Shown here one piece after another: positions 1 through 64,000 of a stretch of 64,000 nt of DNA. The stretch is from Tolypothrix bouteillei VB521301 (GTDB lineage Bacteria > Cyanobacteriota > Cyanobacteriia > Cyanobacteriales > Nostocaceae). Numbering within the stretch: the first letter of the stretch is position 1; the number at the start of each line of letters is the position of its first letter. The notes beneath the pieces are model-generated. The model was not told where the DNA came from and searched no databases. It saw only the letters and a list, made by a program, of their open reading frames with translations. Made by a program: the position numbers and the translations under genes. Location: NCBI RefSeq assembly GCF_000760695.4, contig NZ_JHEG04000001.1:1830717-1894716 (forward strand). The letters are read 5' to 3'.

Positions 1-1292
1 AAAATCAATATATTTACTTAGATAAACGTCAAACTAAAACCAGTTTGGTTTTTCCCATCTCTCTGAAATTAGACGACTATCAAAATACAATATCTCCAAT
101 TCCAAATTCCCACCTGCAAGTTGTCAACCAGGAAAACGAACTTCTTCGCTGGTGTTGTCAAAACAACTTATGGGGCTTGTTGGTAATTTACGATAGTTCC
201 AGTAACCGTCATTGGCAAGAATGGGAGATAGAAACTTTAAGACAAGTCAGTTTTGAAATTGCGATCGCAATTCAGCAACGCCAGTTAATTGAACAAGTTC
301 ACCAAGAAATTGCCTCAAGAGCAATTGTCGAAGCTCAAGAACAAAAAACTACACAGCAACTCAAAGACACTCAGGAAGATTTAAAGAATTTCCGAGAGAA
401 GTTATTGCAAAATGGTAAAATGGCTAATTTTGGTAAACTTGTAGTAGATGTAGCGGGTGATATTTACCATCCCATTCATTTGATAACTGCTTACCTAGAT
501 CCTGTTAGTCAGTATGCAGAAGAATTAATTCGATTGCTAGAATTTTGCCAGCAAAATTATCCTAAATCCAAAACAGAATTTACATCAGAAATTCAAAAAT
601 TGGACTTAAATTTTGCGAAACACGATATTTTGAAATTGCTGTGGTCAATGCGATCGAGTTCCGAACGCATTAAAGAAATTGCCTCTGCCTTATGGAGTTT
701 TTCAAGGTTAGAAGACGAGAAAATGGTGAAGGCTGACATACATACAGGGTTGGATTGCGTTTTGAGAGTTTTACAACACCGTTTAAAAGAACAACCTGGT
801 AGACCTCGAATACAAATTATTAAAGAATTTGGGGAGTTACCACTCGTTAAGTGTTATGCAAGCGAGTTAAATCAAGTATTTATGAATATATTAAATAATG
901 CTATCGATGCATTAGAAGAAAGGATACAGCAGGATAATTCCTTTATTCCAAAGATATGGATTCGTACAGAAGCTATCAACAATCCTTTCTCATTAGTTGG
1001 GAATTATAGCAGTCAACCATCAAAGCAACGTAAAATTGTTATTCGTATCTCGGATAATGGCAAAGGAATTCTTCCTCACTTGAAGAAACACATTTTTGAA
1101 CCCTTTTTTACCACCAAATCAAAAGGCAAAGTAGGAGGAATGGGACTATCAATCAGCAAACAAATTATCGTGGAAAAACATAAAGGGAAATTGAAGTTTA
1201 ACTCTCAATTAGGTCAAGGAACGGAGTTTGCAATTGAACTAAGCTATAAAACTATGACTTATGCCGATCTTATACAAGGTGCGAGTTTTTAG
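1..1292 (+). CDS. GAF-domain sensor histidine kinase, 5'-partial, lacking the usual phospho-acceptor His
   Basis: The reading frame is open to the left edge, so the N-terminus lies outside the window; the TTG at 45 is only the first start-like codon. Residues are counted from that TTG. About 1-85 is the C-terminal half of a GAF domain (LWGLLVIYDSS, then EIAIAIQQRQL), followed by a coiled coil (85-125), a dimerisation/phospho-acceptor region (125-230) and an HATPase_c domain. The ATPase boxes look complete: N box NILNNAIDALEE, G1 DNGKGI, F box FEPFFTTK, G2 GGMGLSI. In this cyanobacterial kinase family the H box normally reads VAHEINNP; here it is VAGDIYHP, with Gly138 where His is expected. 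A His four residues later (H142) is unlikely to substitute. It may be a non-phosphorylating or hetero-dimerising kinase. A terminator follows at 1451-1481. Confidence 0.85.
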   Translation, partial: NQYIYLDKRQTKTSLVFPISLKLDDYQNTISPIPNSHLQVVNQENELLRWCCQNNLWGLLVIYDSSSNRHWQEWEIETLRQVSFEIAIAIQQRQLIEQVHQEIASRAIVEAQEQKTTQQLKDTQEDLKNFREKLLQNGKMANFGKLVVDVAGDIYHPIHLITAYLDPVSQYAEELIRLLEFCQQNYPKSKTEFTSEIQKLDLNFAKHDILKLLWSMRSSSERIKEIASALWSFSRLEDEKMVKADIHTGLDCVLRVLQHRLKEQPGRPRIQIIKEFGELPLVKCYASELNQVFMNILNNAIDALEERIQQDNSFIPKIWIRTEAINNPFSLVGNYSSQPSKQRKIVIRISDNGKGILPHLKKHIFEPFFTTKSKGKVGGMGLSISKQIIVEKHKGKLKFNSQLGQGTEFAIELSYKTMTYADLIQGASF

Positions 1293-1450
1293 TATAAGTT
1301 ATTAAGTTTCTACTTTCCAATCCGAAATTCCCCATTAAACTAAACTGCAAAGACAGAAATAACTCAAAAAAGGAAAAGAGGAAAATTGGGAATTTTTTAG
1401 CGGAACAGGAGTCGTTACAATATTCAAGTTTGGTAGCAAGAGAGCAAATG

Positions 1451-1481
1451 GGAGTGGGGTTTAATCTCGCTCCTTTTTTTT
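1451..1481 (+). terminator. Rho-independent terminator after the GAF kinase
   Basis: GGAGTGGG (1451-1458) pairs with CTCGCTCC (1466-1473) through two G-U pairs around a 7-nt loop, followed by eight T (1474-1481). It lies about 160 bp downstream of the kinase stop. Confidence 0.75.
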
Positions 1482-1506
1482 AGTAAAATATTTAAATTGG
1501 TTAGAG

Positions 1507-1531
1507 CCCCGACTTCTCCAAGACATCGGGG
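1507..1531. repeat. Small palindromic repeat upstream of the cytochrome b gene
   Basis: CCCCGA (1507-1512) pairs with TCGGGG (1526-1531). The CCCCGACTTCT...TCGGGG form resembles short interspersed palindromes that I associate with cyanobacterial genomes. It falls inside the extended TTG-initiated reading frame of the next gene, a reason to prefer the later ATG start. Confidence 0.5.
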
Positions 1532-1568
1532 ATATCGCAGCCTATATTACCCAATCCCCAATCCCAAC

Positions 1569-2168
1569 ATGACTCCAACCATTTCCTTTAAACCTCGAAA
1601 GCTACCAACTCAAGCGCTAGGAGCAAAGATTTTTCATTGGGTTAATATCATCAGCTTATTTATCATGCTTACCAGTGGTTTGCAAATTTATAATGCCAAT
1701 CCTGTATTTGGCGGGCGGGGTGGTTGGCATATTCCGCCTTTATTTACAATGGGAGGTTGGCTAGCAGGCGGTAGACATTGGCATTTTGCTGCTATGTGGT
1801 TATTTTCGTTGAACTTGCTGTGGTATGGAATTTATATTTTAGTTACACGACGCTGGCGTTATCGATTTGTAGGAACCAATGACTTGAAAGCACTACAAAA
1901 AAGTAAAAATTCTCAACGTTTAATCTATGCTTTTCATCGTATTGTTTATACATCTATAATTCCTATCTTACTTCTAGCTTTATTTACAGGAATAGGAATG
2001 TATAAGCCCGCGCAATTCTACTGGATTGTAGATATATTTGGGAGTTGGCAAGCACTAAGAATAGTGCATTTTTCCTCTGTGCCAATTGTTGTTTTGTTTT
2101 CAGTGATTCACTGGTTTTTGGGACGTAAAGCTGGGGGTACAGAGTTAACCGACTCTATGTTTTGGTAA
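1569..2168 (+). CDS. Cytochrome b561-like membrane subunit partnering a molybdopterin oxidoreductase
   Basis: The 199-residue product is a membrane protein of the bacterial cytochrome b561 type (thiosulfate reductase / formate dehydrogenase gamma-like). It has about four hydrophobic helices and candidate haem-ligand histidines at H23 (IFHWVN), H70/H72 (GRHWHF) and in the C-terminal RIVHFSS and VIHWFLG segments. The ATG at 1569 is chosen over the upstream in-frame TTG at 1497, because the extra residues come from a palindromic repeat. The gene lies 76 bp upstream of the sulfite-oxidase-like gene on the same strand. The likely role, inferred from families and pairing, is to pass electrons between the quinone pool and that exported molybdoenzyme. 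Substrate unknown. Confidence 0.85.
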   Translation: MTPTISFKPRKLPTQALGAKIFHWVNIISLFIMLTSGLQIYNANPVFGGRGGWHIPPLFTMGGWLAGGRHWHFAAMWLFSLNLLWYGIYILVTRRWRYRFVGTNDLKALQKSKNSQRLIYAFHRIVYTSIIPILLLALFTGIGMYKPAQFYWIVDIFGSWQALRIVHFSSVPIVVLFSVIHWFLGRKAGGTELTDSMFW

Positions 2169-2244
2169 AAGATTTAAGTGATTAGTTGCTATTAATAACT
2201 AATTGCCGAGCGTTAACAACTAAGAAATAAAAAATACCAATTTT

Positions 2245-2952
2245 ATGAATATAATTCGTGTAAATCGCCGTCAATTCCTCAATATTTCAGGGATTTCTAG
2301 TCTTGGTTTTTTGCTAAGTGGATGCGGTACACCTTTATTTGAGGATATTGTAGGAAAAATCTCCGAACCCCTAAATCAAAAAGTGGAAGCCTTGTTATTG
2401 AATCCACAAAAGCCCGTTCCTGAATTTTCTGCTAACGAGATTGAACCAGAAGCATTATTAGTCAATAGCTTTAGAGATAATCCAATTATTGACATGACGA
2501 AATATCGTTTAATTGTTGACGGTGAAGTGAAGCATCCTCTCAATCTTAGCATGACAGACATTCAAGCTTTGCCTTTAACATCCATGATTATTCGTCATGT
2601 TTGTGTTGAAGGATGGGCTGCGATCGTGCAATGGGCGGGTGTGCGTTTGCAAGAAATTATTGCTCTTGCTCAACCTCAGCCAAATGTTAAATATGTTTAC
2701 TTTAAATCCGCTGATGGCTACTACTCAAGTTGGGATATTGCTTCAGCCTCACATCCCCAAACTTTGTTAGCCTATCAAAAAAATGGTGAAACATTACCAG
2801 TAGAGAATGGCGCACCTTTGCGTTTGGCTTCTCCTGTAAAACTTGGATACAAACAAAGTAAGTGGGTGACTCAAATTACGCTAGTAAGTCAATTATCGCT
2901 TTTTAAGGGGTATTGGGAAGACCAAGGTTATGAATGGTTTGCAGGATTGTAG
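2245..2952 (+). CDS. Molybdopterin-dependent oxidoreductase, sulfite oxidase/MsrP-like, lipid-anchored Tat substrate
   Basis: The 235-residue protein starts with a twin-arginine signal (NRRQFL, R8-R9) and a lipobox ending at Cys27 (LLSGC), so it is probably exported folded and lipid-anchored. The rest is an oxidoreductase molybdopterin-binding domain; Cys120 in RHVCVEGW matches the cysteine that ligates molybdenum in the sulfite oxidase/MsrP (YedY) family. It is shorter than true sulfite oxidases and lacks their C-terminal dimerisation domain, as in MsrP. The adjacent cytochrome b561-like gene is the probable electron partner, resembling MsrP-MsrQ although the membrane subunit belongs to a different family. 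Methionine-sulfoxide repair is possible, but the substrate cannot be read from sequence. Confidence 0.85.
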   Translation: MNIIRVNRRQFLNISGISSLGFLLSGCGTPLFEDIVGKISEPLNQKVEALLLNPQKPVPEFSANEIEPEALLVNSFRDNPIIDMTKYRLIVDGEVKHPLNLSMTDIQALPLTSMIIRHVCVEGWAAIVQWAGVRLQEIIALAQPQPNVKYVYFKSADGYYSSWDIASASHPQTLLAYQKNGETLPVENGAPLRLASPVKLGYKQSKWVTQITLVSQLSLFKGYWEDQGYEWFAGL

Positions 2953-2958
2953 CTCTGA

Positions 2959-3065
2959 TGCAACGCGCTGCCTCGGCTATACAAACGCTCGTCCACGTAG
3001 GTGGACTTTGTATTAGTCCGCGCAGGCGGACTTAGCTTGTATAGCCGCGATTTCCAATCGCCAGG
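2959..3065. repeat. Interspersed palindromic repeat cluster
   Basis: This spacer holds GCAACGCGCTGCCT.GGCTATACAAA, the reverse complement of a stretch at 55551-55577, followed by two small palindromes GTCCACGTAGGTGGAC and GTCCGCGCAGGCGGAC and the tail TTGTATAGCCGCGAT. The GTCCGCGCAGGCGGACTT / TTGTATAACCGCGAT combination recurs at 7815-7852. These are copies of one dispersed repeat family with no coding capacity. Confidence 0.7.
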
Positions 3066-3200
3066 TGTTTTGTCTCATTGCGATGCTCCCAGTCTTAACA
3101 TCAATTCAATCTTTAACTCACTCATTTAGTTGTCAATACTATTGCCCGTAAAATTGAGCATAAGTTCAATCTCTTTTGCCGTTTATCCTTTTAAAAAAAT

Positions 3201-4637
3201 ATGAACTTTTTTGACAAATTAAATGGAGCGATCGCACAAAATCAAAGTTTGCTTTTTGTCGGACTTGACCCCAACCCGGAAATGATGCCTCTTGGATACG
3301 AATCCCAAAATATAATACCTCGGTTGTGGGATTGGTTGCAATTTATTATTTCCAAAACAGCCGATAAAGTTTGTGCGTATAAACCCACCCTAGGTTTTTA
3401 TGAAGCTTTGGGTATTCCAGGCTTAGAACTGCTGCATCAAACCCTAGCAATTATTCCTTCCCATATTCCAATTATTTTAGATGCCAAACACAGTGACTTA
3501 AACACAAGTACTATCTTTGCTCGTACTGTGTTTACAGAGTGGAATGTGGATGCTGTAACTTTGAGTTCTTATGCAGGACAAGACCATATTGCACCGTTTT
3601 TAGTTTATCCAGATAAAGCCGCTTTTATTTTATGCTGTACTTCCAATCCTGCGGCTATGAAGTTACAGCACTATCCTACAGATGAATCACCTTTTTATTT
3701 ACAAATAGTTAAAGAATCTAGAACTTGGGGAACTCCAGAACAATTAGGTTTGGAAGTAGGAACAACAAAGCCTGAAGTCATAGCACGAATTCGTGCAACT
3801 GCTCCCGAACGGATTATTATGACTCGCAGTATCTGGGCAGAAGGGAACAATATTAATCAAATTTTAGCAGCTGGTTTAAATAAAAATGGTGATGGTTTGT
3901 TAATTCCCATACCGCAAGATATGCTATCACAGGAAGATTTATCCGAACAAGTCCAGTCTTTACAAGAAGAGATCGAGCGAGCAAAAACCCAAATTAATCT
4001 TGATGCTTCGAGTTGTTCTGTTTGGTTACCCGATCTTTCTTTGGTCAATCAACATCCCCTACAAGATTTGATTTTGCAGCTTTACGATATTGGCTGTGTC
4101 ATGTTTGGCAACTACGTGCAAGCCTCAGGTGCTGTATTTCCTTACTACATAGATTTACGCAAAATTATTTCCAATCCGCAACTTTTTAATCAAGTTCTTA
4201 AGGCATATGAGGATATTTTAAGAACACTAACATTTGATAGAGTCGCAGGTATTCCCTATGGGTCTTTACCTACAGCAACCGGTTTAGCCCTGCGTCTCCA
4301 TTGTCCCATGATTTTCCCCCGTAAAGAAGTAAAAGCTCACGGTACCCGACGGGTGATTGAGGGAGAGTTTTATCCAGGAGAAACAGTTGTGGTAGTTGAT
4401 GATATTCTTATTAGTGGCAAAAGCGCAATGGAAGGAGCAGAAAAATTAAAATCTGCAGGATTAAATATTAAGGATATTGTGGTCTTTATCAACCACGAAC
4501 AAGGAGTTATGGACAGGCTGCAAGAAAACGGTTATCGCGGGTATGCAGTTTTAACAATATCAGAAATTACAGAAACGCTCTACAAAGCCGGACGTATCGA
4601 TCGAGAGCAATTTTTAGCTTTAAGGACAGAAGAGTAG
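3201..4637 (+). CDS. pyrF-pyrE: Bifunctional orotidine-5'-phosphate decarboxylase / orotate phosphoribosyltransferase
   Basis: The 478-residue fusion would catalyse the last two steps of UMP synthesis in the cytoplasm. Residues 1-270 are an OMP decarboxylase of the PyrF type 2 class, with FVGLDPNP, Lys61 (CAYKPT) and the Asp/Lys signature D94-A-K-H-S-D99. Residues 285-478 are an orotate phosphoribosyltransferase with the PRPP-binding loop VVVVDDILISGKS (396-408). The order (decarboxylase first) is opposite to animal UMP synthase. The decarboxylase motif is slightly off consensus (DLN instead of D-I/V-G). The gene stands alone on this strand, and a dihydroorotase-like gene lies about 12 kb away. 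The ATG at 3201 is directly followed by the conserved N-terminus. Confidence 0.93.
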   Translation: MNFFDKLNGAIAQNQSLLFVGLDPNPEMMPLGYESQNIIPRLWDWLQFIISKTADKVCAYKPTLGFYEALGIPGLELLHQTLAIIPSHIPIILDAKHSDLNTSTIFARTVFTEWNVDAVTLSSYAGQDHIAPFLVYPDKAAFILCCTSNPAAMKLQHYPTDESPFYLQIVKESRTWGTPEQLGLEVGTTKPEVIARIRATAPERIIMTRSIWAEGNNINQILAAGLNKNGDGLLIPIPQDMLSQEDLSEQVQSLQEEIERAKTQINLDASSCSVWLPDLSLVNQHPLQDLILQLYDIGCVMFGNYVQASGAVFPYYIDLRKIISNPQLFNQVLKAYEDILRTLTFDRVAGIPYGSLPTATGLALRLHCPMIFPRKEVKAHGTRRVIEGEFYPGETVVVVDDILISGKSAMEGAEKLKSAGLNIKDIVVFINHEQGVMDRLQENGYRGYAVLTISEITETLYKAGRIDREQFLALRTEE

Positions 4638-4785
4638 TTTTGCAGTCATGTTGTCAAGTATTTCTGAGCGAATAGTTCTATATTCTCAGATTTTATAACT
4701 AAAGGTAGTAGATTTTTTAGTAATATTAACATACCTAATAATATTACCGGGCATTTCCCAATCCATAGATTCTACTAAAAACAAC

Positions 4786-5874
4786 ATGACGATTTCACTT
4801 AATAAATTACTACAATTGTTAATTCTGACACTGATATTTCCTTTATTTTTTCTTAATGGATGGCTCGCATTTAGATTTTTTCAATACTTTCAACCTATTG
4901 TCACAACTCTGGTCTTAGCAACTCTACTAGCTTTTATTTTAAATTACCCAGTTTCCATTCTAGAAAAACAGGGAATTAAGCGTAATTATGCAGTTACATT
5001 AGTTTTTATCATTACTTTAATTATTTTATTGGCTTTGGGTTTGACATTGATCCCTATTATTTCACAACAATTCTATGACATGGATAATCTGCTTCCAGAA
5101 TGGATTAATTCTGGAGAACAAAAATTTCAAATTTTTAATAACTGGACAGTTAGCCACGGGTTCAACTGGAATTTCAATCAAATATTTACTCAAATAGCAA
5201 ATCGTTTACCTGATGAATTAGAGTATCTTGTTGATAAACTCTTTAGTCTTGTCATAGAAACAATTGATAGTATTTCGGAAGCTTTAATTACTATAGTACT
5301 AACTTTCTATCTTTTATTGGATGGTGGAAAAATCTGGGAAGGAATATTTAAAAAGCTACCTTTGACTTTTGGCCAACAACTGAAACACTCAGTTCAGCGA
5401 AATTTTCAAAACTACTTAATCGGTCAAATAGCATTGGCTTTGTTGATGGGATTTTCACTGACTGTAGTATTTCTGCTTCTCAACGTTCAGTTTGCTTTAC
5501 TCTTTGGTTTGGGAGTGGGAATTTTAAGTTTAATTCCTTTTGGTGATGTTGCAAGTCTTGCCATAGTGACTTTAATAATAGTGTCGCACAACTTTTGGCT
5601 AGCAGTTAGGGTTTTGGGTGTTTCTGTGGTTGTAGACCAAGCGATCGATCAAGCGATCGCACCTCGACTTTTAGGTAGTTTTACTGGATTGAGACCGATA
5701 TGGGTTTTAATTTCCTTGTTAGTAGGAACATATATTGGTGGAGTGTTGGGATTATTAATTGCTGTTCCTGTAGCTGGCGTAATTAAAGACGCTGTTAACG
5801 GTTGGTCATCCGTATCTGATTATTCTCAGAATGAGATCGAGGGTAAAGAATTGGCAGAAATAAAGGAGAGTTAA
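4786..5874 (+). CDS. AI-2E family transporter (putative membrane permease)
   Basis: The 362-residue integral membrane protein has about eight hydrophobic segments and the layout of the AI-2E/PerM superfamily: two N-terminal helices, a soluble loop (about residues 100-170), then a block of C-terminal helices containing FALLFGLGVGILSLIPFGD and the conserved end VLGLLIAVPVAG. Members export varied substrates (autoinducer-2, Na+/H+ exchange, unknown), so the substrate is open. The start is the first ATG after an AT-rich leader. The stop codon runs directly into a heptamer repeat array, so the downstream 250 bp is repeat DNA rather than operon linker. Confidence 0.87.
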   Translation: MTISLNKLLQLLILTLIFPLFFLNGWLAFRFFQYFQPIVTTLVLATLLAFILNYPVSILEKQGIKRNYAVTLVFIITLIILLALGLTLIPIISQQFYDMDNLLPEWINSGEQKFQIFNNWTVSHGFNWNFNQIFTQIANRLPDELEYLVDKLFSLVIETIDSISEALITIVLTFYLLLDGGKIWEGIFKKLPLTFGQQLKHSVQRNFQNYLIGQIALALLMGFSLTVVFLLLNVQFALLFGLGVGILSLIPFGDVASLAIVTLIIVSHNFWLAVRVLGVSVVVDQAIDQAIAPRLLGSFTGLRPIWVLISLLVGTYIGGVLGLLIAVPVAGVIKDAVNGWSSVSDYSQNEIEGKELAEIKES

Positions 5875-6060
5875 TTGCTAATTGCTAATGGCTAATTGCT
5901 AATGGCTAATTGCCCTCCCTTGTATCTCCTTACGGAGACGCTTCGTATCGCGAAGCTATGACCTTAAGGGCTATACGCCAGTCGCCAGGGTGCGGGAAAC
6001 CCACCGGAGCACGCCGATCTTACCATTAGCCATTAGCCATTAGCCGTTAGCCATTAGCAG
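5875..6060. repeat. Fold-back of heptamer arrays around a palindromic core
   Basis: The left arm (5875-5912) is a tandem array of GCTAATT/GCTAATG units and the right arm (6023-6060) is the reverse-complement array (CATTAGC units). Together they could form a stem of about 38 bp. The 110-bp centre contains shorter palindromes (CTCCTTACGGAG, TTCGTATCGCGAA) and the CCAGTCGCCAGG/GGGAAACCC repeat type also found near 38.1 kb. Confidence 0.75.
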
Positions 6061-6120
6061 TAAATCAATCTATCATAGAAGTCGCTGTCCCACCAGGATT
6101 GCCCAATTTATCTAAATTCT

Positions 6121-7680
6121 ATGGATCTCAATCACCTACTGATTTGGTTAGTGTGTCTGTCGTGTGTTTCAACCATAGTGAATGCAGCACTTATTTCTGC
6201 TAAAAACAATCGTGGTTGGATTGCAATCTCTGTAGTTGTCTTAAGTGTTACAGCAATCAGTGCTTACGCTACACCAGCCGCAGCTGGCTTGATTGGTGGG
6301 TTTCTGTGGGTGATTTTAATAGTCGCACCTAACATTGGTAACAGAAAAGTCGATCAACTGAGCGCCCAACAAAATTTTGGTCAAGCCAGTAAATTAGCTA
6401 AATTTATTTCCCTGTTACATCCTGCAGATGGCTGGCGAGAACGACCAGAATTGTTACGTGCTCTAGAATTGGCGCAGAATGGGAATTTTGCTGAAGCGAG
6501 TGCAATTCTAGAGCGTCACAAAAGCGCTCAAACACCGACTGGTCGCTCTGCGATCGCAACTTTATATCAAATAGAAGGTCGTTGGGAAGACTTGTTGCTA
6601 TGGGTACAGGATAATTTATCAGCTGAAACGTTACGTAAGGACTTCGATACACTAAACAGCTACTTAAGAGCGCTTGGGGAAACTGGCAACTTAAATAGTA
6701 TGCTTTTAACCTGGGAACGCTACGAACGCACTTTTGAGAAAATACTTAATATAAGAACGCGAAACCTCGCACGTTTGTTTGTTTTTGCCTTTTGCGGTGA
6801 AACACAACAAGTCATGAAATTACTTAGCAGTTCGCTATTTAACTATTCTGATACTATTAAAATATTTTGGCTAGCAACGGCTGACCAAGCAGCAGGAAAA
6901 GACATAATTGCTCGCGAGCAATTTTTAAGTATAAGTGATGGCAGCGATCTTCGCATCCAAAAAGCAGTCGCAAGACGTTTATCCAATCCTGTTGTTGAAG
7001 CTGAAACGGTTTTAACTGAGAGAAGCAAACAAATTTTATCTAGAATCAGTACTGAAATGGAATCTGAAGCTAGATATAACGGTAGAGTTGGTGTTAAGCC
7101 ACGCCAACCATTTGCCACCTATCTTATTATCGGTTTAAATTTACTGGTCTTTGGTCTTGAGGTGAAGCTCGGAGGAAGTACTAACCTTGATAATTTATAT
7201 AATTTAGGTGCGTTAGTTCCTAAAGAAGTCGTTGCGGGAGAATGGTGGCGTTTATTCGCTGCTGCTTTTCTTCACTATGGTTTTTTGCACCTTGCACTTA
7301 ATATGCTAGGTCTTTATTTGTTTGGTCGTTTGGTAGAATTTGCGATCGGACTTCCTCGATTTGTTCTGTTATATTTTACCAGTGCGATCGGCTCCATGCT
7401 AGCTGTAACCTTTATGTCACTTAAAGGTTATTCTCAGACAAATTTTGCAGTTGGTGCTTCTGGATGCGTCATGGGGCTTGTTGGTGCTTTTGCTGCTATT
7501 TTGTTACTTGACTGGCAAAGGAAAAAAACGCGCATTGCTGCTAGAAGTTTGCGAGGAATTATTACACTGATTGTTTTGCAAGTCATTTTCGATTTAACAA
7601 CACCACAGATTAGTTTTGTTGGTCATACTTCTGGCTTAATTGTTGGATTTTTCGTAGGGCTGCTTTTGAAGAAAATCTAA
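6121..7680 (+). CDS. Rhomboid family intramembrane serine protease with N-terminal TPR-like extension
   Basis: The 519-residue protein has a C-terminal rhomboid domain (about 330-519). The catalytic Ser447 sits in GASG (445-448), the catalytic His502 in VGHTSG, and Asn394 in HLALNML is the oxyanion residue, so the protease looks intact. The N-terminal 320 residues are not part of a minimal rhomboid: two hydrophobic helices (5-25, 33-70) followed by a soluble helical region (85-320) that looks TPR/HEAT-like. This large extension may bind substrates. Function inferred: cleavage of transmembrane substrates in the plasma or thylakoid membrane. The ATG at 6121 follows a short spacer after the fold-back repeat. 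Confidence 0.9.
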   Translation: MDLNHLLIWLVCLSCVSTIVNAALISAKNNRGWIAISVVVLSVTAISAYATPAAAGLIGGFLWVILIVAPNIGNRKVDQLSAQQNFGQASKLAKFISLLHPADGWRERPELLRALELAQNGNFAEASAILERHKSAQTPTGRSAIATLYQIEGRWEDLLLWVQDNLSAETLRKDFDTLNSYLRALGETGNLNSMLLTWERYERTFEKILNIRTRNLARLFVFAFCGETQQVMKLLSSSLFNYSDTIKIFWLATADQAAGKDIIAREQFLSISDGSDLRIQKAVARRLSNPVVEAETVLTERSKQILSRISTEMESEARYNGRVGVKPRQPFATYLIIGLNLLVFGLEVKLGGSTNLDNLYNLGALVPKEVVAGEWWRLFAAAFLHYGFLHLALNMLGLYLFGRLVEFAIGLPRFVLLYFTSAIGSMLAVTFMSLKGYSQTNFAVGASGCVMGLVGAFAAILLLDWQRKKTRIAARSLRGIITLIVLQVIFDLTTPQISFVGHTSGLIVGFFVGLLLKKI

Positions 7681-8060
7681 GGGAGAAGACATATTTGAGC
7701 TATGTATACTATATGAAGTCGATGTATTAATTTTGCTTGGCAACAATCTTTCTAAAGACGCGCTGTTTGAAGTGTCTCTACATATCTGAAACAACCTTAA
7801 CCAAGCAGTCTTGAGTCCGCGCAGGCGGACTTGGTTTGTATAACCGCGATTACGAACATCGCTAGGCTAAAAAGAAAAAAATTCCCTGGTATTGCTACCA
7901 GGGTTAAGATTTTGTACCATTTCACCAAATGTTTACCTTGATGGACCTCTAAAAATTCCCTTGCTTGGCAAGAGTTGAGAGGGTCTTTAAATGCTACCAA
8001 AAAGTCTGAGTATGAAGGATAAAGGTTTTTTATACTTTATCCTTTACACTTATCCTTTAA
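7681..8060. other. Convergent spacer with repeat copy and hairpins
   Basis: This 380-bp gap lies between the rhomboid gene and convergent clpC. It holds a copy of the GTCCGCGCAGGCGGACTT repeat (7815-7852), a minus-strand terminator (7870-7903) and a second inverted repeat GGATAAAG (8017-8024) / CTTTATCC (8035-8042). An open frame on the minus strand over 7797-8000 includes the repeat and looks spurious. Confidence 0.6.
7870..7903 (-). terminator. Rho-independent terminator downstream of clpC
   Basis: A perfect 8-bp stem, CCCTGGTA (7884-7891) with TACCAGGG (7896-7903) and a 4-nt loop, is followed on the minus strand by a T-rich run (7870-7883). Orientation and position, about 160 bp past the clpC stop, fit clpC transcription. 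Confidence 0.7.
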
Positions 8061-10526
8061 TTAGCCAAGATTTGCAAGTAACAACTCTCGACTTTGAGAC
8101 TTCGTAACTTTTACTTGTCCGTCGTCATCAACATCAACGTTGGCTGTATCGCCTTCTGCAATCTCCCCGGAAAGCATAGCCTCAGCAAGTGAATCTTCTA
8201 GCAGGCGCATAATTGCCCGACGTAACGGTCTAGCACCATAACTGGGGTCATATCCTTCCTGTATAACGCGCTCTTTGAAGCGATCGCTCACTTCCAGACT
8301 AATTCCTTTCTCGGTCAAGCGGCTGGCAACTTCGCGCAACATAATGTCGGCAATTTGCTTGATTTCGTCTTTCTTCAACTGAGTGAAGACGATGATTTCA
8401 TCAAGACGGTTGAGGAACTCGGGACGGAAGAAAGATTTTAATTCTTCATTTACCAAGCTGCGGATGCGGTTGTAGCTTGCTTCGGCTGCATCGTCTGCAA
8501 ACTGGAAGCCTAAGCCACCGCCACCTTTCTCAATCACCTTGGAACCAATGTTAGAGGTCATGATGATCAGCGTGTTCTTAAAGTCTACGGTACGACCTTT
8601 AGCATCAGTCAAGCGACCATCTTCTAAGATTTGCAGCAGCATATTAAATACATCGGGATGTGCTTTTTCAATTTCATCAAATAGCACTACCGTGTATGGT
8701 TTGCGACGTACTGCTTCCGTCAGTTGTCCGCCTTCGTCAAATCCCACGTAACCGGGAGGCGAACCGATCAGCTTGGAAACTGTATGGCGCTCCATGTATT
8801 CGGACATATCTAGCCGAATCATTGCATCTTCTGAACCAAAGAAGTAGGAAGCCAACGCTTTGGTTAATTCTGTCTTACCAACTCCCGTAGGACCGGAGAA
8901 GATAAAGCTGGCAATGGGTCGGTTGGGATTTTTTAAACCAACTCTTGCACGACGGATGGCTCTAGAAACTGCAGTAACTGCTTGCTCTTGACCGATCAAA
9001 CGCTGGTGTAAAGTATCTTCTAAGTGCAACAGTAATTCAGATTCGGATTCGGTCAGCTTGTTAACGGGTACGCCAGTCCAAGAAGCAACAATTTGAGCAA
9101 TATCTTCTTCATCAACAATAGGGCTATTGACAGCCTTATCATTTTGTGATATCTCTCTTAACTGTGCCTCAAGCTCTAACTCGCGATCGCGCAGTTCCCC
9201 TGCCTTATCAAAATCTTGCATCCGAACCGCTTCGTCTTTGGATTTGCTGACTCTTGCCAACTCTTTCTTAATCTCGCGATTTGCGGGGTTTGAAGAATAG
9301 CGAAGGCGAACGCGAGAACCAGCTTCATCAATCAAGTCAATAGCTTTATCGGGTAAAAAGCGATCGCTAATGTAACGATCTGACAACTTAGCTGCAGCTA
9401 CCAACGCTTCATCAGAGATTTGAACTCTGTGGTGGCTTTCGTAGGCAGAACGCAAACCATAGAGAATTTCAATAGTTTCCTCTACCGATGGTTCACCTAT
9501 CATAATCGGTTGGAAACGACGCTCAAGAGCGGCGTCACGCTCAATGTGCTTGCGATACTCATCAAGAGTTGTTGCACCAATGCACTGGAGTTCACCTCTA
9601 GCCAGTGCTGGCTTGAGGATATTCGCAGCATCCATACCGCCTTCAGTACCACCAGCACCAACTAAAGTGTGAATTTCATCGATCACCAGGATGATATTAC
9701 CGGACGAGCGAATTTCATCCATGATTTTCTTCAAGCGTTCTTCAAAATCGCCACGGAAGCGAGTCCCCGCCACCAGTAACCCCATATCGAGGCTGATGAC
9801 TTGCTTATCTTGTAGAATATCAGGTATATCTTGATTGACAATACGTTGAGCGAGACCTTCTGCGATCGCCGTTTTACCAACTCCTGGTTCGCCAATTAAA
9901 ACGGGATTGTTCTTCGTGCGACGACCCAGAATTTGAACTGCACGCTCAATTTCTTTCTCACGACCCACAACAGGATCGAGCTTACCTTCTTTAGCTAGCT
10001 TGGTTAGATTTTTACCAAATTCCTCTAAAGTGAGAGACTGGTTGCGGCGTTGACCGTTGCTGCTACCAACGCGACTTCCAGAAACCGATGTCGCTTCGCC
10101 TAAATTGCGAATCACTGCGGTACGGACTTGTGAGAGATCCAGTCCGAGATTTTGCAGGACTTTAGCGGCGACACCTTCACCAGCCTCAGTCAACCCTAAC
10201 AGTAAGTGTTCGGTACTGATGTAGTTATGTCCCAGACTGCGAGCTTCCTTAAACGCTTGCTCAAACAGGCTTTTCACTTTGGGAGTGAAAGGAATTTCCG
10301 GGGGGACAAAGCCAGAGCCCCGACCAATAATTCTTTCTACTTCGCGACGTGCATCTTTGAGAGTAACGCCCAAGTCGGTCAGCACTTTGGCAGCAACCCC
10401 TGTTCCTTCGCCAATCAAACCCAAGAGAATTTGCTCCGTGCCTACGAAGTTGTGCCCCAGGCGACGCGCCTCTTCCTGGGCTAGCATAATGACTTTTATA
10501 GCTTCAGATGTGAAGTGTTCAAACAT
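8061..10526 (-). CDS. clpC: ATP-dependent Clp protease ATP-binding subunit ClpC (Hsp100)
   Basis: The 821-residue AAA+ unfoldase has two Clp_N repeats (about 1-145), a first AAA domain with Walker A GEPGVGKT and Walker B LVIDEIH, a middle UVR-like coiled coil (about 420-465; [16 protein letters not shown]), and a second AAA domain with Walker A GPTGVGKT and pore loop GYVGF. The hydrophobic tripeptide in GGGLGFQ is at the position of the loop that docks onto ClpP. Length and domain order are those of cyanobacterial/plastid ClpC, which feeds substrates to ClpP/R complexes and is normally essential. It is monocistronic here, divergent from the DUF3288 gene, with a terminator at 7870-7903. Confidence 0.96.
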
Positions 10527-10680
10527 AGCGGGTACTTGCTCCCTTGCTGCTTGGGCTTCGGGTGATGTAACTCACCCTCACCTGAACATTTGTTTACTTT
10601 ACTTAATGACAATGTATCTTTATTCAAAGGTGACTGACAGTAGTGAGACCCGTAAGAGATAAGGTGTATTAGCCGATGAG

Positions 10681-10752
10681 GTTAATCGTTAGTCGTTAGT
10701 GGTTAGTCGTTAGTGGTAATTTTTAAACAAGCGACTTCTAACTACTAACACT
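10681..10752. repeat. Heptamer repeats upstream of the DUF3288 gene
   Basis: GTTAGTCGTTAGTGGTTAGTCG-type units (10681-10718) and a short ACTACTAAC block (10738-10752) lie in the clpC/DUF3288 divergent spacer. They are the degenerate 7-bp class seen elsewhere in the window. Confidence 0.55.
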
Positions 10753-10769
10753 TTTTCATTGTAAATTTT

Positions 10770-11060
10770 ATGAGTGCAGGAAACAAAGAGCAACAGCATC
10801 CTCTCTACAATCGCGATCGCCCCATCATCGACACTTTGCTAACTCAAGAGGCTACTGATTATAATTTAGCAGAATTAGCTAGATTGCGAATGCGCTATCA
10901 AGGTTTCCCTGGTGCCAGAGACATTCAACGGGATCTAAACCAGATTTTACAGCAATGGGGTCTTACCGAAGAACAATTGTTTGAGAAAACTCGCCAGTTG
11001 CACAGCCTTGGGGGTATTTACAAGAGTCGCGGCAAACGAGAAGAAGAAGATTGGAACTAG
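10770..11060 (+). CDS. DUF3288 family protein
   Basis: The small soluble 96-residue protein matches what I recall of DUF3288, a family largely confined to cyanobacteria: QQHPLYNRDRPIIDTLL at the N-terminus, then TDYNLAELARLRMRY and FPGARDIQRDLNQIL. There is no signal peptide or membrane segment. The family has no established function. It is divergent from clpC with heptamer repeats in the shared spacer. No obvious ribosome binding site precedes the ATG at 10770. Confidence 0.8.
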   Translation: MSAGNKEQQHPLYNRDRPIIDTLLTQEATDYNLAELARLRMRYQGFPGARDIQRDLNQILQQWGLTEEQLFEKTRQLHSLGGIYKSRGKREEEDWN

Positions 11061-11138
11061 GAATGTGTGAATTTTGGATTGGCAATGAGGATTGGGGATT
11101 AGTACTTCTCCCTTGTCCCCAGTGTCTCCCCACTCCCC

Positions 11139-12701
11139 CTACTCCCCTCTCGTCTCACGATGCTGTCTGAGTTGTTTTAAAAGATTTTCTTGGGATGACG
11201 GGGAATGAGTAGACGTTGTAACTGATTCGAGTTGTTGAGGTGGTTGAGCGGGGAGTCGATCGAAACTTCTTATCACCTTAGGAGCGACATCATCAATGAC
11301 GATTTGCTGCCGATCTACACTTGGAGTACCAGTTGTAAAGGTAATTGATGTTGGTAAAGCAGTTTTAACGGGACCGAGCTCGCTATCTAACGGAATGTTA
11401 AATGTCATCTGTGGTAACTTCGTAGTTGTGGGGGGAGTTCCAGTCTTGGAATTGTGAACGACAGCTTTGATGGAATCCAAAGTTGTGGCAACACGTATAT
11501 CCTGCTGCATTTCTTGTGTGGAAGATACCAAGCTACTCAAACCATTAACAAGTTGTCTGAGATTTTGCCGAAAAGCTGGATCTCCTGTTAATTCGTCTAA
11601 ATCCGATGTGATTTTCTGGGTATTCTCAAAGGTTACCCTTGCAGAATCTAGAGTTTGTTGCAGTACCAATAAATTGTTGGAATTGTTGAGAGTGTTGGTC
11701 ACATCGCGCAAGTTGGCAGACGCTTGAGCAGCGTTTGCCGAGAGAGTTTCTAAATTTTGCAGTAATTGCCCTTGGGTAACGCGATTGACAGTAGGCGATA
11801 AGCTGCTGACTGTTTGACGCAACGCATTACTAGTTTCAGTAATATTATTTAACGCGGCAACTAGTGAAGAACGGTTTTCTCCAAGTGCAGTATCAAGGTT
11901 GTTAATCAGTTTATTAGCTTGATTGGCCGTTAAACGGATTTCCCTCGCTGTCTCACCAAATTGACTGGCTGTACCACTAAACTGCCCTACCGTTCTACTA
12001 ATTTGGTTTAAGGTTTGGGTTGTGGATGACGTCAGTTGAGTTGTCGAGCGTTGAATTGTACCTGTCGTTGCGGAAATACCAATAATTTGTTGTTGTAAGC
12101 TTTTGCTTAAAACATTCAAGTTGCGGCTCAATTGAGCAACACTTTCTGCCGCCACTGCAGTATTTTCCACAGCTTTATTCACATTTTTATAAAATTGTGG
12201 ATTAGTGTACAGGGTTGCTAAATCTGTTGTTGTGCGAATAAGTTCGTCAAGACTGATGCCAATTTGACCTTTTAACCGAGAACCATTACAAACAATGACC
12301 TGGGAATTGCAATTTTTGTCCAAGGGTTTAGTAGAATCCCCAGAGGGAATCAACTTTGTTCTTGGAGTAATATCAACAACACTTTCACTAATCAACCCTG
12401 ATTGATTGGCTTCAACTTTCACATCATTGGGAATAACGAGGTTGGGATCGCCAATTTCAATTTCCACTTCAACATTATTTGGACCGGGTCTAATGTCGGA
12501 TATTCTGCCTACTTTCACACCGCGATACCTAACAACTGCGCCTTTTTGCATTCCTCCAGCATTAGCAAATTCAACAATAGCTTTATAGGAATTGCGTGCA
12601 GCAGTCACTCTATTTAACCATACAAAAATTAGACCGAAGACACCCAATCCTAGTAAAAGCAATAGTCCTACAGAACCTTCTCGAAATGTTCGCGATCGCA
12701 T
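11139..12701 (-). CDS. MCE/MlaD family lipid-transport protein
   Basis: The 520-residue protein has one N-terminal transmembrane helix (about 11-30) followed by an MCE domain (about 38-115; VEFANAGGMQKGAVVRYRG, then VKVGRI). Next comes a long Ser/Thr/Gln-rich helical region (130-400) of the kind that forms a needle or channel in larger MCE proteins, and a Pro-rich tail. MCE proteins form hexamers that carry lipids between membranes; the cyanobacterial/plastid version (TGD2-like) works with an ATPase and a permease. The ATPase gene lies 79 bp upstream on the same strand, which supports an operon; the permease is not in the window. The ATG at 12701 has GAGGAG eight bases upstream. Confidence 0.9.
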   Translation of the reverse strand: MRSRTFREGSVGLLLLLGLGVFGLIFVWLNRVTAARNSYKAIVEFANAGGMQKGAVVRYRGVKVGRISDIRPGPNNVEVEIEIGDPNLVIPNDVKVEANQSGLISESVVDITPRTKLIPSGDSTKPLDKNCNSQVIVCNGSRLKGQIGISLDELIRTTTDLATLYTNPQFYKNVNKAVENTAVAAESVAQLSRNLNVLSKSLQQQIIGISATTGTIQRSTTQLTSSTTQTLNQISRTVGQFSGTASQFGETAREIRLTANQANKLINNLDTALGENRSSLVAALNNITETSNALRQTVSSLSPTVNRVTQGQLLQNLETLSANAAQASANLRDVTNTLNNSNNLLVLQQTLDSARVTFENTQKITSDLDELTGDPAFRQNLRQLVNGLSSLVSSTQEMQQDIRVATTLDSIKAVVHNSKTGTPPTTTKLPQMTFNIPLDSELGPVKTALPTSITFTTGTPSVDRQQIVIDDVAPKVIRSFDRLPAQPPQQLESVTTSTHSPSSQENLLKQLRQHRETRGE

Positions 12702-12780
12702 ATCAATTCTCCTCTCTATAAATTTTAGATTTTAAATCTTGGATGGAAGACCAATCGAAAATCCAAAATCCAAAATCGTT

Positions 12781-13563
12781 CTAGCCAATAACCTGAATTG
12801 GTCCAGTTACACTCCCGCTCATAAACTGTTTAATCAAAGGATGGTCTGTTTTATCCAATTCACTCACTGTACCTTGCCATTGCACTTTACCTTGATAGAG
12901 AAACACCAATCTATCAGCCGTGCGACGAATAGTGCTCTCTTGGTGAGTTACAATAGCATAAGTACCACAAACTCCTTGTGTACATTGCAAATGCCGGATT
13001 AAATCTTCTATCACCGTAGAAGCAATGGGATCTAATCCGGCTGTTGGTTCATCGTATAGCAAAACTTCTGGAGTGTCTTTAGGGTTATCGGGATTAGACA
13101 TGATAGCACGAGCGAAACTAACCCGTTTTCTCATACCCCCAGAAAGTTCGGCTGGAAAACGGTCGCCTATTCCCCCCAACCCAACCATTTCTAATTTTTC
13201 ATTAACCAGTTCTCGAACCCTCTGACGGGGAAGTTTTGAGTGTTGATAGAGTAAAAAACCTACATTTTCCTCAACTGTCAAAGAATCAAACAATGCTGCT
13301 TGTTGAAATACCATACCAATACCAACTGGATCTCTAGCATCTTCAATCAAACCCTCTCTTCGTTCTCCTTGTATGTAAATCTCTCCTTCATCGGGAGAAA
13401 GCAATCCAGCAATAACTCGTAGAATTGTTGACTTACCAGTACCGCTAGGACCAATAATTCCCAGTGCATCTCCTCGGTCAATCGTCAAATCTACATTATC
13501 TAGTACTTTATTGCTACCAAAAGACTTTGAAACGCCTTTTAGTTCAATTAATGGTTTGGTCAT
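12781..13563 (-). CDS. ABC transporter ATP-binding protein, MlaF/TGD3-like
   Basis: The 260-residue nucleotide-binding subunit has Walker A GPSGTGKST, signature LSGGMRKRVSFARA, Walker B LLYDEPTAGLDP and a switch histidine (IVTHQ). The G-M-R-K-R variant in the signature is typical of the MlaF / TGD3 group that energises MCE lipid transporters. It is first in an operon with the MCE gene, so the complex probably moves phospholipid or glycolipid between envelope membranes. The 79-bp linker is AT-rich with AATCCAAA-type short repeats. Confidence 0.92.
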   Translation of the reverse strand: MTKPLIELKGVSKSFGSNKVLDNVDLTIDRGDALGIIGPSGTGKSTILRVIAGLLSPDEGEIYIQGERREGLIEDARDPVGIGMVFQQAALFDSLTVEENVGFLLYQHSKLPRQRVRELVNEKLEMVGLGGIGDRFPAELSGGMRKRVSFARAIMSNPDNPKDTPEVLLYDEPTAGLDPIASTVIEDLIRHLQCTQGVCGTYAIVTHQESTIRRTADRLVFLYQGKVQWQGTVSELDKTDHPLIKQFMSGSVTGPIQVIG

Positions 13564-13567
13564 TGTT

Positions 13568-13842
13568 AATGTTTAGTGGTTAGTGGTGAACCCAGTCCTG
13601 TTGGTGGGTTGCCTGCGAGCGCAACTTCGCATCGCGTAGCGTGTGCTTTGCACGTAGGACACAGGAGATCCCCCTCACGAATACCCCTTACGGGCATAGC
13701 AGAAAGGCAACGCGTAGCGCGACGAGAGCTTCTCCGTAAGGAGATAGGGTTAGTAGTTAGTAGGAGGGCGCAAGCCGCCCCACCCGTACATGATTAGTGG
13801 TTAGTGGGAGATAAACTACTAACTACTAACTACTAACTACTA
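13568..13842. repeat. Repeat-filled spacer with perfect ACTACTA heptamer array next to a start codon
   Basis: The spacer between the divergent lipid-transport and CRTISO-like genes consists of repeats: TTAGTGG-type heptamers (13568-13590), palindromic blocks (TCTCCGTAAGGAGA near 13731-13745; GCGTAGCGTG types), further TTAGTGG units, and four perfect tandem ACTACTA copies (13815-13842). The array ends six bases before the ATG of the next gene, so that gene has no recognisable Shine-Dalgarno sequence. Confidence 0.7.
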
Positions 13843-13848
13843 ACAAAA

Positions 13849-15432
13849 ATGGAAAATCTTGATGTCATAGTCATTGGAAGTGGTATCGGCGGGTTAACTG
13901 CTGCTGCATTACTTGCTCGTTATGGTAAGCGGGTCGTTGTTTGTGAAAGCCACACAGTTCCGGGAGGCGCTGCACATAGCTTTAAACGACGGGGGTTTGA
14001 ATTTGATTCTGGCCCTTCATTCTATTGTGGGCTGACTGGTGCCAAGAGTTTAAATCCTGTCAAACAGGTTTTAGACGCTTTGGGTGAATCTTTACAAACT
14101 GTAGCTTATGACCCCCTCGGTCATTATCACTTGCCAAATATTTCTTTTCCGGTTTATAGCAATGCAGAACGTTATTGTGAAGAAATAGCCAAAACGACAC
14201 CCCAAGGTGCTAAGGAGTGGAAGCGGTTTGCAGACCGCTTGCTACCTTTATACGAGGCGATGAAAGATATTCCTTCTTTGGCTTTAAGGGCTGATTGGCA
14301 GTTAGTACCCGTCTTAGTTGGGCAGTACTTACCGTCTTTATTGAAAATGTTACCTAACCTGCTGCTCGTGCAATCTTCTGTAGGTAATGTGATGGATGCA
14401 ACAGTAAAAGATCCTTGGGTAAGGCAGCTGATCGATTTGGAATGTTTTTTATTATCTGGTTTAAAGGCACATGGCACTATTGCTCCTGAGGTCGCTTTCA
14501 TGTTGGGTGAACGTTCCCGTACTCGTGTGGAGTATCCCATCGGTGGAAGTGGCGCAATCGTCAACGCTTTGGTTCGAGGATTCCAGCGTTGGGGTGGTGA
14601 ATTGTTATTGGGTCATCATGTCGAGCGAATTCTTGTAGAAACTTGTGGTTCCAAGACGGAAGATGATGAAACAAACTACCCAGTACAACAAGAGCGGAGG
14701 CATTATGGAGCATCTCCACGTAAGGTTACTGGTGTGCGCCTCAAAAACGGTCAAACTCTCAAAGCACCCGTGGTTATTTCCAATGCCAGTCTTTGGAATA
14801 CATACTCTCATCTGCTACAACCTGAAGATTTGCCTTCATCTTTCTGCCAAACAGCTTTAGGTACACCGGCTGTTGACAGTTTTATGCACTTGCATTTAGG
14901 CATTCATGCTGGGGATTTAGAAAATTTAACAGGGCATCATGTCGTTGTTCTTGATGGCGATCGAGATATGACAGCACCCGGAAATACCTGTATGATATCT
15001 ATTCCTAGCGTATGGGATGCAACGCTAGCACCAGAAGGTCATCATGTCGTTCATGCCTATACTTTGGAACCTTTTACTGGGTGGGAACGGAATGATAGTT
15101 ACGAACAAAATAAGCAATCAAAAGCACAAGCTTTATATCGAGCCTTAGAGCGAATTATCCCAAATATCAGGGAACGTGTCGTGTTAGAACTGATTGGCAC
15201 ACCTTTAACTCACGCTTATTATTTGCGGAGGTATCGCGGAACTTACGGTCCAGCCATTGAAGCGGGTAAGGGGATGTTTCCAGGACCGCAAACACCAATA
15301 CCAGGTTTGTACCGAGTCGGTGATAGTACGATGCCTGGAATTGGTGTGCCAGCTGTAGCAGCGTCTGGTATTTTGTGCGCGAACACACTCGTTATGCCAC
15401 GGCAAACACAGGAGTTATTGAAAAATTTATAA
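13849..15432 (+). CDS. FAD-dependent oxidoreductase of the carotenoid isomerase / phytoene desaturase (CRTISO-like) family
   Basis: The 527-residue flavoprotein has an N-terminal Rossmann FAD motif (DVIVIGSGIGGLTAAALLA, residues 5-23) followed by VCESHTVPGGAAHSFKRRG, and a C-terminal FAD-binding motif (LYRVGDSTMPGIGVPAVAAS). Overall form resembles CrtH/CRTISO, which isomerises poly-cis carotenoids, but differences (FDSGPSFYCGL for FDVGASMIFG) suggest a paralogue rather than CrtH. Substrate therefore uncertain; carotenoid or another polyprenoid is a reasonable inference. The start at 13849 is the only good N-terminus and has a heptamer array in place of a ribosome binding site. A 9-bp hairpin (15456-15481) follows the gene but has no T-run. 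Confidence 0.83.
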   Translation: MENLDVIVIGSGIGGLTAAALLARYGKRVVVCESHTVPGGAAHSFKRRGFEFDSGPSFYCGLTGAKSLNPVKQVLDALGESLQTVAYDPLGHYHLPNISFPVYSNAERYCEEIAKTTPQGAKEWKRFADRLLPLYEAMKDIPSLALRADWQLVPVLVGQYLPSLLKMLPNLLLVQSSVGNVMDATVKDPWVRQLIDLECFLLSGLKAHGTIAPEVAFMLGERSRTRVEYPIGGSGAIVNALVRGFQRWGGELLLGHHVERILVETCGSKTEDDETNYPVQQERRHYGASPRKVTGVRLKNGQTLKAPVVISNASLWNTYSHLLQPEDLPSSFCQTALGTPAVDSFMHLHLGIHAGDLENLTGHHVVVLDGDRDMTAPGNTCMISIPSVWDATLAPEGHHVVHAYTLEPFTGWERNDSYEQNKQSKAQALYRALERIIPNIRERVVLELIGTPLTHAYYLRRYRGTYGPAIEAGKGMFPGPQTPIPGLYRVGDSTMPGIGVPAVAASGILCANTLVMPRQTQELLKNL

Positions 15433-15585
15433 GAAAAACGTCTCTTAATTCTTAAGGTTGAGGTTCTTACAGACCTCAGCCACCCCATTTAAAACATTCT
15501 CTTAAGAGTTTCTTCAAAATTGTGTTTCCGAAATCGATGAATTGCTCGGTGATTCTAAGGATACAAACAATTAAAGGAAATAAAT

Positions 15586-16104
15586 ATGACTGCTGGTAAT
15601 CAAGTAACTGCTTCTGCTCAACTTAACAAGCCAGTTCTTAAAGAAGGTTCTAAAGGTGAAGTTGTAAAAGAACTACAAAAGTTGTTATTACAATATGGTG
15701 CTTTTGTATTTCTTGGTCCTGATGGTGCTTGTGTATTTCCTGGTGAAGAAGTTATTGACGGCGTATTTGGTGCTAAGACGAAAAATGCAGTCATTCTCTT
15801 TCAAGGTAAGGTTTTTCTTGCACAAGATGGAGTTGTTGGCAACAAGACTTGGCAAGCACTTTTTAAAGGTGCGCCTGTTGATATGCCAATTCTGAAAAAA
15901 GGTAGCAAGGGTGAAGTCGTTAAGAAAGTGCAAGAAAGACTGTCACTCGCGGGTGACTATAACGGTGCTATTGATGGTGACTTTGGTAGTGGGACAGAAA
16001 CTGCAGTAAAATCCTTGCAAAAACGTACTGGATTGCCTGTAGATGGAATTATCGGCGATCGCACTTGGTTCGAGTTAAGCAAAGTCAATACTGTGTTCTG
16101 CTAA
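15586..16104 (+). CDS. Tandem peptidoglycan-binding domain protein without an evident signal peptide
   Basis: The 172-residue protein consists of two PG_binding_1 repeats: about residues 17-90 (LKEGSKGEVVKELQKLLLQYG ... DGVFGAKTKNAV ... DGVVGNKTWQAL) and 100-168 (LKKGSKGEVVKKVQERL ... DGDFGSGTETAVKSLQ ... DGIIGDRTW). Each repeat has the D-G-x-F/V-G and W signatures. The first is expanded by a Gly/Phe-rich insert (AFVFLGPDGACVFPGEE). The N-terminus (MTAGNQVTASAQLN) is not hydrophobic, so secretion, if any, is not by a classical signal. AAGGAA sits a few bases before the ATG. No catalytic domain is present. Confidence 0.87.
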   Translation: MTAGNQVTASAQLNKPVLKEGSKGEVVKELQKLLLQYGAFVFLGPDGACVFPGEEVIDGVFGAKTKNAVILFQGKVFLAQDGVVGNKTWQALFKGAPVDMPILKKGSKGEVVKKVQERLSLAGDYNGAIDGDFGSGTETAVKSLQKRTGLPVDGIIGDRTWFELSKVNTVFC

Positions 16105-16154
16105 AGGTGAGCAAGCTTAAAAAGTACATTGAAGCTCAAAAAGGGAAATAAAAA

Positions 16155-16199
16155 CACGGGGCTTTAGCTCTACGGGTCGAGCTTTACCCCCTGCGTTTT
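16155..16199 (+). terminator. Possible terminator after the peptidoglycan-binding gene
   Basis: GGGG (16158-16161) + AGCTC (16166-16170) pair with GAGCT (16179-16183) + CCCC (16187-16190) around an internal loop, with GTTTT following. The imperfect stem-loop lies about 50 bp past the stop codon. Confidence 0.45.
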
Positions 16200-16203
16200 A
16201 ACC

Positions 16204-16350
16204 CTGCAGTAGTGTACACAAGTCTTCTAAGGTGCATTAAAAGCGGTTTCGATCCCCCCTAACCCCCCGATAAATTGGGGGGAACTTTATTCCAATTCTC
16301 CCTTTTGACGATGTTTCATCTCTTTTTTAGAGATCTGTACACCACTGTAG
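16204..16350. mobile_element. MITE-like element, copy 1
   Basis: This non-coding element of about 147 bp has 15-bp terminal inverted repeats, CTGCAGTAGTGTACA (16204-16218) and TGTACACCACTGTAG (16336-16350), differing at two positions. The centre has a C6/G6 hairpin. Aligned by eye it is near-identical over its length to the reverse complement of 33688-33837. It contains no transposase; mobilisation would need an enzyme encoded elsewhere. Confidence 0.8.
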
Positions 16351-16397
16351 ACGTTTTAACCAGGGATAAAGCTCGACCGTAATATGTTCTACAGTAC

Positions 16398-17711
16398 TCA
16401 ATCTACGCTCGATCGCCGATCGCTGCTAACCCAAGTCCGTACAACACGACCTTGGATCTGTTGACCGAACCAAGGCGTGTTAGTTGACAGCGTGTAAAGA
16501 TTTTTCTTTTCGACTTTCCAGTTTGCTTGAGGATCGTATAGTATCATTTCTACTTTTTGCCCTGGTGCGATCGCACTGGGTTGTTGCTGCAAGCACTCTG
16601 CAGGACGGGTACTTAAAGCTCTCCACAATTCAACAGCTGTCCATTCCCCACTTTCCACAAGATACTGCCAGAGAAAAGGAAACGCTAATTCAAAACCAAT
16701 TGCACCAGGTGGGGCTTCAGCAAAAGCTACAGTTTTTTCTTCATAGGTATAGGGTGAATGGTCAATAGCGATCGCATCGATGTCACCTGTTTTTACTGCT
16801 TGCCGCAAAGCCGCTAAATCTTGAGAGTTTCCTAAAGGTGGTTCCAATCGCAGACTCGGATCGTAACTTTTTACTGCTTTTGTATCCAATAAAAGATGCA
16901 TCCAAGTTGTACTGGCAGTCACGGGTACGCCTCTAGCTTTTGCCGAAGCAATAAGTTCAACACTGCGAGCAGTAGAAACACGCATAATGTGTACTGGTAC
17001 GCCTATAGGAGAAGCTAATTCTAATAAAGCAGCAATAGCAGAAGTTTCAGAACTCATAGGTATAAAAGGTAACCCCAACCGGATCGCATCTAAACCTTCC
17101 CTTACGACTCCATTTCCTTTTAACTCCGGATTGCAACAGTAAAAAGCGATCGGTTTCCCCAAAGGTTGGACATATTCCAAAACTCGCCGCACCAAGGCAA
17201 AATTTTCCCAAGGATGACCGTCTGTAAAACCAACTACCCCTGCGGCTGTTAGATCTGCCAATTCGGTCATCTGCTTACCAACGACTTTCTCAGTTATGGC
17301 ACCCCAAAGATTCACAAGAGGAAGAGATATAGGGGAAGAAATGTCTCCTTGTCCCTCTAACATTTTGCTTTTCTGCAACAACTGTGCAACAACAGAGGGA
17401 TCGTCAATAGCTGGGGATGTATCAGGTAATATATTAATTCTTGTAAAACCTCCAGCAGAAGCAGCTTGCATGAGAGAAAAAAGACTTTCCCTTTCTTCAA
17501 ACCCAGGTTCTCCAGAATGACTGTATAAATCCACCAATCCCGGTCCCAGAATTAACCCCTGACAATTTTTGATATGGGTATCATTTGGCAGATCGGAAAT
17601 GTTATCGGCAACAAACCCAATTACGCCGTCCTTAATCAGCACATCAGTAATGCGGTCAATCCCAGATACCGGGTCAATAACCCTGACTTGTTGTAGCAGT
17701 TCGCTTGTCAT
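16398..17711 (-). CDS. Dihydroorotase-like protein lacking metal ligands (pseudo-dihydroorotase)
   Basis: The 437-residue amidohydrolase-fold protein is clearly related to type I dihydroorotases (GLVDLYSHSGEPG, GLILGPG, LGLPFIP, DHSPYTYEEK), which make dihydroorotate in pyrimidine synthesis. The metal-binding residues are mostly replaced: the HxH pair is Y63-S-H65, the His of the HAED motif is Y191, the His of HxST is R244, and the substrate-binding Arg of REPG is Gly. Only the late D317-H318 pair is kept. It is therefore probably catalytically inactive, like the pseudo-DHOases that scaffold aspartate carbamoyltransferase in some bacteria. An active dihydroorotase would have to be elsewhere in the genome. 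Three GCTATTA-type heptamers lie 12 bp upstream of its start codon. Confidence 0.85.
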   Translation of the reverse strand: MTSELLQQVRVIDPVSGIDRITDVLIKDGVIGFVADNISDLPNDTHIKNCQGLILGPGLVDLYSHSGEPGFEERESLFSLMQAASAGGFTRINILPDTSPAIDDPSVVAQLLQKSKMLEGQGDISSPISLPLVNLWGAITEKVVGKQMTELADLTAAGVVGFTDGHPWENFALVRRVLEYVQPLGKPIAFYCCNPELKGNGVVREGLDAIRLGLPFIPMSSETSAIAALLELASPIGVPVHIMRVSTARSVELIASAKARGVPVTASTTWMHLLLDTKAVKSYDPSLRLEPPLGNSQDLAALRQAVKTGDIDAIAIDHSPYTYEEKTVAFAEAPPGAIGFELAFPFLWQYLVESGEWTAVELWRALSTRPAECLQQQPSAIAPGQKVEMILYDPQANWKVEKKNLYTLSTNTPWFGQQIQGRVVRTWVSSDRRSSVD

Positions 17712-17722
17712 TTTACCTGTAC

Positions 17723-17743
17723 GCTATTAGCTATTAGCTATCA
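17723..17743. repeat. Heptamer repeat (GCTATTA x3) upstream of a start codon
   Basis: Three tandem copies, GCTATTA GCTATTA GCTATCA, begin 12 bp upstream of the minus-strand ATG at 17711. Confidence 0.6.
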
Positions 17744-17809
17744 GCTTGCATTTATTCAAATATCAGCTTTGTACAAGTTTACAGTTTTTTAGGCATTCTG
17801 CTAATTATG

Positions 17810-19162
17810 CTACAATGCGCCTGCTGCTGTTTTATCCAATACACCTCCACCTAAGTGAGCGGTAATGTTCATTGCTTGCAGTACTGGCAAACTATTAGTA
17901 CCCGATGGGTAATCGATAACGCTAACTGCACCATTTCCTTGACGGAAATTCCAGAATTGTTCTGAAGACAAACCCAGAATATGACAGAGTAAAGTTTTAT
18001 TAGTCGCATCGTGAGCGACGACCAAGCCGGTTTTAAGACCCTTTGCTAATGCTGTTTCTACAATAGCTTGCCATGCTATGACAGCACGATCCCAAACTTG
18101 CTGCAAATTTTCCCCTTCTGGCATCTGCACTTCGGCAGGTATTGTACGCCAGCGATGCAGTTCGCCGGGAAATTCTTGCTCAATTTCTTCTTCTAATTTT
18201 CCTTCCCAAAGCCCGTGGCTGATTTCTCTCAAACCATCATATAGTTGCAATTCTAGATGGGGATGAGATGCCAAAATAATTTCTGCTGTTTCTTTAGGAC
18301 GCAGCATTGGACTACTCACGGCAAAATCAATGGCAACATCTTTGAGAAATTGGGAAGCTTTCTGAGCCTGCTGTCTGCCATTATCATTTAGAGGAACATC
18401 AATTTGACCTTGAAATCTTGTTTGGCGGTTCCACTCAGTTTCTCCATGCCGCACTAATAATAATCGTACCCCTTGATGATTGGGTCTTAAGGAGGGTAAA
18501 GTTTCTCCAAGGTGTTGGGTTTGATTGAGAGATTCCAGTTGGACTGATTCCTCCAAACCTCCAGCAAAATTGAGGACGGTAATATTACAGTTGGATTGTT
18601 GTATGGAATGGTAGCGAGATGCGGGAATCGAAAGTGCCGTGCCAATCAAAGCACGATTAATACCGTTATGTCCAACAATCAGAATAGTTTCACCTTGATG
18701 GCGTTGTAAAGCCTCTTGCCAAAATTGACGCGCTTGTTCGTATAAAGCTAGGACGGGAAAGAATTCTTTGGTTTCTTCACCATTTTGAATTAGCATTTGG
18801 AGTCGATCCGGTGTTTCCTGCCAAATGCGATAGTCTTCAGGAAACTTCTCCTTAACTTCAGCACTCGCCAACCCTTGCCATAAAGGAAGGTCAATTTCTA
18901 GTAACTTTTCAGAAGTTTGGGGAACAGGACATTGTTTGGAATGATTGGCTAATTCTTGATGAATAGTCTCTGCTGTGTATTTGGCTCGTTGTAGGGGGCT
19001 AGTGTATATTGCGCTAAATGCGATATTAGCAAGAGCTTTGCCCACTTTAGCCGAATCAGCACGACCTTGTTCTGTGAGCTTGGATGCATCAGTACGTCCT
19101 TGTATGCGTTTTTCGGCGTTGTATGTGCTTTGACCGTGACGCACAATAATCACACGGGTCAC
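17810..19162 (-). CDS. Tandem-domain histidine phosphatase (phosphoglycerate mutase-like)
   Basis: The 450-residue protein consists of two complete histidine-phosphatase domains. Domain 1 (1-200) has the phospho-accepting His9 in VIIVRHGQSTYN and a second His165 in IVGHNG. Domain 2 (about 230-430) has His239 in LLLVRHGETEWN and a second His in VVAHDATN. Both RHG motifs and the arginine/glutamate positions look intact, so both domains may be active. Substrate unknown: the family includes phosphoglycerate mutases, cobalamin and sugar phosphatases, and cyanobacterial phosphoserine phosphatases. The GTG start at 19162 is supported by GAGGAGG about seven bases upstream. Confidence 0.9.
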   Translation of the reverse strand: MTRVIIVRHGQSTYNAEKRIQGRTDASKLTEQGRADSAKVGKALANIAFSAIYTSPLQRAKYTAETIHQELANHSKQCPVPQTSEKLLEIDLPLWQGLASAEVKEKFPEDYRIWQETPDRLQMLIQNGEETKEFFPVLALYEQARQFWQEALQRHQGETILIVGHNGINRALIGTALSIPASRYHSIQQSNCNITVLNFAGGLEESVQLESLNQTQHLGETLPSLRPNHQGVRLLLVRHGETEWNRQTRFQGQIDVPLNDNGRQQAQKASQFLKDVAIDFAVSSPMLRPKETAEIILASHPHLELQLYDGLREISHGLWEGKLEEEIEQEFPGELHRWRTIPAEVQMPEGENLQQVWDRAVIAWQAIVETALAKGLKTGLVVAHDATNKTLLCHILGLSSEQFWNFRQGNGAVSVIDYPSGTNSLPVLQAMNITAHLGGGVLDKTAAGAL

Positions 19163-19474
19163 TTTTTGCCCTCCTCTATTTTCAGTGCGCGAACAAAACC
19201 CTTGTTACTAATAGATACTTGTCCCTAAGTACAGGGCAGTGTTCCAATAGTAAATGCGATCGCAGGGGGTTTACTTGCGTAACATAATAAAAAGAGTATC
19301 ATCCATTGCCTCGTGAGATGATTGCGACTCAATATATTTCTTGAACTAAATATAAGAGTCCCTCTAGATTTTTGGGCTCAAGCCTAAAATCCGGAGGGAC
19401 CAGATGACTGATTGAGTTTTTCCAAAATTTCGATTACCTTATTGCAGAACAGATCTACGTGAAATCTAGGATTT
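19163..19474. other. Spacer with a long hairpin
   Basis: This 312-bp gap lies between two minus-strand genes and contains a HIP1 half-site (GCGATCGCAGGG near 19257). A near-continuous stem-loop spans 19358-19400: GTCCCTC pairs with GAGGGAC, with further GATTTT/AAAATC and GGCT/AGCC pairing inside. The hairpin is downstream of the secreted-protein gene and may end its transcript, but there is no strong T-run. Confidence 0.5.
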
Positions 19475-19846
19475 CTACCTAGGTGTCACTTGGACTTCCA
19501 CTGCATTGCCATTCTCAAATGGCTGGTTGCCTCCTTGTGGTATGATAACGTTGTTTGAATTAAACCTGTCATTCTGACGCAACTCAACGCGATCGCTAAT
19601 CGGTATAACACCTGTTGGCGCAACCTGAACCCCTGTCCTTGAACTGTTACCTGCATTTAGATCTGAAAAAAATCTTGAGTAATCGTTCTCAGCCGACCTA
19701 TTGCCGATCCCAGTTAAAGAGCCACCCTGGATGGTGTAGTTTTCCTGGTTGGATTGTGGTGTCTGCAAAGATTGTCCGTATGCTGTACCACATATCCCGA
19801 TAGTTGCTGCCATAGCAGTCAAAGCAGCGATAGCTCCAGTATTCAT
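19475..19846 (-). CDS. Hypothetical secreted protein
   Basis: The 123-residue protein begins with a Sec signal peptide (MNTGAIAALTAMAATIG, cleavage probably after GTAYGQ). The mature part is Asn/Gln/Ser-rich and polar (QGGSLTGIGNRS, RFFSDLNAGNSS, NVIIPQGGNQPF) with no cysteines, domains or membrane segments that I recognise. The ATG at 19846 is preferred to the in-frame GTG at 19855, because AGGTGA lies just upstream of the ATG. Periplasmic or extracellular location is inferred from the signal. Confidence 0.6.
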   Translation of the reverse strand: MNTGAIAALTAMAATIGICGTAYGQSLQTPQSNQENYTIQGGSLTGIGNRSAENDYSRFFSDLNAGNSSRTGVQVAPTGVIPISDRVELRQNDRFNSNNVIIPQGGNQPFENGNAVEVQVTPR

Positions 19847-20299
19847 TGTCTTCACCTAACTTCCAAATTCTTTGACGCCCGATGATACTATAAGAATATT
19901 CTGTTTACTTCTTATTGTAAGCTTAGCTACAAAAAAATCAGTATACCGGAATACATATTCTTTAAAACTCAGACACGTTATAACTTTAGGTTGATATAAC
20001 ACTGTAAGTTGGCGATCGCGATCGGTATTTAATAAGATATTGATTGATTTTCAGGAGCGTTGCATTAATATAGCATTTTTAAAATATCAGTCAAAAGCGA
20101 GATTTATCAACTCCTTCTACCCCTACCTACACTACTTGAAAATTTTTATAAATTTTTTATAATTCCTATTTTTAGGATATCAAGATTTTTCTTAAATATT
20201 CTTTGTGTATTTCTTCTTAGAAAAAATTCAAAAAATTTGAATCTTGAGAAAATAAAGATACATTTTGTAATAAAAGTGTTTTCTATCCTTAACTAGTAA
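19847..20299. other. AT-rich spacer upstream of the methyltransferase cluster
   Basis: About 450 bp of low-GC DNA with a HIP1-like run (GGCGATCGCGATCGG near 20012). It probably holds the promoters of the divergent secreted-protein and methyltransferase loci. I see no hairpin, repeat array or convincing coding frame here. Confidence 0.4.
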
Positions 20300-20479
20300 A
20301 TGTACGAAAAATTTGTAAAAAACACTCAGAAATCAACTGAAAATGAAAGAAAAAGTTGCTCACATAAGTATATTTCCAAACCTAAACAGGAGTTACATAG
20401 GACTCCTATATACTCTTTTAGTCAAGAAGCTCACCGAAATTTAACTGCTGTAAAAGCGATAAAACTTTACCAGAAGTAG
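20300..20479 (+). CDS. Possible small basic protein upstream of the methyltransferase
   Basis: An open frame of 59 codons starts with ATG at 20300 and ends with TAG at 20477-20479, 22 bp before the methyltransferase ATG. The peptide is Lys-rich and polar (MYEKFVKNTQKST..., ending NLTAVKAIKLYQK), with no recognised domain. There is no Shine-Dalgarno motif. Its position suggests a possible small partner of the methyltransferase (R-M systems often carry a small controller gene), but it has no visible helix-turn-helix. It could be chance in AT-rich DNA. Confidence 0.3.
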   Translation: MYEKFVKNTQKSTENERKSCSHKYISKPKQELHRTPIYSFSQEAHRNLTAVKAIKLYQK

Positions 20480-20501
20480 AACGCGATCGCTAACCTCCAA
20501 A

Positions 20502-21662
20502 ATGGAAATAAAACAGATGTCTTTGTTTTCAACCCAAGACGATTGCAAGTCTTTACAAAAGAAAAAAAAAGCTAAACTAGGACGCTATGGACGTATCCAA
20601 AGAGAACTGGAAACATCAGATCGAGATCCCTACAAAGTCTTGATTGAATGTGAGCCGCCACCACTAGCAGCCTATAACTACAAATTTGTGGATTTGTTTT
20701 GCGGTGCGGGGGGAATGACACAGGGTTTTGCTCAAGCTGGATTTCAGCCAGTCGCAAGTGTAGAAGTCAATGAAATTGCTTCTGCTACTCATAAAATGAA
20801 CTTTCCCAAGTGTCACCATTTTTGTGGCGATATAGAAAAATTTGATTCGCATCAATGGTTGTCTGAAATTAATTCGCCTGAAATCCATCTTGTTGTGGGT
20901 GGACCGCCATGTCAGGGATTTTCTGTTGCAGGAAAACGGGACTCTAAAGACCCTCGGAATCGGTTGTTTCGTGAATTTGTGCGAGTTGTTTCGGAAATCC
21001 AACCCTGGTATGTTGTTATGGAAAATGTACCGGGAATTTTAACGATCGATAAGGGGGCTCTCAGGGAAGAAATTTGCCAAGCTTTTGCAAGTATTGGTTA
21101 TCCTCATGTATCTGTTGCTATTTTAGAATCTGCAGCATATGGAGTTCCTCAAATTCGCCCCAGAGCCATTTTTATTGCCAATCGATTTGGCATGGCAAAC
21201 CCGTATCCAAAAGTACAATTGTTATCTGACCAATACAAACCCATTGAATCAGCAATTGCCGATTTGCCAGAGTATACACCTATACCAGAGATTAACCATC
21301 AATGGACTCGTCATTCTCCTGAGTATATGGAAAGAATTGCTCAAGTTCCACCAGGAGGTTCTTTATACACAAAATATGTTGATGCTTTCAAGCGTCAATA
21401 CCCAGGGTTACCCAGTATGACAGTCAAAGAAAACCATGGTGGAACACACATTCATCCTTATCTCAATCGCGTAATTTCAGCACGCGAAATGGCAAGGTTG
21501 CAAACATTTCCAGATACATTTCTTTTTGCAGGTTCCATGAAAAAAGCAATGTGGCAAATTGGAAATGCCGTACCGCCTCGCCTAGTAGAGTGTATTGGGT
21601 ACGGGCTCATTCCTTCCTTAAATGAAATATACAGAAACCTCTCGCAAGAGGAAATAAACTAA
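20502..21662 (+). CDS. DNA (cytosine-5-)-methyltransferase
   Basis: The 386-residue protein has the ordered C5-methyltransferase motifs: I (FVDLFCGAGG, 62-71; SAM binding), IV (GGPPCQGFS with catalytic Cys137), VI (ENV, 174-176), VIII (QIRPRA), IX (REMARLQTFPD) and X (IGNAVPPRL). The target-recognition region between VIII and IX is short. A polar 60-residue N-terminal extension precedes motif I. The recognition sequence cannot be read; orphan cyanobacterial C5 enzymes that act on the HIP1 core CGATCG exist, so that is one possibility. The stop is two bases before the start of a PD-(D/E)XK nuclease gene, implying co-translation. Met6 (20517) is an alternative start. Confidence 0.93.
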   Translation: MEIKQMSLFSTQDDCKSLQKKKKAKLGRYGRIQRELETSDRDPYKVLIECEPPPLAAYNYKFVDLFCGAGGMTQGFAQAGFQPVASVEVNEIASATHKMNFPKCHHFCGDIEKFDSHQWLSEINSPEIHLVVGGPPCQGFSVAGKRDSKDPRNRLFREFVRVVSEIQPWYVVMENVPGILTIDKGALREEICQAFASIGYPHVSVAILESAAYGVPQIRPRAIFIANRFGMANPYPKVQLLSDQYKPIESAIADLPEYTPIPEINHQWTRHSPEYMERIAQVPPGGSLYTKYVDAFKRQYPGLPSMTVKENHGGTHIHPYLNRVISAREMARLQTFPDTFLFAGSMKKAMWQIGNAVPPRLVECIGYGLIPSLNEIYRNLSQEEIN

Positions 21663-21664
21663 CA

Positions 21665-22363
21665 ATGCCTTCTAAGATAGAACTTCTACCCCCCATCAAT
21701 GCTAAGTGCGTGCGGGAAAATGGCAAACAATTTTATGTGGACACTTTGGGAAACCGTTTTCCCAGCGTGACAACCATACTAAATGTTACAAAACCGCAAG
21801 AGGAACGCGACAGACTCAACAATTGGAAATTTCGTGTTGGGATGGAAGAAGCAACTCGTATTTCCACAACAGCAAGCCGTCGGGGAACTCAAACTCACAA
21901 ACAAATTGAACGTTATTTGCTTGGAAAGAACGTTGATTGTCCTGAAGCGAGTCTTCCTTATTGGGAAAGTATCAAGCCTGTCTTAGAAGAAATTGATACA
22001 ATAAGACTTGTGGAAGGTTCGGTGTTTCACTACAACAAAAGCTATTCTGGTAAAGTCGATTGTGTCGCTAGTTATAAGGGTGTACCTTGTATTTGTGAGT
22101 GGAAGACATCAGATAAGCCTAAAGAATCGATTGAGCGATTGTACGAATATCCATTGCAACTAACGGCTTATTTAGGAGCAGTGAACGATTACTATCGAGA
22201 TTATGGTATTAAGATAGATCGTGCTTTGTTAGTTGTGGCAATTCCGGAGAGAGAGGCTGAGATATTTTGGTTTGAACCAGAAGCCATGCAAGGGTATTGG
22301 GAAAAATGGGAAAAAAGGGTTGTTGAGTATTGGCAAAGAATGGGTAACGAATACAATAAGTAG
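21665..22363 (+). CDS. PD-(D/E)XK exonuclease of the MGME1/RecB-like type
   Basis: The 232-residue protein has the order of motifs of RecB/MGME1-like nucleases: His78 in GTQTHKQIE, Asp132 in SGKVDCVA, Glu145-x-Lys147 in CEWKTS, and Gln165/Tyr169 in PLQLTAY. These are the metal-binding and DNA-binding residues of the fold, so activity is likely. MGME1-type enzymes cut single-stranded DNA ends in mitochondrial DNA maintenance, and homologues occur in phages and bacteria. It starts two bases after the methyltransferase stop, so the two proteins are probably made together. Whether this is a restriction-like pair, a phage-derived module or DNA-end processing is not decided by sequence. Confidence 0.8.
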   Translation: MPSKIELLPPINAKCVRENGKQFYVDTLGNRFPSVTTILNVTKPQEERDRLNNWKFRVGMEEATRISTTASRRGTQTHKQIERYLLGKNVDCPEASLPYWESIKPVLEEIDTIRLVEGSVFHYNKSYSGKVDCVASYKGVPCICEWKTSDKPKESIERLYEYPLQLTAYLGAVNDYYRDYGIKIDRALLVVAIPEREAEIFWFEPEAMQGYWEKWEKRVVEYWQRMGNEYNK

Positions 22364-22458
22364 CATAGCTGAGGGTACTAGTTACGTGCTGATTTCTTCG
22401 TTAAACTAAGATATCTAGAACCTTTTGCAAAGAAAGTAGGATAAGAGCGGAATAGATA

Positions 22459-23076
22459 TTAATTGCCTGTAGCAAAAATTTGTTCTGCAGTTAGCTGTAT
22501 ATCTTTGAATGTAGGTGATATGATACGGTCACTACCTCGAAATTGGGTAGGTTTTTGATATTGGTTTCTACTAGATGATAACAGGTAAATCGATATTGTC
22601 GGTTGCTTTGGATTGCCAATATAATCTCGACCTCCTAAGCCTAAATAATCTACAATCCAGTATTCTGGGATACCTAATGTACTGTAGTCTTCGACTTTTC
22701 GCGCATAATCATTTTGCCAGTTAGTACTGACGACTTCTACTACGAGTTTGACAGAAGTTCCTAAAGTAATGACAGGTTCATCTTGCCATAAAGGTTCATT
22801 AACAATTGTAGCTTTATCTAGCACTACGACATCAGGACGGAAAGCTGTTGTTGTGCCTAGAGGTTTTATTAAACAACGTGTAGGTGTAAACCAACCAACG
22901 CTCAATCGATCTATTTCAACATTCACTTTTCGTAAGATAAAAGCAGCTACTTCTTCATGTGGTCCGGTTGGTTCCATATCAAGAAGTTCTCCGTCAATTA
23001 ATTCGTAGCGTTCATTATCTCCATATTTAGTCATGAAGTCATCAAATGTCAGGAGTTTCGGAACAGCTTTTGTCAT
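22459..23076 (-). CDS. Uma2 family (DUF820) putative endonuclease
   Basis: The 205-residue protein of the Uma2/DUF820 family, strongly expanded in cyanobacteria, has a PD-(D/E)XK-like core: RYELIDGELLDMEP, FRPDVVVL, LVVEVVST and a conserved IPEYWIVD. The Asp of RPDV and the Glu of VVEV are the expected metal ligands. The family's biological role is unproven; nuclease activity is predicted from fold. GGAGG lies nine bases before the ATG. It is convergent with the nuclease gene at 21665-22363. Confidence 0.87.
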   Translation of the reverse strand: MTKAVPKLLTFDDFMTKYGDNERYELIDGELLDMEPTGPHEEVAAFILRKVNVEIDRLSVGWFTPTRCLIKPLGTTTAFRPDVVVLDKATIVNEPLWQDEPVITLGTSVKLVVEVVSTNWQNDYARKVEDYSTLGIPEYWIVDYLGLGGRDYIGNPKQPTISIYLLSSSRNQYQKPTQFRGSDRIISPTFKDIQLTAEQIFATGN

Positions 23077-23118
23077 CGCAATCGCACCTCCTTATTTGTT
23101 TTGTCGTTCGCACTAAGT

Positions 23119-23487
23119 CTACCGATACTCAGCTTCAATACTGAATCTAATAGTAGGGGAAGGACAACGCCAACCCTGTCTGCTAGATCTGACAGGAAGA
23201 CAACCTTGCGATAAGCCGGGTACGGCTTGCGCCAAGGGCGATCGCATTGCTTCCGACGAGATATCATCGGGTTTGTAAAACCACCAATCTCCCCTACTCT
23301 CGGATCTTGAGACAGCTGTCAATTTGCGTGTAGGGTATCTCTGCTTGTTGTAAAAGCTCGCTAAAGTCCTTTCTCGTAAACTATTGCTGCGAGGATTCAT
23401 TTCCTGAGCCCAGGTACAAGTTGCGTTAATATTCCATAAAATAGCAGTCGCTATAAAAAATAAAGTTGGAAATTTATTTTTACCCAT
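23119..23487 (-). CDS. Hypothetical secreted protein whose C-terminal part is repeat-derived
   Basis: The 122-residue open frame starts with a plausible signal peptide (KFPTLFFIATAILWNIN, ending TCTWAQ). The C-terminal part (MRSPLAQAVPGLSQGC) is encoded by a dispersed repeat at 23206-23240 that recurs at 31503-31538, so the original C-terminus may have been replaced. No domain recognised. The signal peptide argues for a real gene, but codon bias cannot be tested here. Confidence 0.45.
   Translation of the reverse strand: MGKNKFPTLFFIATAILWNINATCTWAQEMNPRSNSLRERTLASFYNKQRYPTRKLTAVSRSESRGDWWFYKPDDISSEAMRSPLAQAVPGLSQGCLPVRSSRQGWRCPSPTIRFSIEAEYR
23206..23240. repeat. Dispersed 35-bp repeat, copy 1
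   Basis: TTGCGATAAGCCGGG then TACGGCTTGCGCCAAGGGCG is present here and, identically, at 31503-31537. It includes the near-palindrome AAGCCGGGTACGGCTT. Confidence 0.8.
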
Positions 23488-23621
23488 ACTTCTGATTGAG
23501 CAGAAAATAGCAATTCAACATTTGCCTTTACAGAGTCTCTACATTGGCATTTCCAGGTATAGCTGAGAAAGAGAAGACGCTGTCAATACTATGAAATAAA
23601 TCTCAAAATTGGAGCCATCTA

Positions 23622-24836
23622 TCACTCAAGCACCGCCAAGACAGATTTCGGTAATAATTTATCTTTAAACCAAATAATACGAGCAGGTACATCATTCAAT
23701 TTAACACCTGCTTTTTCCAAATTCAATCGCTCAGAAATAGCTAAAATCAAATTATGAGACTGAGCGCGACGCACCTGTGCAAACTTTTTTTGCAAATACT
23801 CCGGTCGCCAATATCCTACAATTTCTAATAAAAAGGAGCGTCCGTCGGGATGAACCAATCTAAAATCCGGAATCATTACACTTCCAGGTATCGGAATTAA
23901 GTCAACTTCTCGCTCCAGTACCCAATCAGTTTTGAGAGCATCCCACTTATCAGCAAAAGAATGCTCTAACATACTGTCATACGGTTTCCCTGGGGGATAA
24001 TGAGTCACCAAACCGCAATCAGAATTCAAAGTAAACCGCCCTGTTTTCCAAGTATTGGTGTAAACATCCCGAATTTGAAGCGTAGCAGCAAGACTCCATT
24101 TTGTAACATGAAGTAAAGCTGGTATAAGTTTAGCAATTGCCAAACCATACCGCGTACTGGGAGTAAACAAACTTGTAGGACCATCAATTGTAATCGTAAA
24201 TCCGTGGTCAGCATCTCCCTCTATGTAAGACATTAATTGAAACAATTTGAGATATCGAAACAAAAGCTTGTATTGTCCCGGAACGTTTCGATGAGCGTTA
24301 ATTGTTAATTGGCTCGCCTTATAAAACACCCCCTGTACCTGAGATAAGTTGTAGCGGTGTAACAAACTTTCTGACTGCGGTGCATCAAAAGCAGTTAAAA
24401 TTTTATTCTCAGATAAATCCGCATACAATCCATTACGCACCTGTTCCGACACAACTTCCCGTTCGAGTTCGCGACTTAATTCATCAGCGATCGCTTGCAA
24501 AGTCACCTCTGTCAATTCACGGCTTGGAACAGACTTAGCCGCCAAAGCAAAAACCTTTTCTCTTAACATTTGAGGTTCCAAAGGACTAACCACCTCAAAC
24601 GTGCAAAAACTGCTTTTTAAAATATAAGCCAAACCACGCTTTATCTTGTAATCTGGAGTATCACCCTCAAACTCCAACAGTTGGCGCTCGAGAACTCCTT
24701 GAGAACTACTCACCGCCTTTTGAAAAAAACCAATCAACTCCGTTGCTATCTCTAAATTTTTATCATCAACCTTCAACCTCTTAGGAAGAATTTCTTCCCC
24801 ATTTTGTCTGTGACTGAGTAAATCAGTTGGTAACAT
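23622..24836 (-). CDS. DUF790 / Bax1-type nuclease, partner of XPB helicase
   Basis: The 404-residue protein matches DUF790, the family of archaeal Bax1 (binds archaeal XPB). N-terminal MLPTDLL is followed by helical DNA-binding-like regions; the C-terminal nuclease core has IPDFRLVHPDG and FLLEIVGYWRPEYLQKK, which give the Asp and Glu of a PD-(D/E)XK-type site. In archaea Bax1 binds XPB and cuts near the bubble opened by the helicase, resembling nucleotide-excision-repair incision. It lies 17 bp downstream of the XPB-like helicase gene on the same strand, so they are almost certainly co-expressed and form that complex. Confidence 0.87.
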   Translation of the reverse strand: MLPTDLLSHRQNGEEILPKRLKVDDKNLEIATELIGFFQKAVSSSQGVLERQLLEFEGDTPDYKIKRGLAYILKSSFCTFEVVSPLEPQMLREKVFALAAKSVPSRELTEVTLQAIADELSRELEREVVSEQVRNGLYADLSENKILTAFDAPQSESLLHRYNLSQVQGVFYKASQLTINAHRNVPGQYKLLFRYLKLFQLMSYIEGDADHGFTITIDGPTSLFTPSTRYGLAIAKLIPALLHVTKWSLAATLQIRDVYTNTWKTGRFTLNSDCGLVTHYPPGKPYDSMLEHSFADKWDALKTDWVLEREVDLIPIPGSVMIPDFRLVHPDGRSFLLEIVGYWRPEYLQKKFAQVRRAQSHNLILAISERLNLEKAGVKLNDVPARIIWFKDKLLPKSVLAVLE

Positions 24837-24853
24837 CTTCTTGCTTTTGGATT

Positions 24854-26365
24854 TTAGATTTTAGATTCTGGATTTTCAGTCTTATAATTCAAATCCAACT
24901 GTTCGGCTGCTTTATAACTTTTCCCCTGACCGCTTCCATAAACCACCTGCAAATTCTCTCTTCCCCGCTCTCCTGACTCCTTGCTTCTCTGCTTTCTTTC
25001 AACACCGCGCCTCCTAGCCGAAGTCCCTTCCTCAGTTGTATTCTCAGCCACCACCTCATACAACACTGCTTGCTTGTTCCCTTCTTTCCCCCTTCTCAAA
25101 ACCCTTCCCAAACGTTGAATGTACTCCCTTGCCGAACCAGTTCCTGATAAAATAATAGCAACAGAAGCTGAAGGCACATCTACACCCTCATTCAACACGT
25201 GAGAAGCCACCAAAGTCCTATACTCTCCCTCCCGAAATTTCGTTAAAATTTCATGCCGTTCTTTGACAGGAGTTTGATGAGTAATCGCAGGAATTAACAA
25301 TTCTTGAGAAATGCGATAAACCGTCGCATTATCAGCAGTAAAAATTAAAACTCGTTCCGGATAATGCTGTGTTAATAAATCTAACAAAATTCGCAATTTT
25401 CCATCAGTTCCCAAAGCAATTTCCTTAGCTTCACGATGTGCTAGCATTGCCCTACGTCCTGCTTGAGAACGCGCACTCATTTGCACAAATCTTTGCCAAC
25501 CTTGCATGCTACCCAAAGAAATTTTTGATTCTTTCAAAAAATCATTGCGAGTTTGAATCAATTGATTGTATTTTTCCCGTTCTTGTTGTGAAAGTTTGAC
25601 TTTAATTTGGACAATTTCGTGTTCTGCTAGGGCTTTACCCGCGAGTTCCTCAGCCCTTTTACGATAAACCTCCGGTCCTATTAAAATATTTAAATCCGCA
25701 TGCTTCCCATCAGTTCGTTCTGGTGTAGCCGATAATCCCAAACGATAGGGTGCGATCGCATATTCAGCAATTACGCGGTTAAAATCCGTTGGTAGGTGGT
25801 GACATTCATCAAAAATCAGCAAAGCGTACCGATCCCCAAGTGTTTCTGCATGAATGGCTGCACTATCGTAAGTTGACACGAGAATGGGTGTTTTATCCCG
25901 AGAACCACCTCCTAACAGTCCCACTTCAGCGTCAGGAAATGCTGCTTTTAAATGAGCGTACCACTGGTGCATTAAATCCAGGGTTGGGACAACAATCAGA
26001 GTCGTGCGAGGCGTCGATTGCATTGCCATCTGCGCTAAATAAGTCTTTCCGGCTGCTGTTGGTAGTACCACTACCCCCTGTCTTCCCGCCAACTTCCAAG
26101 CGGCTAGCGCCTCGCTTTGGTGGGGATAGGGCTCCATTTCCAAACTTGAAGCCAACTCTATTGGGTAAAACTCTTTAGCCTCGTCAATAAAACTGGTGTT
26201 TTCTGCTTGTAGCGCTTCTACCAAAGGACGGTATTGAATGGCTGGAATCCGAAATTTTTCTACCCTGTCATCCCACGTAGCAAAATCCATCCAGCCTTTA
26301 CCGCGAGGTGGTGGATGCAAAATTAATGTGCCACGATCAAAGGTTAATGTAGGGGTGCGACCCAT
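24854..26365 (-). CDS. XPB-like superfamily 2 DNA helicase
   Basis: The 503-residue SF2 helicase has an N-terminal damage-recognition-like region (1-85), Walker A LPTAAGKT (one Gly replaced by Ala relative to PTGAGKT), DECHH box, SATPERTDG, and helicase motifs V and VI (GVDVPSASVAI, QRLGRVLRRG), and a basic C-terminal tail (ARRRGVERKQRSKESG). With the DUF790 gene 17 bp downstream, this is the bacterial version of the XPB-Bax1 pair. The start is set at ATG 26365 (MGRTPTLTFDRG) rather than the longer frame from 26464, because the extra 33 residues do not fit the family and would run into the divergent gene's leader. Confidence 0.88.
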   Translation of the reverse strand: MGRTPTLTFDRGTLILHPPPRGKGWMDFATWDDRVEKFRIPAIQYRPLVEALQAENTSFIDEAKEFYPIELASSLEMEPYPHQSEALAAWKLAGRQGVVVLPTAAGKTYLAQMAMQSTPRTTLIVVPTLDLMHQWYAHLKAAFPDAEVGLLGGGSRDKTPILVSTYDSAAIHAETLGDRYALLIFDECHHLPTDFNRVIAEYAIAPYRLGLSATPERTDGKHADLNILIGPEVYRKRAEELAGKALAEHEIVQIKVKLSQQEREKYNQLIQTRNDFLKESKISLGSMQGWQRFVQMSARSQAGRRAMLAHREAKEIALGTDGKLRILLDLLTQHYPERVLIFTADNATVYRISQELLIPAITHQTPVKERHEILTKFREGEYRTLVASHVLNEGVDVPSASVAIILSGTGSAREYIQRLGRVLRRGKEGNKQAVLYEVVAENTTEEGTSARRRGVERKQRSKESGERGRENLQVVYGSGQGKSYKAAEQLDLNYKTENPESKI

Positions 26366-26490
26366 ATAAATGCTTTTTCCTACTCTTGAAACTGGGAACT
26401 GAGGACTAGAGATTGGGATTGGAAGACAATCCAGCGATCGGTCTCTTGCACCGAGTTCTTTCATTAAATATTAATAACGTAATTATACGT

Positions 26491-27792
26491 ATGATAAATC
26501 GGAATGGCTCAGATAAAACACAAGTTAATGCATTTATCAACCAGATCAAATCCCACTGGAAAAGACCCCCCAGTCTTTTTGACTCTTACAATGTCCAGCG
26601 TCATCGCTTTACTCTCAAGCGACTGCGACTGCAAGCGCAGCTTATGCTAATTGTTGGTTTAACAGTTATTGCATTTTTCTTGTGGCTTAACGTACAACCT
26701 TCAGGTAAATTTTCTGCGCTTACTCTTGGAGTTTGTATAGAAATAATAATCGGTACTTGTTTGTTTTTCTCCAAAACTCAACTCGGTTACCGTCACCCTC
26801 ACCTTATCTTTTTAAGTTTAAGTTGGTCTGTAACTTGTATCAATCAAATTGGTACCGCTTTACTTTTTCATGTGATTGAGCCAAGAATAGGCATTTGGAA
26901 TTTAATGTTTCTCACTCAAGCAACGATGGTTCCTGTCCTGTGGCATCTCCATATGATTTCTCAAATAGGAACTATCTTTTGTTACCTGACCTTATACGGA
27001 CTGTTTCATCCCACTCTAAAATATCCGTTTCCCTATTATGTCGAACAAGGATTGTATTTATTCTGGACTTGTGTTATTTGTAATTTGTCTGTTTATTTTT
27101 ACGATAAATTACGAAAAGAAGAATTTCACACTCGCAAAGATTTAGAAGTCGCTCAGGAAAAGTCAGATAAATTATTACTCAATATTTTGCCAGAAACCAT
27201 CGCGTCTAAATTGAAGCACCAGCGAACTACAATTGCCGATCATTTTCATGAAGTGACAGTTTTGTTTGCAGATATTGTTGGCTTTACAGAACTTTCAAGT
27301 CATACCTCTCCAACGGAATTGGTCGAGTTACTAAATGAAATTTTTTCCAAATTTGACAAACTAGCAGAACAGCATGGAGTAGAAAAAATTAAAACAATTG
27401 GTGATGCTTACATGGCTGTAGCCGGATTACCCATTCCCCGTAGCGACCACGCACTTACAATGGCTAAGATGGCATTGGATATGCAACGCACCATACAACA
27501 GTTTAACCAAGAGAGAGATTTGTCGTTTCGCATCCGAATTGGTATTAGTACCGGACCTGTGGTAGCAGGTGTGATTGGTTTGAAGAAGTTTACTTACGAT
27601 CTTTGGGGAGATACTGTCAATACAGCGAGTCGAATGGAGTCTCACGGAATAGCTGACTGCATTCAAGTTTGTGAAGCGAGTTATGAGCGCTTAAAAGATA
27701 AGTTTTTGCTGGAAAAACGGGGTTTAATTTCTGTTAAAGGTAAAGGAAAAATGATGACATATTTACTGAAAGCAGAATATATTAAGAATTAA
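26491..27792 (+). CDS. Class III adenylate cyclase with N-terminal membrane domain
   Basis: The 433-residue protein has about six hydrophobic helices (about residues 50-205) and a C-terminal cyclase catalytic domain (about 250-430). Catalytic residues look complete: metal-binding Asp261 (LFADIVGFT) and Asp305 (TIGDAYM), substrate-specifying Lys301 (EKIKTIG) and Asp370 (TYDLWGD), and transition-state Asn377/Arg381 (NTASR). Lys plus Asp indicates ATP rather than GTP, so cAMP is the product. Start is ATG 26491; an in-frame TTG at 26413 is less likely. The gene is divergent from the XPB operon. A cNMP-binding exporter is encoded 8 kb downstream, an inferred but unproven link. Confidence 0.92.
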   Translation: MINRNGSDKTQVNAFINQIKSHWKRPPSLFDSYNVQRHRFTLKRLRLQAQLMLIVGLTVIAFFLWLNVQPSGKFSALTLGVCIEIIIGTCLFFSKTQLGYRHPHLIFLSLSWSVTCINQIGTALLFHVIEPRIGIWNLMFLTQATMVPVLWHLHMISQIGTIFCYLTLYGLFHPTLKYPFPYYVEQGLYLFWTCVICNLSVYFYDKLRKEEFHTRKDLEVAQEKSDKLLLNILPETIASKLKHQRTTIADHFHEVTVLFADIVGFTELSSHTSPTELVELLNEIFSKFDKLAEQHGVEKIKTIGDAYMAVAGLPIPRSDHALTMAKMALDMQRTIQQFNQERDLSFRIRIGISTGPVVAGVIGLKKFTYDLWGDTVNTASRMESHGIADCIQVCEASYERLKDKFLLEKRGLISVKGKGKMMTYLLKAEYIKN

Positions 27793-27925
27793 TATGTTTT
27801 TTAACAAAAAGTAAAAAAAGATAAACGAATTGAAGCAATTGTGACACTAAAATTTATACAAACTTAATGTTATAGGTAGTCGATAAGACAAAACACAGAT
27901 ATGTGAAAAAATGTAAACTTACTTA

Positions 27926-27965
27926 GTTAGGAGTTGCACTTTAGCACTAAAGCGCAACTCCTAAC
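27926..27965. repeat. 40-bp inverted repeat between cyclase and hybrid kinase
   Basis: GTTAGGAGTTGC (27926-27937) pairs perfectly with GCAACTCCTAAC (27954-27965), and inside, CTTTAG (27939-27944) pairs with CTAAAG (27947-27952) around a 2-base loop. It lacks a T-run, so it may be a dispersed palindrome or a weak terminator for the cyclase. Confidence 0.65.
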
Positions 27966-28028
27966 CAGCAATCATTATTTCCATCAATTTACTTAAATAT
28001 GACAAGTTATCACGGTTTTCTGCAATAC

Positions 28029-28045
28029 AAGGAGCACTGACATTG
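28029..28045 (+). promoter_or_regulatory. Ribosome binding site supporting a TTG start
   Basis: AAGGAG (28029-28034) lies eight bases before the TTG at 28043, supporting this rare start codon for the hybrid kinase; no ATG is suitably placed. Confidence 0.7.
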
Positions 28046-30376
28046 AAAGGAAACAACCTTCTTGCACCTTATTTTATTACCGCCTTGGCTGTAGGTAGCG
28101 CTTTAACAATGACATTATTACTACAGTCAATGCTAACACCAACCCTGTTTCAACTTTTTTTTGCAGCTGTTGCCATTAGCTCTAGGTACGGCGGGATGGA
28201 ATCGGGGTTGTTAGCTACTGTTTTGTCAAGCTTAGCTATTGGTTATTTTTTTAGTCAACCTATATATTCATTAGATATTTTGGCTGTTGACAATCTTTTC
28301 CGATTGGGTATATTTATTATTGTTTCAATACTGATTAGCTCGCTCAACTTAGAATTGCGTAATGCAAAACAGCACCTTGAGATAAGTGTTCAGAAGTTAC
28401 GCTCAAGTGAGACAAGGTTTAGACGACTCATTGAATCTAATATTTTTGGAGTTGCTTTTGGTGATTCCAGTGGCGGTATCCACTATGCCAATGATTATTT
28501 TCTAAATATGGTGGGATATACTGCAGAGGATTTACAATTCAAGAAAGTCCGCTGGGACGTTATGACACCCCCAGAATACAGGCAAAGAGATGCAAAACAA
28601 GTAGAAGAATCCAAAAAAAATGGAATTGCTACTCCTTACGAAAAGGAATATCTTCGTAAAGATGGCAGTCGGGTACCAATTCTTATTGGTGGTGTCATAG
28701 TGGAAGAACCAGGCGCAAATGAATTGGAAATGATAGCATTTGCTCTGGATTTAAGCGATCGCAAACGGGTAGAAGAAGCGTTACGACAGCGAGACTCGGA
28801 GATGCGTTTAATTACCAACGCCGTACCTGCGCTCATTTCCTACGTTGATGCTCAACAAAGATATCGTTTCAATAATAAGGGTTATGAAGAATGGCACGGA
28901 ATTTCCGCGTCAGATATTTATGGCAAAACAATTAAGGAAGTTGTGGGTGAGTCAGTTTATGAGTCAATTTGTCCCCATGTAGAAGCTGTTTTGTCAGGAG
29001 AACACGTAACTTACGAAAGTAATTTGAAATATATAGATGGTGTCAGCCGTTATGTCAATATCTCTTATGTTCCCCAATTCAATTCTGATGAAGTCGTAGG
29101 ATTTGTTGCTCTTATTCAAGATATTACAGAGCGCAAGCAAGCAGAAATTGCTTTGAAAGAAAGTGAAGAACGGTTTCGCCAACTTGCAGAAAAAGCCGAA
29201 GCCACTAACCGAATAAAAGACGAGTTTTTAGCCACACTCTCACACGAACTTCGTACCCCTCTCAACGCCATGCTTGGTTGGACGCAGCTCCTAACCACCA
29301 GAAAGTTTGATGAAAATACGACTGCTAGAGCGTTAGAGACATTAGACCGCAATACTAAATTATTATCAACACTTATAGAAGATGTTTTAGACGTATCGAG
29401 AATTATTACAGGGAAACTGCGCTTGGATGTTCGACAAGTAAAACTTGTACCTGTTGTCCTTTCAGCAATTGAGACAATACGTTCCGCTGCTGACGCTAAA
29501 GACATTACTATTGAATCGTTTTTAGATCCCTCTATCGGTATTGTTTTAGGTGATAGCAATCGCTTGCAACAAGTTGTCTGGAATTTACTTTCTAACGCTG
29601 TTAAGTTTACACCTCGTGGTGGTAAGGTTGAGGTGAAATTGTTTTTAGAAGAGAGTCAGTGGGAAAAAACTCAACGCTCGGCACTGATTGAAGTTAAAGA
29701 TACAGGAGAAGGAATTGCTCCCGAATTTCTACCTTACGTCTTTGAACGCTTTCGTCAAGCTGATAGCTCAAGTACGCGAGCGCATGGAGGACTCGGATTG
29801 GGTTTAGCGATCGTTCGCCATCTCATAGAATTGCATGGTGGTATAGTTTGCGTTACCAGCCCCGGAATTGGTCAAGGTGCAACATTTATTGTTAGTTTAC
29901 CTTTAAAAACAGGAGGAAAAGAAGAGAGTGAGAGAGTTACAGAAAAAGAAAAATTGCGATCCTCACTTCCTCCTGTTTACCCATCGCCCCATCCTCTCAA
30001 TGGTTTGCGGATTCTAGTTGTGGATGATGAGCCAGATGCGCGTCAGATAATTACTACAGCATTAGGACAATATAAAGCAACAGTCATGGCAGTTGCTACT
30101 GCAACAGAAGCATTTGAGGCGCTGCAACGATTTCAACCAGATGTACTGGTAAGTGATATTTCTATGCCACAAGAAGACGGTTATTCCTTAATTCGTAAAA
30201 TTAGGGAATTAAGTGAAGAGCAAGGCGGGCGCACTCCTGCTGTGGCGCTTACAGCATATGCTAGAGCAGAAGACTGCGATCGAGCACTGCTTGCAGGTTT
30301 TCAACTTCACGTTCCCAAGCCAGTCAACCCAGATGAATTAGCAGCAGTTATTGCCAATCTTGTTGGGGAAATGTAA
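28043..30376 (+). CDS. Membrane PAS hybrid histidine kinase with C-terminal receiver
   Basis: The 777-residue sensor has a DUF4118-like membrane domain with four hydrophobic helices (8-102), a coiled linker, two PAS domains (about 122-240 and 250-365, each ending DxxDRK / DITERK), a HisKA domain with phospho-accepting His401 (LSHELRTPLN), an HATPase_c domain (N box NLLSNAVKF, G1 DTGEGIAP, G2 GGLGLGLAI), a charged linker and a REC domain (656-775) with Asp705 (VLVSDISMP) and the conserved Lys in VPKPVN. All catalytic residues are present. The layout is that of many cyanobacterial sensors whose signal is unknown. The TTG start has a good ribosome binding site. Confidence 0.93.
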   Translation: MKGNNLLAPYFITALAVGSALTMTLLLQSMLTPTLFQLFFAAVAISSRYGGMESGLLATVLSSLAIGYFFSQPIYSLDILAVDNLFRLGIFIIVSILISSLNLELRNAKQHLEISVQKLRSSETRFRRLIESNIFGVAFGDSSGGIHYANDYFLNMVGYTAEDLQFKKVRWDVMTPPEYRQRDAKQVEESKKNGIATPYEKEYLRKDGSRVPILIGGVIVEEPGANELEMIAFALDLSDRKRVEEALRQRDSEMRLITNAVPALISYVDAQQRYRFNNKGYEEWHGISASDIYGKTIKEVVGESVYESICPHVEAVLSGEHVTYESNLKYIDGVSRYVNISYVPQFNSDEVVGFVALIQDITERKQAEIALKESEERFRQLAEKAEATNRIKDEFLATLSHELRTPLNAMLGWTQLLTTRKFDENTTARALETLDRNTKLLSTLIEDVLDVSRIITGKLRLDVRQVKLVPVVLSAIETIRSAADAKDITIESFLDPSIGIVLGDSNRLQQVVWNLLSNAVKFTPRGGKVEVKLFLEESQWEKTQRSALIEVKDTGEGIAPEFLPYVFERFRQADSSSTRAHGGLGLGLAIVRHLIELHGGIVCVTSPGIGQGATFIVSLPLKTGGKEESERVTEKEKLRSSLPPVYPSPHPLNGLRILVVDDEPDARQIITTALGQYKATVMAVATATEAFEALQRFQPDVLVSDISMPQEDGYSLIRKIRELSEEQGGRTPAVALTAYARAEDCDRALLAGFQLHVPKPVNPDELAAVIANLVGEM

Positions 30377-30463
30377 TTTTCTTTAATTATCTAGAATGGA
30401 ACTAAAAGTGAAGATATTATAGTACCTGCTTCTGACCTACTGAATTTTGAGCAAGAGGAAAAC

Positions 30464-30713
30464 ATGAGTATTGTCATATCAGATGAAACTTTGCATGAAG
30501 CGTGGAATGACAGAAACTGAATTTAAACAGGAAATTGCGCTGTTGCTGTTTGAGTCAGGAAAACTTTCTCTTGGTTATGCTAGCAAATTAGCAGAAATAG
30601 ATAAAATACGGTTTCAACAATTGCTTCAAGAACGCAAAATTCCCTTATACTCTTATGAAATAGAAGATTTTGAACTCGATTTGAAAAATTTACGGGAATT
30701 AGGTAGGTTGTGA
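30464..30713 (+). pseudogene. UPF0175 antitoxin gene with a frameshift
   Basis: UPF0175 proteins are about 80-residue antitoxin-like proteins beginning MSIVISDE. Here AGAGGAA precedes ATG 30464, which encodes MSIVISDETLHEAWNDRN then TGA at 30518-30520. The rest of the family (MTETEFKQEIALLLFESGKLSLGYASKLAEID...LRELGRL) continues in the +1 frame from about 30507 to 30713. A one-base insertion around 30500-30507 explains this. Either the gene is inactivated or it uses slippage. The downstream toxin remnant favours decay. Confidence 0.75.
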
Positions 30714-30737
30714 TTGTTGTCAGTTATTTTCTATAAA
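30710..30737 (+). pseudogene. Remnant start of a DUF3368 (PIN-like) toxin gene
   Basis: GTG overlapping the UPF0175 stop (TTGTGA) begins MIVVS, matching the usual DUF3368 N-terminus MIVVSDTS, but the frame stops after eight codons (YFL, TAA). UPF0175 antitoxins are commonly followed by such a toxin; here only the first few codons appear to survive. Confidence 0.4.
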
Positions 30738-30840
30738 CATCTTTCCGATGCTTACACTGCAAAATTCGTACCACTTGATTTTCATCATCTCAATCTGTTT
30801 TTGTACTGCCTTTGAAATAAGGACTTGGATTTACTTTAGG
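30724..30840 (-). pseudogene. Fragment of a RelE/ParE-like toxin gene
   Basis: On the minus strand one frame reads NPSPYFKGSTKTD, a stop, then DDENQVVRILQCKHRKDVYRK and TAA. The second part matches the C-terminal strand of RelE-family toxins (E-x-VVRILxxxHRKDVYR) and the first part resembles their mid-region, with the intervening 40 or so residues missing. No start is visible. Probably a decayed toxin scrap. Confidence 0.5.
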
Positions 30841-30929
30841 AATAGATGTACGCAGATAAATTTGTAGAAAATTGCTTTTTTGGTAAATATCATAAAAATA
30901 GAACACATCATTGAGGAGAATCAATCGCC

Positions 30930-31511
30930 ATGACCATTATTACTGCAAAATGGACGATTGACGAGTATCATCGGATGATCGAGGCTGGTATCCTAGACGA
31001 TCGCAAGGTTGAGCTACTCAAAGGAGAAATTGTAGAAATATCGCCAGAAGGAGAAACCCATGCTTATTCTAGCCATGAAGCCAGTCAGTATTTAACGAAG
31101 TTGCTAGGTAGCCGTGCTACAGTACGTCAAGCCAAGCCTATTACTTTGCCTAACAATTCTGAACCCGAACCAGATACTGCTATTGTCCAACCTTTAGGGC
31201 GTGAGTATAGAGTTCACCATCCCTATCCAGAGAACATCTTTTGGCTGATTGAGTATTCCGACTCTAGCTTAGATAAATATTTAGATAAGAAAAGCAAGAT
31301 TTATGCTGAAGTCAGTATATTAGAATATTGGGTCGTTAATCTTAAAAAGCTACAACTAGTAGTGTACCGCGATCCTACTGACGGAGAGTACGCTACAAAA
31401 TTTACCCTAACTACAGGAACCATTCAACCTCTCGCCTTTCCTGGCATTTCTGTGTCAGTAGAGGAAATTATCAGTGCTTGGATTATACTTCCACAAACCA
31501 ACTTGCGATAA
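30930..31511 (+). CDS. Uma2 family (DUF820) putative endonuclease
   Basis: The 193-residue protein is a second Uma2 member: RKVELLKGEIVEISPEG, PEPDTAIVQP, WLIEYSDSSLDKYLDKK and LEYWVVN. It belongs to the type with the PEPD and IEYSDS signatures rather than the FRPD/VVEV type at 22459-23076, so the two are not recent duplicates. The expected active-site Asp and Glu are kept. GAGGAG lies about ten bases before the ATG. Its stop codon TAA (31509-31511) is supplied by the 35-bp dispersed repeat, so the last residues may have changed on repeat insertion. Confidence 0.87.
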   Translation: MTIITAKWTIDEYHRMIEAGILDDRKVELLKGEIVEISPEGETHAYSSHEASQYLTKLLGSRATVRQAKPITLPNNSEPEPDTAIVQPLGREYRVHHPYPENIFWLIEYSDSSLDKYLDKKSKIYAEVSILEYWVVNLKKLQLVVYRDPTDGEYATKFTLTTGTIQPLAFPGISVSVEEIISAWIILPQTNLR

Positions 31512-31538
31512 GCCGGGTACGGCTTGCGCCAAGGGCGA
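31503..31538. repeat. Dispersed 35-bp repeat, copy 2
   Basis: Identical to 23206-23240 over 35 bp and overlapping the end of the preceding Uma2 gene, whose stop codon it provides. Continues into GAACCCGAAGGG, also seen near 38133. Confidence 0.8.
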
Positions 31539-31654
31539 ACCCGAAGGGCAATGCGCTTCTAGTTGAGCGAACTTATACCGTAGAGTTGGGTTTGTCGGCG
31601 ATTTATCTAATTGCGGGTAACTTTGTCCAAACTTTTAGAAACGGTTAATACAAG

Positions 31655-32302
31655 ATGACTGAGGAGTATTCCAATCTTATGAGTATTCAAGCAGCATATG
31701 ATAATTGGTCAGACACATACGACACTGACAAAAACTTGACACGCGATTTGGATCGAACAGTTACTAGAGAAACCTTGATTGGTTTGAGTTGCAGATCGGT
31801 TGTTGAGATTGGCTGTGGTACAGGTAAAAATACTCTTTTTCTTTCACAAATTGCTGAAAAAGTTCATGCTATCGATTTTTCAGCATATATGCTTGAAAAA
31901 GCAAAAGAGAAAGTGAATTCAGCTAACGTAATATTTTCCCTAACGGACATTACAAAACAATGGGCTTGTGAGAATGGATCTGCCGATTTGATAACCTGCA
32001 ATCTCGTTCTAGAACATATAAACGATCTCCCTTTTATATTTTCAGAAGCATCCCGCGTATTAGGTAAAGGAGGACACTTCTTTATATCTGAGCTACATCC
32101 CTTCAAACAATATGAAGGAACAAAAGCTAATTTTCAAAGGAATCAAGAGAGAGTTGAAATTCCAGCTTTTGTGCATCACATCTCAGATTATATTAGCACG
32201 GCAAAAAATTATGGTTTCACTCTTGAGAAGTTCCAAGAATGGTGGCACGAGCAAGATTGCAATAAACCTCCAAGAATTGCATCATTCTTGTTCAAAAAGT
32301 GA
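31655..32302 (+). CDS. Class I SAM-dependent methyltransferase
   Basis: The 215-residue cytoplasmic enzyme has methyltransferase motif I VVEIGCGTGKNT, acidic post-I AIDFSAYML, motif II DLITCNLVLEH and post-motif HFFISELHPFKQY. It resembles UbiE/TehB-like small-molecule methyltransferases; the ELHPF element is common in a SAM-methyltransferase subgroup of unknown substrate. Length is full. Neighbours (Uma2 and phosphofructokinase) do not point to a pathway. ATG 31655 is used; Met9 (31679) is a possible alternative start. Confidence 0.88.
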   Translation: MTEEYSNLMSIQAAYDNWSDTYDTDKNLTRDLDRTVTRETLIGLSCRSVVEIGCGTGKNTLFLSQIAEKVHAIDFSAYMLEKAKEKVNSANVIFSLTDITKQWACENGSADLITCNLVLEHINDLPFIFSEASRVLGKGGHFFISELHPFKQYEGTKANFQRNQERVEIPAFVHHISDYISTAKNYGFTLEKFQEWWHEQDCNKPPRIASFLFKK

Positions 32303-32448
32303 AGGCGATGCAAAAAGTATGATAATCAGAGATTAACGAAAGGTGTATCCCACAATCCGATCTATAAAATTAGTCTGGAATTTTTAGCTATTGAGCGCTG
32401 CTAATTGTACTAGTAAATATACTTTAGGTTGGAAATGTAAAAAAACAT

Positions 32449-33528
32449 ATGGGGAATTGCAAGCGTATTGGCATTCTTACAAGTGGAGGAGATTGCTCGG
32501 GGTTGAATGCTGTCATTAGAGCTGTAGTTCATTGTGCGTGTGGCAAAGGTTGGGAAGTCCTGGGAATTCGTCAAGCAACTCTCGGATTGATGGCGCGTCC
32601 CGAGCAATTTACAAAACTGGAAGTTGACTTAGTTGACCCACTGTTAACTTCTGGTGGGACAATGTTAGGAACTACCAACACAGGCGATCCTTTTGCTTTT
32701 CCCATGCCTGATGGCAGTCTATGCGATCGCTCAGAAGAAATTATTGCAGGTTACCATCAACTGGGTTTAGACGCTTTGATTGGAATTGGGGGGGATGGTA
32801 GCTTGGCTATTCTTCGTCGCTTGGCACAACAAGGTGGTATTAATTTAGTGGGTATTCCCAAAACAATTGATAATGATATTGGGATTACCGAACACGCGAT
32901 CGGTTTTGACACGGCTGTGAATATTGCCACAGAAGCGCTCGATAGATTGCACTTCACGGCAGCTTCTCACAGTCGAGTCATGATTTTAGAAGTGATGGGT
33001 CGCGATGCGGGACACATTGCCATTGCTGCGGGGATTGCTGGAGGAGCAGATGTCATATTAATTCCAGAAATCCCCTACACCATTGACCATATCTGCAACA
33101 AAATTAAACAGCGCCAAGAGCAAGGCAAAAACTATTGTTTAATTATTGTTTCCGAAGCAGTTCGTACAGTTGAGGGTGAAACTGTCACGATGACAAATCG
33201 TTTGGGTCAATCCCGATATGGCGGGATCGGTCAGTATTTAGCCGACCGAATTAGCGAGTGCATTCTTGCAGAAACCCGAGTCACAGTTTTAGGACACATC
33301 CAACGGGGAGGAACGGCTTCACCACTCGATCGACTCGTAGCAGCAGCCTTTGGTGTAGAAGCGGTCAATCTCATTGCTGAAGCTAAATATGACTACATGG
33401 TGACATGGCAAAATCGCCAGGTGGTCGCAGTACCAATTGCTGAAGCGATCGCTCAATACAGAGCTGTCAGTCCAGAGGATACCTTAGTGAAAACTGCTCG
33501 CGGTTTGGGTATTTATTTAGGAGATTGA
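32449..33528 (+). CDS. pfkA: 6-phosphofructokinase
   Basis: The 359-residue glycolytic enzyme (fructose-6-phosphate to fructose-1,6-bisphosphate) has the nucleotide motif GILTSGGDCSGLN, GIGGDGS (114-118), the catalytic PKTIDNDI with Asp141, and GxxxRMGRDAG-type MILEVMGRDAGHIA. Gly117 in GGDG is the ATP-type residue, whereas Lys138 in PKTIDND is the residue typical of pyrophosphate-dependent or mixed-type (group III) enzymes, where classical ATP enzymes have Gly. Phosphoryl donor should therefore be tested rather than assumed. A clear terminator (33563-33594) follows. Confidence 0.93.
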   Translation: MGNCKRIGILTSGGDCSGLNAVIRAVVHCACGKGWEVLGIRQATLGLMARPEQFTKLEVDLVDPLLTSGGTMLGTTNTGDPFAFPMPDGSLCDRSEEIIAGYHQLGLDALIGIGGDGSLAILRRLAQQGGINLVGIPKTIDNDIGITEHAIGFDTAVNIATEALDRLHFTAASHSRVMILEVMGRDAGHIAIAAGIAGGADVILIPEIPYTIDHICNKIKQRQEQGKNYCLIIVSEAVRTVEGETVTMTNRLGQSRYGGIGQYLADRISECILAETRVTVLGHIQRGGTASPLDRLVAAAFGVEAVNLIAEAKYDYMVTWQNRQVVAVPIAEAIAQYRAVSPEDTLVKTARGLGIYLGD

Positions 33529-33562
33529 CCGCATCATTCGGAGATTGGTATCCTATCTTAAA

Positions 33563-33594
33563 AAACAAGGGTGAGCCGCATCGCACCCTTGTTT
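33563..33594 (+). terminator. Terminator of the phosphofructokinase gene
   Basis: AAACAAGGGTG pairs with CACCCTTGTTT around a 10-nt loop, 35 bp past the pfkA stop. The stem is perfect; the T-stretch is short. Confidence 0.65.
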
Positions 33595-34281
33595 GCCATA
33601 TCTGTATTGTTTGGTAGGAATACCTGTGTTAAAGAATGTTTATTTTTGGTCGGTTTGTTGTTCCTACAGAATTTCTCTCTCCCAAAAGGCTATGGTGGTG
33701 TACAGCTCTCTACAAAAGAGATGAAACATCGTCAAAAGGGAGAATTGGAATGAAGTTCCCCCCTTTTTTAAGGGGGGTTAGGGGGGCTCGAAACCGCCAG
33801 AATGCACTTTAGAAAACTTGTGTACACCACCTTAGCCCAAAAGGAGAGAGATTAAGTTTTTTCTCCCTTCTCTCCTTAGGAGAAAGGTTGGGGATGAGGA
33901 CAGCTTTTGAGGACGTACTTAAAAATTCTTAATTAATAAATGTAAACTTCTTCTGGTTTTTGCGTAATGCCGTCTAACAATGCCGATGAATTACATGAAG
34001 GTTTAATTCAAGTTTTACTACGCGTGTAGGAAGGTTCATATCAGAGGGAAACCTCTGACAGAACCAGAACTTACCTTAGTACACATCAACTCACACTTTT
34101 TTCAAGAGGAGCTGACATACAAAAGAATATAACATACTACCTAATTTAGAAGCCTGAGTATTATCTTCGTTCAATTGTAATTTTTTGACAAAGTTTGAGT
34201 TATTTTATGCATTTTTTCAATAAATCATACGTAGTAGCTTGTTAGGAATCAATCACAAACAGTTAAGGAGTTTTGCAGGGT
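33595..34281. other. Long spacer containing MITE copy 2
   Basis: About 690 bp without a convincing gene between pfkA and the parvulin gene. It contains the MITE-like element (33688-33837), a GAGAGAGATT/CTCTCC-flanked stretch, and AT-rich DNA to 34281. Candidate peptides are short (under 25 residues) and unsupported. Confidence 0.6.
33688..33837. mobile_element. MITE-like element, copy 2 (inverted relative to copy 1)
   Basis: This 150-bp element has terminal inverted repeats GGCTATGGTGGTGTACA (33688-33704) and TGTACACCACCTTAGCC (33821-33837), with one mismatch. The internal sequence is the reverse complement of 16204-16350 with a few substitutions, including AGGGAGAATTGGAAT and the C6/G6 hairpin. 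No coding capacity. Confidence 0.82.
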
Positions 34282-35061
34282 ATGGCTTATGAGATAGAGA
34301 TTGGCGATCGCATTATAACTAGCGAAGAACTGATCGCTTTGGTCGCACAGTACAACATGGTGCCACAACTCTTACAAGAAATCGTTATCGATAGAGCGAT
34401 CGAGCAAATAACCTGCATAAGAGAAGAAATCGCTGTAGCTAGCCAGCAATTCTTCAAACAACATCAAATTAGTAATTCTACCGAACATGAAACATGGCTA
34501 AAACGTTACAACCTCAACCATCAGCAATTTCAAGCCCTGATAACTCGCAAGTTAAGAATAGAAAAATTTCAGCAAGCAACTTGGGGAAACAAACTAGAAT
34601 CTTACTTTCTCCATCGCAAGCCACACTTAGATCAAGTCATATACTCTTTGATTCGCACGCAAGAATTAGGCATTGCCAATGAACTGTATTTTCGCATCCT
34701 AGCTGGGGAGCAAACCTTTGCTGAAGTGGCGCGGGAATATTCTGTAGGACCAGAAGCAGACAGAAGCGGAATTGTCGGACCTGTTGACCTTGGCTCGTTG
34801 CACCCTGGCTTAGCAAAGCAACTTCAAGTCAGTCAACCCGGTCAAATTTGGCGTCCCGTACCTTTTGGAGAATTTTTCGTTATTATACGCTTGGAAAAAT
34901 TTCTTCCCGCACAGCTCGATCAATTTATGAAACAACGTTTGTTAAAAGAATTATTTGAAGGTTGGTTGCAAGAACAAATTAATCAGCTCTCAGCTACAGA
35001 TAAAGCTTGGATGAGGGTGACACGCAAACAGCCACAAGAGAAATCTACTAACGCCGCATAG
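34282..35061 (+). CDS. Parvulin-type peptidylprolyl isomerase without a signal peptide
   Basis: The 259-residue protein has an N-terminal helical SurA-like region and a C-terminal PpiC rotamase domain (about 125-215; LAGEQTFAEVAREYSVGP, GIVGPVDLGSLHPGLA). Unlike SurA/PpiC chaperones of the periplasm it has no signal sequence or membrane helix, so it is probably cytoplasmic. It is the first of three same-strand genes (PPIase, cNMP-ABC exporter, HlyD), suggesting a chaperone that keeps the exported protein unfolded or delivers it. The ATG at 34282 is chosen over the in-frame TTG at 34273, because AAGGAG (34265-34270) is 11 bases from ATG and only two from TTG. Confidence 0.83.
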   Translation: MAYEIEIGDRIITSEELIALVAQYNMVPQLLQEIVIDRAIEQITCIREEIAVASQQFFKQHQISNSTEHETWLKRYNLNHQQFQALITRKLRIEKFQQATWGNKLESYFLHRKPHLDQVIYSLIRTQELGIANELYFRILAGEQTFAEVAREYSVGPEADRSGIVGPVDLGSLHPGLAKQLQVSQPGQIWRPVPFGEFFVIIRLEKFLPAQLDQFMKQRLLKELFEGWLQEQINQLSATDKAWMRVTRKQPQEKSTNAA

Positions 35062-35089
35062 GAAAAGATTAGAAAAATTGGTGCAGCAT

Positions 35090-38041
35090 ATGATGACAAA
35101 TATTTCTGTTGATATAAAAGAATACTTAACAAGTTCATTTCCTTTTTTACACTTATCAGAAAAGACTCTAAACAATTTACAGAAAAAATTTCAATTTTTG
35201 CGCTACCGGATGGGTCAAACAATCGCAAAAAGAGAAGCCCTACCCGAACAAATTAGCATTATCTGTCAAGGACAAGCTCGTTTGCTAGGATACGATCCTC
35301 GGTCAGGCAAACCCGATACTTTGATGTTGCTGCAACCAGGAGAAGTGATAGGTTGGGTAAGTCATGTACGGGATGTGGCTTGTGAAACTGCGATCGCATC
35401 TACAGAAGTGATTTGTCTAAATTTGCCTGCTACCGATTTTCTATCTTTAATGAAGCAAGAATCAGCCTTTGCGGAAGCATTGCAAAGTCGAATCTCCCTA
35501 ACAGAACTGTATGAATTATTAGGAGAAGAACTCAATCGGCGAGCTGATGGCAACACGGATTTACTGAAACTGACACGAACTGCTTGGGAAACAGCTGTTG
35601 TGCAAACATTCCCCATGGGACGATCCTCCTTAATTCCTGGAAATGGGGAAGACCGTCTGTGGTTAGTCAGCGGTAGTTCTCATACTAAATTTCCTGTAGG
35701 CAGTCCTGTAGACTTAAACGCTAACACAAAGCTACCCCTTCACGGAAACCTGCGTTTAGTTGGTGTACCAAAGTATTTACTACCAGCATCTATCATTCCT
35801 GTAACAACATCCACAACAGCAGATTCCTGGGCATCAGATATTCCCTACGCCTCAGAAATCGTTGCCAAACCAGCCATATCCAAGCAATCCCAAAGAGAAA
35901 AATATCCTTATATTCGGGCTAGAGGTCCAATTGATGCAACCCTGGCATGTTTTCAGATGTTGAGCCAGTATTTCAATATGCCCTTCCGCCGAGATATGCT
36001 GCGGCGAGTTTTGACCAAACAACAAGAAAACGCGGGTAGTTTATCCCTGCAATTTTGCGGTGCAGTTGCAGAGTTGATGGGGCTGACAACCCAGATAGTC
36101 AAAATTCCTGCATCTGCTGTCAGCAGATTGCAACCTCCCGTCATGATTTCCTGGCAAGATACTTTTGCAGTTATCTACAAAACCAGTCCCCAGGAGTTAC
36201 TCATTGCCGTTCCTGAAATGGGACTCGTGCGTCGCAAGTCAAGAGACTTTGCTGAAACTTGGGGTACTGAAGGGGAAGTGTTACTCCTACAACCTACAAA
36301 ACACACACCTAAATCGAGATTTGGTCTCTCTTGGTTTGTCCCCTCTCTGCGACGCTATCGAAAAGTTCTGATTGAGGTCTTGATTGCTTCAATAGTGGTA
36401 CAGATTTTTGGCTTGGTGAATCCTCTTGCAACACAAGTCATCATTGATAAAGTTATTGTAGGCAATAGCCCCGATACCCTAGAAGTTTTCGGTATATTTT
36501 TAATAGTCGTCTCAATTGTAGAAGCTATACTGTCTAACGTTCGCACCCATTTATTTGTAGACACGACAAATCGCATAGACCTTTCGTTAGGTTCAGAAGT
36601 CATCAATCACCTGCTACGCTTACCACTCTCCTATTTCGATCGCCGTCCCGTAGGCGAATTAGCAACGCGAATTAACGAACTCGAACACATCCGTTCCTTC
36701 CTCACCGGTACGGCTTTAACAGTAGTCATGGATGCGGTGTTTTCAGTGATTTACATCGCTGTCATGGCTATTTATAGTTGGGTGCTGACCTTAGTGGCTT
36801 TAGTGACAGTACCGCTATTTGCCCTATTGAACCTATTAGTATCGCCAATTATGCGGCGACAATTGCATGAAAAAGCCGAGCGCAACGCCGAAACTCACTC
36901 CTATTTGGTAGAGGTTATGGCGGGAATGCAAACAGTCAAAGCGCAAAATTTAGAATTACGCTCCCGCTGGCAATGGCAAGAACGCTACGCCCGCTACATT
37001 AGTGCTGGGTTTAAGACAATTTCTACCCAAACAACTGCTGGGTCTCTCAGCAACTTCCTGAACAAACTCTCTACTTTATTAGTTTTATGGGTTGGAGCTT
37101 ATCTAGTTCTCAACGGACAACTCACCTTGGGACAACTTATCGCTTTCCGCATCATCTCTAATTACGTCACAAGTCCCTTACTGCGCTTAGTCCAACTGTG
37201 GCAAAATTTTCAAGAAACAGCTTTATCCTTACAACGCCTGAGCGATATTCTCGATACACCCCAAGAAGAAGAACAGGGAGAACATCAAAATATCCTCATG
37301 CCTGCAATTGAAGGTCACGTTTGCTACCAGAATGTTTCTTTTAGTTTCCGTCCCAACAGCCCCATGCAACTGTGCAACATCAATGTCGAATTCCCTAGAG
37401 GTTCATTTATAGGTGTTGTCGGTCAGAGTGGTTCTGGGAAAAGTACTATGTTAAAATTATTACCCAGACTTTACGAGCCAGTCTCGGGAAAAATCTTGAT
37501 TGATGGTTACGATATCAGCAAAGTAGAGCTTTATTCCCTCCGCCGTCAAATAGGGGTAGTCTTACAAGATACTTTATTGTTTGATGGAACAATCCGAGAA
37601 AATATTGCTTTAGCTTATCCAGATGCTAGCGATGAAGAGATTATTGCTGCTGCCAAAGTCGCTTACGCTCACGACTTTATCATGTCATTGCCCAACGGCT
37701 ACAACACTCAAGTTGGCGAACGAGGTTCTGGTTTATCTGGAGGACAAAGACAGCGAGTTGCGATCGCTCGCACAGTCTTGCAAAATCCGCAATTACTGAT
37801 TTTAGACGAAGCGACAAGTGCTTTAGACTACAATGCGGAAGCACAAGTGTGCCGCAATCTAGCAGAAGCATTCAAAGACAAAACAGTATTTTTCATCACT
37901 CACAGATTGACTACTATCCGTAACGCCGATGTCATTTTGATGATGGATAAAGGCGCGATTGTAGAACAAGGAACCCATGAAGAATTGATGTCTCTTAAAG
38001 GTTACTACTACTGTTTGTATAAACAACAAGAAAAAGGCTAA
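35090..38041 (+). CDS. Type I secretion ABC exporter: cNMP-binding + C39-like (inactive) + ABC
   Basis: The 983-residue protein has, in order, a cyclic-nucleotide-binding-like domain (about 15-145; PEQISIICQGQARLL, VIGWVSHV), a linker, a C39-peptidase-like domain (about 275-400), six transmembrane helices (about 415-700) and an ABC domain (about 730-980) with Walker A GQSGSGKST, signature GLSGGQRQR and Walker B LLILDEATSALD. In the C39 region the nucleophilic Cys is replaced (RGPIDATLACF instead of an ECGxxC type) and the His position reads SWQDTFAV, so it should bind but not cleave substrate, as in HlyB. The cNMP domain could tie export to cAMP. ATG 35090 or 35093 is more likely than TTG 35078. 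Confidence 0.9.
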   Translation: MMTNISVDIKEYLTSSFPFLHLSEKTLNNLQKKFQFLRYRMGQTIAKREALPEQISIICQGQARLLGYDPRSGKPDTLMLLQPGEVIGWVSHVRDVACETAIASTEVICLNLPATDFLSLMKQESAFAEALQSRISLTELYELLGEELNRRADGNTDLLKLTRTAWETAVVQTFPMGRSSLIPGNGEDRLWLVSGSSHTKFPVGSPVDLNANTKLPLHGNLRLVGVPKYLLPASIIPVTTSTTADSWASDIPYASEIVAKPAISKQSQREKYPYIRARGPIDATLACFQMLSQYFNMPFRRDMLRRVLTKQQENAGSLSLQFCGAVAELMGLTTQIVKIPASAVSRLQPPVMISWQDTFAVIYKTSPQELLIAVPEMGLVRRKSRDFAETWGTEGEVLLLQPTKHTPKSRFGLSWFVPSLRRYRKVLIEVLIASIVVQIFGLVNPLATQVIIDKVIVGNSPDTLEVFGIFLIVVSIVEAILSNVRTHLFVDTTNRIDLSLGSEVINHLLRLPLSYFDRRPVGELATRINELEHIRSFLTGTALTVVMDAVFSVIYIAVMAIYSWVLTLVALVTVPLFALLNLLVSPIMRRQLHEKAERNAETHSYLVEVMAGMQTVKAQNLELRSRWQWQERYARYISAGFKTISTQTTAGSLSNFLNKLSTLLVLWVGAYLVLNGQLTLGQLIAFRIISNYVTSPLLRLVQLWQNFQETALSLQRLSDILDTPQEEEQGEHQNILMPAIEGHVCYQNVSFSFRPNSPMQLCNINVEFPRGSFIGVVGQSGSGKSTMLKLLPRLYEPVSGKILIDGYDISKVELYSLRRQIGVVLQDTLLFDGTIRENIALAYPDASDEEIIAAAKVAYAHDFIMSLPNGYNTQVGERGSGLSGGQRQRVAIARTVLQNPQLLILDEATSALDYNAEAQVCRNLAEAFKDKTVFFITHRLTTIRNADVILMMDKGAIVEQGTHEELMSLKGYYYCLYKQQEKG

Positions 38042-38049
38042 TGGTGAGT

Positions 38050-38130
38050 CCAGCGCTGCAGGCGGGTTTCCCGCCGTAGGCGACTGGTGAGACCAGCCCT
38101 GCAGGCGGGTTTCCCGCCGTAGGGGACTGG
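38050..38130. repeat. Two tandem 38-bp palindromic repeats
   Basis: Units at 38050-38087 and 38093-38130 share CCAG.CCTGCAGGCGGG then TTTCCCGCCGTAGG.GACTGG. Each contains the hairpin GGCGGG-TTT-CCCGCC and ends in CCAG/CTGG inverted repeats. Confidence 0.75.
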
Positions 38131-38155
38131 CGAACCCGAAGGGCGAACCCGGAGG

Positions 38156-38211
38156 GCTAATGGCTAATAGCTAATGGCTAATAGCTAATAGCTAATGGCT
38201 AATGGTTAATG
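38156..38211. repeat. Heptamer array (GCTAATG/GCTAATA, eight units)
   Basis: Eight consecutive 7-bp units (GCTAATG, GCTAATA and one GTTAATG) between the exporter and its HlyD partner, just downstream of the 38-bp repeats. Confidence 0.8.
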
Positions 38212-38255
38212 GCTAAGATAATTAGCTACTAGCTATTAATAATTGGTAATTAACA

Positions 38256-39722
38256 ATGAGTAATATTATGAATACTGAATACAAATTCGATCAACCCGTT
38301 ATATTAGAACAATCTTCTACCTGGTCGCGGACGATTGTGTGGGGAATTATTGGTATTACTGCTTTTACAATTATTTGGGCATCAATCTTTAAAATTGATG
38401 AAGCAATTCCCGCAACTGGTAAGTTAGAACCTCAAGGTGCAGTGACTGATGTGAAAGCTCCTGTTAGTGGTGTTGTTAAGATCGTTCATGTTAAAGATGG
38501 TCAGCGAGTGAAAAAAGGCGACCTCCTCGTGACTCTCGAACAAACGACTGCGAAAGCACAGTTGATATCATTACAAAAAAATCGTTCTGCTTTGGTACAG
38601 GAAAATGATTTTTACCGCCGTCATCTAGCAGGGAATGTTTCATCGAATCTTAAACTAGGAGTCACACTTAATATTCGTCCGGAAATTGCTTCTTTAACTC
38701 AGAGTCGTGCTGCGATCGTTGCTGAAAATCAAGTTTATCGCGCACAGTTAAGTGGTTCAACACATGGAGTGACCTTGACTCCAGACCAAAAGTTGCGCTT
38801 GCAAAGCCGTGAATCTGATTTTAGTTCTCGCCTAGCGGATATTCAGCTAGAAAAAGAGAAAACAATTGAGAAATTGAGCCAAAACCAGCTTGAGTTAACT
38901 AGTGCGAAAAATGTACTGGCTATTAGTCAAAGAATTTTCAAAGATATGGAAACGGTCATGAAGGAGGGTGCTTTTCCAAGAGCGAGGTATTTGACTCAAC
39001 AGCAGGAAGTTGTAAAATCTCAAGCAGAAGTTGCTCGTCTTATGAAAGAACAGCAGCAATTAAAACTAGCGATCGCCCAATCAAATGAAAAAATCCGCAA
39101 TACTGAAGCTCTTTCTAAAGAGGATTTACTTTCACGCATCACAGTTAATGAAAAAAGTATTGCTGAAATCGACAGTCAACTGACTAAAATTATTTTGGAG
39201 AATCAAAAGAAAGTTAACGAAATTGACAGCCAAATCAGTCAATCGCAGGAAACTCTGAAATATCAAAAAATTAGCGCTCCTGTGGATGGAACTATTTTTG
39301 AGATGCAACCTTCTAGTTCTGGATTTGTTGTGAATACGACTGAGCCAGTTGTAAAAATCGTTCCTAATGAAGAATTAGTTGCTAGAGTGTATATTACTAA
39401 CCGCGATATTGGCTTTGTTAGACAAGGGCAGAAAGTCGATGTCAGAATTGATTCTTTTCCTTTCCAAGAGTTTGGTGATATTAAAGGAGAACTGATTTGG
39501 ATTGGTTCTGATGCTTTGCCACCCGATCAAATTCACAATTTTTATCGTTTTCCGGCAAAAGTGCGTTTGGATAAGCAATCTGTCTTGGTGAGCGATCGCT
39601 CTTTGTCCCTACAATCGGGTATGTCCATCAATGCCAATATAAAATTGCGTCAGCGTACTATTATGAGTATCTTTACTGATTTCTTAGTACAGAAAGCAGA
39701 AAGCCTGAAGTCTATTCGCTAA
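38256..39722 (+). CDS. HlyD family secretion membrane-fusion protein
   Basis: The 488-residue adaptor has a short cytoplasmic N-terminus, one transmembrane helix (about 27-46; TIVWGIIGITAFTIIWAS), a biotinyl-lipoyl half-motif (PVSGVVKIVHVKDGQRVKKGDLLVTL), a long alpha-helical hairpin (about 100-330), the second lipoyl half (KISAPVDGTIFEMQP) and a beta-barrel domain. It should link the ABC exporter to an outer-membrane TolC-like channel encoded elsewhere. It is separated from the exporter gene by 214 bp of repeats, which may uncouple the original operon. Start: ATG 38256 (MSNIMNTEYKF), with Met5 (38268) also possible. Confidence 0.91.
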   Translation: MSNIMNTEYKFDQPVILEQSSTWSRTIVWGIIGITAFTIIWASIFKIDEAIPATGKLEPQGAVTDVKAPVSGVVKIVHVKDGQRVKKGDLLVTLEQTTAKAQLISLQKNRSALVQENDFYRRHLAGNVSSNLKLGVTLNIRPEIASLTQSRAAIVAENQVYRAQLSGSTHGVTLTPDQKLRLQSRESDFSSRLADIQLEKEKTIEKLSQNQLELTSAKNVLAISQRIFKDMETVMKEGAFPRARYLTQQQEVVKSQAEVARLMKEQQQLKLAIAQSNEKIRNTEALSKEDLLSRITVNEKSIAEIDSQLTKIILENQKKVNEIDSQISQSQETLKYQKISAPVDGTIFEMQPSSSGFVVNTTEPVVKIVPNEELVARVYITNRDIGFVRQGQKVDVRIDSFPFQEFGDIKGELIWIGSDALPPDQIHNFYRFPAKVRLDKQSVLVSDRSLSLQSGMSINANIKLRQRTIMSIFTDFLVQKAESLKSIR

Positions 39723-40195
39723 TTCAATCCCGAACAGGTGAAAGCAGCCCAGTAAAAAGGGTGAGAGAAAGGTTTGGACTCTTGGCAAAAAGATTCCAAA
39801 TTTTTTCTGGCTTGGTAAATTAGTTTTCCAATGCGAAGGTGTTTTTTATATTCTTCATTTAAAAATAACACTTGTTGTGCTGCTAACGCTGGGTATTACC
39901 TGAACGATCGTACTTGGTTTTATTTGTTTCCCATCTTTATCAGCAAAGTAAACAAGACTATGGTTTTAAAGCTGGCGATCGCGTAGCACTTAACATTGCA
40001 AGTAATTGGTATTAGAACTGACTGCGTTATTATGTTATTCTCAGTAAATTTTCGAGCGAGCCTCTTAAAACACGTTTATTATGGTAGCGATAGAAACACG
40101 ATCGCACACAGTAAATTTTCACAAAAGTCTCAAGACGCGCCATAGCGCGTCTCTACAAAAAGTTATATGTGTAGCTGAATAAATAATGCAGTCTT
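39723..40195. other. Spacer between hlyD-like and OCP genes
   Basis: This 473-bp convergent gap has no convincing gene. It holds HIP1-like sites (GGCGATCGCG near 39975) and one palindrome, AGACGCGC-CATA-GCGCGTCT at 40133-40152, of a dispersed GAGACGCG type. The palindrome may end either flanking transcript, but neither side has a clear T-run. Confidence 0.55.
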
Positions 40196-41161
40196 CTAGA
40201 CAGGACGTAGGTTTAGCAGTTCTTGAGGAGATGCCAGCATATCGATCGCTACAAAGAAAATTTTGCCTTCAGGATTGATTAAGAACCGCCACGCAATGTT
40301 CATGCCAAGCTGTACACCGAACCAAGGAGTTTGGACTTTACCTGTGATTTTTAATTGTTTAGAACCATCTGCTAAAACTTCTGATATACCCTTTTCTGGC
40401 ATGATGTTGAGTCCTTGTGCTTCTGCGCGCAAATAGGCTGCAATTGCTTGAGGACCAACAATCGGCTTTTGGAAAGGAGGTTGCAAAGCACCATCTGGAG
40501 TAAATAGAGCAATAGCAGCGTCAAAATTGTCTGCGTTTAGAGCCTCAATGTAGTTGATTACAGTCGGATCTGTGATGCCCTCGATAGTGACTTTAGTCGG
40601 AGATGGGACAGTGCGCTCGAACATGGGTTCTACAGCTGCTCTTGCGTAATTAGTAGAACTTGCTCCTGGGTCATATCCCATATCTACTACAGTATTGCGA
40701 AGGACTGTAATTTGTTGTCCTGGATCGAGTTTTTGAATGGCTTCTAACACGACTCTGACACCAGTACTCATTTGATAGCCCGGTGGGATAGGAGCAACAA
40801 GTCCCTGTTTCATCAACTCTCCTAACTCGTACCAGAAAGCTAGCTTGGTGTTAACGCTGAAGTTTGCATAGGAGCGGCTGATGGGCGTGTCAATATGGTC
40901 AGCAAGCTCTCTCATAACTTGCGTTTGCTCGTCATTAGATAGTTGCTTGATTTGGTTGAGTAGCCCTTCTGCTAGTTGCAAACGCGCTGCTCCTGGAGCC
41001 GCAGGAGTGATTGTACGACCTAGCTCGGTGTAGGCAAACCAGAGTAATGCCAATTTATCATCAACGCTAAGTTGGTCAAATAGTGCTATAGTTGCTGGGA
41101 TTGGACTGGGCACTTGAGTGCCGGAGAAAATCTTTTGCGCCGATTCAATAGATAAAGACAT
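40196..41161 (-). CDS. ocp: Orange carotenoid protein (OCP), probably not of the OCP1 type
   Basis: The 321-residue photoprotective protein quenches phycobilisome energy after blue-light activation. The helical N-terminal domain (1-165) and NTF2-like C-terminal domain (193-318) are both present. Carotenoid-contacting residues are conserved relative to Synechocystis OCP1: Trp41, Tyr44, Trp110, Tyr204 (=Y201) and Trp291 (=W288). The inter-domain salt bridge Arg155-Glu247 (=R155-E244) is kept. The OCP1 dimer pair Asp19-Arg27 is replaced by Ser19 and Leu27. The linker is longer, and no FRP gene lies next to it. These features suggest an OCP2 or OCPX type, inferred from remembered OCP1 sequence. 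An inverted repeat lies upstream at 41336-41357. Confidence 0.93.
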   Translation of the reverse strand: MSLSIESAQKIFSGTQVPSPIPATIALFDQLSVDDKLALLWFAYTELGRTITPAAPGAARLQLAEGLLNQIKQLSNDEQTQVMRELADHIDTPISRSYANFSVNTKLAFWYELGELMKQGLVAPIPPGYQMSTGVRVVLEAIQKLDPGQQITVLRNTVVDMGYDPGASSTNYARAAVEPMFERTVPSPTKVTIEGITDPTVINYIEALNADNFDAAIALFTPDGALQPPFQKPIVGPQAIAAYLRAEAQGLNIMPEKGISEVLADGSKQLKITGKVQTPWFGVQLGMNIAWRFLINPEGKIFFVAIDMLASPQELLNLRPV

Positions 41162-41514
41162 ATTAAAATCTCCACGTTTATCTGTTTACTGATTGCGCTG
41201 ATTATTCAGAAGACGATGTCAAAACACAAGCTACTCTAGCCGTTGAATTAGTTTCAGGAATTAGGCGATCGCCAGAATCGAGGCTATCCCGTATTCCATG
41301 AAAAATAGCAGGCATAATGGTTTATGCTGCTTTGTAAAGTAATGTAACACTTACTTTAAGTTCTGTAAAGATATTTCAACAAATAATGACTTACAAGGTG
41401 ATGCGTAAGGGATTTTCAAAAAATAAATTACCCCAGAATCTAGAACGGGCGTCCCCGCCACTAACATAGAACGGGCGTGACGGGGGAGATGCTCAAACCA
41501 TCAGAAAAATGAAT
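41162..41514. other. OCP upstream region
   Basis: This 353-bp spacer includes the candidate operator at 41336-41357 and two copies of TAGAACGGGCG (41440-41480) with a CGTCCCCGCC/GACGGGGGAG partial palindrome, a dispersed repeat type. No gene, and in particular no FRP-like frame, is present here. Confidence 0.6.
41336..41357 (-). promoter_or_regulatory. Candidate operator upstream of OCP
   Basis: AAAGTAA (41336-41342) and TTACTTT (41351-41357) form a perfect inverted repeat with an 8-bp spacer, about 175 bp upstream of the OCP start. The form suits a dimeric regulator; the identity of any regulator is not known. Confidence 0.4.
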
Positions 41515-44500
41515 TTAACGACGGTTTTCAACGGGTGTTTTTTCTTGGGAATTCGCCTTTGACTTTTTGGAGCCTTTAGATCGATCGCGGTCTTTTTTCA
41601 AAAAGCGATCGCCAAGCGTCTCAATAACAATGTATAAGACTGGCACTACAAACAAAGTTAAAAAAGTAGCAATCAGCATTCCACCAAATACTGCTGTACC
41701 AAGTGATTGTCGGCTACCTGCACCTGCTCCCGTTGCAAATAGCAATGGAGCAATCCCCAGTAGAGTGGAAATAGCCGTCATGAGAATCGGGCGCAGGCGT
41801 TCTTGCGATGCTTCAAGAGCTGCTTTCGTAATGGAATAACCTTGCTCTCGGAGTTGATTTGCAAACTCTACAATTAAAATGGCATTTTTACTTGCCAATC
41901 CAATCAGCATCACCAAACCAATTTGACAGTAGACATCGTTAGGCAAACCACGCAATGATTGAGCCGAAAGAGCACCTAAAATAGCTAAGGGTACAGCTAA
42001 AAGAATAATCAAAGGATCGATATAGTTCTCGTATTGAGCCGCTAGAACCAGGAAGACAAACACCAGTCCGAGGGCAAAAATAATCGGTGCTTGACCCCCA
42101 GACTGCAATTCTTCCGCAGAAATACCAGACCATTCATAACCTAAATTAGGTGGTAGAGTTTCTTCAGCGAGCTGTTGCATCGTCTGAATTGCTTCTCCAG
42201 AACTAGAACCAGGAGCTGCTGAGCCAGTAATTTCTATTGAGCGGAACAGGTTATAGCGATTTATGGTTTGTGCTCCAGTAGTGGGGGTAATCTTTACTAA
42301 AGTACTTAAAGGAATCATCTTATCCTGTTCCGAACGAACATATAATTGGCGGATATCATCAGGATTGGAGCGGAACTGTGCCTCTGCTTGGACATATACC
42401 CGATAACTGCGTTCTTCTAACGTGAAGTCATTCACATACTGTGACCCTAAAAGGCTTTGCAGTGTGCCGAAAACATCTTCTACAGACACTTGTAAGGCTT
42501 TCGCTCGGTTGCGATCGACTTCTACCAGTACCTGTGGCGTATTCGCTGTAAAAGTGGTGTAAACACTTTGCAATCCGGGTCTTTGATTGGCTTGCCCAAT
42601 TAACTGGTTTGCTGCTTGTACTAAACTTTCCAAACCCACATTGCCTTGGTCTTGCAACTGAAATTGGAAGCCTCCAGTAGAACCCAAACCTGGAATTGCT
42701 GGAGGATTATTGGGAAGAATTCTAGCTTCTGGAATTCCCGAAAGTGATTTTCTTAACTTATCAATAATTGCTTGTGCTGACTGTCCCTTTTCTGTTCGCT
42801 CATCCCAAGGCTTGAGAGATGTAAAAACAACACCACTATTGGCAGTATTTCCACTGAAGCCAAAACCTCCAACAGCAAAAGTCCCTCTCACTTCAGGAAA
42901 TTTTAATATTTCGGTTTCTACCTTCTTCATGACATCGCTGGTGTAGTTCAGCGACACTCCCGGCGGTCCTTGTATGAGAGTAATGAAGTAGCCTTGGTCT
43001 TCTTCCGGTAAAAATGCTGTAGGGACACTTAGGAACAACCAAGCTGTCAACCCCAAACTAGCAACAAAAAGTGCCAGAATAATATACTTAATCTTGACTA
43101 TCTGGTTGAGAATGCGTTGATAACCCCGGCGCAACCAGTTCAGAAAGCCATTAATCCGGTCAAAAATCCATCCCAACCATCCGCCAGTTCTTTGCCTTTG
43201 ACGTAACAACAACCCAGAGAGTGAAGGAGTGATGGTTAATGCAAGGAAAGTGGAAATTGCAATTGAGAAGGCGATCGTCAAAGCAAATTGCCTGTAAAGT
43301 GCTCCCGTTGTTCCTGGAAAGAATGCTACTGGTACAAACACTGCCATGAGGACTAGTGAAGTGGCAATGACTGCTCCAAACAACTCTTGCATAGCTACAG
43401 AAGCAGCCTGACGCGGCTCCATCCCATCTTCCTGAATGCGACGCGAAATATCTTCAACAACAACGATCGCATCATCAACGACCATCCCTGTTGCTAGAGT
43501 TAAACCGAACAACGTCAAGCTATTGATCGAAAACCCAAACGCTTTGATAAAAGCAAAGGTTCCAATCAAGGCAACTGGAATTGTAATCGATGGAATAATT
43601 GTAGTGCGCCAGTCTTGCAGAAAAACAAATATAATCAGTACAACTAAGGCGATCGCAATCAACAGAGTGATTATCACTTCTGTCAGTGATGCTTGCACAA
43701 ACAAAGTTGAGTCAATAGACACTTCATATTTAATACCAGGAGGAAATCTCTCAGAAAGTCTCTGCATTTCAGCTTTGACTCCGTTAGCAACATCCAAAGC
43801 ATTACTACCTGGTAATTGATAAATACCTAAACCAACAGCATCTTTGCCTCGAAAGCGCAAAAAGGAATCGTAATTTTCTGCTCCCAGTTCTGCCCTACCA
43901 ACATCTTTCAGTCTAACAAGCGTACCATCCGCGCCTGTTTTCAAGATGATATTCTCAAATTGGGAAGCATCCTCCAACCGACTTTGCGCCCGCACATCAA
44001 GCTGATATCTTTGCCCTTCTGGTGCTGGTTGCTGACCGAGCCGCCCCGCACCGACTTGTAAGTTCTGTTCTTGCAGTGCTTCAGTCACATCCCGAACAGT
44101 AAGATTGCGGCTGGCTAATTGATTGGGATTTAACCACAGGCGCATGGAATACCTGCGTTCCCCAAAAATATTGACATCACCAACCCCTTCCACACGTTTG
44201 AGAGCATCTACTAAGTAGAGGTCAGCGTAGTTGCTTAAAAAGATAGTGTCATACTCGTTGTTTTCAGGATACAAACCGAAAGCCAATAAAAGCGAACTAG
44301 AGCGCTTGGTGACGGTAACGCCTGTTTGCTGTACGACATCTGGTAACTGAGCTTCAGCCACAGATACCCGGTTTTGGACATCGACAGCAGCAATATCTTG
44401 GTTGCGGTCTGGATCGAAGGTGACTGTAATTGAACTCGAGCCAGAGTTACTACTGCTCGAACTGATATATCTCTGACCGGGAACGCCGTTAATTTCCCGT

Positions 44501-44700
44501 TCTAACACAGTTGTCACCGTGTTTTCTACAACCTCTGCACTTGCTCCCGTATAGTTAGCTGTAACGTTAACTTGGGGAGGACTGATTTGAGGATACTGAG
44601 CAATAGGTAGTGTAGGAATGCTAATTGCCCCCAGTAGCAAAATAATTAGGGTGCAGACGCTAGCAAAAACAGGTCGTTTAATAAAGAAGTCAACAAACAT
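41515..44700 (-). CDS. RND multidrug efflux permease (HAE1/AcrB type)
   Basis: The 1061-residue inner-membrane pump has the twelve-helix RND fold with two large periplasmic loops. The proton-relay residues are present: paired Asp in TGMVVDDAIVVVED (TM4) and Lys in ASKNAILIVEF (TM10). FFIKRPVFA at the N-terminus and GFQFQLQDQG in the porter loop are HAE1 signatures. It follows the adaptor gene on the same strand, so the two form a bipartite operon that would need a TolC-like outer channel encoded elsewhere. The 74-bp linker holds a heptamer array that ends close to the ATG at 44700. Confidence 0.95.
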   Translation of the reverse strand: MFVDFFIKRPVFASVCTLIILLLGAISIPTLPIAQYPQISPPQVNVTANYTGASAEVVENTVTTVLEREINGVPGQRYISSSSSNSGSSSITVTFDPDRNQDIAAVDVQNRVSVAEAQLPDVVQQTGVTVTKRSSSLLLAFGLYPENNEYDTIFLSNYADLYLVDALKRVEGVGDVNIFGERRYSMRLWLNPNQLASRNLTVRDVTEALQEQNLQVGAGRLGQQPAPEGQRYQLDVRAQSRLEDASQFENIILKTGADGTLVRLKDVGRAELGAENYDSFLRFRGKDAVGLGIYQLPGSNALDVANGVKAEMQRLSERFPPGIKYEVSIDSTLFVQASLTEVIITLLIAIALVVLIIFVFLQDWRTTIIPSITIPVALIGTFAFIKAFGFSINSLTLFGLTLATGMVVDDAIVVVEDISRRIQEDGMEPRQAASVAMQELFGAVIATSLVLMAVFVPVAFFPGTTGALYRQFALTIAFSIAISTFLALTITPSLSGLLLRQRQRTGGWLGWIFDRINGFLNWLRRGYQRILNQIVKIKYIILALFVASLGLTAWLFLSVPTAFLPEEDQGYFITLIQGPPGVSLNYTSDVMKKVETEILKFPEVRGTFAVGGFGFSGNTANSGVVFTSLKPWDERTEKGQSAQAIIDKLRKSLSGIPEARILPNNPPAIPGLGSTGGFQFQLQDQGNVGLESLVQAANQLIGQANQRPGLQSVYTTFTANTPQVLVEVDRNRAKALQVSVEDVFGTLQSLLGSQYVNDFTLEERSYRVYVQAEAQFRSNPDDIRQLYVRSEQDKMIPLSTLVKITPTTGAQTINRYNLFRSIEITGSAAPGSSSGEAIQTMQQLAEETLPPNLGYEWSGISAEELQSGGQAPIIFALGLVFVFLVLAAQYENYIDPLIILLAVPLAILGALSAQSLRGLPNDVYCQIGLVMLIGLASKNAILIVEFANQLREQGYSITKAALEASQERLRPILMTAISTLLGIAPLLFATGAGAGSRQSLGTAVFGGMLIATFLTLFVVPVLYIVIETLGDRFLKKDRDRSKGSKKSKANSQEKTPVENRR

Positions 44701-44709
44701 GGGAAAATT

Positions 44710-44751
44710 GCTAATGGCTAATTGCTAATGGCTAATTGCTAATGGCTAATG
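44710..44751. repeat. Heptamer array (GCTAATG/GCTAATT, six units) upstream of the RND permease start
   Basis: Six perfect-length 7-bp units alternate GCTAATG and GCTAATT. The array begins 9 bases upstream of the minus-strand ATG at 44700, occupying the usual ribosome-binding region. Confidence 0.8.
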
Positions 44752-44774
44752 GATGGACTATTAACTATTAGCTA

Positions 44775-46214
44775 TTACTTAGATGCAGGGGTAATAGAAG
44801 CACCATTTTTTAGATTAAGTAAACCCGCAACAATGATTTTTTCTCCTGGCTCCAATCCTTCAATTACTTGATAACTATTACCTTGGAGATCGCCTAACTT
44901 AACGAGTTTTTGTCTGGCTATCAATTGGGTTTTTCCTTGTTGGTTTTGTTCTTGCTGTTGAGCTACATAAACAAACGTTTGTCCTGCTACGCGAGAAATT
45001 GCTTCAGTAGGAATGAGAACTCCGGGTCGTTGTTCCCAAATAACTCTTGCTTGCACAAAAGAATCAGCCCGCAATTGACCTTTAGCATTATCAAAGAGTG
45101 CTTTAATTAAAACAGATTGCGTGTCATTGGCTGTTTGAGGAGAGATAAAAAATACCTTACTGGTTCCAATATTTTGACCTTGCGCGTCGATCAGCTGTAC
45201 TGGTGTACCTACACGCACTCTCGAAGCCTGCTGTAATGGAATAGAAATATTTACCTCTAAAGGTTGATTTTGGGTAATGGTTGTCAGTTGAGTGGAAGTA
45301 GTGACTATATCTCCTACTTTGACTGGAATATTACCAACCGTACCAGCAAAAGGTGCTGTGACTCGATAGTTCTGGAGTTGAGCTTGCGATTGCTGAGCAT
45401 TAGCCTGTGCTTGCTGTACTGCTTTTTCTGATTGAGCCACAACAGCCCGTTGGGCTTCAATTTTCTTGTTAATAGCAGCAAGGCTGGATCGGGCTGCTTG
45501 GAATTGATTCAAGTATTGGTCTCTTGTTTCCCGCGAGACTGCTCCTTGAGTTGCAAGGTTAGAGTATCTTTGGTACTGTTCTTGGCTTAATCTCAATTGA
45601 GATTGATTGGAGAGCCTTTCGGCTTCAAGAGAACTCAGTGTCGCCCTAGCGCTTGTGACTTCTGCTTGAGATGCAGCGACAGCAGCCGTTGCACCACTGA
45701 GGGCTGCTTGTTGTTCGTCAGGATTGATTTGAACAATAGCCGTTCCTGTTTGTACCTCATTTCCTGGTTTGACAAAAATTTGGGACACTCGACCTTGGGT
45801 TTCTGGTTGAAGTGTGACGGATCGACGTGACTCTAAGTTTGCAACAAATTCTGCGCTGTCTCTAATTGTTGCTGTCTGAACTGTAGATATTCTTACAGGT
45901 ACTGCTTGCGATTGGCTTTGACCTGGTGGTGATTGTTTTTGAGCATTGTTATTTTGCCACCAACGCCAACCAAAGCCTCCACCAATCAGCAATGCGATCG
46001 CTCCTAGAATTAACCACCAATTCCGCTTCTTTGGTGATGGGGGTTTTCTGTCAGTGTCGGGGAAAGTATCATCTAGATCGGCTTCTTCAACCGTGTTGGT
46101 CTGTTGGCTAATCTCTTCCTGTGTTTGTGGAATGACTACCACGCTAAAGCGGTTATCTTTACTGTCTGGTGTTCTCGTGTGCTTTGTATCCTCAAAAGGT
46201 TCAAAATGTTTCAT
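44775..46214 (-). CDS. RND efflux periplasmic adaptor (membrane-fusion protein)
   Basis: The 479-residue AcrA/MexA-type subunit has a 60-residue polar cytoplasmic N-terminus, one membrane anchor (about 66-86; WWLILGAIALLIGGGFGW) instead of a lipoprotein signal, a lipoyl half-motif (GRVSQIFVKPGNEVQTG), a Gln/Ala-rich coiled-coil hairpin (about 165-280), the second lipoyl half (VTAPFAGTVGNIPVKVGD) and a beta-barrel domain ending GEKIIVAGLLNLKNGA. It is the first gene of a two-gene operon with the permease at 41515-44700. No transcription-factor gene is adjacent. Confidence 0.94.
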   Translation of the reverse strand: MKHFEPFEDTKHTRTPDSKDNRFSVVVIPQTQEEISQQTNTVEEADLDDTFPDTDRKPPSPKKRNWWLILGAIALLIGGGFGWRWWQNNNAQKQSPPGQSQSQAVPVRISTVQTATIRDSAEFVANLESRRSVTLQPETQGRVSQIFVKPGNEVQTGTAIVQINPDEQQAALSGATAAVAASQAEVTSARATLSSLEAERLSNQSQLRLSQEQYQRYSNLATQGAVSRETRDQYLNQFQAARSSLAAINKKIEAQRAVVAQSEKAVQQAQANAQQSQAQLQNYRVTAPFAGTVGNIPVKVGDIVTTSTQLTTITQNQPLEVNISIPLQQASRVRVGTPVQLIDAQGQNIGTSKVFFISPQTANDTQSVLIKALFDNAKGQLRADSFVQARVIWEQRPGVLIPTEAISRVAGQTFVYVAQQQEQNQQGKTQLIARQKLVKLGDLQGNSYQVIEGLEPGEKIIVAGLLNLKNGASITPASK

Positions 46215-47094
46215 ATGCGTAGTATCCTGATTTAAATAACTTCCTGTAGACTGACAACAATTTCAACCTTAAGTAAGAGTTCGGACCAATATTTAATTGT
46301 TAATTTATTTGTTCTTCCTCACACTAATTGAATAAATGAATAAGTATATTTATTAGCTAATTTTTGTCATAAATGGATAATACCCTCCTTATACCAGAAG
46401 CTCTTTCGGATTTATTTAAGTTTCTTCATTAATAGTTATTAAAATATTTTTACCTCTGTCTTGTAACTGCTACTAGAGATATATAATTGGTTTTCCATGC
46501 TCCTCCAACTCTCTACAAAGACATACTTAACATTTCTCCAATCACAATCATTTTGTGCTAAACTCTGGTAAAGAATCGAGATACTTAACAAAGAAAATAA
46601 ATTTTGTGACCCTCTTTGGTAAGCTATCTCAAAGAATATCTGAAATACTCCATTTAAGACTTAGTGATGTTCGCGATCGCATCTGTACAAGTAAAATCCG
46701 CTTATACACTTCGTTTATATAGTAGTGAATTTTCTTCGTTAAAAACTTTTTTAAGGGTGTTTTCTCACTACGACTGTAAAAAAATTGATGCAACGAAAGC
46801 ACTCACTATTCATGAGGTTTTGTAAAAATAAAAACCAATCTTAGTAACTTAAGATAAAATTCTATTAAGAAAGCCCGCTAAGCGGGCTACTATAAATGAA
46901 GATCGATTGTCAAGTATCAGCTCGACAACTAAAAAGTACCAGATAAACCTGAGGATTTTCTGAGGTTTTTCCCTCAAGCCATACTACGGTGTACGCACAA
47001 ATCAATCGTGTACACCGTAGCTTTAGTAAGGGGGGACTACAGGAAGTACAAACATTTCAAATTTTCACGAGTGGTTTAGGACTGCTGTAAAAAC
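46215..47094. other. 880-bp spacer with palindromes
   Basis: No convincing gene. A 52-codon frame (46667-46825) lacks a ribosome binding site and homology. Two palindromes stand out: AGCCCGC-TAA-GCGGGCT (46872-46888), which could be a terminator-like hairpin, and the CTACGGTGTAC/GTACACCGTAG element (46984-47020). The left part presumably contains the RND operon promoter. Confidence 0.55.
46984..47020. repeat. Perfect 11-bp inverted repeat resembling the MITE ends
   Basis: CTACGGTGTAC (46984-46994) and GTACACCGTAG (47010-47020) are perfect inverted repeats with a 15-bp centre. The GGTGTAC/GTACACC core matches the terminal repeats of the MITE-like elements, so this may be a deletion derivative or a related short element. 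Confidence 0.5.
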
Positions 47095-47529
47095 CTATTT
47101 CTTTTCAGCGCAACCTTCTAAAACTTTAGTACCTAAAATCAGCGTCGCTGAATAGGGGTAATCTTTATCAGACATACCATCACTGCATTTATCGACTTTT
47201 TTAAGAATGAGAGTATTGTTACCTTTACCTTTTAACTGATATACCCTGACCAAATCGTCAGGACGTCCTGCTGCTTTTAAGGGTGCTACGTAAGGAAATG
47301 TTTGTTTTTTGACTTCTGGTGAAGAGTAGACAATTCCACTTTTGCTAACGCTGACATTCCAAAATGGTTCTGTACCGACAACATTAAACCTCTCAGCCAC
47401 CGCATTTTGGGAAATGTAATGATGATTGTTTTTTATGGATAGCGTACTTTGATTTGCAACACTGCGAGCGCTAGCTAAGAAAGGGCTGGTTAATCCCAAG
47501 AAAAGAACACCAGATATTAAAATTTTCAT
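47095..47529 (-). CDS. COG3650-like secreted protein
   Basis: The 144-residue protein has a signal peptide (KILISGVLFLGLTSPFLASA). The mature domain has a pattern I associate with COG3650-type proteins: FNVVGTEPFWNVSV, then two cysteines in KCSDGMSD and LEGCAEK that could form a disulfide, and DYPYSATL. The family is widespread, exported and of unknown function. It stands alone, flanked by an 880-bp repeat-bearing spacer and a divergent KOW-domain gene. Confidence 0.75.
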   Translation of the reverse strand: MKILISGVLFLGLTSPFLASARSVANQSTLSIKNNHHYISQNAVAERFNVVGTEPFWNVSVSKSGIVYSSPEVKKQTFPYVAPLKAAGRPDDLVRVYQLKGKGNNTLILKKVDKCSDGMSDKDYPYSATLILGTKVLEGCAEKK

Positions 47530-47670
47530 TGATTATACTTGAAGAAGTCTGACTTGTATAATGGCTCAGACGTATGCTATTGCTAACAGTTCCGTATTTT
47601 GACTTTGAGTAGGTGTTTGGGAATGAGTTTTCTTACAACTCATTTAAGATTAATATAATCGTAACATTAT

Positions 47671-47970
47671 ATGAACAGTTTATTACAAATGAATCATATT
47701 CAAATAGGTAGTGTAGGGACAGTTATCAGTGGTCCGTTTAAAGATTTTCAAGCAACTGTTCTTAGATGGGAGGAGGATAAGGTTGTTGTTGAAATTGAGG
47801 TATTTGGTCGCAAGGTAGAAGTTGATTTAGAGCGAAAGCAGTTGGCAGTAATTTATGAAGCTGCTGCTGTCAAGTTACTTGAAGCTGCATATACCGCACT
47901 GAATCGAGATGCTTTGGCGGCGATCGCGAGAGTGCATGACACTCATAGGTCACTTGAGACCATACACTGA
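47671..47970 (+). CDS. Stand-alone KOW (NusG C-terminal-like) domain protein
   Basis: The 99-residue protein has a KOW/NGN-CTD-like segment (about residues 13-60): VGTVISGPFKDFQATVLRWEE followed by VVVEIEVFGRKVEVDLERKQL. Compare NusG, where GPF-x-DF and VFGR-x-T-x-V/LE are typical. There is no NGN domain. The C-terminal 35 residues are a predicted helix (AAAVKLLEAAYTALNRDALAA). It could bind ribosomes or RNA as NusG/RfaH KOW domains do; function is inferred only. Met7 (47689) is an alternative start. Confidence 0.7.
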   Translation: MNSLLQMNHIQIGSVGTVISGPFKDFQATVLRWEEDKVVVEIEVFGRKVEVDLERKQLAVIYEAAAVKLLEAAYTALNRDALAAIARVHDTHRSLETIH

Positions 47971-48010
47971 ATTTGCAGCTACTTAACTTTGAATGTAGGA
48001 GAAGTATATA

Positions 48011-48850
48011 TCACATCAAATTTTGATTTTTTGTCTTTACCCTTTGATACAACTCCTCCATAACTGTAATAAAAGAGTTATCCTTATGCCAGAAAGGTGG
48101 GAAATCTCCTTGTTTTTTAATTAAGATTGCCGATACACCTCCCGAAGTTGGAACATCAATTGTTTGGGGTAATCGCTTTGTCCCCAACCAAAACTCTCTA
48201 GCACTTGGCTGCGTGACAACTGATTTCTTTTGGAGTTTTGTATAGAATGAAGTTGAAGCTTCAACAGGAATTTCTTCAATGTTGAGTTCTTGAGATAGGG
48301 CTTTACCTAAAGGTGTTTGTGCCAATTGGCTTTGAAGTTCTATCTTTGATAACCCTCGCAATTCAAATAAGAGAAATGGATTGCGATCGAGTTGAGAAGC
48401 AACTAGATAGTAAACTCCAGCAATATGTTTGCAGGGATTGGCATAGTCCGGACAAGAACATCTTGTTTTAAAATCTTGTCTGCTGTGAGGTAATAAATGC
48501 AATCCAAACTCAGAGAAAGTATCTTCTATGTTTTCAGGAACTTCGTTTATCAAAAGGCGGGAAACAAGACTTGCTTTGGATGACAGCTTGTGAATTGCAT
48601 CTTTCCAACGAGTTTTTGCAATAGGTGTAAGTTCAATAGAAATATTGTAAGTTGGTTCTTTATAGACACCAAAGTAGGGATTGACCGATCCTCTTACTTG
48701 AGCAGTTATGTGATTTTTGTCAATATCAAAACTTAAAACTTTACCTCCACTTGCATAAGCACGTCCTCGTTGAAGCCTGCGTTCATCTGTAAAAGATTCC
48801 AATGCTTTAATAAAGCGATCGCCCCACCAGGTTCGAGCAAATTTAGTCAT
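48011..48850 (-). CDS. SWIM zinc-finger protein
   Basis: The 279-residue protein has a SWIM zinc finger C-x-C-x6-C-x-H (CSCPDYANPCKH, followed by IAGVYYL), preceded by a conserved N-terminal block (WWGDRFIKALESF, RLQRGRAYASGGKVLSFD). SWIM domains bind DNA or proteins and are often fused to, or encoded next to, SNF2 helicases, as here. The start is set at ATG 48850, which comes four bases after the helicase TGA (TGATATCATG) and has GGAG eight bases upstream, so translation is coupled. A longer frame from 48871 overlaps the helicase. Confidence 0.88.
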   Translation of the reverse strand: MTKFARTWWGDRFIKALESFTDERRLQRGRAYASGGKVLSFDIDKNHITAQVRGSVNPYFGVYKEPTYNISIELTPIAKTRWKDAIHKLSSKASLVSRLLINEVPENIEDTFSEFGLHLLPHSRQDFKTRCSCPDYANPCKHIAGVYYLVASQLDRNPFLLFELRGLSKIELQSQLAQTPLGKALSQELNIEEIPVEASTSFYTKLQKKSVVTQPSAREFWLGTKRLPQTIDVPTSGGVSAILIKKQGDFPPFWHKDNSFITVMEELYQRVKTKNQNLM

Positions 48851-48854
48851 GATA

Positions 48855-51800
48855 TCACTCCAAAACTGCACTTTTATTCAAGGCAATAAGTTGCTTAAAT
48901 GCTTCGTTATCCAATTCTGTGAGCCAGGACTCATCTGAACCAATAACGCTAGTAGAAAGTTTTTTCTTATCGTCAATCATTTGGTCAATTTTCTCTTCCA
49001 AAGTCCCAATCGCCACAAACTTATGGACAAAAACATTTTTACTTTGACCAATACGAAAAGCCCGGTCAGTTGCTTGGTCTTCAACGGCTGGATTCCACCA
49101 GCGGTCAAAGTGGAAAACGTGGTTTGCTTTGGTGAGAGTGATACCAACACCACCTGCTTTTAAGGAAAGTACAAAAGCAGATGGTTCTGTGTCTGGGTCT
49201 TGAAACTCACTAATCATATTTTCTCTCTTCTGTCGGCTAGTACCGCCATGTAAGTAGTACGTATTGCAGTGCAGAGAGTGTTTTATATATTTTTCTATGG
49301 CTTCACAAACTTCGGTAAACTGACTAAAAATAAGTAAACTTTCTCCTGCTGAAACTGCTTCTTCTACCATTTCTGCCAATCGACTGAATTTGTGCGATCG
49401 CTCGAGAGAATACTCACTACTATCCTGTAAAAATTGTGCCGGATGGTTGCAAATCTGCTTCAATTTCATTAGAGTTGAGAGAATTAAACCTTTACGTTGA
49501 ATTCCCTCTGCTTCTTGCAGTTTTTCCTCAACATCTCGAATTACAACTTCGTAAAGTGAAGCCTGTTCTTTTGTCAAATTAGTATATAGTTTCTGTTCTA
49601 CTTTATCAGGTAAATCGTTAATAATAGAACGATCCGTCTTCACCCGACGCAGAATTAAAGGTTCGACTAGCTTTTTAAGAGTTGTTGATTTTATCTTATC
49701 ATTATTCTTCTGAATTGGAATCTCAAAAGATTTCCGAAACTGTGCTTCTTTGCCCAAGTAGCCAGGATTGAGAAAGTTAAAAATTGACCACAAATCCAAC
49801 AAACGATTTTCTACAGGAGTCCCCGTTAAAGCAAGACGGTGTTTTGCCGATAGTTTCAAAATAGCTTTTGTTTGAGCGGCTTTAGGGTTTTTAATGTTTT
49901 GTGCTTCATCCAACACAATCCTTTGCCACTGCACGCTACCTAAAAGCTTCTCATCTTTACGAGCCAGAGTAAAGGAAGTAATCACGACATCGTGTTCTTG
50001 GCTTGCTGCTTTAAAGTCAGCAGAGTTCTGAAAGCGACTGTTACCGTGATGCACCATCGTTTTGAGATGAGGTGCAAACTTAGCAATTTCCTTTTGCCAG
50101 TTTCCTACAACAGAAGTAGGGGCGATAATAAGGGTGGAAGAGGGGGAAAGGGAAAAATTTCCTTCCTCTTTCTCTTTCTGGCTTTCCCTTTCTTCCCTCT
50201 CCTGTACAACTCTGGCAATAACTTGCAAGGACTTACCCAAACCCATGTCGTCCGCCAGACAGCCGTTAAGCCCCAAACGTTCCAAGTAACTCAGCCAGGA
50301 TACACCGCGTTTTTGGTACTCTCGTAAATTACCCCGTAAGGAAATAGGATCTGAAGTTGGTTCAAGCTGGCTTTTCTCTTGCAACTTAGCCATCATTTCT
50401 GATAAAAATTCATCGTGTTCAACTTCCCACTCCTCCCCAACTTCCGCACTGCGTTGCAAGAGTTCGAGCACCGACATTTCTTGTTGTTCTTTTGTTTGGG
50501 ACTCCCAGAATTCAAGTAACTCCTGCATTTTATCCCGGTCTAGTTCCATCCACTGACCACGAAAATGCACTAAAGGTGCTTTGGTGTTAATGAGTTGTTC
50601 CCATTCTTGTAAAGTTACGACTTGGTCACCAATAGCAAGCTCGTACTGATACTGTACGAGTGAATCAAGACTAAAATAGCCTTTTGTTTTGCTTTTCCCT
50701 GCGCTTTGCTTGGAAGCAGAAGCTTTGAGCCGAATCTTAGCACGACGGCGACCTGTAGGAGTATACCAGGCTGGTACAATGACTTTAAAACCAGTATCTT
50801 CTAACACCCAAGCAGTTTCCTTAAGAAAATCAAAGGCTTCTCCTAGTGTCAGATATAACCCTGTGGGATGTTCCGTTTCCATTCCCTGCCACAACTGAGG
50901 ATACATCCGTGCAGCATATCCCAGATTGAGTAATAAATTTGTCTCAAAGTCTTGACCGAATTGCTTGTGTACTCCTGCTTTAGTTTTTTGACTCATTGTC
51001 CAATAGTCAAAAAGTGGCAGTTTTAGAGAGGGGTCTTGTTTGCTAGCAACTAGAAACTGAACAAACCAATTGTCTAAAGCATCGGGGGAAGGAGAATGCA
51101 ATTGAAAGCAGAGATTAAAGGGGGAGTCAGTTTGAGTGCGAGTAATTTTGTTTTTCCACGCCAGCCATTGCTTGTATTCTTCTAGAGAAGTCCTGGTAGA
51201 TATTGGGTTGTGTCCGTTGCGATAAAGACACTCTTGGAGTAAAGAATTAGCTATTTGTTTGTCAAAGGAGGCTGGAAAAGACGTATGAGTCACTATGTTA
51301 TCAAGTAAGGACTCAGAAAAGTGACGTAACAGTGTTTCGTTATCAAAAAACACAACTGGATCGTTGGCTGTCATTGAACCCGCCACACAAATAAGTGGCA
51401 TATACTCAATATATTTTTTGATATTTGATTCGTACTGTTCGGAGATAATTTCCCAAGTGGGGTAAATTTCAAAGGATGGGGTACTTGTTTTTGCTTGTTT
51501 TCCTTTTTTTATGGAAACCGTAGATTCTATCTCTCGATATTTCAGTGCTGGAATATACTGGTCTTTAAGAATAACTTGCTTAAAAGCTTGCGTGTAGTGA
51601 TACCAAAATAAAAGGTCTGAACCCAGTTGAATTTCTTGAGAATTGTAGAGTGCTAAAAAGTGAATATCATTAATAAGTTTAATAGCGTTAATGGCTTTAG
51701 GAGTTTGAAAATTCTCGGTTTTGGTCGTTGTAACAAGTTCGTAGCAATTGATTTGCCAGTATTTAAAACCATCATATTCAGCAGGAATTTCTTCCTCCAA

Positions 51801-52082
51801 ATACTTAGTTAATTCTGGTGACGGTAGGGGGCGATCGCTACTCGTTGGGAAGGCAAAGTATTTAGGAGATATGCGTTCTCGCAGTTTAATTGCTGGTTCT
51901 TGGATGCCTAACGCTTGTATTAAAAATGTTTCTAATTCATCTCCAGTTAGATGTCCGGGGTGGAGTATCTGTTTGGTGTGGTATTCTTTGGAAAATGGGG
52001 TTTCTACCCACAAGTAAAAGGAACCTGACTGAAAAAAGCCAGTCTGTGCGTGAGGTATCCATGTACCGTGAATAACTTTCAT
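48855..52082 (-). CDS. SNF2-family DEAD/DEAH box helicase
   Basis: The 1075-residue protein has a 560-residue N-terminal region, then a SNF2 ATPase: Walker [10 protein letters not shown], DEAQ box ([10 protein letters not shown]), [10 protein letters not shown] and, in the C-terminal lobe, [24 protein letters not shown] in two segments. It belongs to the bacterial SNF2 group related to HepA/RapA-like remodelers that translocate on DNA or displace proteins from it. ATG 52082 ([11 protein letters not shown]) is preferred to the upstream Met at 52109, because GAGG lies about nine bases before it and [10 protein letters not shown] is the conserved N-terminus. It forms an operon with the SWIM gene. 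Confidence 0.92.
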   Translation of the reverse strand: [1075 protein letters not shown]

Positions 52083-52207
52083 AACTGAAGCCTCTAGCGT
52101 GCCATTCATTCTGGAGGACTACAGTTACTTTACCATCTAGTTAAGAACATGGGGATTATATTTAGTATTGATACACGCTTGTGAGTTAAAACTCTTCACG
52201 ATCTGAT

Positions 52208-53068
52208 TCACTCTTGTTTCCACGGTTGTTGTCTCCAACCTAATTTCTGTCTTGCTAAGGAAGTATCTACGTGAGGCATATAAATTTCTACAAGCTCTAT
52301 AGTTTCTCGTACCAATGCTTCAAGTTCATTGATAGCTACGGGGGCTTCATGATGAAACAAGCTTTCGAGACGAGATGCAAGGTTTTCAGGGACAATCTTC
52401 ATTTGCTCAATAAATCTGCTCATTCGCTTGAATTGAAAAGTTGAATAATACAAGCGGTTCAACCCAGACAATACACCAAGTAAATTTTGGGCTGACTCAA
52501 CAAGGATTTGGTAGTACCAGAGCGTTGTGTCCCGTCTAGCAAGCTTGGGCTGCATTCCCCAAATAGGGAAGAATTTGAGGTAATGCTCGACCATTTTCTG
52601 TGCTAGCCCATCCGGATAATTCGCAACTTTGGCTTTCCACTTCTCAATCAGCGTTTCGCCGTACAATGGAATTCCAATTAGCGTTCCAGTCATTGTTTTT
52701 ATCATTGGAGATTGAAGATCGAATCCCTCCAAGATAGTTGAAATTTCCTTTTCCCATTGTGCGATCGTTGCATGAGCAAACTGACATTCAACTCCATTCA
52801 CAAAGTAAGTCTGACCGATCGCACCCTCTAGCCGATCTCCCAAAATACCCAATGTCTCCGACCCATGATTTCGCTGACGCGCTTCCTCTAATTCCTCATC
52901 AGAGGGTAATTCGTCATAATAAATGCACATCTCGCAATCAGAGTATTCATCGCACAGCCCTTCTGCAACTGACCCTGTAAGCATGACGGCTTTCGTTTTT
53001 GGGTTAGCGATGTAAGTTTCGGCATTGCGCTTTGCTAATTTTAGCAAATACTGAATTTTCTCAGTCAT
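52208..53068 (-). CDS. Nucleotidyltransferase-fold protein
   Basis: The 286-residue protein has a pol-beta nucleotidyltransferase motif: LTGSVAEGLCDEYSDCEMC gives the G-S...D-x-E pattern that binds two metals. The helical C-terminal half (LEGFDLQSP..., YYQILVESAQNLLGVLSG) suggests a substrate-binding domain like those of aminoglycoside or lincosamide nucleotidylyltransferases, but the substrate is unknown. It lies about 95 bp downstream of the CHAT-pseudokinase-globin gene on the same strand, with no terminator in between, so co-transcription is possible. ATG 53068 is preferred to the GTG at 53092; neither has a clear ribosome binding site. Confidence 0.75.
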   Translation of the reverse strand: MTEKIQYLLKLAKRNAETYIANPKTKAVMLTGSVAEGLCDEYSDCEMCIYYDELPSDEELEEARQRNHGSETLGILGDRLEGAIGQTYFVNGVECQFAHATIAQWEKEISTILEGFDLQSPMIKTMTGTLIGIPLYGETLIEKWKAKVANYPDGLAQKMVEHYLKFFPIWGMQPKLARRDTTLWYYQILVESAQNLLGVLSGLNRLYYSTFQFKRMSRFIEQMKIVPENLASRLESLFHHEAPVAINELEALVRETIELVEIYMPHVDTSLARQKLGWRQQPWKQE

Positions 53069-53163
53069 GAATTTTTGTGATTTAGTTGACACTCACACGG
53101 TTCCAAGCCATGTGATTATGTATTATAGGGAATATAAATCCCACATTGCTAATATCGAAGCTC

Positions 53164-55170
53164 TTACTTTTTTCCTTGATATTTTTGCATATATTCAATT
53201 CCTGGACGTAAAACTTCTTCCCAAGCCTCTGTCACTAGTTTTGTATAACTTGAATTTTCGTTTTTCTCAGACTCCTTTGTACACTCAGGATCTGTGTTTT
53301 TTACTGTTTCTATTAAATTAGAGACAAAAGTGCTATAGAACTCATGTGGAATCTTACTGTGAGAATTTGCTATCCGACTGAGAATATTAGGTTCTTCTTG
53401 CTCGTTCTGCTCAGGCAAATTTTGTTTCTGTTCATAATAAGCGAATAACAATATAATAGCTTCTTCAAGTTGCTGATACTGTATATGCCACCTTTTATCT
53501 TGATTATTTAACTCTCGCTCGTTAAAACCTATAAATTGCGCCTTAACATCCTCTTTTTCTATAAATTTATCATAAAAAATTTGAATAAAGCTCTTATCAG
53601 AGTCTTTTTTGTTTAGACACCTTATGTAACTTTCCTTGACCGTATTTAAATAAAAGTTTACATTCCGAATTATTTTTAACGCATCCTCAAGTGTGGCATA
53701 ACGTTTTTTTGGTTCATGCTCTGTCATTCTATAAATAGTGTTCTGAAGAATTTCCGGGCAATCGTTACGACAACTGCGAATCTCTTCCAAAGAACGCAAA
53801 TCTCTAAATGCACTATCCCCTTCTTGTTCCAATTTGTGATAATCTTCCAGCACACGTGGTGTCTTGCCTGTGAGAATCTCATACGCTAAAATTCCAAGCA
53901 GGTATTGAGCAGATTGATCGAACGTTGGATGATTTGGGTTATGATGACTAAAGCGTTCGGGAAGTTGGTATGCTGACGCTTCTAAAGAGTCTGATTCATT
54001 TTGTTTATCAGACATCTTTTTAAGTTCTTGTATTATTTCGTTCTGATGCAAGCTTTCAAACAAGTTAAAAGGTGAGATAAAAGGTTCATTTTTTTCATTC
54101 AGTATAATATTTGATGGTTTGATATTAGGAGTAGTATTGGGAAAAATAGAATTTGAACTCGAAATACTAAGAAGTGCATCCCCAATGGCTACAATAATGT
54201 TAAGTGCGTCGTTAAACCGTAGCTTATCCCGAGTATTAATTTTTTCTCGAAGGGTTTTACCTTCAACATACTGCATCACATAGTAGTAAGGAATTTTATT
54301 TAAATTAACATCATAAATAGTAATAAAATTTGACCTATCTGAAATTTTCACTGCTTCTTGAATACCTTTGTCAAACGGCTGCTGTAAATTTTCTTCGTAA
54401 AATACTTTAATAGCTACATCACGTTTTAAAATATTGTCATTAGCTTTAAAAACTATCGCCAGACTACCTTCTTTAGGTGGTGATAAATCTAATGTGTATC
54501 TTGCTTTCGGTAATATAGAAACTAGTTTTTTCTTTTTTTCTGCAAGTTTTATTTCCAACACTGGAATCTTCTCTTGAAAATTAGATTCTGCTTTAGCTTG
54601 AATGCGAGCTTTGCCTAATTCAAAAGCTTTTGCGATCTCACTATATTGTTGGATAGCATTTTGATTATTTATATGACTGTTAGCTATATATTCATAAAAT
54701 CCTTCAGCAAATTTAATTGCAGATTCATCTAGAATCTCCTGGTTCATACCAATGACATAATTAATATGTTGGCACATTAAATGTGCAGTTTTAGCTGAAT
54801 AGCAAGCATTAAGTAATACACATTGAACATGACTAGTATGTTGCTTAAAAAAAGCAGCCAAACCTTCTGGTTTTACAGGTTCTGCTGTCCCATTATCACT
54901 CTCGAATATTAAGCAGCCATTCTCCATACCGTGTCCGCAAAAATGGACTATAGAAGGCTTTTCTGTTTGAATCGCTTCTGACATAGTTTTCAAACTTACA
55001 TTACTTATTGTTGTTATTTCAAATACATTATTTCCTTTTTCTTTAATAGTGTTTTCAAGTTGGTTGAATTTAGCATAAGCAGTCGTAATTTTATTGATTT
55101 CAGTCTTTAAATCTAGGTAAGAATGGTTATTAGGAAGCGATGCTAAAATTAAAATTTTCTTCTTTGCCAT
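53164..55170 (-). CDS. CHAT (caspase-like) protease - pseudokinase - globin fusion protein
   Basis: The 668-residue protein has three regions. About 1-195 is a CHAT/caspase-like domain with catalytic His80 (HFCGHGMENG) and Cys123 (LLNACYSAK). About 222-505 is a protein kinase fold with Lys255 (VAIKVF), YYYVMQYVEGKTL and GILAYEILTGKTP; its HRD is TPN (Asp to Asn349), its DFG is P367-F-N, and the Gly loop is weak, so it is a pseudokinase. About 508-665 resembles a globin: FYDKF (helix B), a long E-helix region, IANSHSKIPHEFY with His604 at the proximal F8 position (compare IANKHA in flavohaemoglobin), and LVTEAWEEVLRPGIEYM (G/H). No signal peptide. Function inferred: a haem/gas- or redox-gated protease, possibly cell-death related. 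Base composition is AT-rich. Confidence 0.8.
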   Translation of the reverse strand: MAKKKILILASLPNNHSYLDLKTEINKITTAYAKFNQLENTIKEKGNNVFEITTISNVSLKTMSEAIQTEKPSIVHFCGHGMENGCLIFESDNGTAEPVKPEGLAAFFKQHTSHVQCVLLNACYSAKTAHLMCQHINYVIGMNQEILDESAIKFAEGFYEYIANSHINNQNAIQQYSEIAKAFELGKARIQAKAESNFQEKIPVLEIKLAEKKKKLVSILPKARYTLDLSPPKEGSLAIVFKANDNILKRDVAIKVFYEENLQQPFDKGIQEAVKISDRSNFITIYDVNLNKIPYYYVMQYVEGKTLREKINTRDKLRFNDALNIIVAIGDALLSISSSNSIFPNTTPNIKPSNIILNEKNEPFISPFNLFESLHQNEIIQELKKMSDKQNESDSLEASAYQLPERFSHHNPNHPTFDQSAQYLLGILAYEILTGKTPRVLEDYHKLEQEGDSAFRDLRSLEEIRSCRNDCPEILQNTIYRMTEHEPKKRYATLEDALKIIRNVNFYLNTVKESYIRCLNKKDSDKSFIQIFYDKFIEKEDVKAQFIGFNERELNNQDKRWHIQYQQLEEAIILLFAYYEQKQNLPEQNEQEEPNILSRIANSHSKIPHEFYSTFVSNLIETVKNTDPECTKESEKNENSSYTKLVTEAWEEVLRPGIEYMQKYQGKK

Positions 55171-55334
55171 ACTTTATACTCCTTTTCTTAATTATCACTA
55201 AAAATGATAATATTTTGACACAGATAAAGTTACTTTGTTATTTATAAAAACTACAACTACAAAGATGGTAATTCCGAAAAAATAGTTTTTGACTTCTGTA
55301 AGAACTTGCTTTGGAAAAAGTAGAAATATCTATA

Positions 55335-55416
55335 TCCGCTTCTGCGATCGCACAGGCTGGTTGTACCACCTTAACCATGACTCAATATCCGAAGCTACAG
55401 TACTGAACAAATATAC
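55335..55416 (+). pseudogene. Duplicate fragment of the lipoprotein gene 5' region
   Basis: CTTCTGCGATCGCACAGGCT, then GGTTGTACCACCTTAACCATGACTCAATA in pieces, matches 55839-55895 (within the lipoprotein signal-peptide region) with a few substitutions. The copy has no start codon of its own and meets a stop soon after (TACTGA), so it is a truncated paralogous fragment. Confidence 0.6.
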
Positions 55417-55550
55417 CTAGCGAATTTAAAAAGTGTATGAAAATTTACATTTTATATCAAGGTATTAATACTGTATTTTTGCTCTTTAATAAACATCTAT
55501 TTTTAGAGATAACACTAAAAATTAGAATTTCTAGCCTGCCTACGCAGGCT

Positions 55551-55577
55551 ATGTTTGTATAGCCAAGGCAGCGCGTT
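55551..55577. repeat. Inverted copy of the 2959 repeat
   Basis: GTTTGTATAGCCAAGGCAGCGCG-TTGC is the reverse complement of the repeat at 2959-2985 with one substitution. Together they show a dispersed family in both orientations. Confidence 0.65.
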
Positions 55578-55798
55578 GCGGTGAGCAGCGCCGTGCCCCC
55601 GTTGTAGCGCCCTGGGTTCCCCCCGTTGTAGCGCCTGCCGTCCACTCTTCTAGAGTGAGGGCAATTAATGTGCAACTTCACATAGAATTGGTATGAGATG
55701 CTTGCTCTAATTCCTCTTCACAGAGCTGGTAGAGGGATACTCTCCTCCGGATCTCGAAACAAGCAAACGTATAGCTTAGCGATGAATTCCCAATCCTC

Positions 55799-56311
55799 AT
55801 GAAACAACCAACATCTCTGCTTTTAACATTACCGATCGCTTCTGCGATCGCACTGGCTGGTTGCACCACCTTAACCACGACTCAATACGAAGCAACAGCA
55901 CTCACTCAGTATACTTGGCAAGTTAAATATGCTAACGACCTAACGAATGAAACATCATCGCGTTTTGAAACTTTTGGTACTACGTCTTTACTCAATCGTA
56001 ATGGTATAAAGCCAGAAGGAGCAGTCACAGGTCCTGATGACAAAGGACTGTGGTGGGCTGCTTTACCGCCAAGACCTTCAGTGGATGAAGTCGAACAAAG
56101 AAAGCAGGGACAGGAAGCCAGTCAGCCTGAATTGTTGAAATCTGTTGACTACCAATTGACGTATACGTTGAGTGGCGAACAAAGGACATTACCTGCTAAC
56201 TATCAAGTGTATAGAGAAGTTGTCAAAGCGTATCCATCACGCACGCCCTTAGAGTTAACTTTAGGGGTGAATGATAATTCTGTTGAAAAAGCAGAACCAT
56301 CTGGTGAGTAG
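55799..56311 (+). CDS. Hypothetical lipoprotein
   Basis: The 170-residue protein has a lipoprotein signal (SLLLTLPIASAIALAGC) with lipobox LAGC at Cys22. The mature part is polar, with WQVKYANDLTNETSS, GLWWAALPPRPSVDEVEQRK and VDYQLTYTLSGEQRTLPANY. No domain recognised. The HIP1 octamer GCGATCGC is embedded in its signal-peptide codons. A partial duplicate of its 5' region lies 460 bp upstream. Membrane-anchored location is inferred from the lipobox. Confidence 0.7.
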   Translation: MKQPTSLLLTLPIASAIALAGCTTLTTTQYEATALTQYTWQVKYANDLTNETSSRFETFGTTSLLNRNGIKPEGAVTGPDDKGLWWAALPPRPSVDEVEQRKQGQEASQPELLKSVDYQLTYTLSGEQRTLPANYQVYREVVKAYPSRTPLELTLGVNDNSVEKAEPSGE

Positions 56312-56636
56312 TTCAACCTGAAAAAACATAAAATGTTTGTGTGGCACTTTAGCAGATGCATTGCAACTACACACCTAAAAGTATTTTAGGTTGAATTTGT
56401 TGGAGCTACTTCACTGAGTTATTATCTTAATATTTATGCTATTTTTTTAAAAGTACTTAACTTATTATCAGCCGACAATTCTACAAACTCTTGAAGTTCT
56501 TTTTGAATTGCGATCGCGCACCTGTAAAATTCACAAGATGGTGTGACACTTCAATCAGTGGACTTATAAACACATGAGATTGTGTTGTTTGTGCTACCTT
56601 TTAGCCAAGAAAGACTAGGATAAGCGGGGGTGGCTT
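56312..56636. other. Spacer, nothing recognised
   Basis: 325 bp of AT-rich DNA with one HIP1 site (GCGATCGCGC near 56510). I see no gene, repeat array or strong hairpin; it presumably contains the promoter of the following gene. Confidence 0.4.
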
Positions 56637-57878
56637 ATGAGACGTAAGTTACTAAGTATACTTATTAGTATAATAATTCTATTATCAATACAAGTCCCAT
56701 TACCTGCTTTTGCTCAAACTAATTTTCACAATTTAACTTCGAGTCAAGCTCAAAAGCTCACTAGCATTCAATGCAGTCTGACAACAATTGATGACCTACA
56801 ATCGCGAGGTATCTTAAGTGTTGATTTAGCTAACTCGCAAAGAAAATATTACTTAACAAATGCAGAAACTCTGCTTGGTTCACCAGTAGCGCCAGAGGAA
56901 TTAACGGCTTTGTTAAAGAATTATAACGAGCCGCAGGATGTTCAAAGATCGGGAATCAAGCAGCACATTGCTGGCTTTTTCACTTTTGTCAATATTATAT
57001 GGTTCACCTCTAGTATCTTACTGACGATCGCAATTGGTTGGCTTTTTGCACTTTATTTGCTACCCATTCTCTTTGCCATCCCTCCTATAGTCTATGAAAT
57101 TGTCACTTATGGTGTCTGTTTGGCGTCGATTGTTGGAGGTCAATGGTTTACTCCTGAAATCGCTGGATTTATTGCTCTACCCGGTTGTATGGGCTTAATT
57201 GGAGCATTGACATTGAGTGAATATTTACACCAACAGGCACTTCAACAGTTTTATGAAGAAAGCAAAATCAATAGGTTTTCTCTGTATGCTTTTCTTCTTT
57301 TCTGTATTTGGGCAGCCGTAGCAATTGCTTACAACAGCATTGCGATCGCATTTTTAGCAGTTATTGCTCTAGAGACATTTTTGGGTTTCTCAGTAGCAGT
57401 CATGCCATTACAGTATTTTATTGGTTTTAGAGAAAGAAAAGTAATTCCTCAGACAACCGCCGCTTCTTTCTTGCTGTTGGTGTTTTATGTCGGGCTGAAA
57501 ATAAGTCAAACAGACATTGCCTACCTTAACATTTTCTCCTCTGGGGCACTGTTTATGGGTGTATTTGTATATTTCACAGGTTTGTTAGTGCTTGCATCAA
57601 AGTGGCACGGTCACAAAAACCTATGGCATTATATAGGACTGCAAGTATTAACCATTGTTTCTGGTATTGGAGCGCTCTTTATTGGTTCAGTTTGGCATAT
57701 TACCCAACTGCAAGGTATTGGAGGAACATTCTTTTTCCTGTATCTCTTAGAGAAATATTGGGAACTCCCTTGGAAAAAGCAAAGCTGGGCTTGGGCAACT
57801 TTGGGGTTGGCAGTTTTGCTCTATCTCTCATCTTTAATTGTGAGAATGTACCCCCAGTATTTTCTTTTTTCGGTTTAA
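56637..57878 (+). CDS. Unknown multi-pass membrane protein with signal peptide
   Basis: The 413-residue protein starts with a signal sequence (LLSILISIIILLSIQVPLPAFAQ), followed by a soluble segment (30-110; LTSIQCSLTTIDDLQSRGI) and about nine or ten hydrophobic helices (115-405). No family recognised. The soluble segment could face the periplasm or thylakoid lumen. Located just upstream of the exopolysaccharide operon but 380 bp away, so a role there is speculative. Confidence 0.65.
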   Translation: MRRKLLSILISIIILLSIQVPLPAFAQTNFHNLTSSQAQKLTSIQCSLTTIDDLQSRGILSVDLANSQRKYYLTNAETLLGSPVAPEELTALLKNYNEPQDVQRSGIKQHIAGFFTFVNIIWFTSSILLTIAIGWLFALYLLPILFAIPPIVYEIVTYGVCLASIVGGQWFTPEIAGFIALPGCMGLIGALTLSEYLHQQALQQFYEESKINRFSLYAFLLFCIWAAVAIAYNSIAIAFLAVIALETFLGFSVAVMPLQYFIGFRERKVIPQTTAASFLLLVFYVGLKISQTDIAYLNIFSSGALFMGVFVYFTGLLVLASKWHGHKNLWHYIGLQVLTIVSGIGALFIGSVWHITQLQGIGGTFFFLYLLEKYWELPWKKQSWAWATLGLAVLLYLSSLIVRMYPQYFLFSV

Positions 57879-58261
57879 CGAAGTTGTGTCAACGCGATTG
57901 TAGAGAGACAAAAGCGAGTTATACATAGGAGTGAAAAATAATGTAGAGACGCTTGAGACAACTCCTCTTAACTGGGGTTTTATGCAATGCAGACTGCAAT
58001 TTTTGAAAATGTCTTAAATCCTCTCGTTTCTCATGGATAGCTAGGTGGATAATCTGATGCTCCCCAGAGGACACTATCTGTAAAAATGCGATCGTAACCA
58101 CCTGATAGTATTTTTACTGTGGTTTAAGTAAGAAACTGGTACTCAGAGTTGCAGAAAATGTCTCGGGTTACTCAAGCTTGAGCCTAAAGTACTTTCAGGC
58201 GATCGCGCAATACCCTATAGAAGCTGCAATCTGTGCTAGTTTCCCATAGAGAGGATTGTTA
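57879..58261. other. Spacer before the exopolysaccharide operon
   Basis: This 383-bp gap contains a GTAGAGACG-type repeat scrap (57942), HIP1-like sites and AGAGAGGA just before the GumC start. No gene recognised; the operon promoter is likely here. Confidence 0.45.
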
Positions 58262-59689
58262 ATGACCAATTCTATAGAAATCTCTGCTGGTTACCCCAGC
58301 AGGTCACGTAAATCAGGAGCGAACCAAGGGCGTTGGCAGCGTTACTTTCTTTTGGGTCTAGCAACTAACTTAGCCTTTTGGGTTTCAGCTTTTCTGTATT
58401 TAAAGGTGACACCACCAACCTATACTAGTTCTTCAGCTCTTAATTTACCAGGAGCATGGTCGAATACCAATGTCAATTTACCAGGCATTGGTCAAGCTAA
58501 TTATGAAAATGTATCTCCATACGCTGCACTTGCCACTCAGGATCCGCGAGAAATTTATAAATTTATTGCTGAAAGCGAACCAGTATTGCAAGCAGCAGCA
58601 GCTCGGCTAAATATGTCTTTAGAAGAGTTTGGCGAACCTCGGATTAAGGTAATCGTCAATACCTCTATTATGAGTATTGATTTCCAAGGTACAAGTCCCC
58701 AAGAAGCACAAAATAAATCTTTAGCTTTCTACCAAGCCTTTCAAGCAAGACTCAACGATCTGAGATCTCAAGAAGTTATTCAAAGAGATGTAGGTTACCA
58801 AACTACCCTGACTTCTTCCCAAAAAAAATTGGAATCTGCTCAGAAAAACCTTTCTGATTACAAAGCACGTTCGGGTTTGAGTTCGGAAAATCAAATTAGC
58901 GATCTGACAAAGAATATTGAACAGCTACGCAGACAACGAGCCGAAATATTAGCCCAACAGAAACAGGCTAGTACTCGTCTAGCACAATTATCGGCTAATT
59001 TAAAACTATCTGCAAGTCAAGCTTCAGATGCTTTTGTCCTTCAAACGGATCAGATATTTCAACAGAACTTAAAAAGCTATAGCGATGCTAGCGCTGCAGT
59101 GGTCGTACTAGAATCCAAATTTTTACCCAACCACCCTACATTAATTACCGAGAAAGCCAAGCGAGATGCGGCTCAAGAGGCTTTGCTAGCCCGAGGTCAG
59201 TCTCTTTTGGGGCGATCGGTTAGTTTAGCAACCCTAAAGCAATTAAACCTTAGTAGTAATAATTCTGGTAACACCGCTCCTCGTGATATTCTTTTCCAAC
59301 AACTTGTTACAGTTCAAGCAGACCAAAAGGGTTTCACAGCCCAAGCTCAAGCAATAGAACAACAGATTGCTCAGCTTGAGGGTAGACTTAAGGCTCTAAC
59401 ACAGCAGCAAGTCACTTTGGATTCTCTCAAGCGCAATACGCAAATTGCTGAAGCAGTCTTTTCCTCTACTTTAACCAAACTCGATCTTGGCAAGTCGAAT
59501 ACCTTTGGCTCTTATCCACTCATTCAAATTGTTATACAACCTACATTACCCGATACTCCAAGTTCACCAAAAGAAAAATTAGTTTTAATAGGCTCAGCTG
59601 GCGGCTCCTTTTTTGTATCTCTTGGACTCGTATTACTTTGGTGGCGCGAGCGCAAAAATTCTATATCTGATACGACTGTAAATAGATAG
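58262..59689 (+). CDS. GumC/Wzz-type polysaccharide chain-length determinant
   Basis: The 475-residue polysaccharide co-polymerase has a membrane helix near residues 27-47, a long periplasmic part with Wzz-like and coiled-coil segments (180-400; SQKKLESAQKNLSDYKARSGL), and a second C-terminal helix (LVLIGSAGGSFFVSLGLVLLWW). There is no C-terminal tyrosine kinase domain, so it is the GumC rather than the fused Wzc type. ATG 58262 is chosen over TTG 58256, because GAGAGG lies seven bases upstream of ATG. It is the first gene of an exopolysaccharide operon with Wzy-, Wzx-, glycosyltransferase- and epimerase-like genes. Confidence 0.88.
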   Translation: MTNSIEISAGYPSRSRKSGANQGRWQRYFLLGLATNLAFWVSAFLYLKVTPPTYTSSSALNLPGAWSNTNVNLPGIGQANYENVSPYAALATQDPREIYKFIAESEPVLQAAAARLNMSLEEFGEPRIKVIVNTSIMSIDFQGTSPQEAQNKSLAFYQAFQARLNDLRSQEVIQRDVGYQTTLTSSQKKLESAQKNLSDYKARSGLSSENQISDLTKNIEQLRRQRAEILAQQKQASTRLAQLSANLKLSASQASDAFVLQTDQIFQQNLKSYSDASAAVVVLESKFLPNHPTLITEKAKRDAAQEALLARGQSLLGRSVSLATLKQLNLSSNNSGNTAPRDILFQQLVTVQADQKGFTAQAQAIEQQIAQLEGRLKALTQQQVTLDSLKRNTQIAEAVFSSTLTKLDLGKSNTFGSYPLIQIVIQPTLPDTPSSPKEKLVLIGSAGGSFFVSLGLVLLWWRERKNSISDTTVNR

Positions 59690-59705
59690 AGGAAGACAAT
59701 GGACA

Positions 59706-60998
59706 ATGAAACCTCAAAACTTTGAAGAACGTCTGATTTGGTATTCTATAATTGGCACCTATGGATTTTATTTTTTGGCTTTGATATATCCGGTAAATTT
59801 CGTTTTAGGGTGGATACTATTTTTTTACCTATGCAAGAGACTTTGGAACCAAACAAAGCATACTCCTATTGAAAAAAAAATTAATGTTTCTTGGATACTA
59901 TGGCTTTGGCTTGTCTGTATTTTCGTCATAGCAATTGCCACGATTATAGGTTGCATTGACTCTGATGTTGGTACTAACCAAACCATTAGATCGTTAATAA
60001 ATTGGGGTACAGACTGGGCATTGCTAGCACTATTTCCTCTAAGTGGTTGTCTTAATATTAGACCACAATTAATTTATCGAGCAGTCTGTATATTATGTCT
60101 TCAAAGTTTAATTGTAATCCCCTTTTTTTATCTCACTTGGATACTAAAGTTGCCTGAGGTACTCTTTTCTTCTCCAATCGAAAGACTAATACAGAATGGA
60201 GATCTTTTTTATACTGTAAATCTTTATAGTATTGAGTATGGCACAAATGAGCTACGTCTGTTTCTATTTGCTCCTTGGGGACCTGCTTTAGGTTTAATTG
60301 GAAACATCTACTTCTTCCTTGCTCTCGGAGAGCCTAACAAAACGTGGCGCAGGATTGGTATAATTGGCTCTTTAGCTATGAGTGTTGTGTCAGTTTCTCG
60401 CTTGTCTTTTATAGCTATACCAATAGTTTTCGTATCAGTTTTGTTTATCTCAAAAATTACTAAAGCCGTCACCCCAATTGCGATCGGGTTAATTAGCTTT
60501 TTCTCAGGTATTTTTAGCACGGTACTTCTTGGTGCTGGTAGAGATGCTTATGATATGTTTCATAATGCCAGACCAGATTCTTCACGAGTGCATGAAGCTT
60601 TAGCTGAAATAGCTTCAGAGCGTTGGCAAGAAGCTCCTATATGGGGTCATGGAGTTCCGGAGGTACCAGGTCCTAAAGTAGTGGCAACAATGCCCATCGG
60701 CTCTCATCATACCTGGTTTGGTCTTTTATTTATAAAGGGGTTAGTTGGTTTTATCGCTTTTTTATTACCAATGGTATTGAGTATTATCAGTTTGGCAATC
60801 AAAGCACATAAAAGCGCAACTGCTAGGATAGCATTGTCTTTTCTTTTAACTTTATTTCTCTTTACTTTTAATGATAGCCAACAGCGTTTGGCATATCTAT
60901 ATTGGCCTGGTTTAATCGTTATGGGAATGGCACTTAAAGGAGAAGTACAAGCTCCTAATGTTCCTTGGGATAGAACACCAGAGAAAACATATGTTTAA
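59706..60998 (+). CDS. O-antigen ligase / Wzy-like polysaccharide polymerase
   Basis: The 430-residue membrane protein has about ten to twelve hydrophobic helices and a large loop containing ARPDSSRVHEALAEIASERW and WGHGVPEVPG, as in Wzy_C/O-antigen ligase proteins. It follows GumC by 16 bp with AGAGGAAG as ribosome binding site, so it is operon-coupled. Probable role: polymerisation or ligation of repeat units at the periplasmic face. Sequence conservation in this family is low, so the precise role is inferred from context. Confidence 0.8.
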   Translation: MKPQNFEERLIWYSIIGTYGFYFLALIYPVNFVLGWILFFYLCKRLWNQTKHTPIEKKINVSWILWLWLVCIFVIAIATIIGCIDSDVGTNQTIRSLINWGTDWALLALFPLSGCLNIRPQLIYRAVCILCLQSLIVIPFFYLTWILKLPEVLFSSPIERLIQNGDLFYTVNLYSIEYGTNELRLFLFAPWGPALGLIGNIYFFLALGEPNKTWRRIGIIGSLAMSVVSVSRLSFIAIPIVFVSVLFISKITKAVTPIAIGLISFFSGIFSTVLLGAGRDAYDMFHNARPDSSRVHEALAEIASERWQEAPIWGHGVPEVPGPKVVATMPIGSHHTWFGLLFIKGLVGFIAFLLPMVLSIISLAIKAHKSATARIALSFLLTLFLFTFNDSQQRLAYLYWPGLIVMGMALKGEVQAPNVPWDRTPEKTYV

Positions 60999-61048
60999 AA
61001 ATCAATTTTACAGGAAAAATATATAATTGTCTTCTAAGGACAACAAAT

Positions 61049-62314
61049 ATGTTAATCAGCCAGCTTAAGCAAAAATTCTCCAATCAATTTATTAGAAATT
61101 TTAGCTCGCTAGGGGGAGCAGAGTTAGCGAATCGCATTTTCCGCTTGGCAACAACAGTTACTCTAGCTCGCCTGTTAAGTCCTTACGATTACGGTCTGGC
61201 AGCAGTTGTTCTGACTACGAAAGATTTTGCAGATGTTTTTAGCCTTAAAGCTGGGATTGGAGCTAAACTTATTCAAGCCGAAGAAAGTGATGTTGAAGTT
61301 CTATCCAATACAGCGTACTGGCTTAATTGGATTTTATGCGGCTCGCTTTTTATCATTCAGTGTATGGCTGCCTTTCCTATTGCTTGGTTTTACGGAAATA
61401 CGCAAGTTATATTGCCTATTTGTATAGTTGCTACAGTTTATTTAATGTTGCCAACTTACATGATTCAATGTGCATTGATTCAGAGAGAAAACAGACTCAA
61501 CATATTAGCACTGTGTACTGTTACGCAATCTTTACTTGGCAATCTTTTAACTATAGGTTTGGCATTACTAGGGCTGGGAATGTGGGCTGTAGTATTACCA
61601 GTTGTCCTAACGTCTCCTATTTGGGTCGCAATCAATCGTAGGAACCATCCTTGGCGAGTGACTAAGTCTTTTACTCTTTACCGATGGCGTGAAATTGCTA
61701 ATTTTGCTAAAAATGTTCTTGGAAGTGAACTATTAAATAAGCTAAGAAGTAATTTAGATTATTTACTGATTGGACGTTTTCTTGGTATTGACGCCCTTGG
61801 GCTTTATTATTTCGCCTTTAATGCTGGACTGGGGATCAGCCTCAATGTTATGACTTCATTTATTTGGGCTATGTATCCTCATCTTTGTGCAGTTCGTGAA
61901 GACATCAAACAACTTAAAAGACGATTTTTTAGCGGTCTGAAAACAATTGCTCTAGTTGTAATTCCACTCGTTTTTCTACAGTCAAGTTTAGCCCCATTTT
62001 ATGTACCAATTGTTTTTGGACAAAAGTGGTTGTCGGCAATTCCTATCTTAGTTTTGATATGTCTTTCGGCTCTACCGCGTCCTTTTGCTATTGCTGCTTC
62101 TTTACTACTCCAAGCTAGGGATAAAACTCACATCAACTTTTACTGGGATCTGATTTTCACGGTAATATTCGCATTTTCTTTACTGATTGCCGTGAAATGG
62201 GGAATCTTTTGGGTAGCTGTAGCAGTACTTATGACTCATGGGTTAGCAATGCCTGTGTTTACTATTTGGGCTATCAAATACGTTTTTGTTAGAAAATCGC
62301 CTTCACTAGTTTGA
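61049..62314 (+). CDS. Wzx-like polysaccharide flippase (oligosaccharide translocase)
   Basis: The 421-residue protein has about twelve hydrophobic helices and resembles the PST/MATE-like flippase family: LGGAELANRIFRLATTVTLA near the N-terminus and RLLSPYDYGLAAVVLTTKDF. It would move lipid-linked repeat units across the membrane before polymerisation. Located 50 bp after the Wzy-like gene and 41 bp before the glycosyltransferase gene, in a shared operon. Confidence 0.85.
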   Translation: MLISQLKQKFSNQFIRNFSSLGGAELANRIFRLATTVTLARLLSPYDYGLAAVVLTTKDFADVFSLKAGIGAKLIQAEESDVEVLSNTAYWLNWILCGSLFIIQCMAAFPIAWFYGNTQVILPICIVATVYLMLPTYMIQCALIQRENRLNILALCTVTQSLLGNLLTIGLALLGLGMWAVVLPVVLTSPIWVAINRRNHPWRVTKSFTLYRWREIANFAKNVLGSELLNKLRSNLDYLLIGRFLGIDALGLYYFAFNAGLGISLNVMTSFIWAMYPHLCAVREDIKQLKRRFFSGLKTIALVVIPLVFLQSSLAPFYVPIVFGQKWLSAIPILVLICLSALPRPFAIAASLLLQARDKTHINFYWDLIFTVIFAFSLLIAVKWGIFWVAVAVLMTHGLAMPVFTIWAIKYVFVRKSPSLV

Positions 62315-62355
62315 AGAAGTCTTGTCCTTGTTCTATTACATAGAGGTAAATTTTT

Positions 62356-63345
62356 GTGCCAACTATATCTGTTATCATCCCTGCTTATAACGCCGAACAT
62401 ACTATCTTACAAACGATTGAGTCAGTTCAGCGACAAACTTTTTCAGATTTTGAAATAATTGTTATTGATGATGGTTCAACCGACAGGACTTTAGAAGTAC
62501 TTAATGCGATCGCAGATTCTCGTCTCAAAATTTTTTCTTATGATAATGGTGGTTTACCAGTCGCTCGCAATCGTGGAATGGCTCGCGCCACTGGAGAATT
62601 TCTAGCATTTCTTGATGCTGACGATTTATGGTCACCAGATAAGTTACAACTGCAACTTGCAGCCTTACAACAGCGTCCAGAAGCAGGTGTTGCTTATAGC
62701 TGGACTCACTTTATGGACGAACAAGGAAAATCTTTTCATGCAGATGAGCCTATATATTTTGAAGGAAATGTTTATAGCAAGTTGTTAGTCAAAAATTTCC
62801 TTGCTAGTGGCTCAAATCCTCTGATTCGCAAGCAAGCAATTGAGTCGGTAGGAGAATTTTATCCTCCTGCAGGAGGTTCTGCGGATTGGGATTATTGGGT
62901 GCGATTAGCAGCACTTTGGCATTTTGTTGTTGTTCCCAAGCCCCAAATTTTTTATCGTCAATCTTCAAGCTCGATGTCGTCTAAGATGGAGTTTATGGAA
63001 AAATGCAAGCTCATTGTTCTCGAGCGAGCATTTCAAGCAGCACCTCCGGAATTCCAATCGCTCAAAAATCAGAGCTTAGCTAATGCCTATCAATATTCAG
63101 CCCACTTATGCTTAACACGTGTTCCCGGAATCGATGGAGTAAAGCAGGCTGGTCAGAAGTTGATGATGGCAATTCATGCTCATCCACAGACTTTACTGGA
63201 TAAAAAAACTCAAAAATTAATGTTGAAGTTTTTATTGAAACGAATAGTTTCGCCTAAAATTGCTAACAACTTTCTCCAAGGAATAAGCAAAGCTAGTGCT
63301 ACTGCTATTCGAGGCTCTCATGATGAGAAAGCTTCTATATCTTAG
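62356..63345 (+). CDS. Family 2 glycosyltransferase
   Basis: The 329-residue inverting GT-A transferase has ISVIIPAYNAEHTILQTIESV, the nucleotide-binding VIDDGSTDRT, NGGLPVARNRGMARATGEF and the metal-binding DADD in FLAFLDADDLWSPDK. The C-terminal third is helical with no membrane anchor. It should add a sugar to the lipid-linked repeat unit. It begins with GTG 62356 with AGAGG about nine bases upstream. Donor and acceptor cannot be assigned. Confidence 0.9.
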   Translation: MPTISVIIPAYNAEHTILQTIESVQRQTFSDFEIIVIDDGSTDRTLEVLNAIADSRLKIFSYDNGGLPVARNRGMARATGEFLAFLDADDLWSPDKLQLQLAALQQRPEAGVAYSWTHFMDEQGKSFHADEPIYFEGNVYSKLLVKNFLASGSNPLIRKQAIESVGEFYPPAGGSADWDYWVRLAALWHFVVVPKPQIFYRQSSSSMSSKMEFMEKCKLIVLERAFQAAPPEFQSLKNQSLANAYQYSAHLCLTRVPGIDGVKQAGQKLMMAIHAHPQTLLDKKTQKLMLKFLLKRIVSPKIANNFLQGISKASATAIRGSHDEKASIS

Positions 63346-63375
63346 AAAGAGTGCAAATTTTAAGGAATATTAACA

Positions 63376-64000
63376 ATGAAAGTACTGGTTACTGGGGTTG
63401 CTGGATTTATTGGCTATCACTTAGCACAACGTCTTCTTCAAGAAGGGCTGGAAGTCTTTGGTATCGATAACTTTAATGATTACTATGATGTTAGGCTAAA
63501 AAAAGCTCGGTTAGAACGGCTAGTTCCTCACCCAGGGTTTAAATTTCAGTTTTTGGATTTAAGCGATCGCATTGGCGTTACCCAACTTTTCCAAAACTAC
63601 TCCTTCGACTACATAGTCCATCTTGCCGCCCAAGCAGGTGTACGCTACTCACTCGAAAACCCCTTGGCTTATGTAGACAGCAACATCACAGGTTTTATTA
63701 ATCTTCTAGAAGGATGTCGCCACAGTCAAATTCAGCATCTAGTGTTTGCCTCTTCGAGTTCTGTGTATGGTGCAAATACCAAAGTTCCCTTTGCTGTCAG
63801 CGATAATGTCGATCGCCCCGTCTCTCTTTACGCCGCTACCAAGAAAGCCAACGAACTGATGGCACATACTTACAGCCATCTTTACCAAATACCCATGACA
63901 GGATTGCGTTTTTTCACAGTCTACGGTCCTTGGGGACGACCAGACATGGCATATTTCAAATTCGTGCAAGCGATTGACCGAGGTAAGCCTATTGATGTCT
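63376..64000 (+). CDS. NAD-dependent sugar epimerase (UDP-glucuronate 4-epimerase-like), 3'-partial
   Basis: Starting at ATG 63376 (AAGGA nine bases upstream), the frame stays open to the right edge, giving 208 codons of an estimated 320-340. It is an extended short-chain dehydrogenase: [20 protein letters not shown] (NAD-binding G-x-x-G-x-x-G), [40 protein letters not shown], catalytic Ser/Tyr/Lys in FASSSSVYG and [14 protein letters not shown], and [15 protein letters not shown]. The NDYYD-x-x-LK-x-x-RL pattern is typical of UDP-glucuronate 4-epimerases (CapI/WbpP-like). It is the fifth gene of the exopolysaccharide operon, making the sugar donor. Confidence 0.9.

Follow-up and report, generated by a model that had tools for sequence, protein, structure and literature searches.

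A cyanobacterial CHAT protein with a pseudokinase and a C-terminal globin, and its relatives with other N-terminal parts

Globins joined to an output domain are known from the classical globin-coupled sensors (HemAT and the globin-GGDEF proteins), in which a sensor globin at the N-terminus is followed by a C-terminal transmitter. For many families of CHAT and TIR effectors in prokaryotes, no trigger is known to have been established. Excerpts of two papers on conflict systems (PMC7159879 and PMC8195603) describe variable effectors placed on constant regulatory parts, with EAD1 as a coupling adaptor. The same excerpts propose the tetrapyrrole-binding GUN4 domain as a cyanobacterial sensor and describe, for actinobacterial systems, kinases whose catalytic residues are disrupted. 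Within the excerpts of PMC7159879, EAD1 is proposed to be a homotypic coupling domain, and the fusion partners named for GUN4 are kinases, caspases, trypsin, and TIR. Finally, androglobin, in the portions of its literature that we drew on, carries a protease domain and a globin on one chain.

Here we describe a protein of Tolypothrix bouteillei whose architecture is, with near certainty, CHAT-pseudokinase-globin. Its gene lies in a 64-kb stretch of DNA, which we call the window. The gene and its domains are:

53164..55170 (-): whole gene, CHAT - pseudokinase - globin, 668 aa; an intact, stop-free open reading frame
54601..55161 (-): CHAT protease domain, about residues 4-190 (Pfam PF12770; outer limits set by aligning it with L058, an EAD1-CHAT protein described below)
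53695..54471 (-): pseudokinase domain, residues 234-492 (Pfam PF00069, 50.9 bits against a cut-off of 31.7)
53167..53658 (-): globin domain, residues 505-668 (profile against 1tu9, E 4.5e-12; hhalign against globins, with decoys)

The key residues lie where the first-pass annotation of this DNA had put them (FCGHG at 77-81, LNACYS at 120-125, NIKPSN at 349-354, and IANSHSK at 600-606). It was also right to call the gene AT-rich, as the open reading frame has a GC content of 0.328 (GC3 of 0.251) versus 0.406 for the window. It knew of no other case of the three-part architecture, which is not unique: homologues that keep CHAT, pseudokinase, and globin were sought and found, and the arrangement occurs at 4 loci in 3 genomes.

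The CHAT domain matches PF12770 over residues 41-167 with 31.5 bits (cut-off 24), and a solved CHAT domain-containing protein, 8tl0, matches the same region (E 4.4e-11). The window protein and 8tl0 have the CHAT region and its dyad in common, and the match is confined to the CHAT part. Together, the Pfam score and this alignment uphold the original reading of a CHAT domain with an intact dyad:

54931..54933 (-): His80 of the CHAT dyad; GHG in register with GHG of 8tl0
54802..54804 (-): Cys123 of the CHAT dyad; LNAC in register with LNAC of 8tl0

By reading, the His/Cys dyad is retained in 4 of the 4 CHAT-bearing members of the module that we describe below. The window CHAT is predicted to be an active protease that acts on a cellular target. 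The genome as a whole (G000) has 14 places with CHAT-like sequence resembling the window protein, among 23 matches; these include the window gene and a paralogue.

The second domain is a kinase by homology, and it lacks the HRD and DFG aspartates, as had been proposed from the window alone; this is true of 7 relatives as well. Its informative positions are:

54406..54408 (-): Lys255 (VAIK), retained; 8 of 8 members
54124..54126 (-): Asn349, replacing the HRD aspartate; none of the 8 members has Asp (7 have Asn, and G654 has His)
54064..54072 (-): Pro367-Phe368-Asn369 at the expected DFG site; DFG absent in 8 of 8 members, by eye

In the window kinase, the DFG region is occupied by SPFN (FISPF at 364-368). 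The absence of DFG was judged by eye; MAFFT leaves this stretch out of register with the DFG of true kinases. The alignment comprised 8 members (G731, which has the C-lobe alone on its contig, was excluded) and 3 other kinases from the same genome, and these 3 have both HRD and DFG. From these residues, the domain is predicted to be catalytically dead.

The globin identity of the C-terminus comes from its relatives. By themselves, the protein's last 164 residues have no globin match in Pfam or NCBIfam and no match at all in the PDB. With a 4-member profile, PA3967 (1tu9) was the top PDB match, aligned in two pieces with a whole-sequence E of 3.4e-4, and a 9-member profile matched residues 9 to 132 of 1tu9 with E 4.5e-12; its further PDB matches were the haemoglobin 1hlm (E 0.028) and two unrelated chains (E 0.044 and 0.064). 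The likeness to PA3967 extends from residue 9 to 132 of 134; the two share their start (SYxRC), their end (AW-V-G), and the HS of the proximal site. Using hhalign, the 9-member profile scored 136.5 against four PA3967-type globins (decoy maximum 19.6). Its score against E. coli Hmp together with seven cyanobacterial globins of the classical type was 49.2 (decoy maximum 19.7), and each comparison had 100 column-shuffled decoys. Because the profile matches 1tu9 and the classical globins far above the decoys, we conclude that the C-terminus is a globin. The first-pass annotation had said so from the window sequence, which is insufficient on its own; it is the relatives' profile that bears the claim out. 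Pfam's Globin family (PF00042) matches 2 of the 9 members, below its cut-off (20.8 and 18.5 bits versus 22; best E 6.2e-5). Pfam matches of the C-terminus to R.HinP1I and CNOT11 (E 0.02-0.07) were each seen in 1 of the 9 members, and we ascribe them to chance. An excerpt of PMC1457004 counts 1tu9 among the single-domain globins that are very similar to the globin domains of flavohaemoglobins.

We also compared the C-terminal region to 72,556 plasmid records (tblastn, limit 0.1) and obtained one match (E 0.01), to a protein annotated as Globin, with 29.3% identity across one third of the query. This plasmid globin itself matches 1tu9 (E 7.9e-7). Across 195 genomes of the order, its sole match was the C-terminus of the paralogue (E 1.8e-6); the window copy fell short of E 0.01. 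Two plasmid-borne globins of the PA3967 type (L021:1737-2183 and L023:1492-1923), with Gln at the proximal site, are set between genes for DUF3131 proteins and one for a response regulator. Another cyanobacterial lineage (G293) encodes a standalone PA3967-type globin of 136 aa (L099:1495-1905), which is a possible source of the fused domain.

The positions that line the haem pocket were compared to those of Hmp:

53572..53574 (-): Tyr533, at the position of Hmp Tyr29; all 9 members have Tyr
53533..53535 (-): Phe546, at the position of Hmp Phe43; all 9 members have Phe
53479..53481 (-): Gln564, at the position of Hmp Gln53; of the 9 members, 5 have Gln and 4 have His
53359..53361 (-): His604, at the position of Hmp His85, the proximal ligand; 8 of the 9 members have His
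53221..53223 (-): Trp650, at the position of Hmp Trp120; all 9 members have Trp

In addition, Leu568 aligns with Hmp Leu57, in a column with 6 Leu, 2 Val, and 1 Ile across the 9 members, so that the window copy and Hmp are identical at 6 of the 6 pocket positions compared. (In Hmp, we take Tyr29 to be B10, Phe43 CD1, Gln53 E7, Leu57 E11, and His85 F8, with Trp120 presumably in helix H.) The PA3967-type rows L021 and L023 (proximal Gln) and the classical globins L040 and L045 are excluded from this alignment. The distal pair is Tyr + Gln, as in Hmp, in 5 of the 9 members and Tyr + His in the remaining 4. The first-pass annotation had made its reading depend in advance on the conservation of His604, and the outcome favours it: the sole exception among the members is a broken gene from Symploca, which has Tyr. 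It had also assigned AWEEVLRPGIEYM to helices G/H; with Trp650 aligned to Hmp Trp120, the helix-H part stands and the placement is corrected from G/H to H. These pocket residues make it likely that the globin domain binds haem.

The pseudokinase-globin module occurs at 9 loci in 8 cyanobacterial genomes. Its N-terminal part is CHAT at 4 loci and TIR and EAD1 at 1 each, with 1 unrecognised, 1 cut off, and 1 broken:

CHAT front end: the window gene and its paralogue (G000), G650, and Xenococcus sp. MO_188.B8 (G268)
TIR front end: G654 (Pfam TIR_2, E 2.9e-14)
EAD1 front end: G744, of the same genus as the window genome (Pfam, E 1.1e-25)
No recognised front domain: G730
Front cut by the contig end: G731
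Broken gene, split and without CHAT: Symploca sp. SIO3C6 (G253)

Pfam recognises CHAT in G650 (E 2.3e-8) and in the paralogue (E 1.0e-12); the CHAT of Xenococcus rests on alignment, and this member has an early stop. An EAD adaptor, which the relative in G744 has, was not found by Pfam in the window protein.

These loci come from searches of 291 and of 388 genomes of the order, 217 of the family, and, twice, 386 of the phylum; the draws overlap and the queries differ. The module is present in 6 of the 217 family genomes. The family search matched 36 genomes, of which 30 were not counted as having the module: we read the frames at 14 loci (5 were the module and 9 were another globin family), and for the remaining weak matches we went by frame length and score. 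With the 9-member profile, the order search identified 4 of 388 genomes and the phylum search 2 of 386, namely the window's own genome and one with a standalone globin. A scan of genome contigs with short patterns matched Symploca and Xenococcus alone, and with patterns this short absence says little. Two queries confirmed no relatives on viral contigs. A match in G135 proved to be a repeat-rich, unrelated protein.

Proteins of the second cyanobacterial globin family (L032, L033, L035, L036, L037, L039, and L045) carry classical globins, one or two each, together with a likely transmembrane stretch and with pentapeptide-like repeats; the latter two features were assigned by eye, with repeats at 7 of the 9 loci read. 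The window's own genome has two globin matches within one 615-aa frame (G000:C2:195208-196089).

In a tree of the members (its midpoint root is for drawing only), Xenococcus, with CHAT, groups with Symploca. G730 and G744 form a pair with support of 100/100, and the TIR member, G654, falls in an unresolved group with G731 and three CHAT members (the window copy, its paralogue, and G650). The branch of the window copy is long (1.2, versus 0.51 for the paralogue). By these sequence comparisons, the front ends have evidently been changed on a common pseudokinase-globin rear. That different N-terminal parts sit on the same base points to an O2-, NO-, or haem-sensing switch for effectors. We consider the swapping of CHAT, TIR, and EAD1, which the first-pass annotation missed, to be the strongest argument for a regulatory role.

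The CHAT domain may also be linked to the module in trans. The genome of G744 has 24 EAD1 matches. Besides the module protein, we read 12 EAD1 frames and scanned 9, and 4 of these 9 have CHAT (L058, L061, L081, and L083); the 9 were picked after reading, so this fraction is not a rate. The one EAD1 protein that was scanned from the window's own genome (L059) has CHAT too. The CHAT domain of L058 is 44% identical to that of the window protein across 184 columns. Given these EAD1-CHAT proteins and this similarity, CHAT may be recruited via EAD1 in one species and fused in another: the EAD1 adaptor of the G744 module protein could recruit EAD1-CHAT proteins that are encoded elsewhere in its genome. 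In L081 and L083, CHAT is followed by a GUN4 domain (E 1.5e-33 and E 2.2e-40). CHAT effectors are in this way tied to two kinds of tetrapyrrole binder, GUN4 and the globin.

Gene neighbourhoods point to conflict at the G730 locus only. The 6 kb to each side of the G730 copy contain genes encoding nSTAND1-WD40, HetE-N, bAvd, and FGE-domain proteins (one FGE by eye), and these parts are named among conflict systems in the portions of PMC7159879 and PMC8195603 consulted, which also link FGE/FGS domains to diversity-generating elements. This island (L053:3-16652) contains, along with the pseudokinase-globin gene, a likely reverse transcriptase adjoining bAvd, which was read by eye from its open reading frame. 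Upstream of the G730 copy a 140-aa protein is encoded; a link between it and the HetE-N protein was considered, and the two did not align. The stretches read at the other loci contain no such island, and the neighbours of the window gene, the paralogue, and the members in G650, G654, Xenococcus, and Symploca look ordinary. The genes nearest to the window gene encode, on one side, a nucleotidyltransferase-like protein, an SNF2-type helicase, and a 286-aa protein and, on the other, a 170-aa lipoprotein-like protein (labelled by eye). None of these genes adjoins the paralogue, by reading. The nucleotidyltransferase (52208-53092), which had been offered as a clue to an accessory locus, is not a conserved partner: of 60 family genomes, 14 had a match to it (the window's own genome among them, some matches partial), and around 7 of these matches blastn found that gene alone out of window positions 46001-58000 (within 1.5-kb flanks or up to the contig end). 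G650 has both this gene and the CHAT gene, which is flanked there by others.

Much as in the gas- or redox-gated protease put forward by the first-pass annotation, we propose that the C-terminal globin, which is PA3967-like and presumably of the three-over-three family, would bind haem via His604, and that O2 or NO, or the redox or occupancy state of the haem, would alter its shape. The dead kinase, which is fused directly before the globin, would relay this change as an allosteric adaptor, and the relay would release or cluster the N-terminal CHAT protease. Once freed, CHAT would cut a cellular target in a cell-death, stress, or anti-invader response. In the relatives, the same pseudokinase-globin base would act on TIR in place of CHAT, or through an EAD1 adaptor that recruits EAD1-CHAT proteins. 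That a haem-globin sensor, relayed by the pseudokinase, gates interchangeable effectors seems to us about as probable as its opposite. More broadly, and tentatively, since we think it slightly more apt to be wrong than right, these proteins may form a new class of globin-coupled effectors, in which large-genome cyanobacteria attach cell-death effectors (CHAT, TIR, or any EAD1 partner) to a constant sensor base of haem globin and pseudokinase; cell death or immunity would then depend on O2, NO, or haem status.

The GUN4 domains of L081 and L083 suggest a related reading, in which the globin would sense not gas but haem supply (apo versus holo), by analogy with GUN4 as a sensor of chlorophyll and haem precursors in effectors of cyanobacteria. 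This would fit with the proposal, in the excerpted text of PMC7159879, that GUN4 provides tetrapyrrole-dependent allosteric control of many enzymes, but the module also keeps its distal positions (Tyr + Gln in 5 and Tyr + His in 4 of the 9 members), which goes beyond what the docking of haem needs. We consider a pure sensor of tetrapyrrole status to be unlikely.

The globin fold might instead be a haem-less scaffold and serve as a protein-protein module, as it does in the RsbR-type stressosome globins. The proximal ligand can be lost in this family and its kin, as seen from the Tyr in Symploca and from the two standalone globins L021 and L023, which are enterobacterial and have Gln at this site. 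Furthermore, only 8 residues separate His604 from the next conserved aromatic in the window copy, which is the family's shortest stretch (10-19 in the others). This short stretch weakens the case for haem binding by the window copy in particular, which, given its long branch as well, may have drifted from that function. For the family, however, proximal His in 8 of 9 members, and Tyr B10, Phe CD1, and Gln or His E7 each in 9 of 9, argue against a scaffold without haem, which we regard as distinctly unlikely.

A third reading accepts the sensor and changes the output: on O2 or NO, CHAT would trim a developmental or metabolic regulator, in the manner of HetF, which acts in heterocyst formation. 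An excerpt of PMC9284123 lists hetF of Mastigocladus among the heterocyst genes and annotates it as CHAT domain-containing, so CHAT need not mean cell death. But TIR and EAD1, which are parts typical of conflict effectors, are found on the same base in relatives, and the rare and patchy occurrence of the module (6 of 217 family genomes) is unlike that of a developmental gene; we give such a regulatory protease little credence. Still, HetF as a CHAT protein, together with the ordinary neighbourhoods, lowers our confidence in both the effector switch and the new class. Lastly, the window gene could be a fast-evolving, decaying or functionless duplicate of the other genomic copy, given its low GC (0.328) and GC3 (0.251), its long branch, its shortened stretch after His604, and the two further members that are broken (Symploca, split and without CHAT, and Xenococcus, with an early stop), but its frame is open for 668 codons with the CHAT dyad and every haem-pocket position intact, and we find this very improbable.

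If the effector switch is right, gas or haem sensing would be coupled directly to the release of a bacterial effector, in photosynthetic organisms that undergo strong light-dark swings in oxygen, and there would be a second tetrapyrrole-sensing design alongside GUN4. The globin is a concrete and testable trigger: uptake of haem and binding of ligand are visible by spectrum, and a single residue, His604, can be probed.

How, then, do these proteins compare to described systems? PA3967 is a standalone protein of 134 aa, whereas the window globin is the C-terminus of an effector and has longer CD and EF regions. In contrast to the classical globin-coupled sensors, the globin here is C-terminal and of the PA3967 type, no sensor globin is among the 4 PDB matches of the profile, and a pseudokinase connects it to its outputs, which are CHAT, TIR, or EAD1. 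The conflict proteins differ in their constant part, which here is pseudokinase-globin; no globin was seen in them, as "globin" appears once in PMC7159879 and "hemoglobin" once in PMC8195603, each time in the title of the reference on the caspase-hemoglobinase fold. Searches of an open-access library brought up no paper seen to describe a CHAT, TIR, or EAD1 protein that carries a globin; in the excerpt of PMC9284123, globin and CHAT domain are mentioned in unrelated places. The nearest parallels are the GUN4 fusions and androglobin. Androglobin, as portrayed in those portions of its literature, has a calpain rather than a CHAT domain and a circularly permuted globin, is metazoan, and is described with no mention of a pseudokinase, whereas the globin of the module aligns to 1tu9 and Hmp in linear order.
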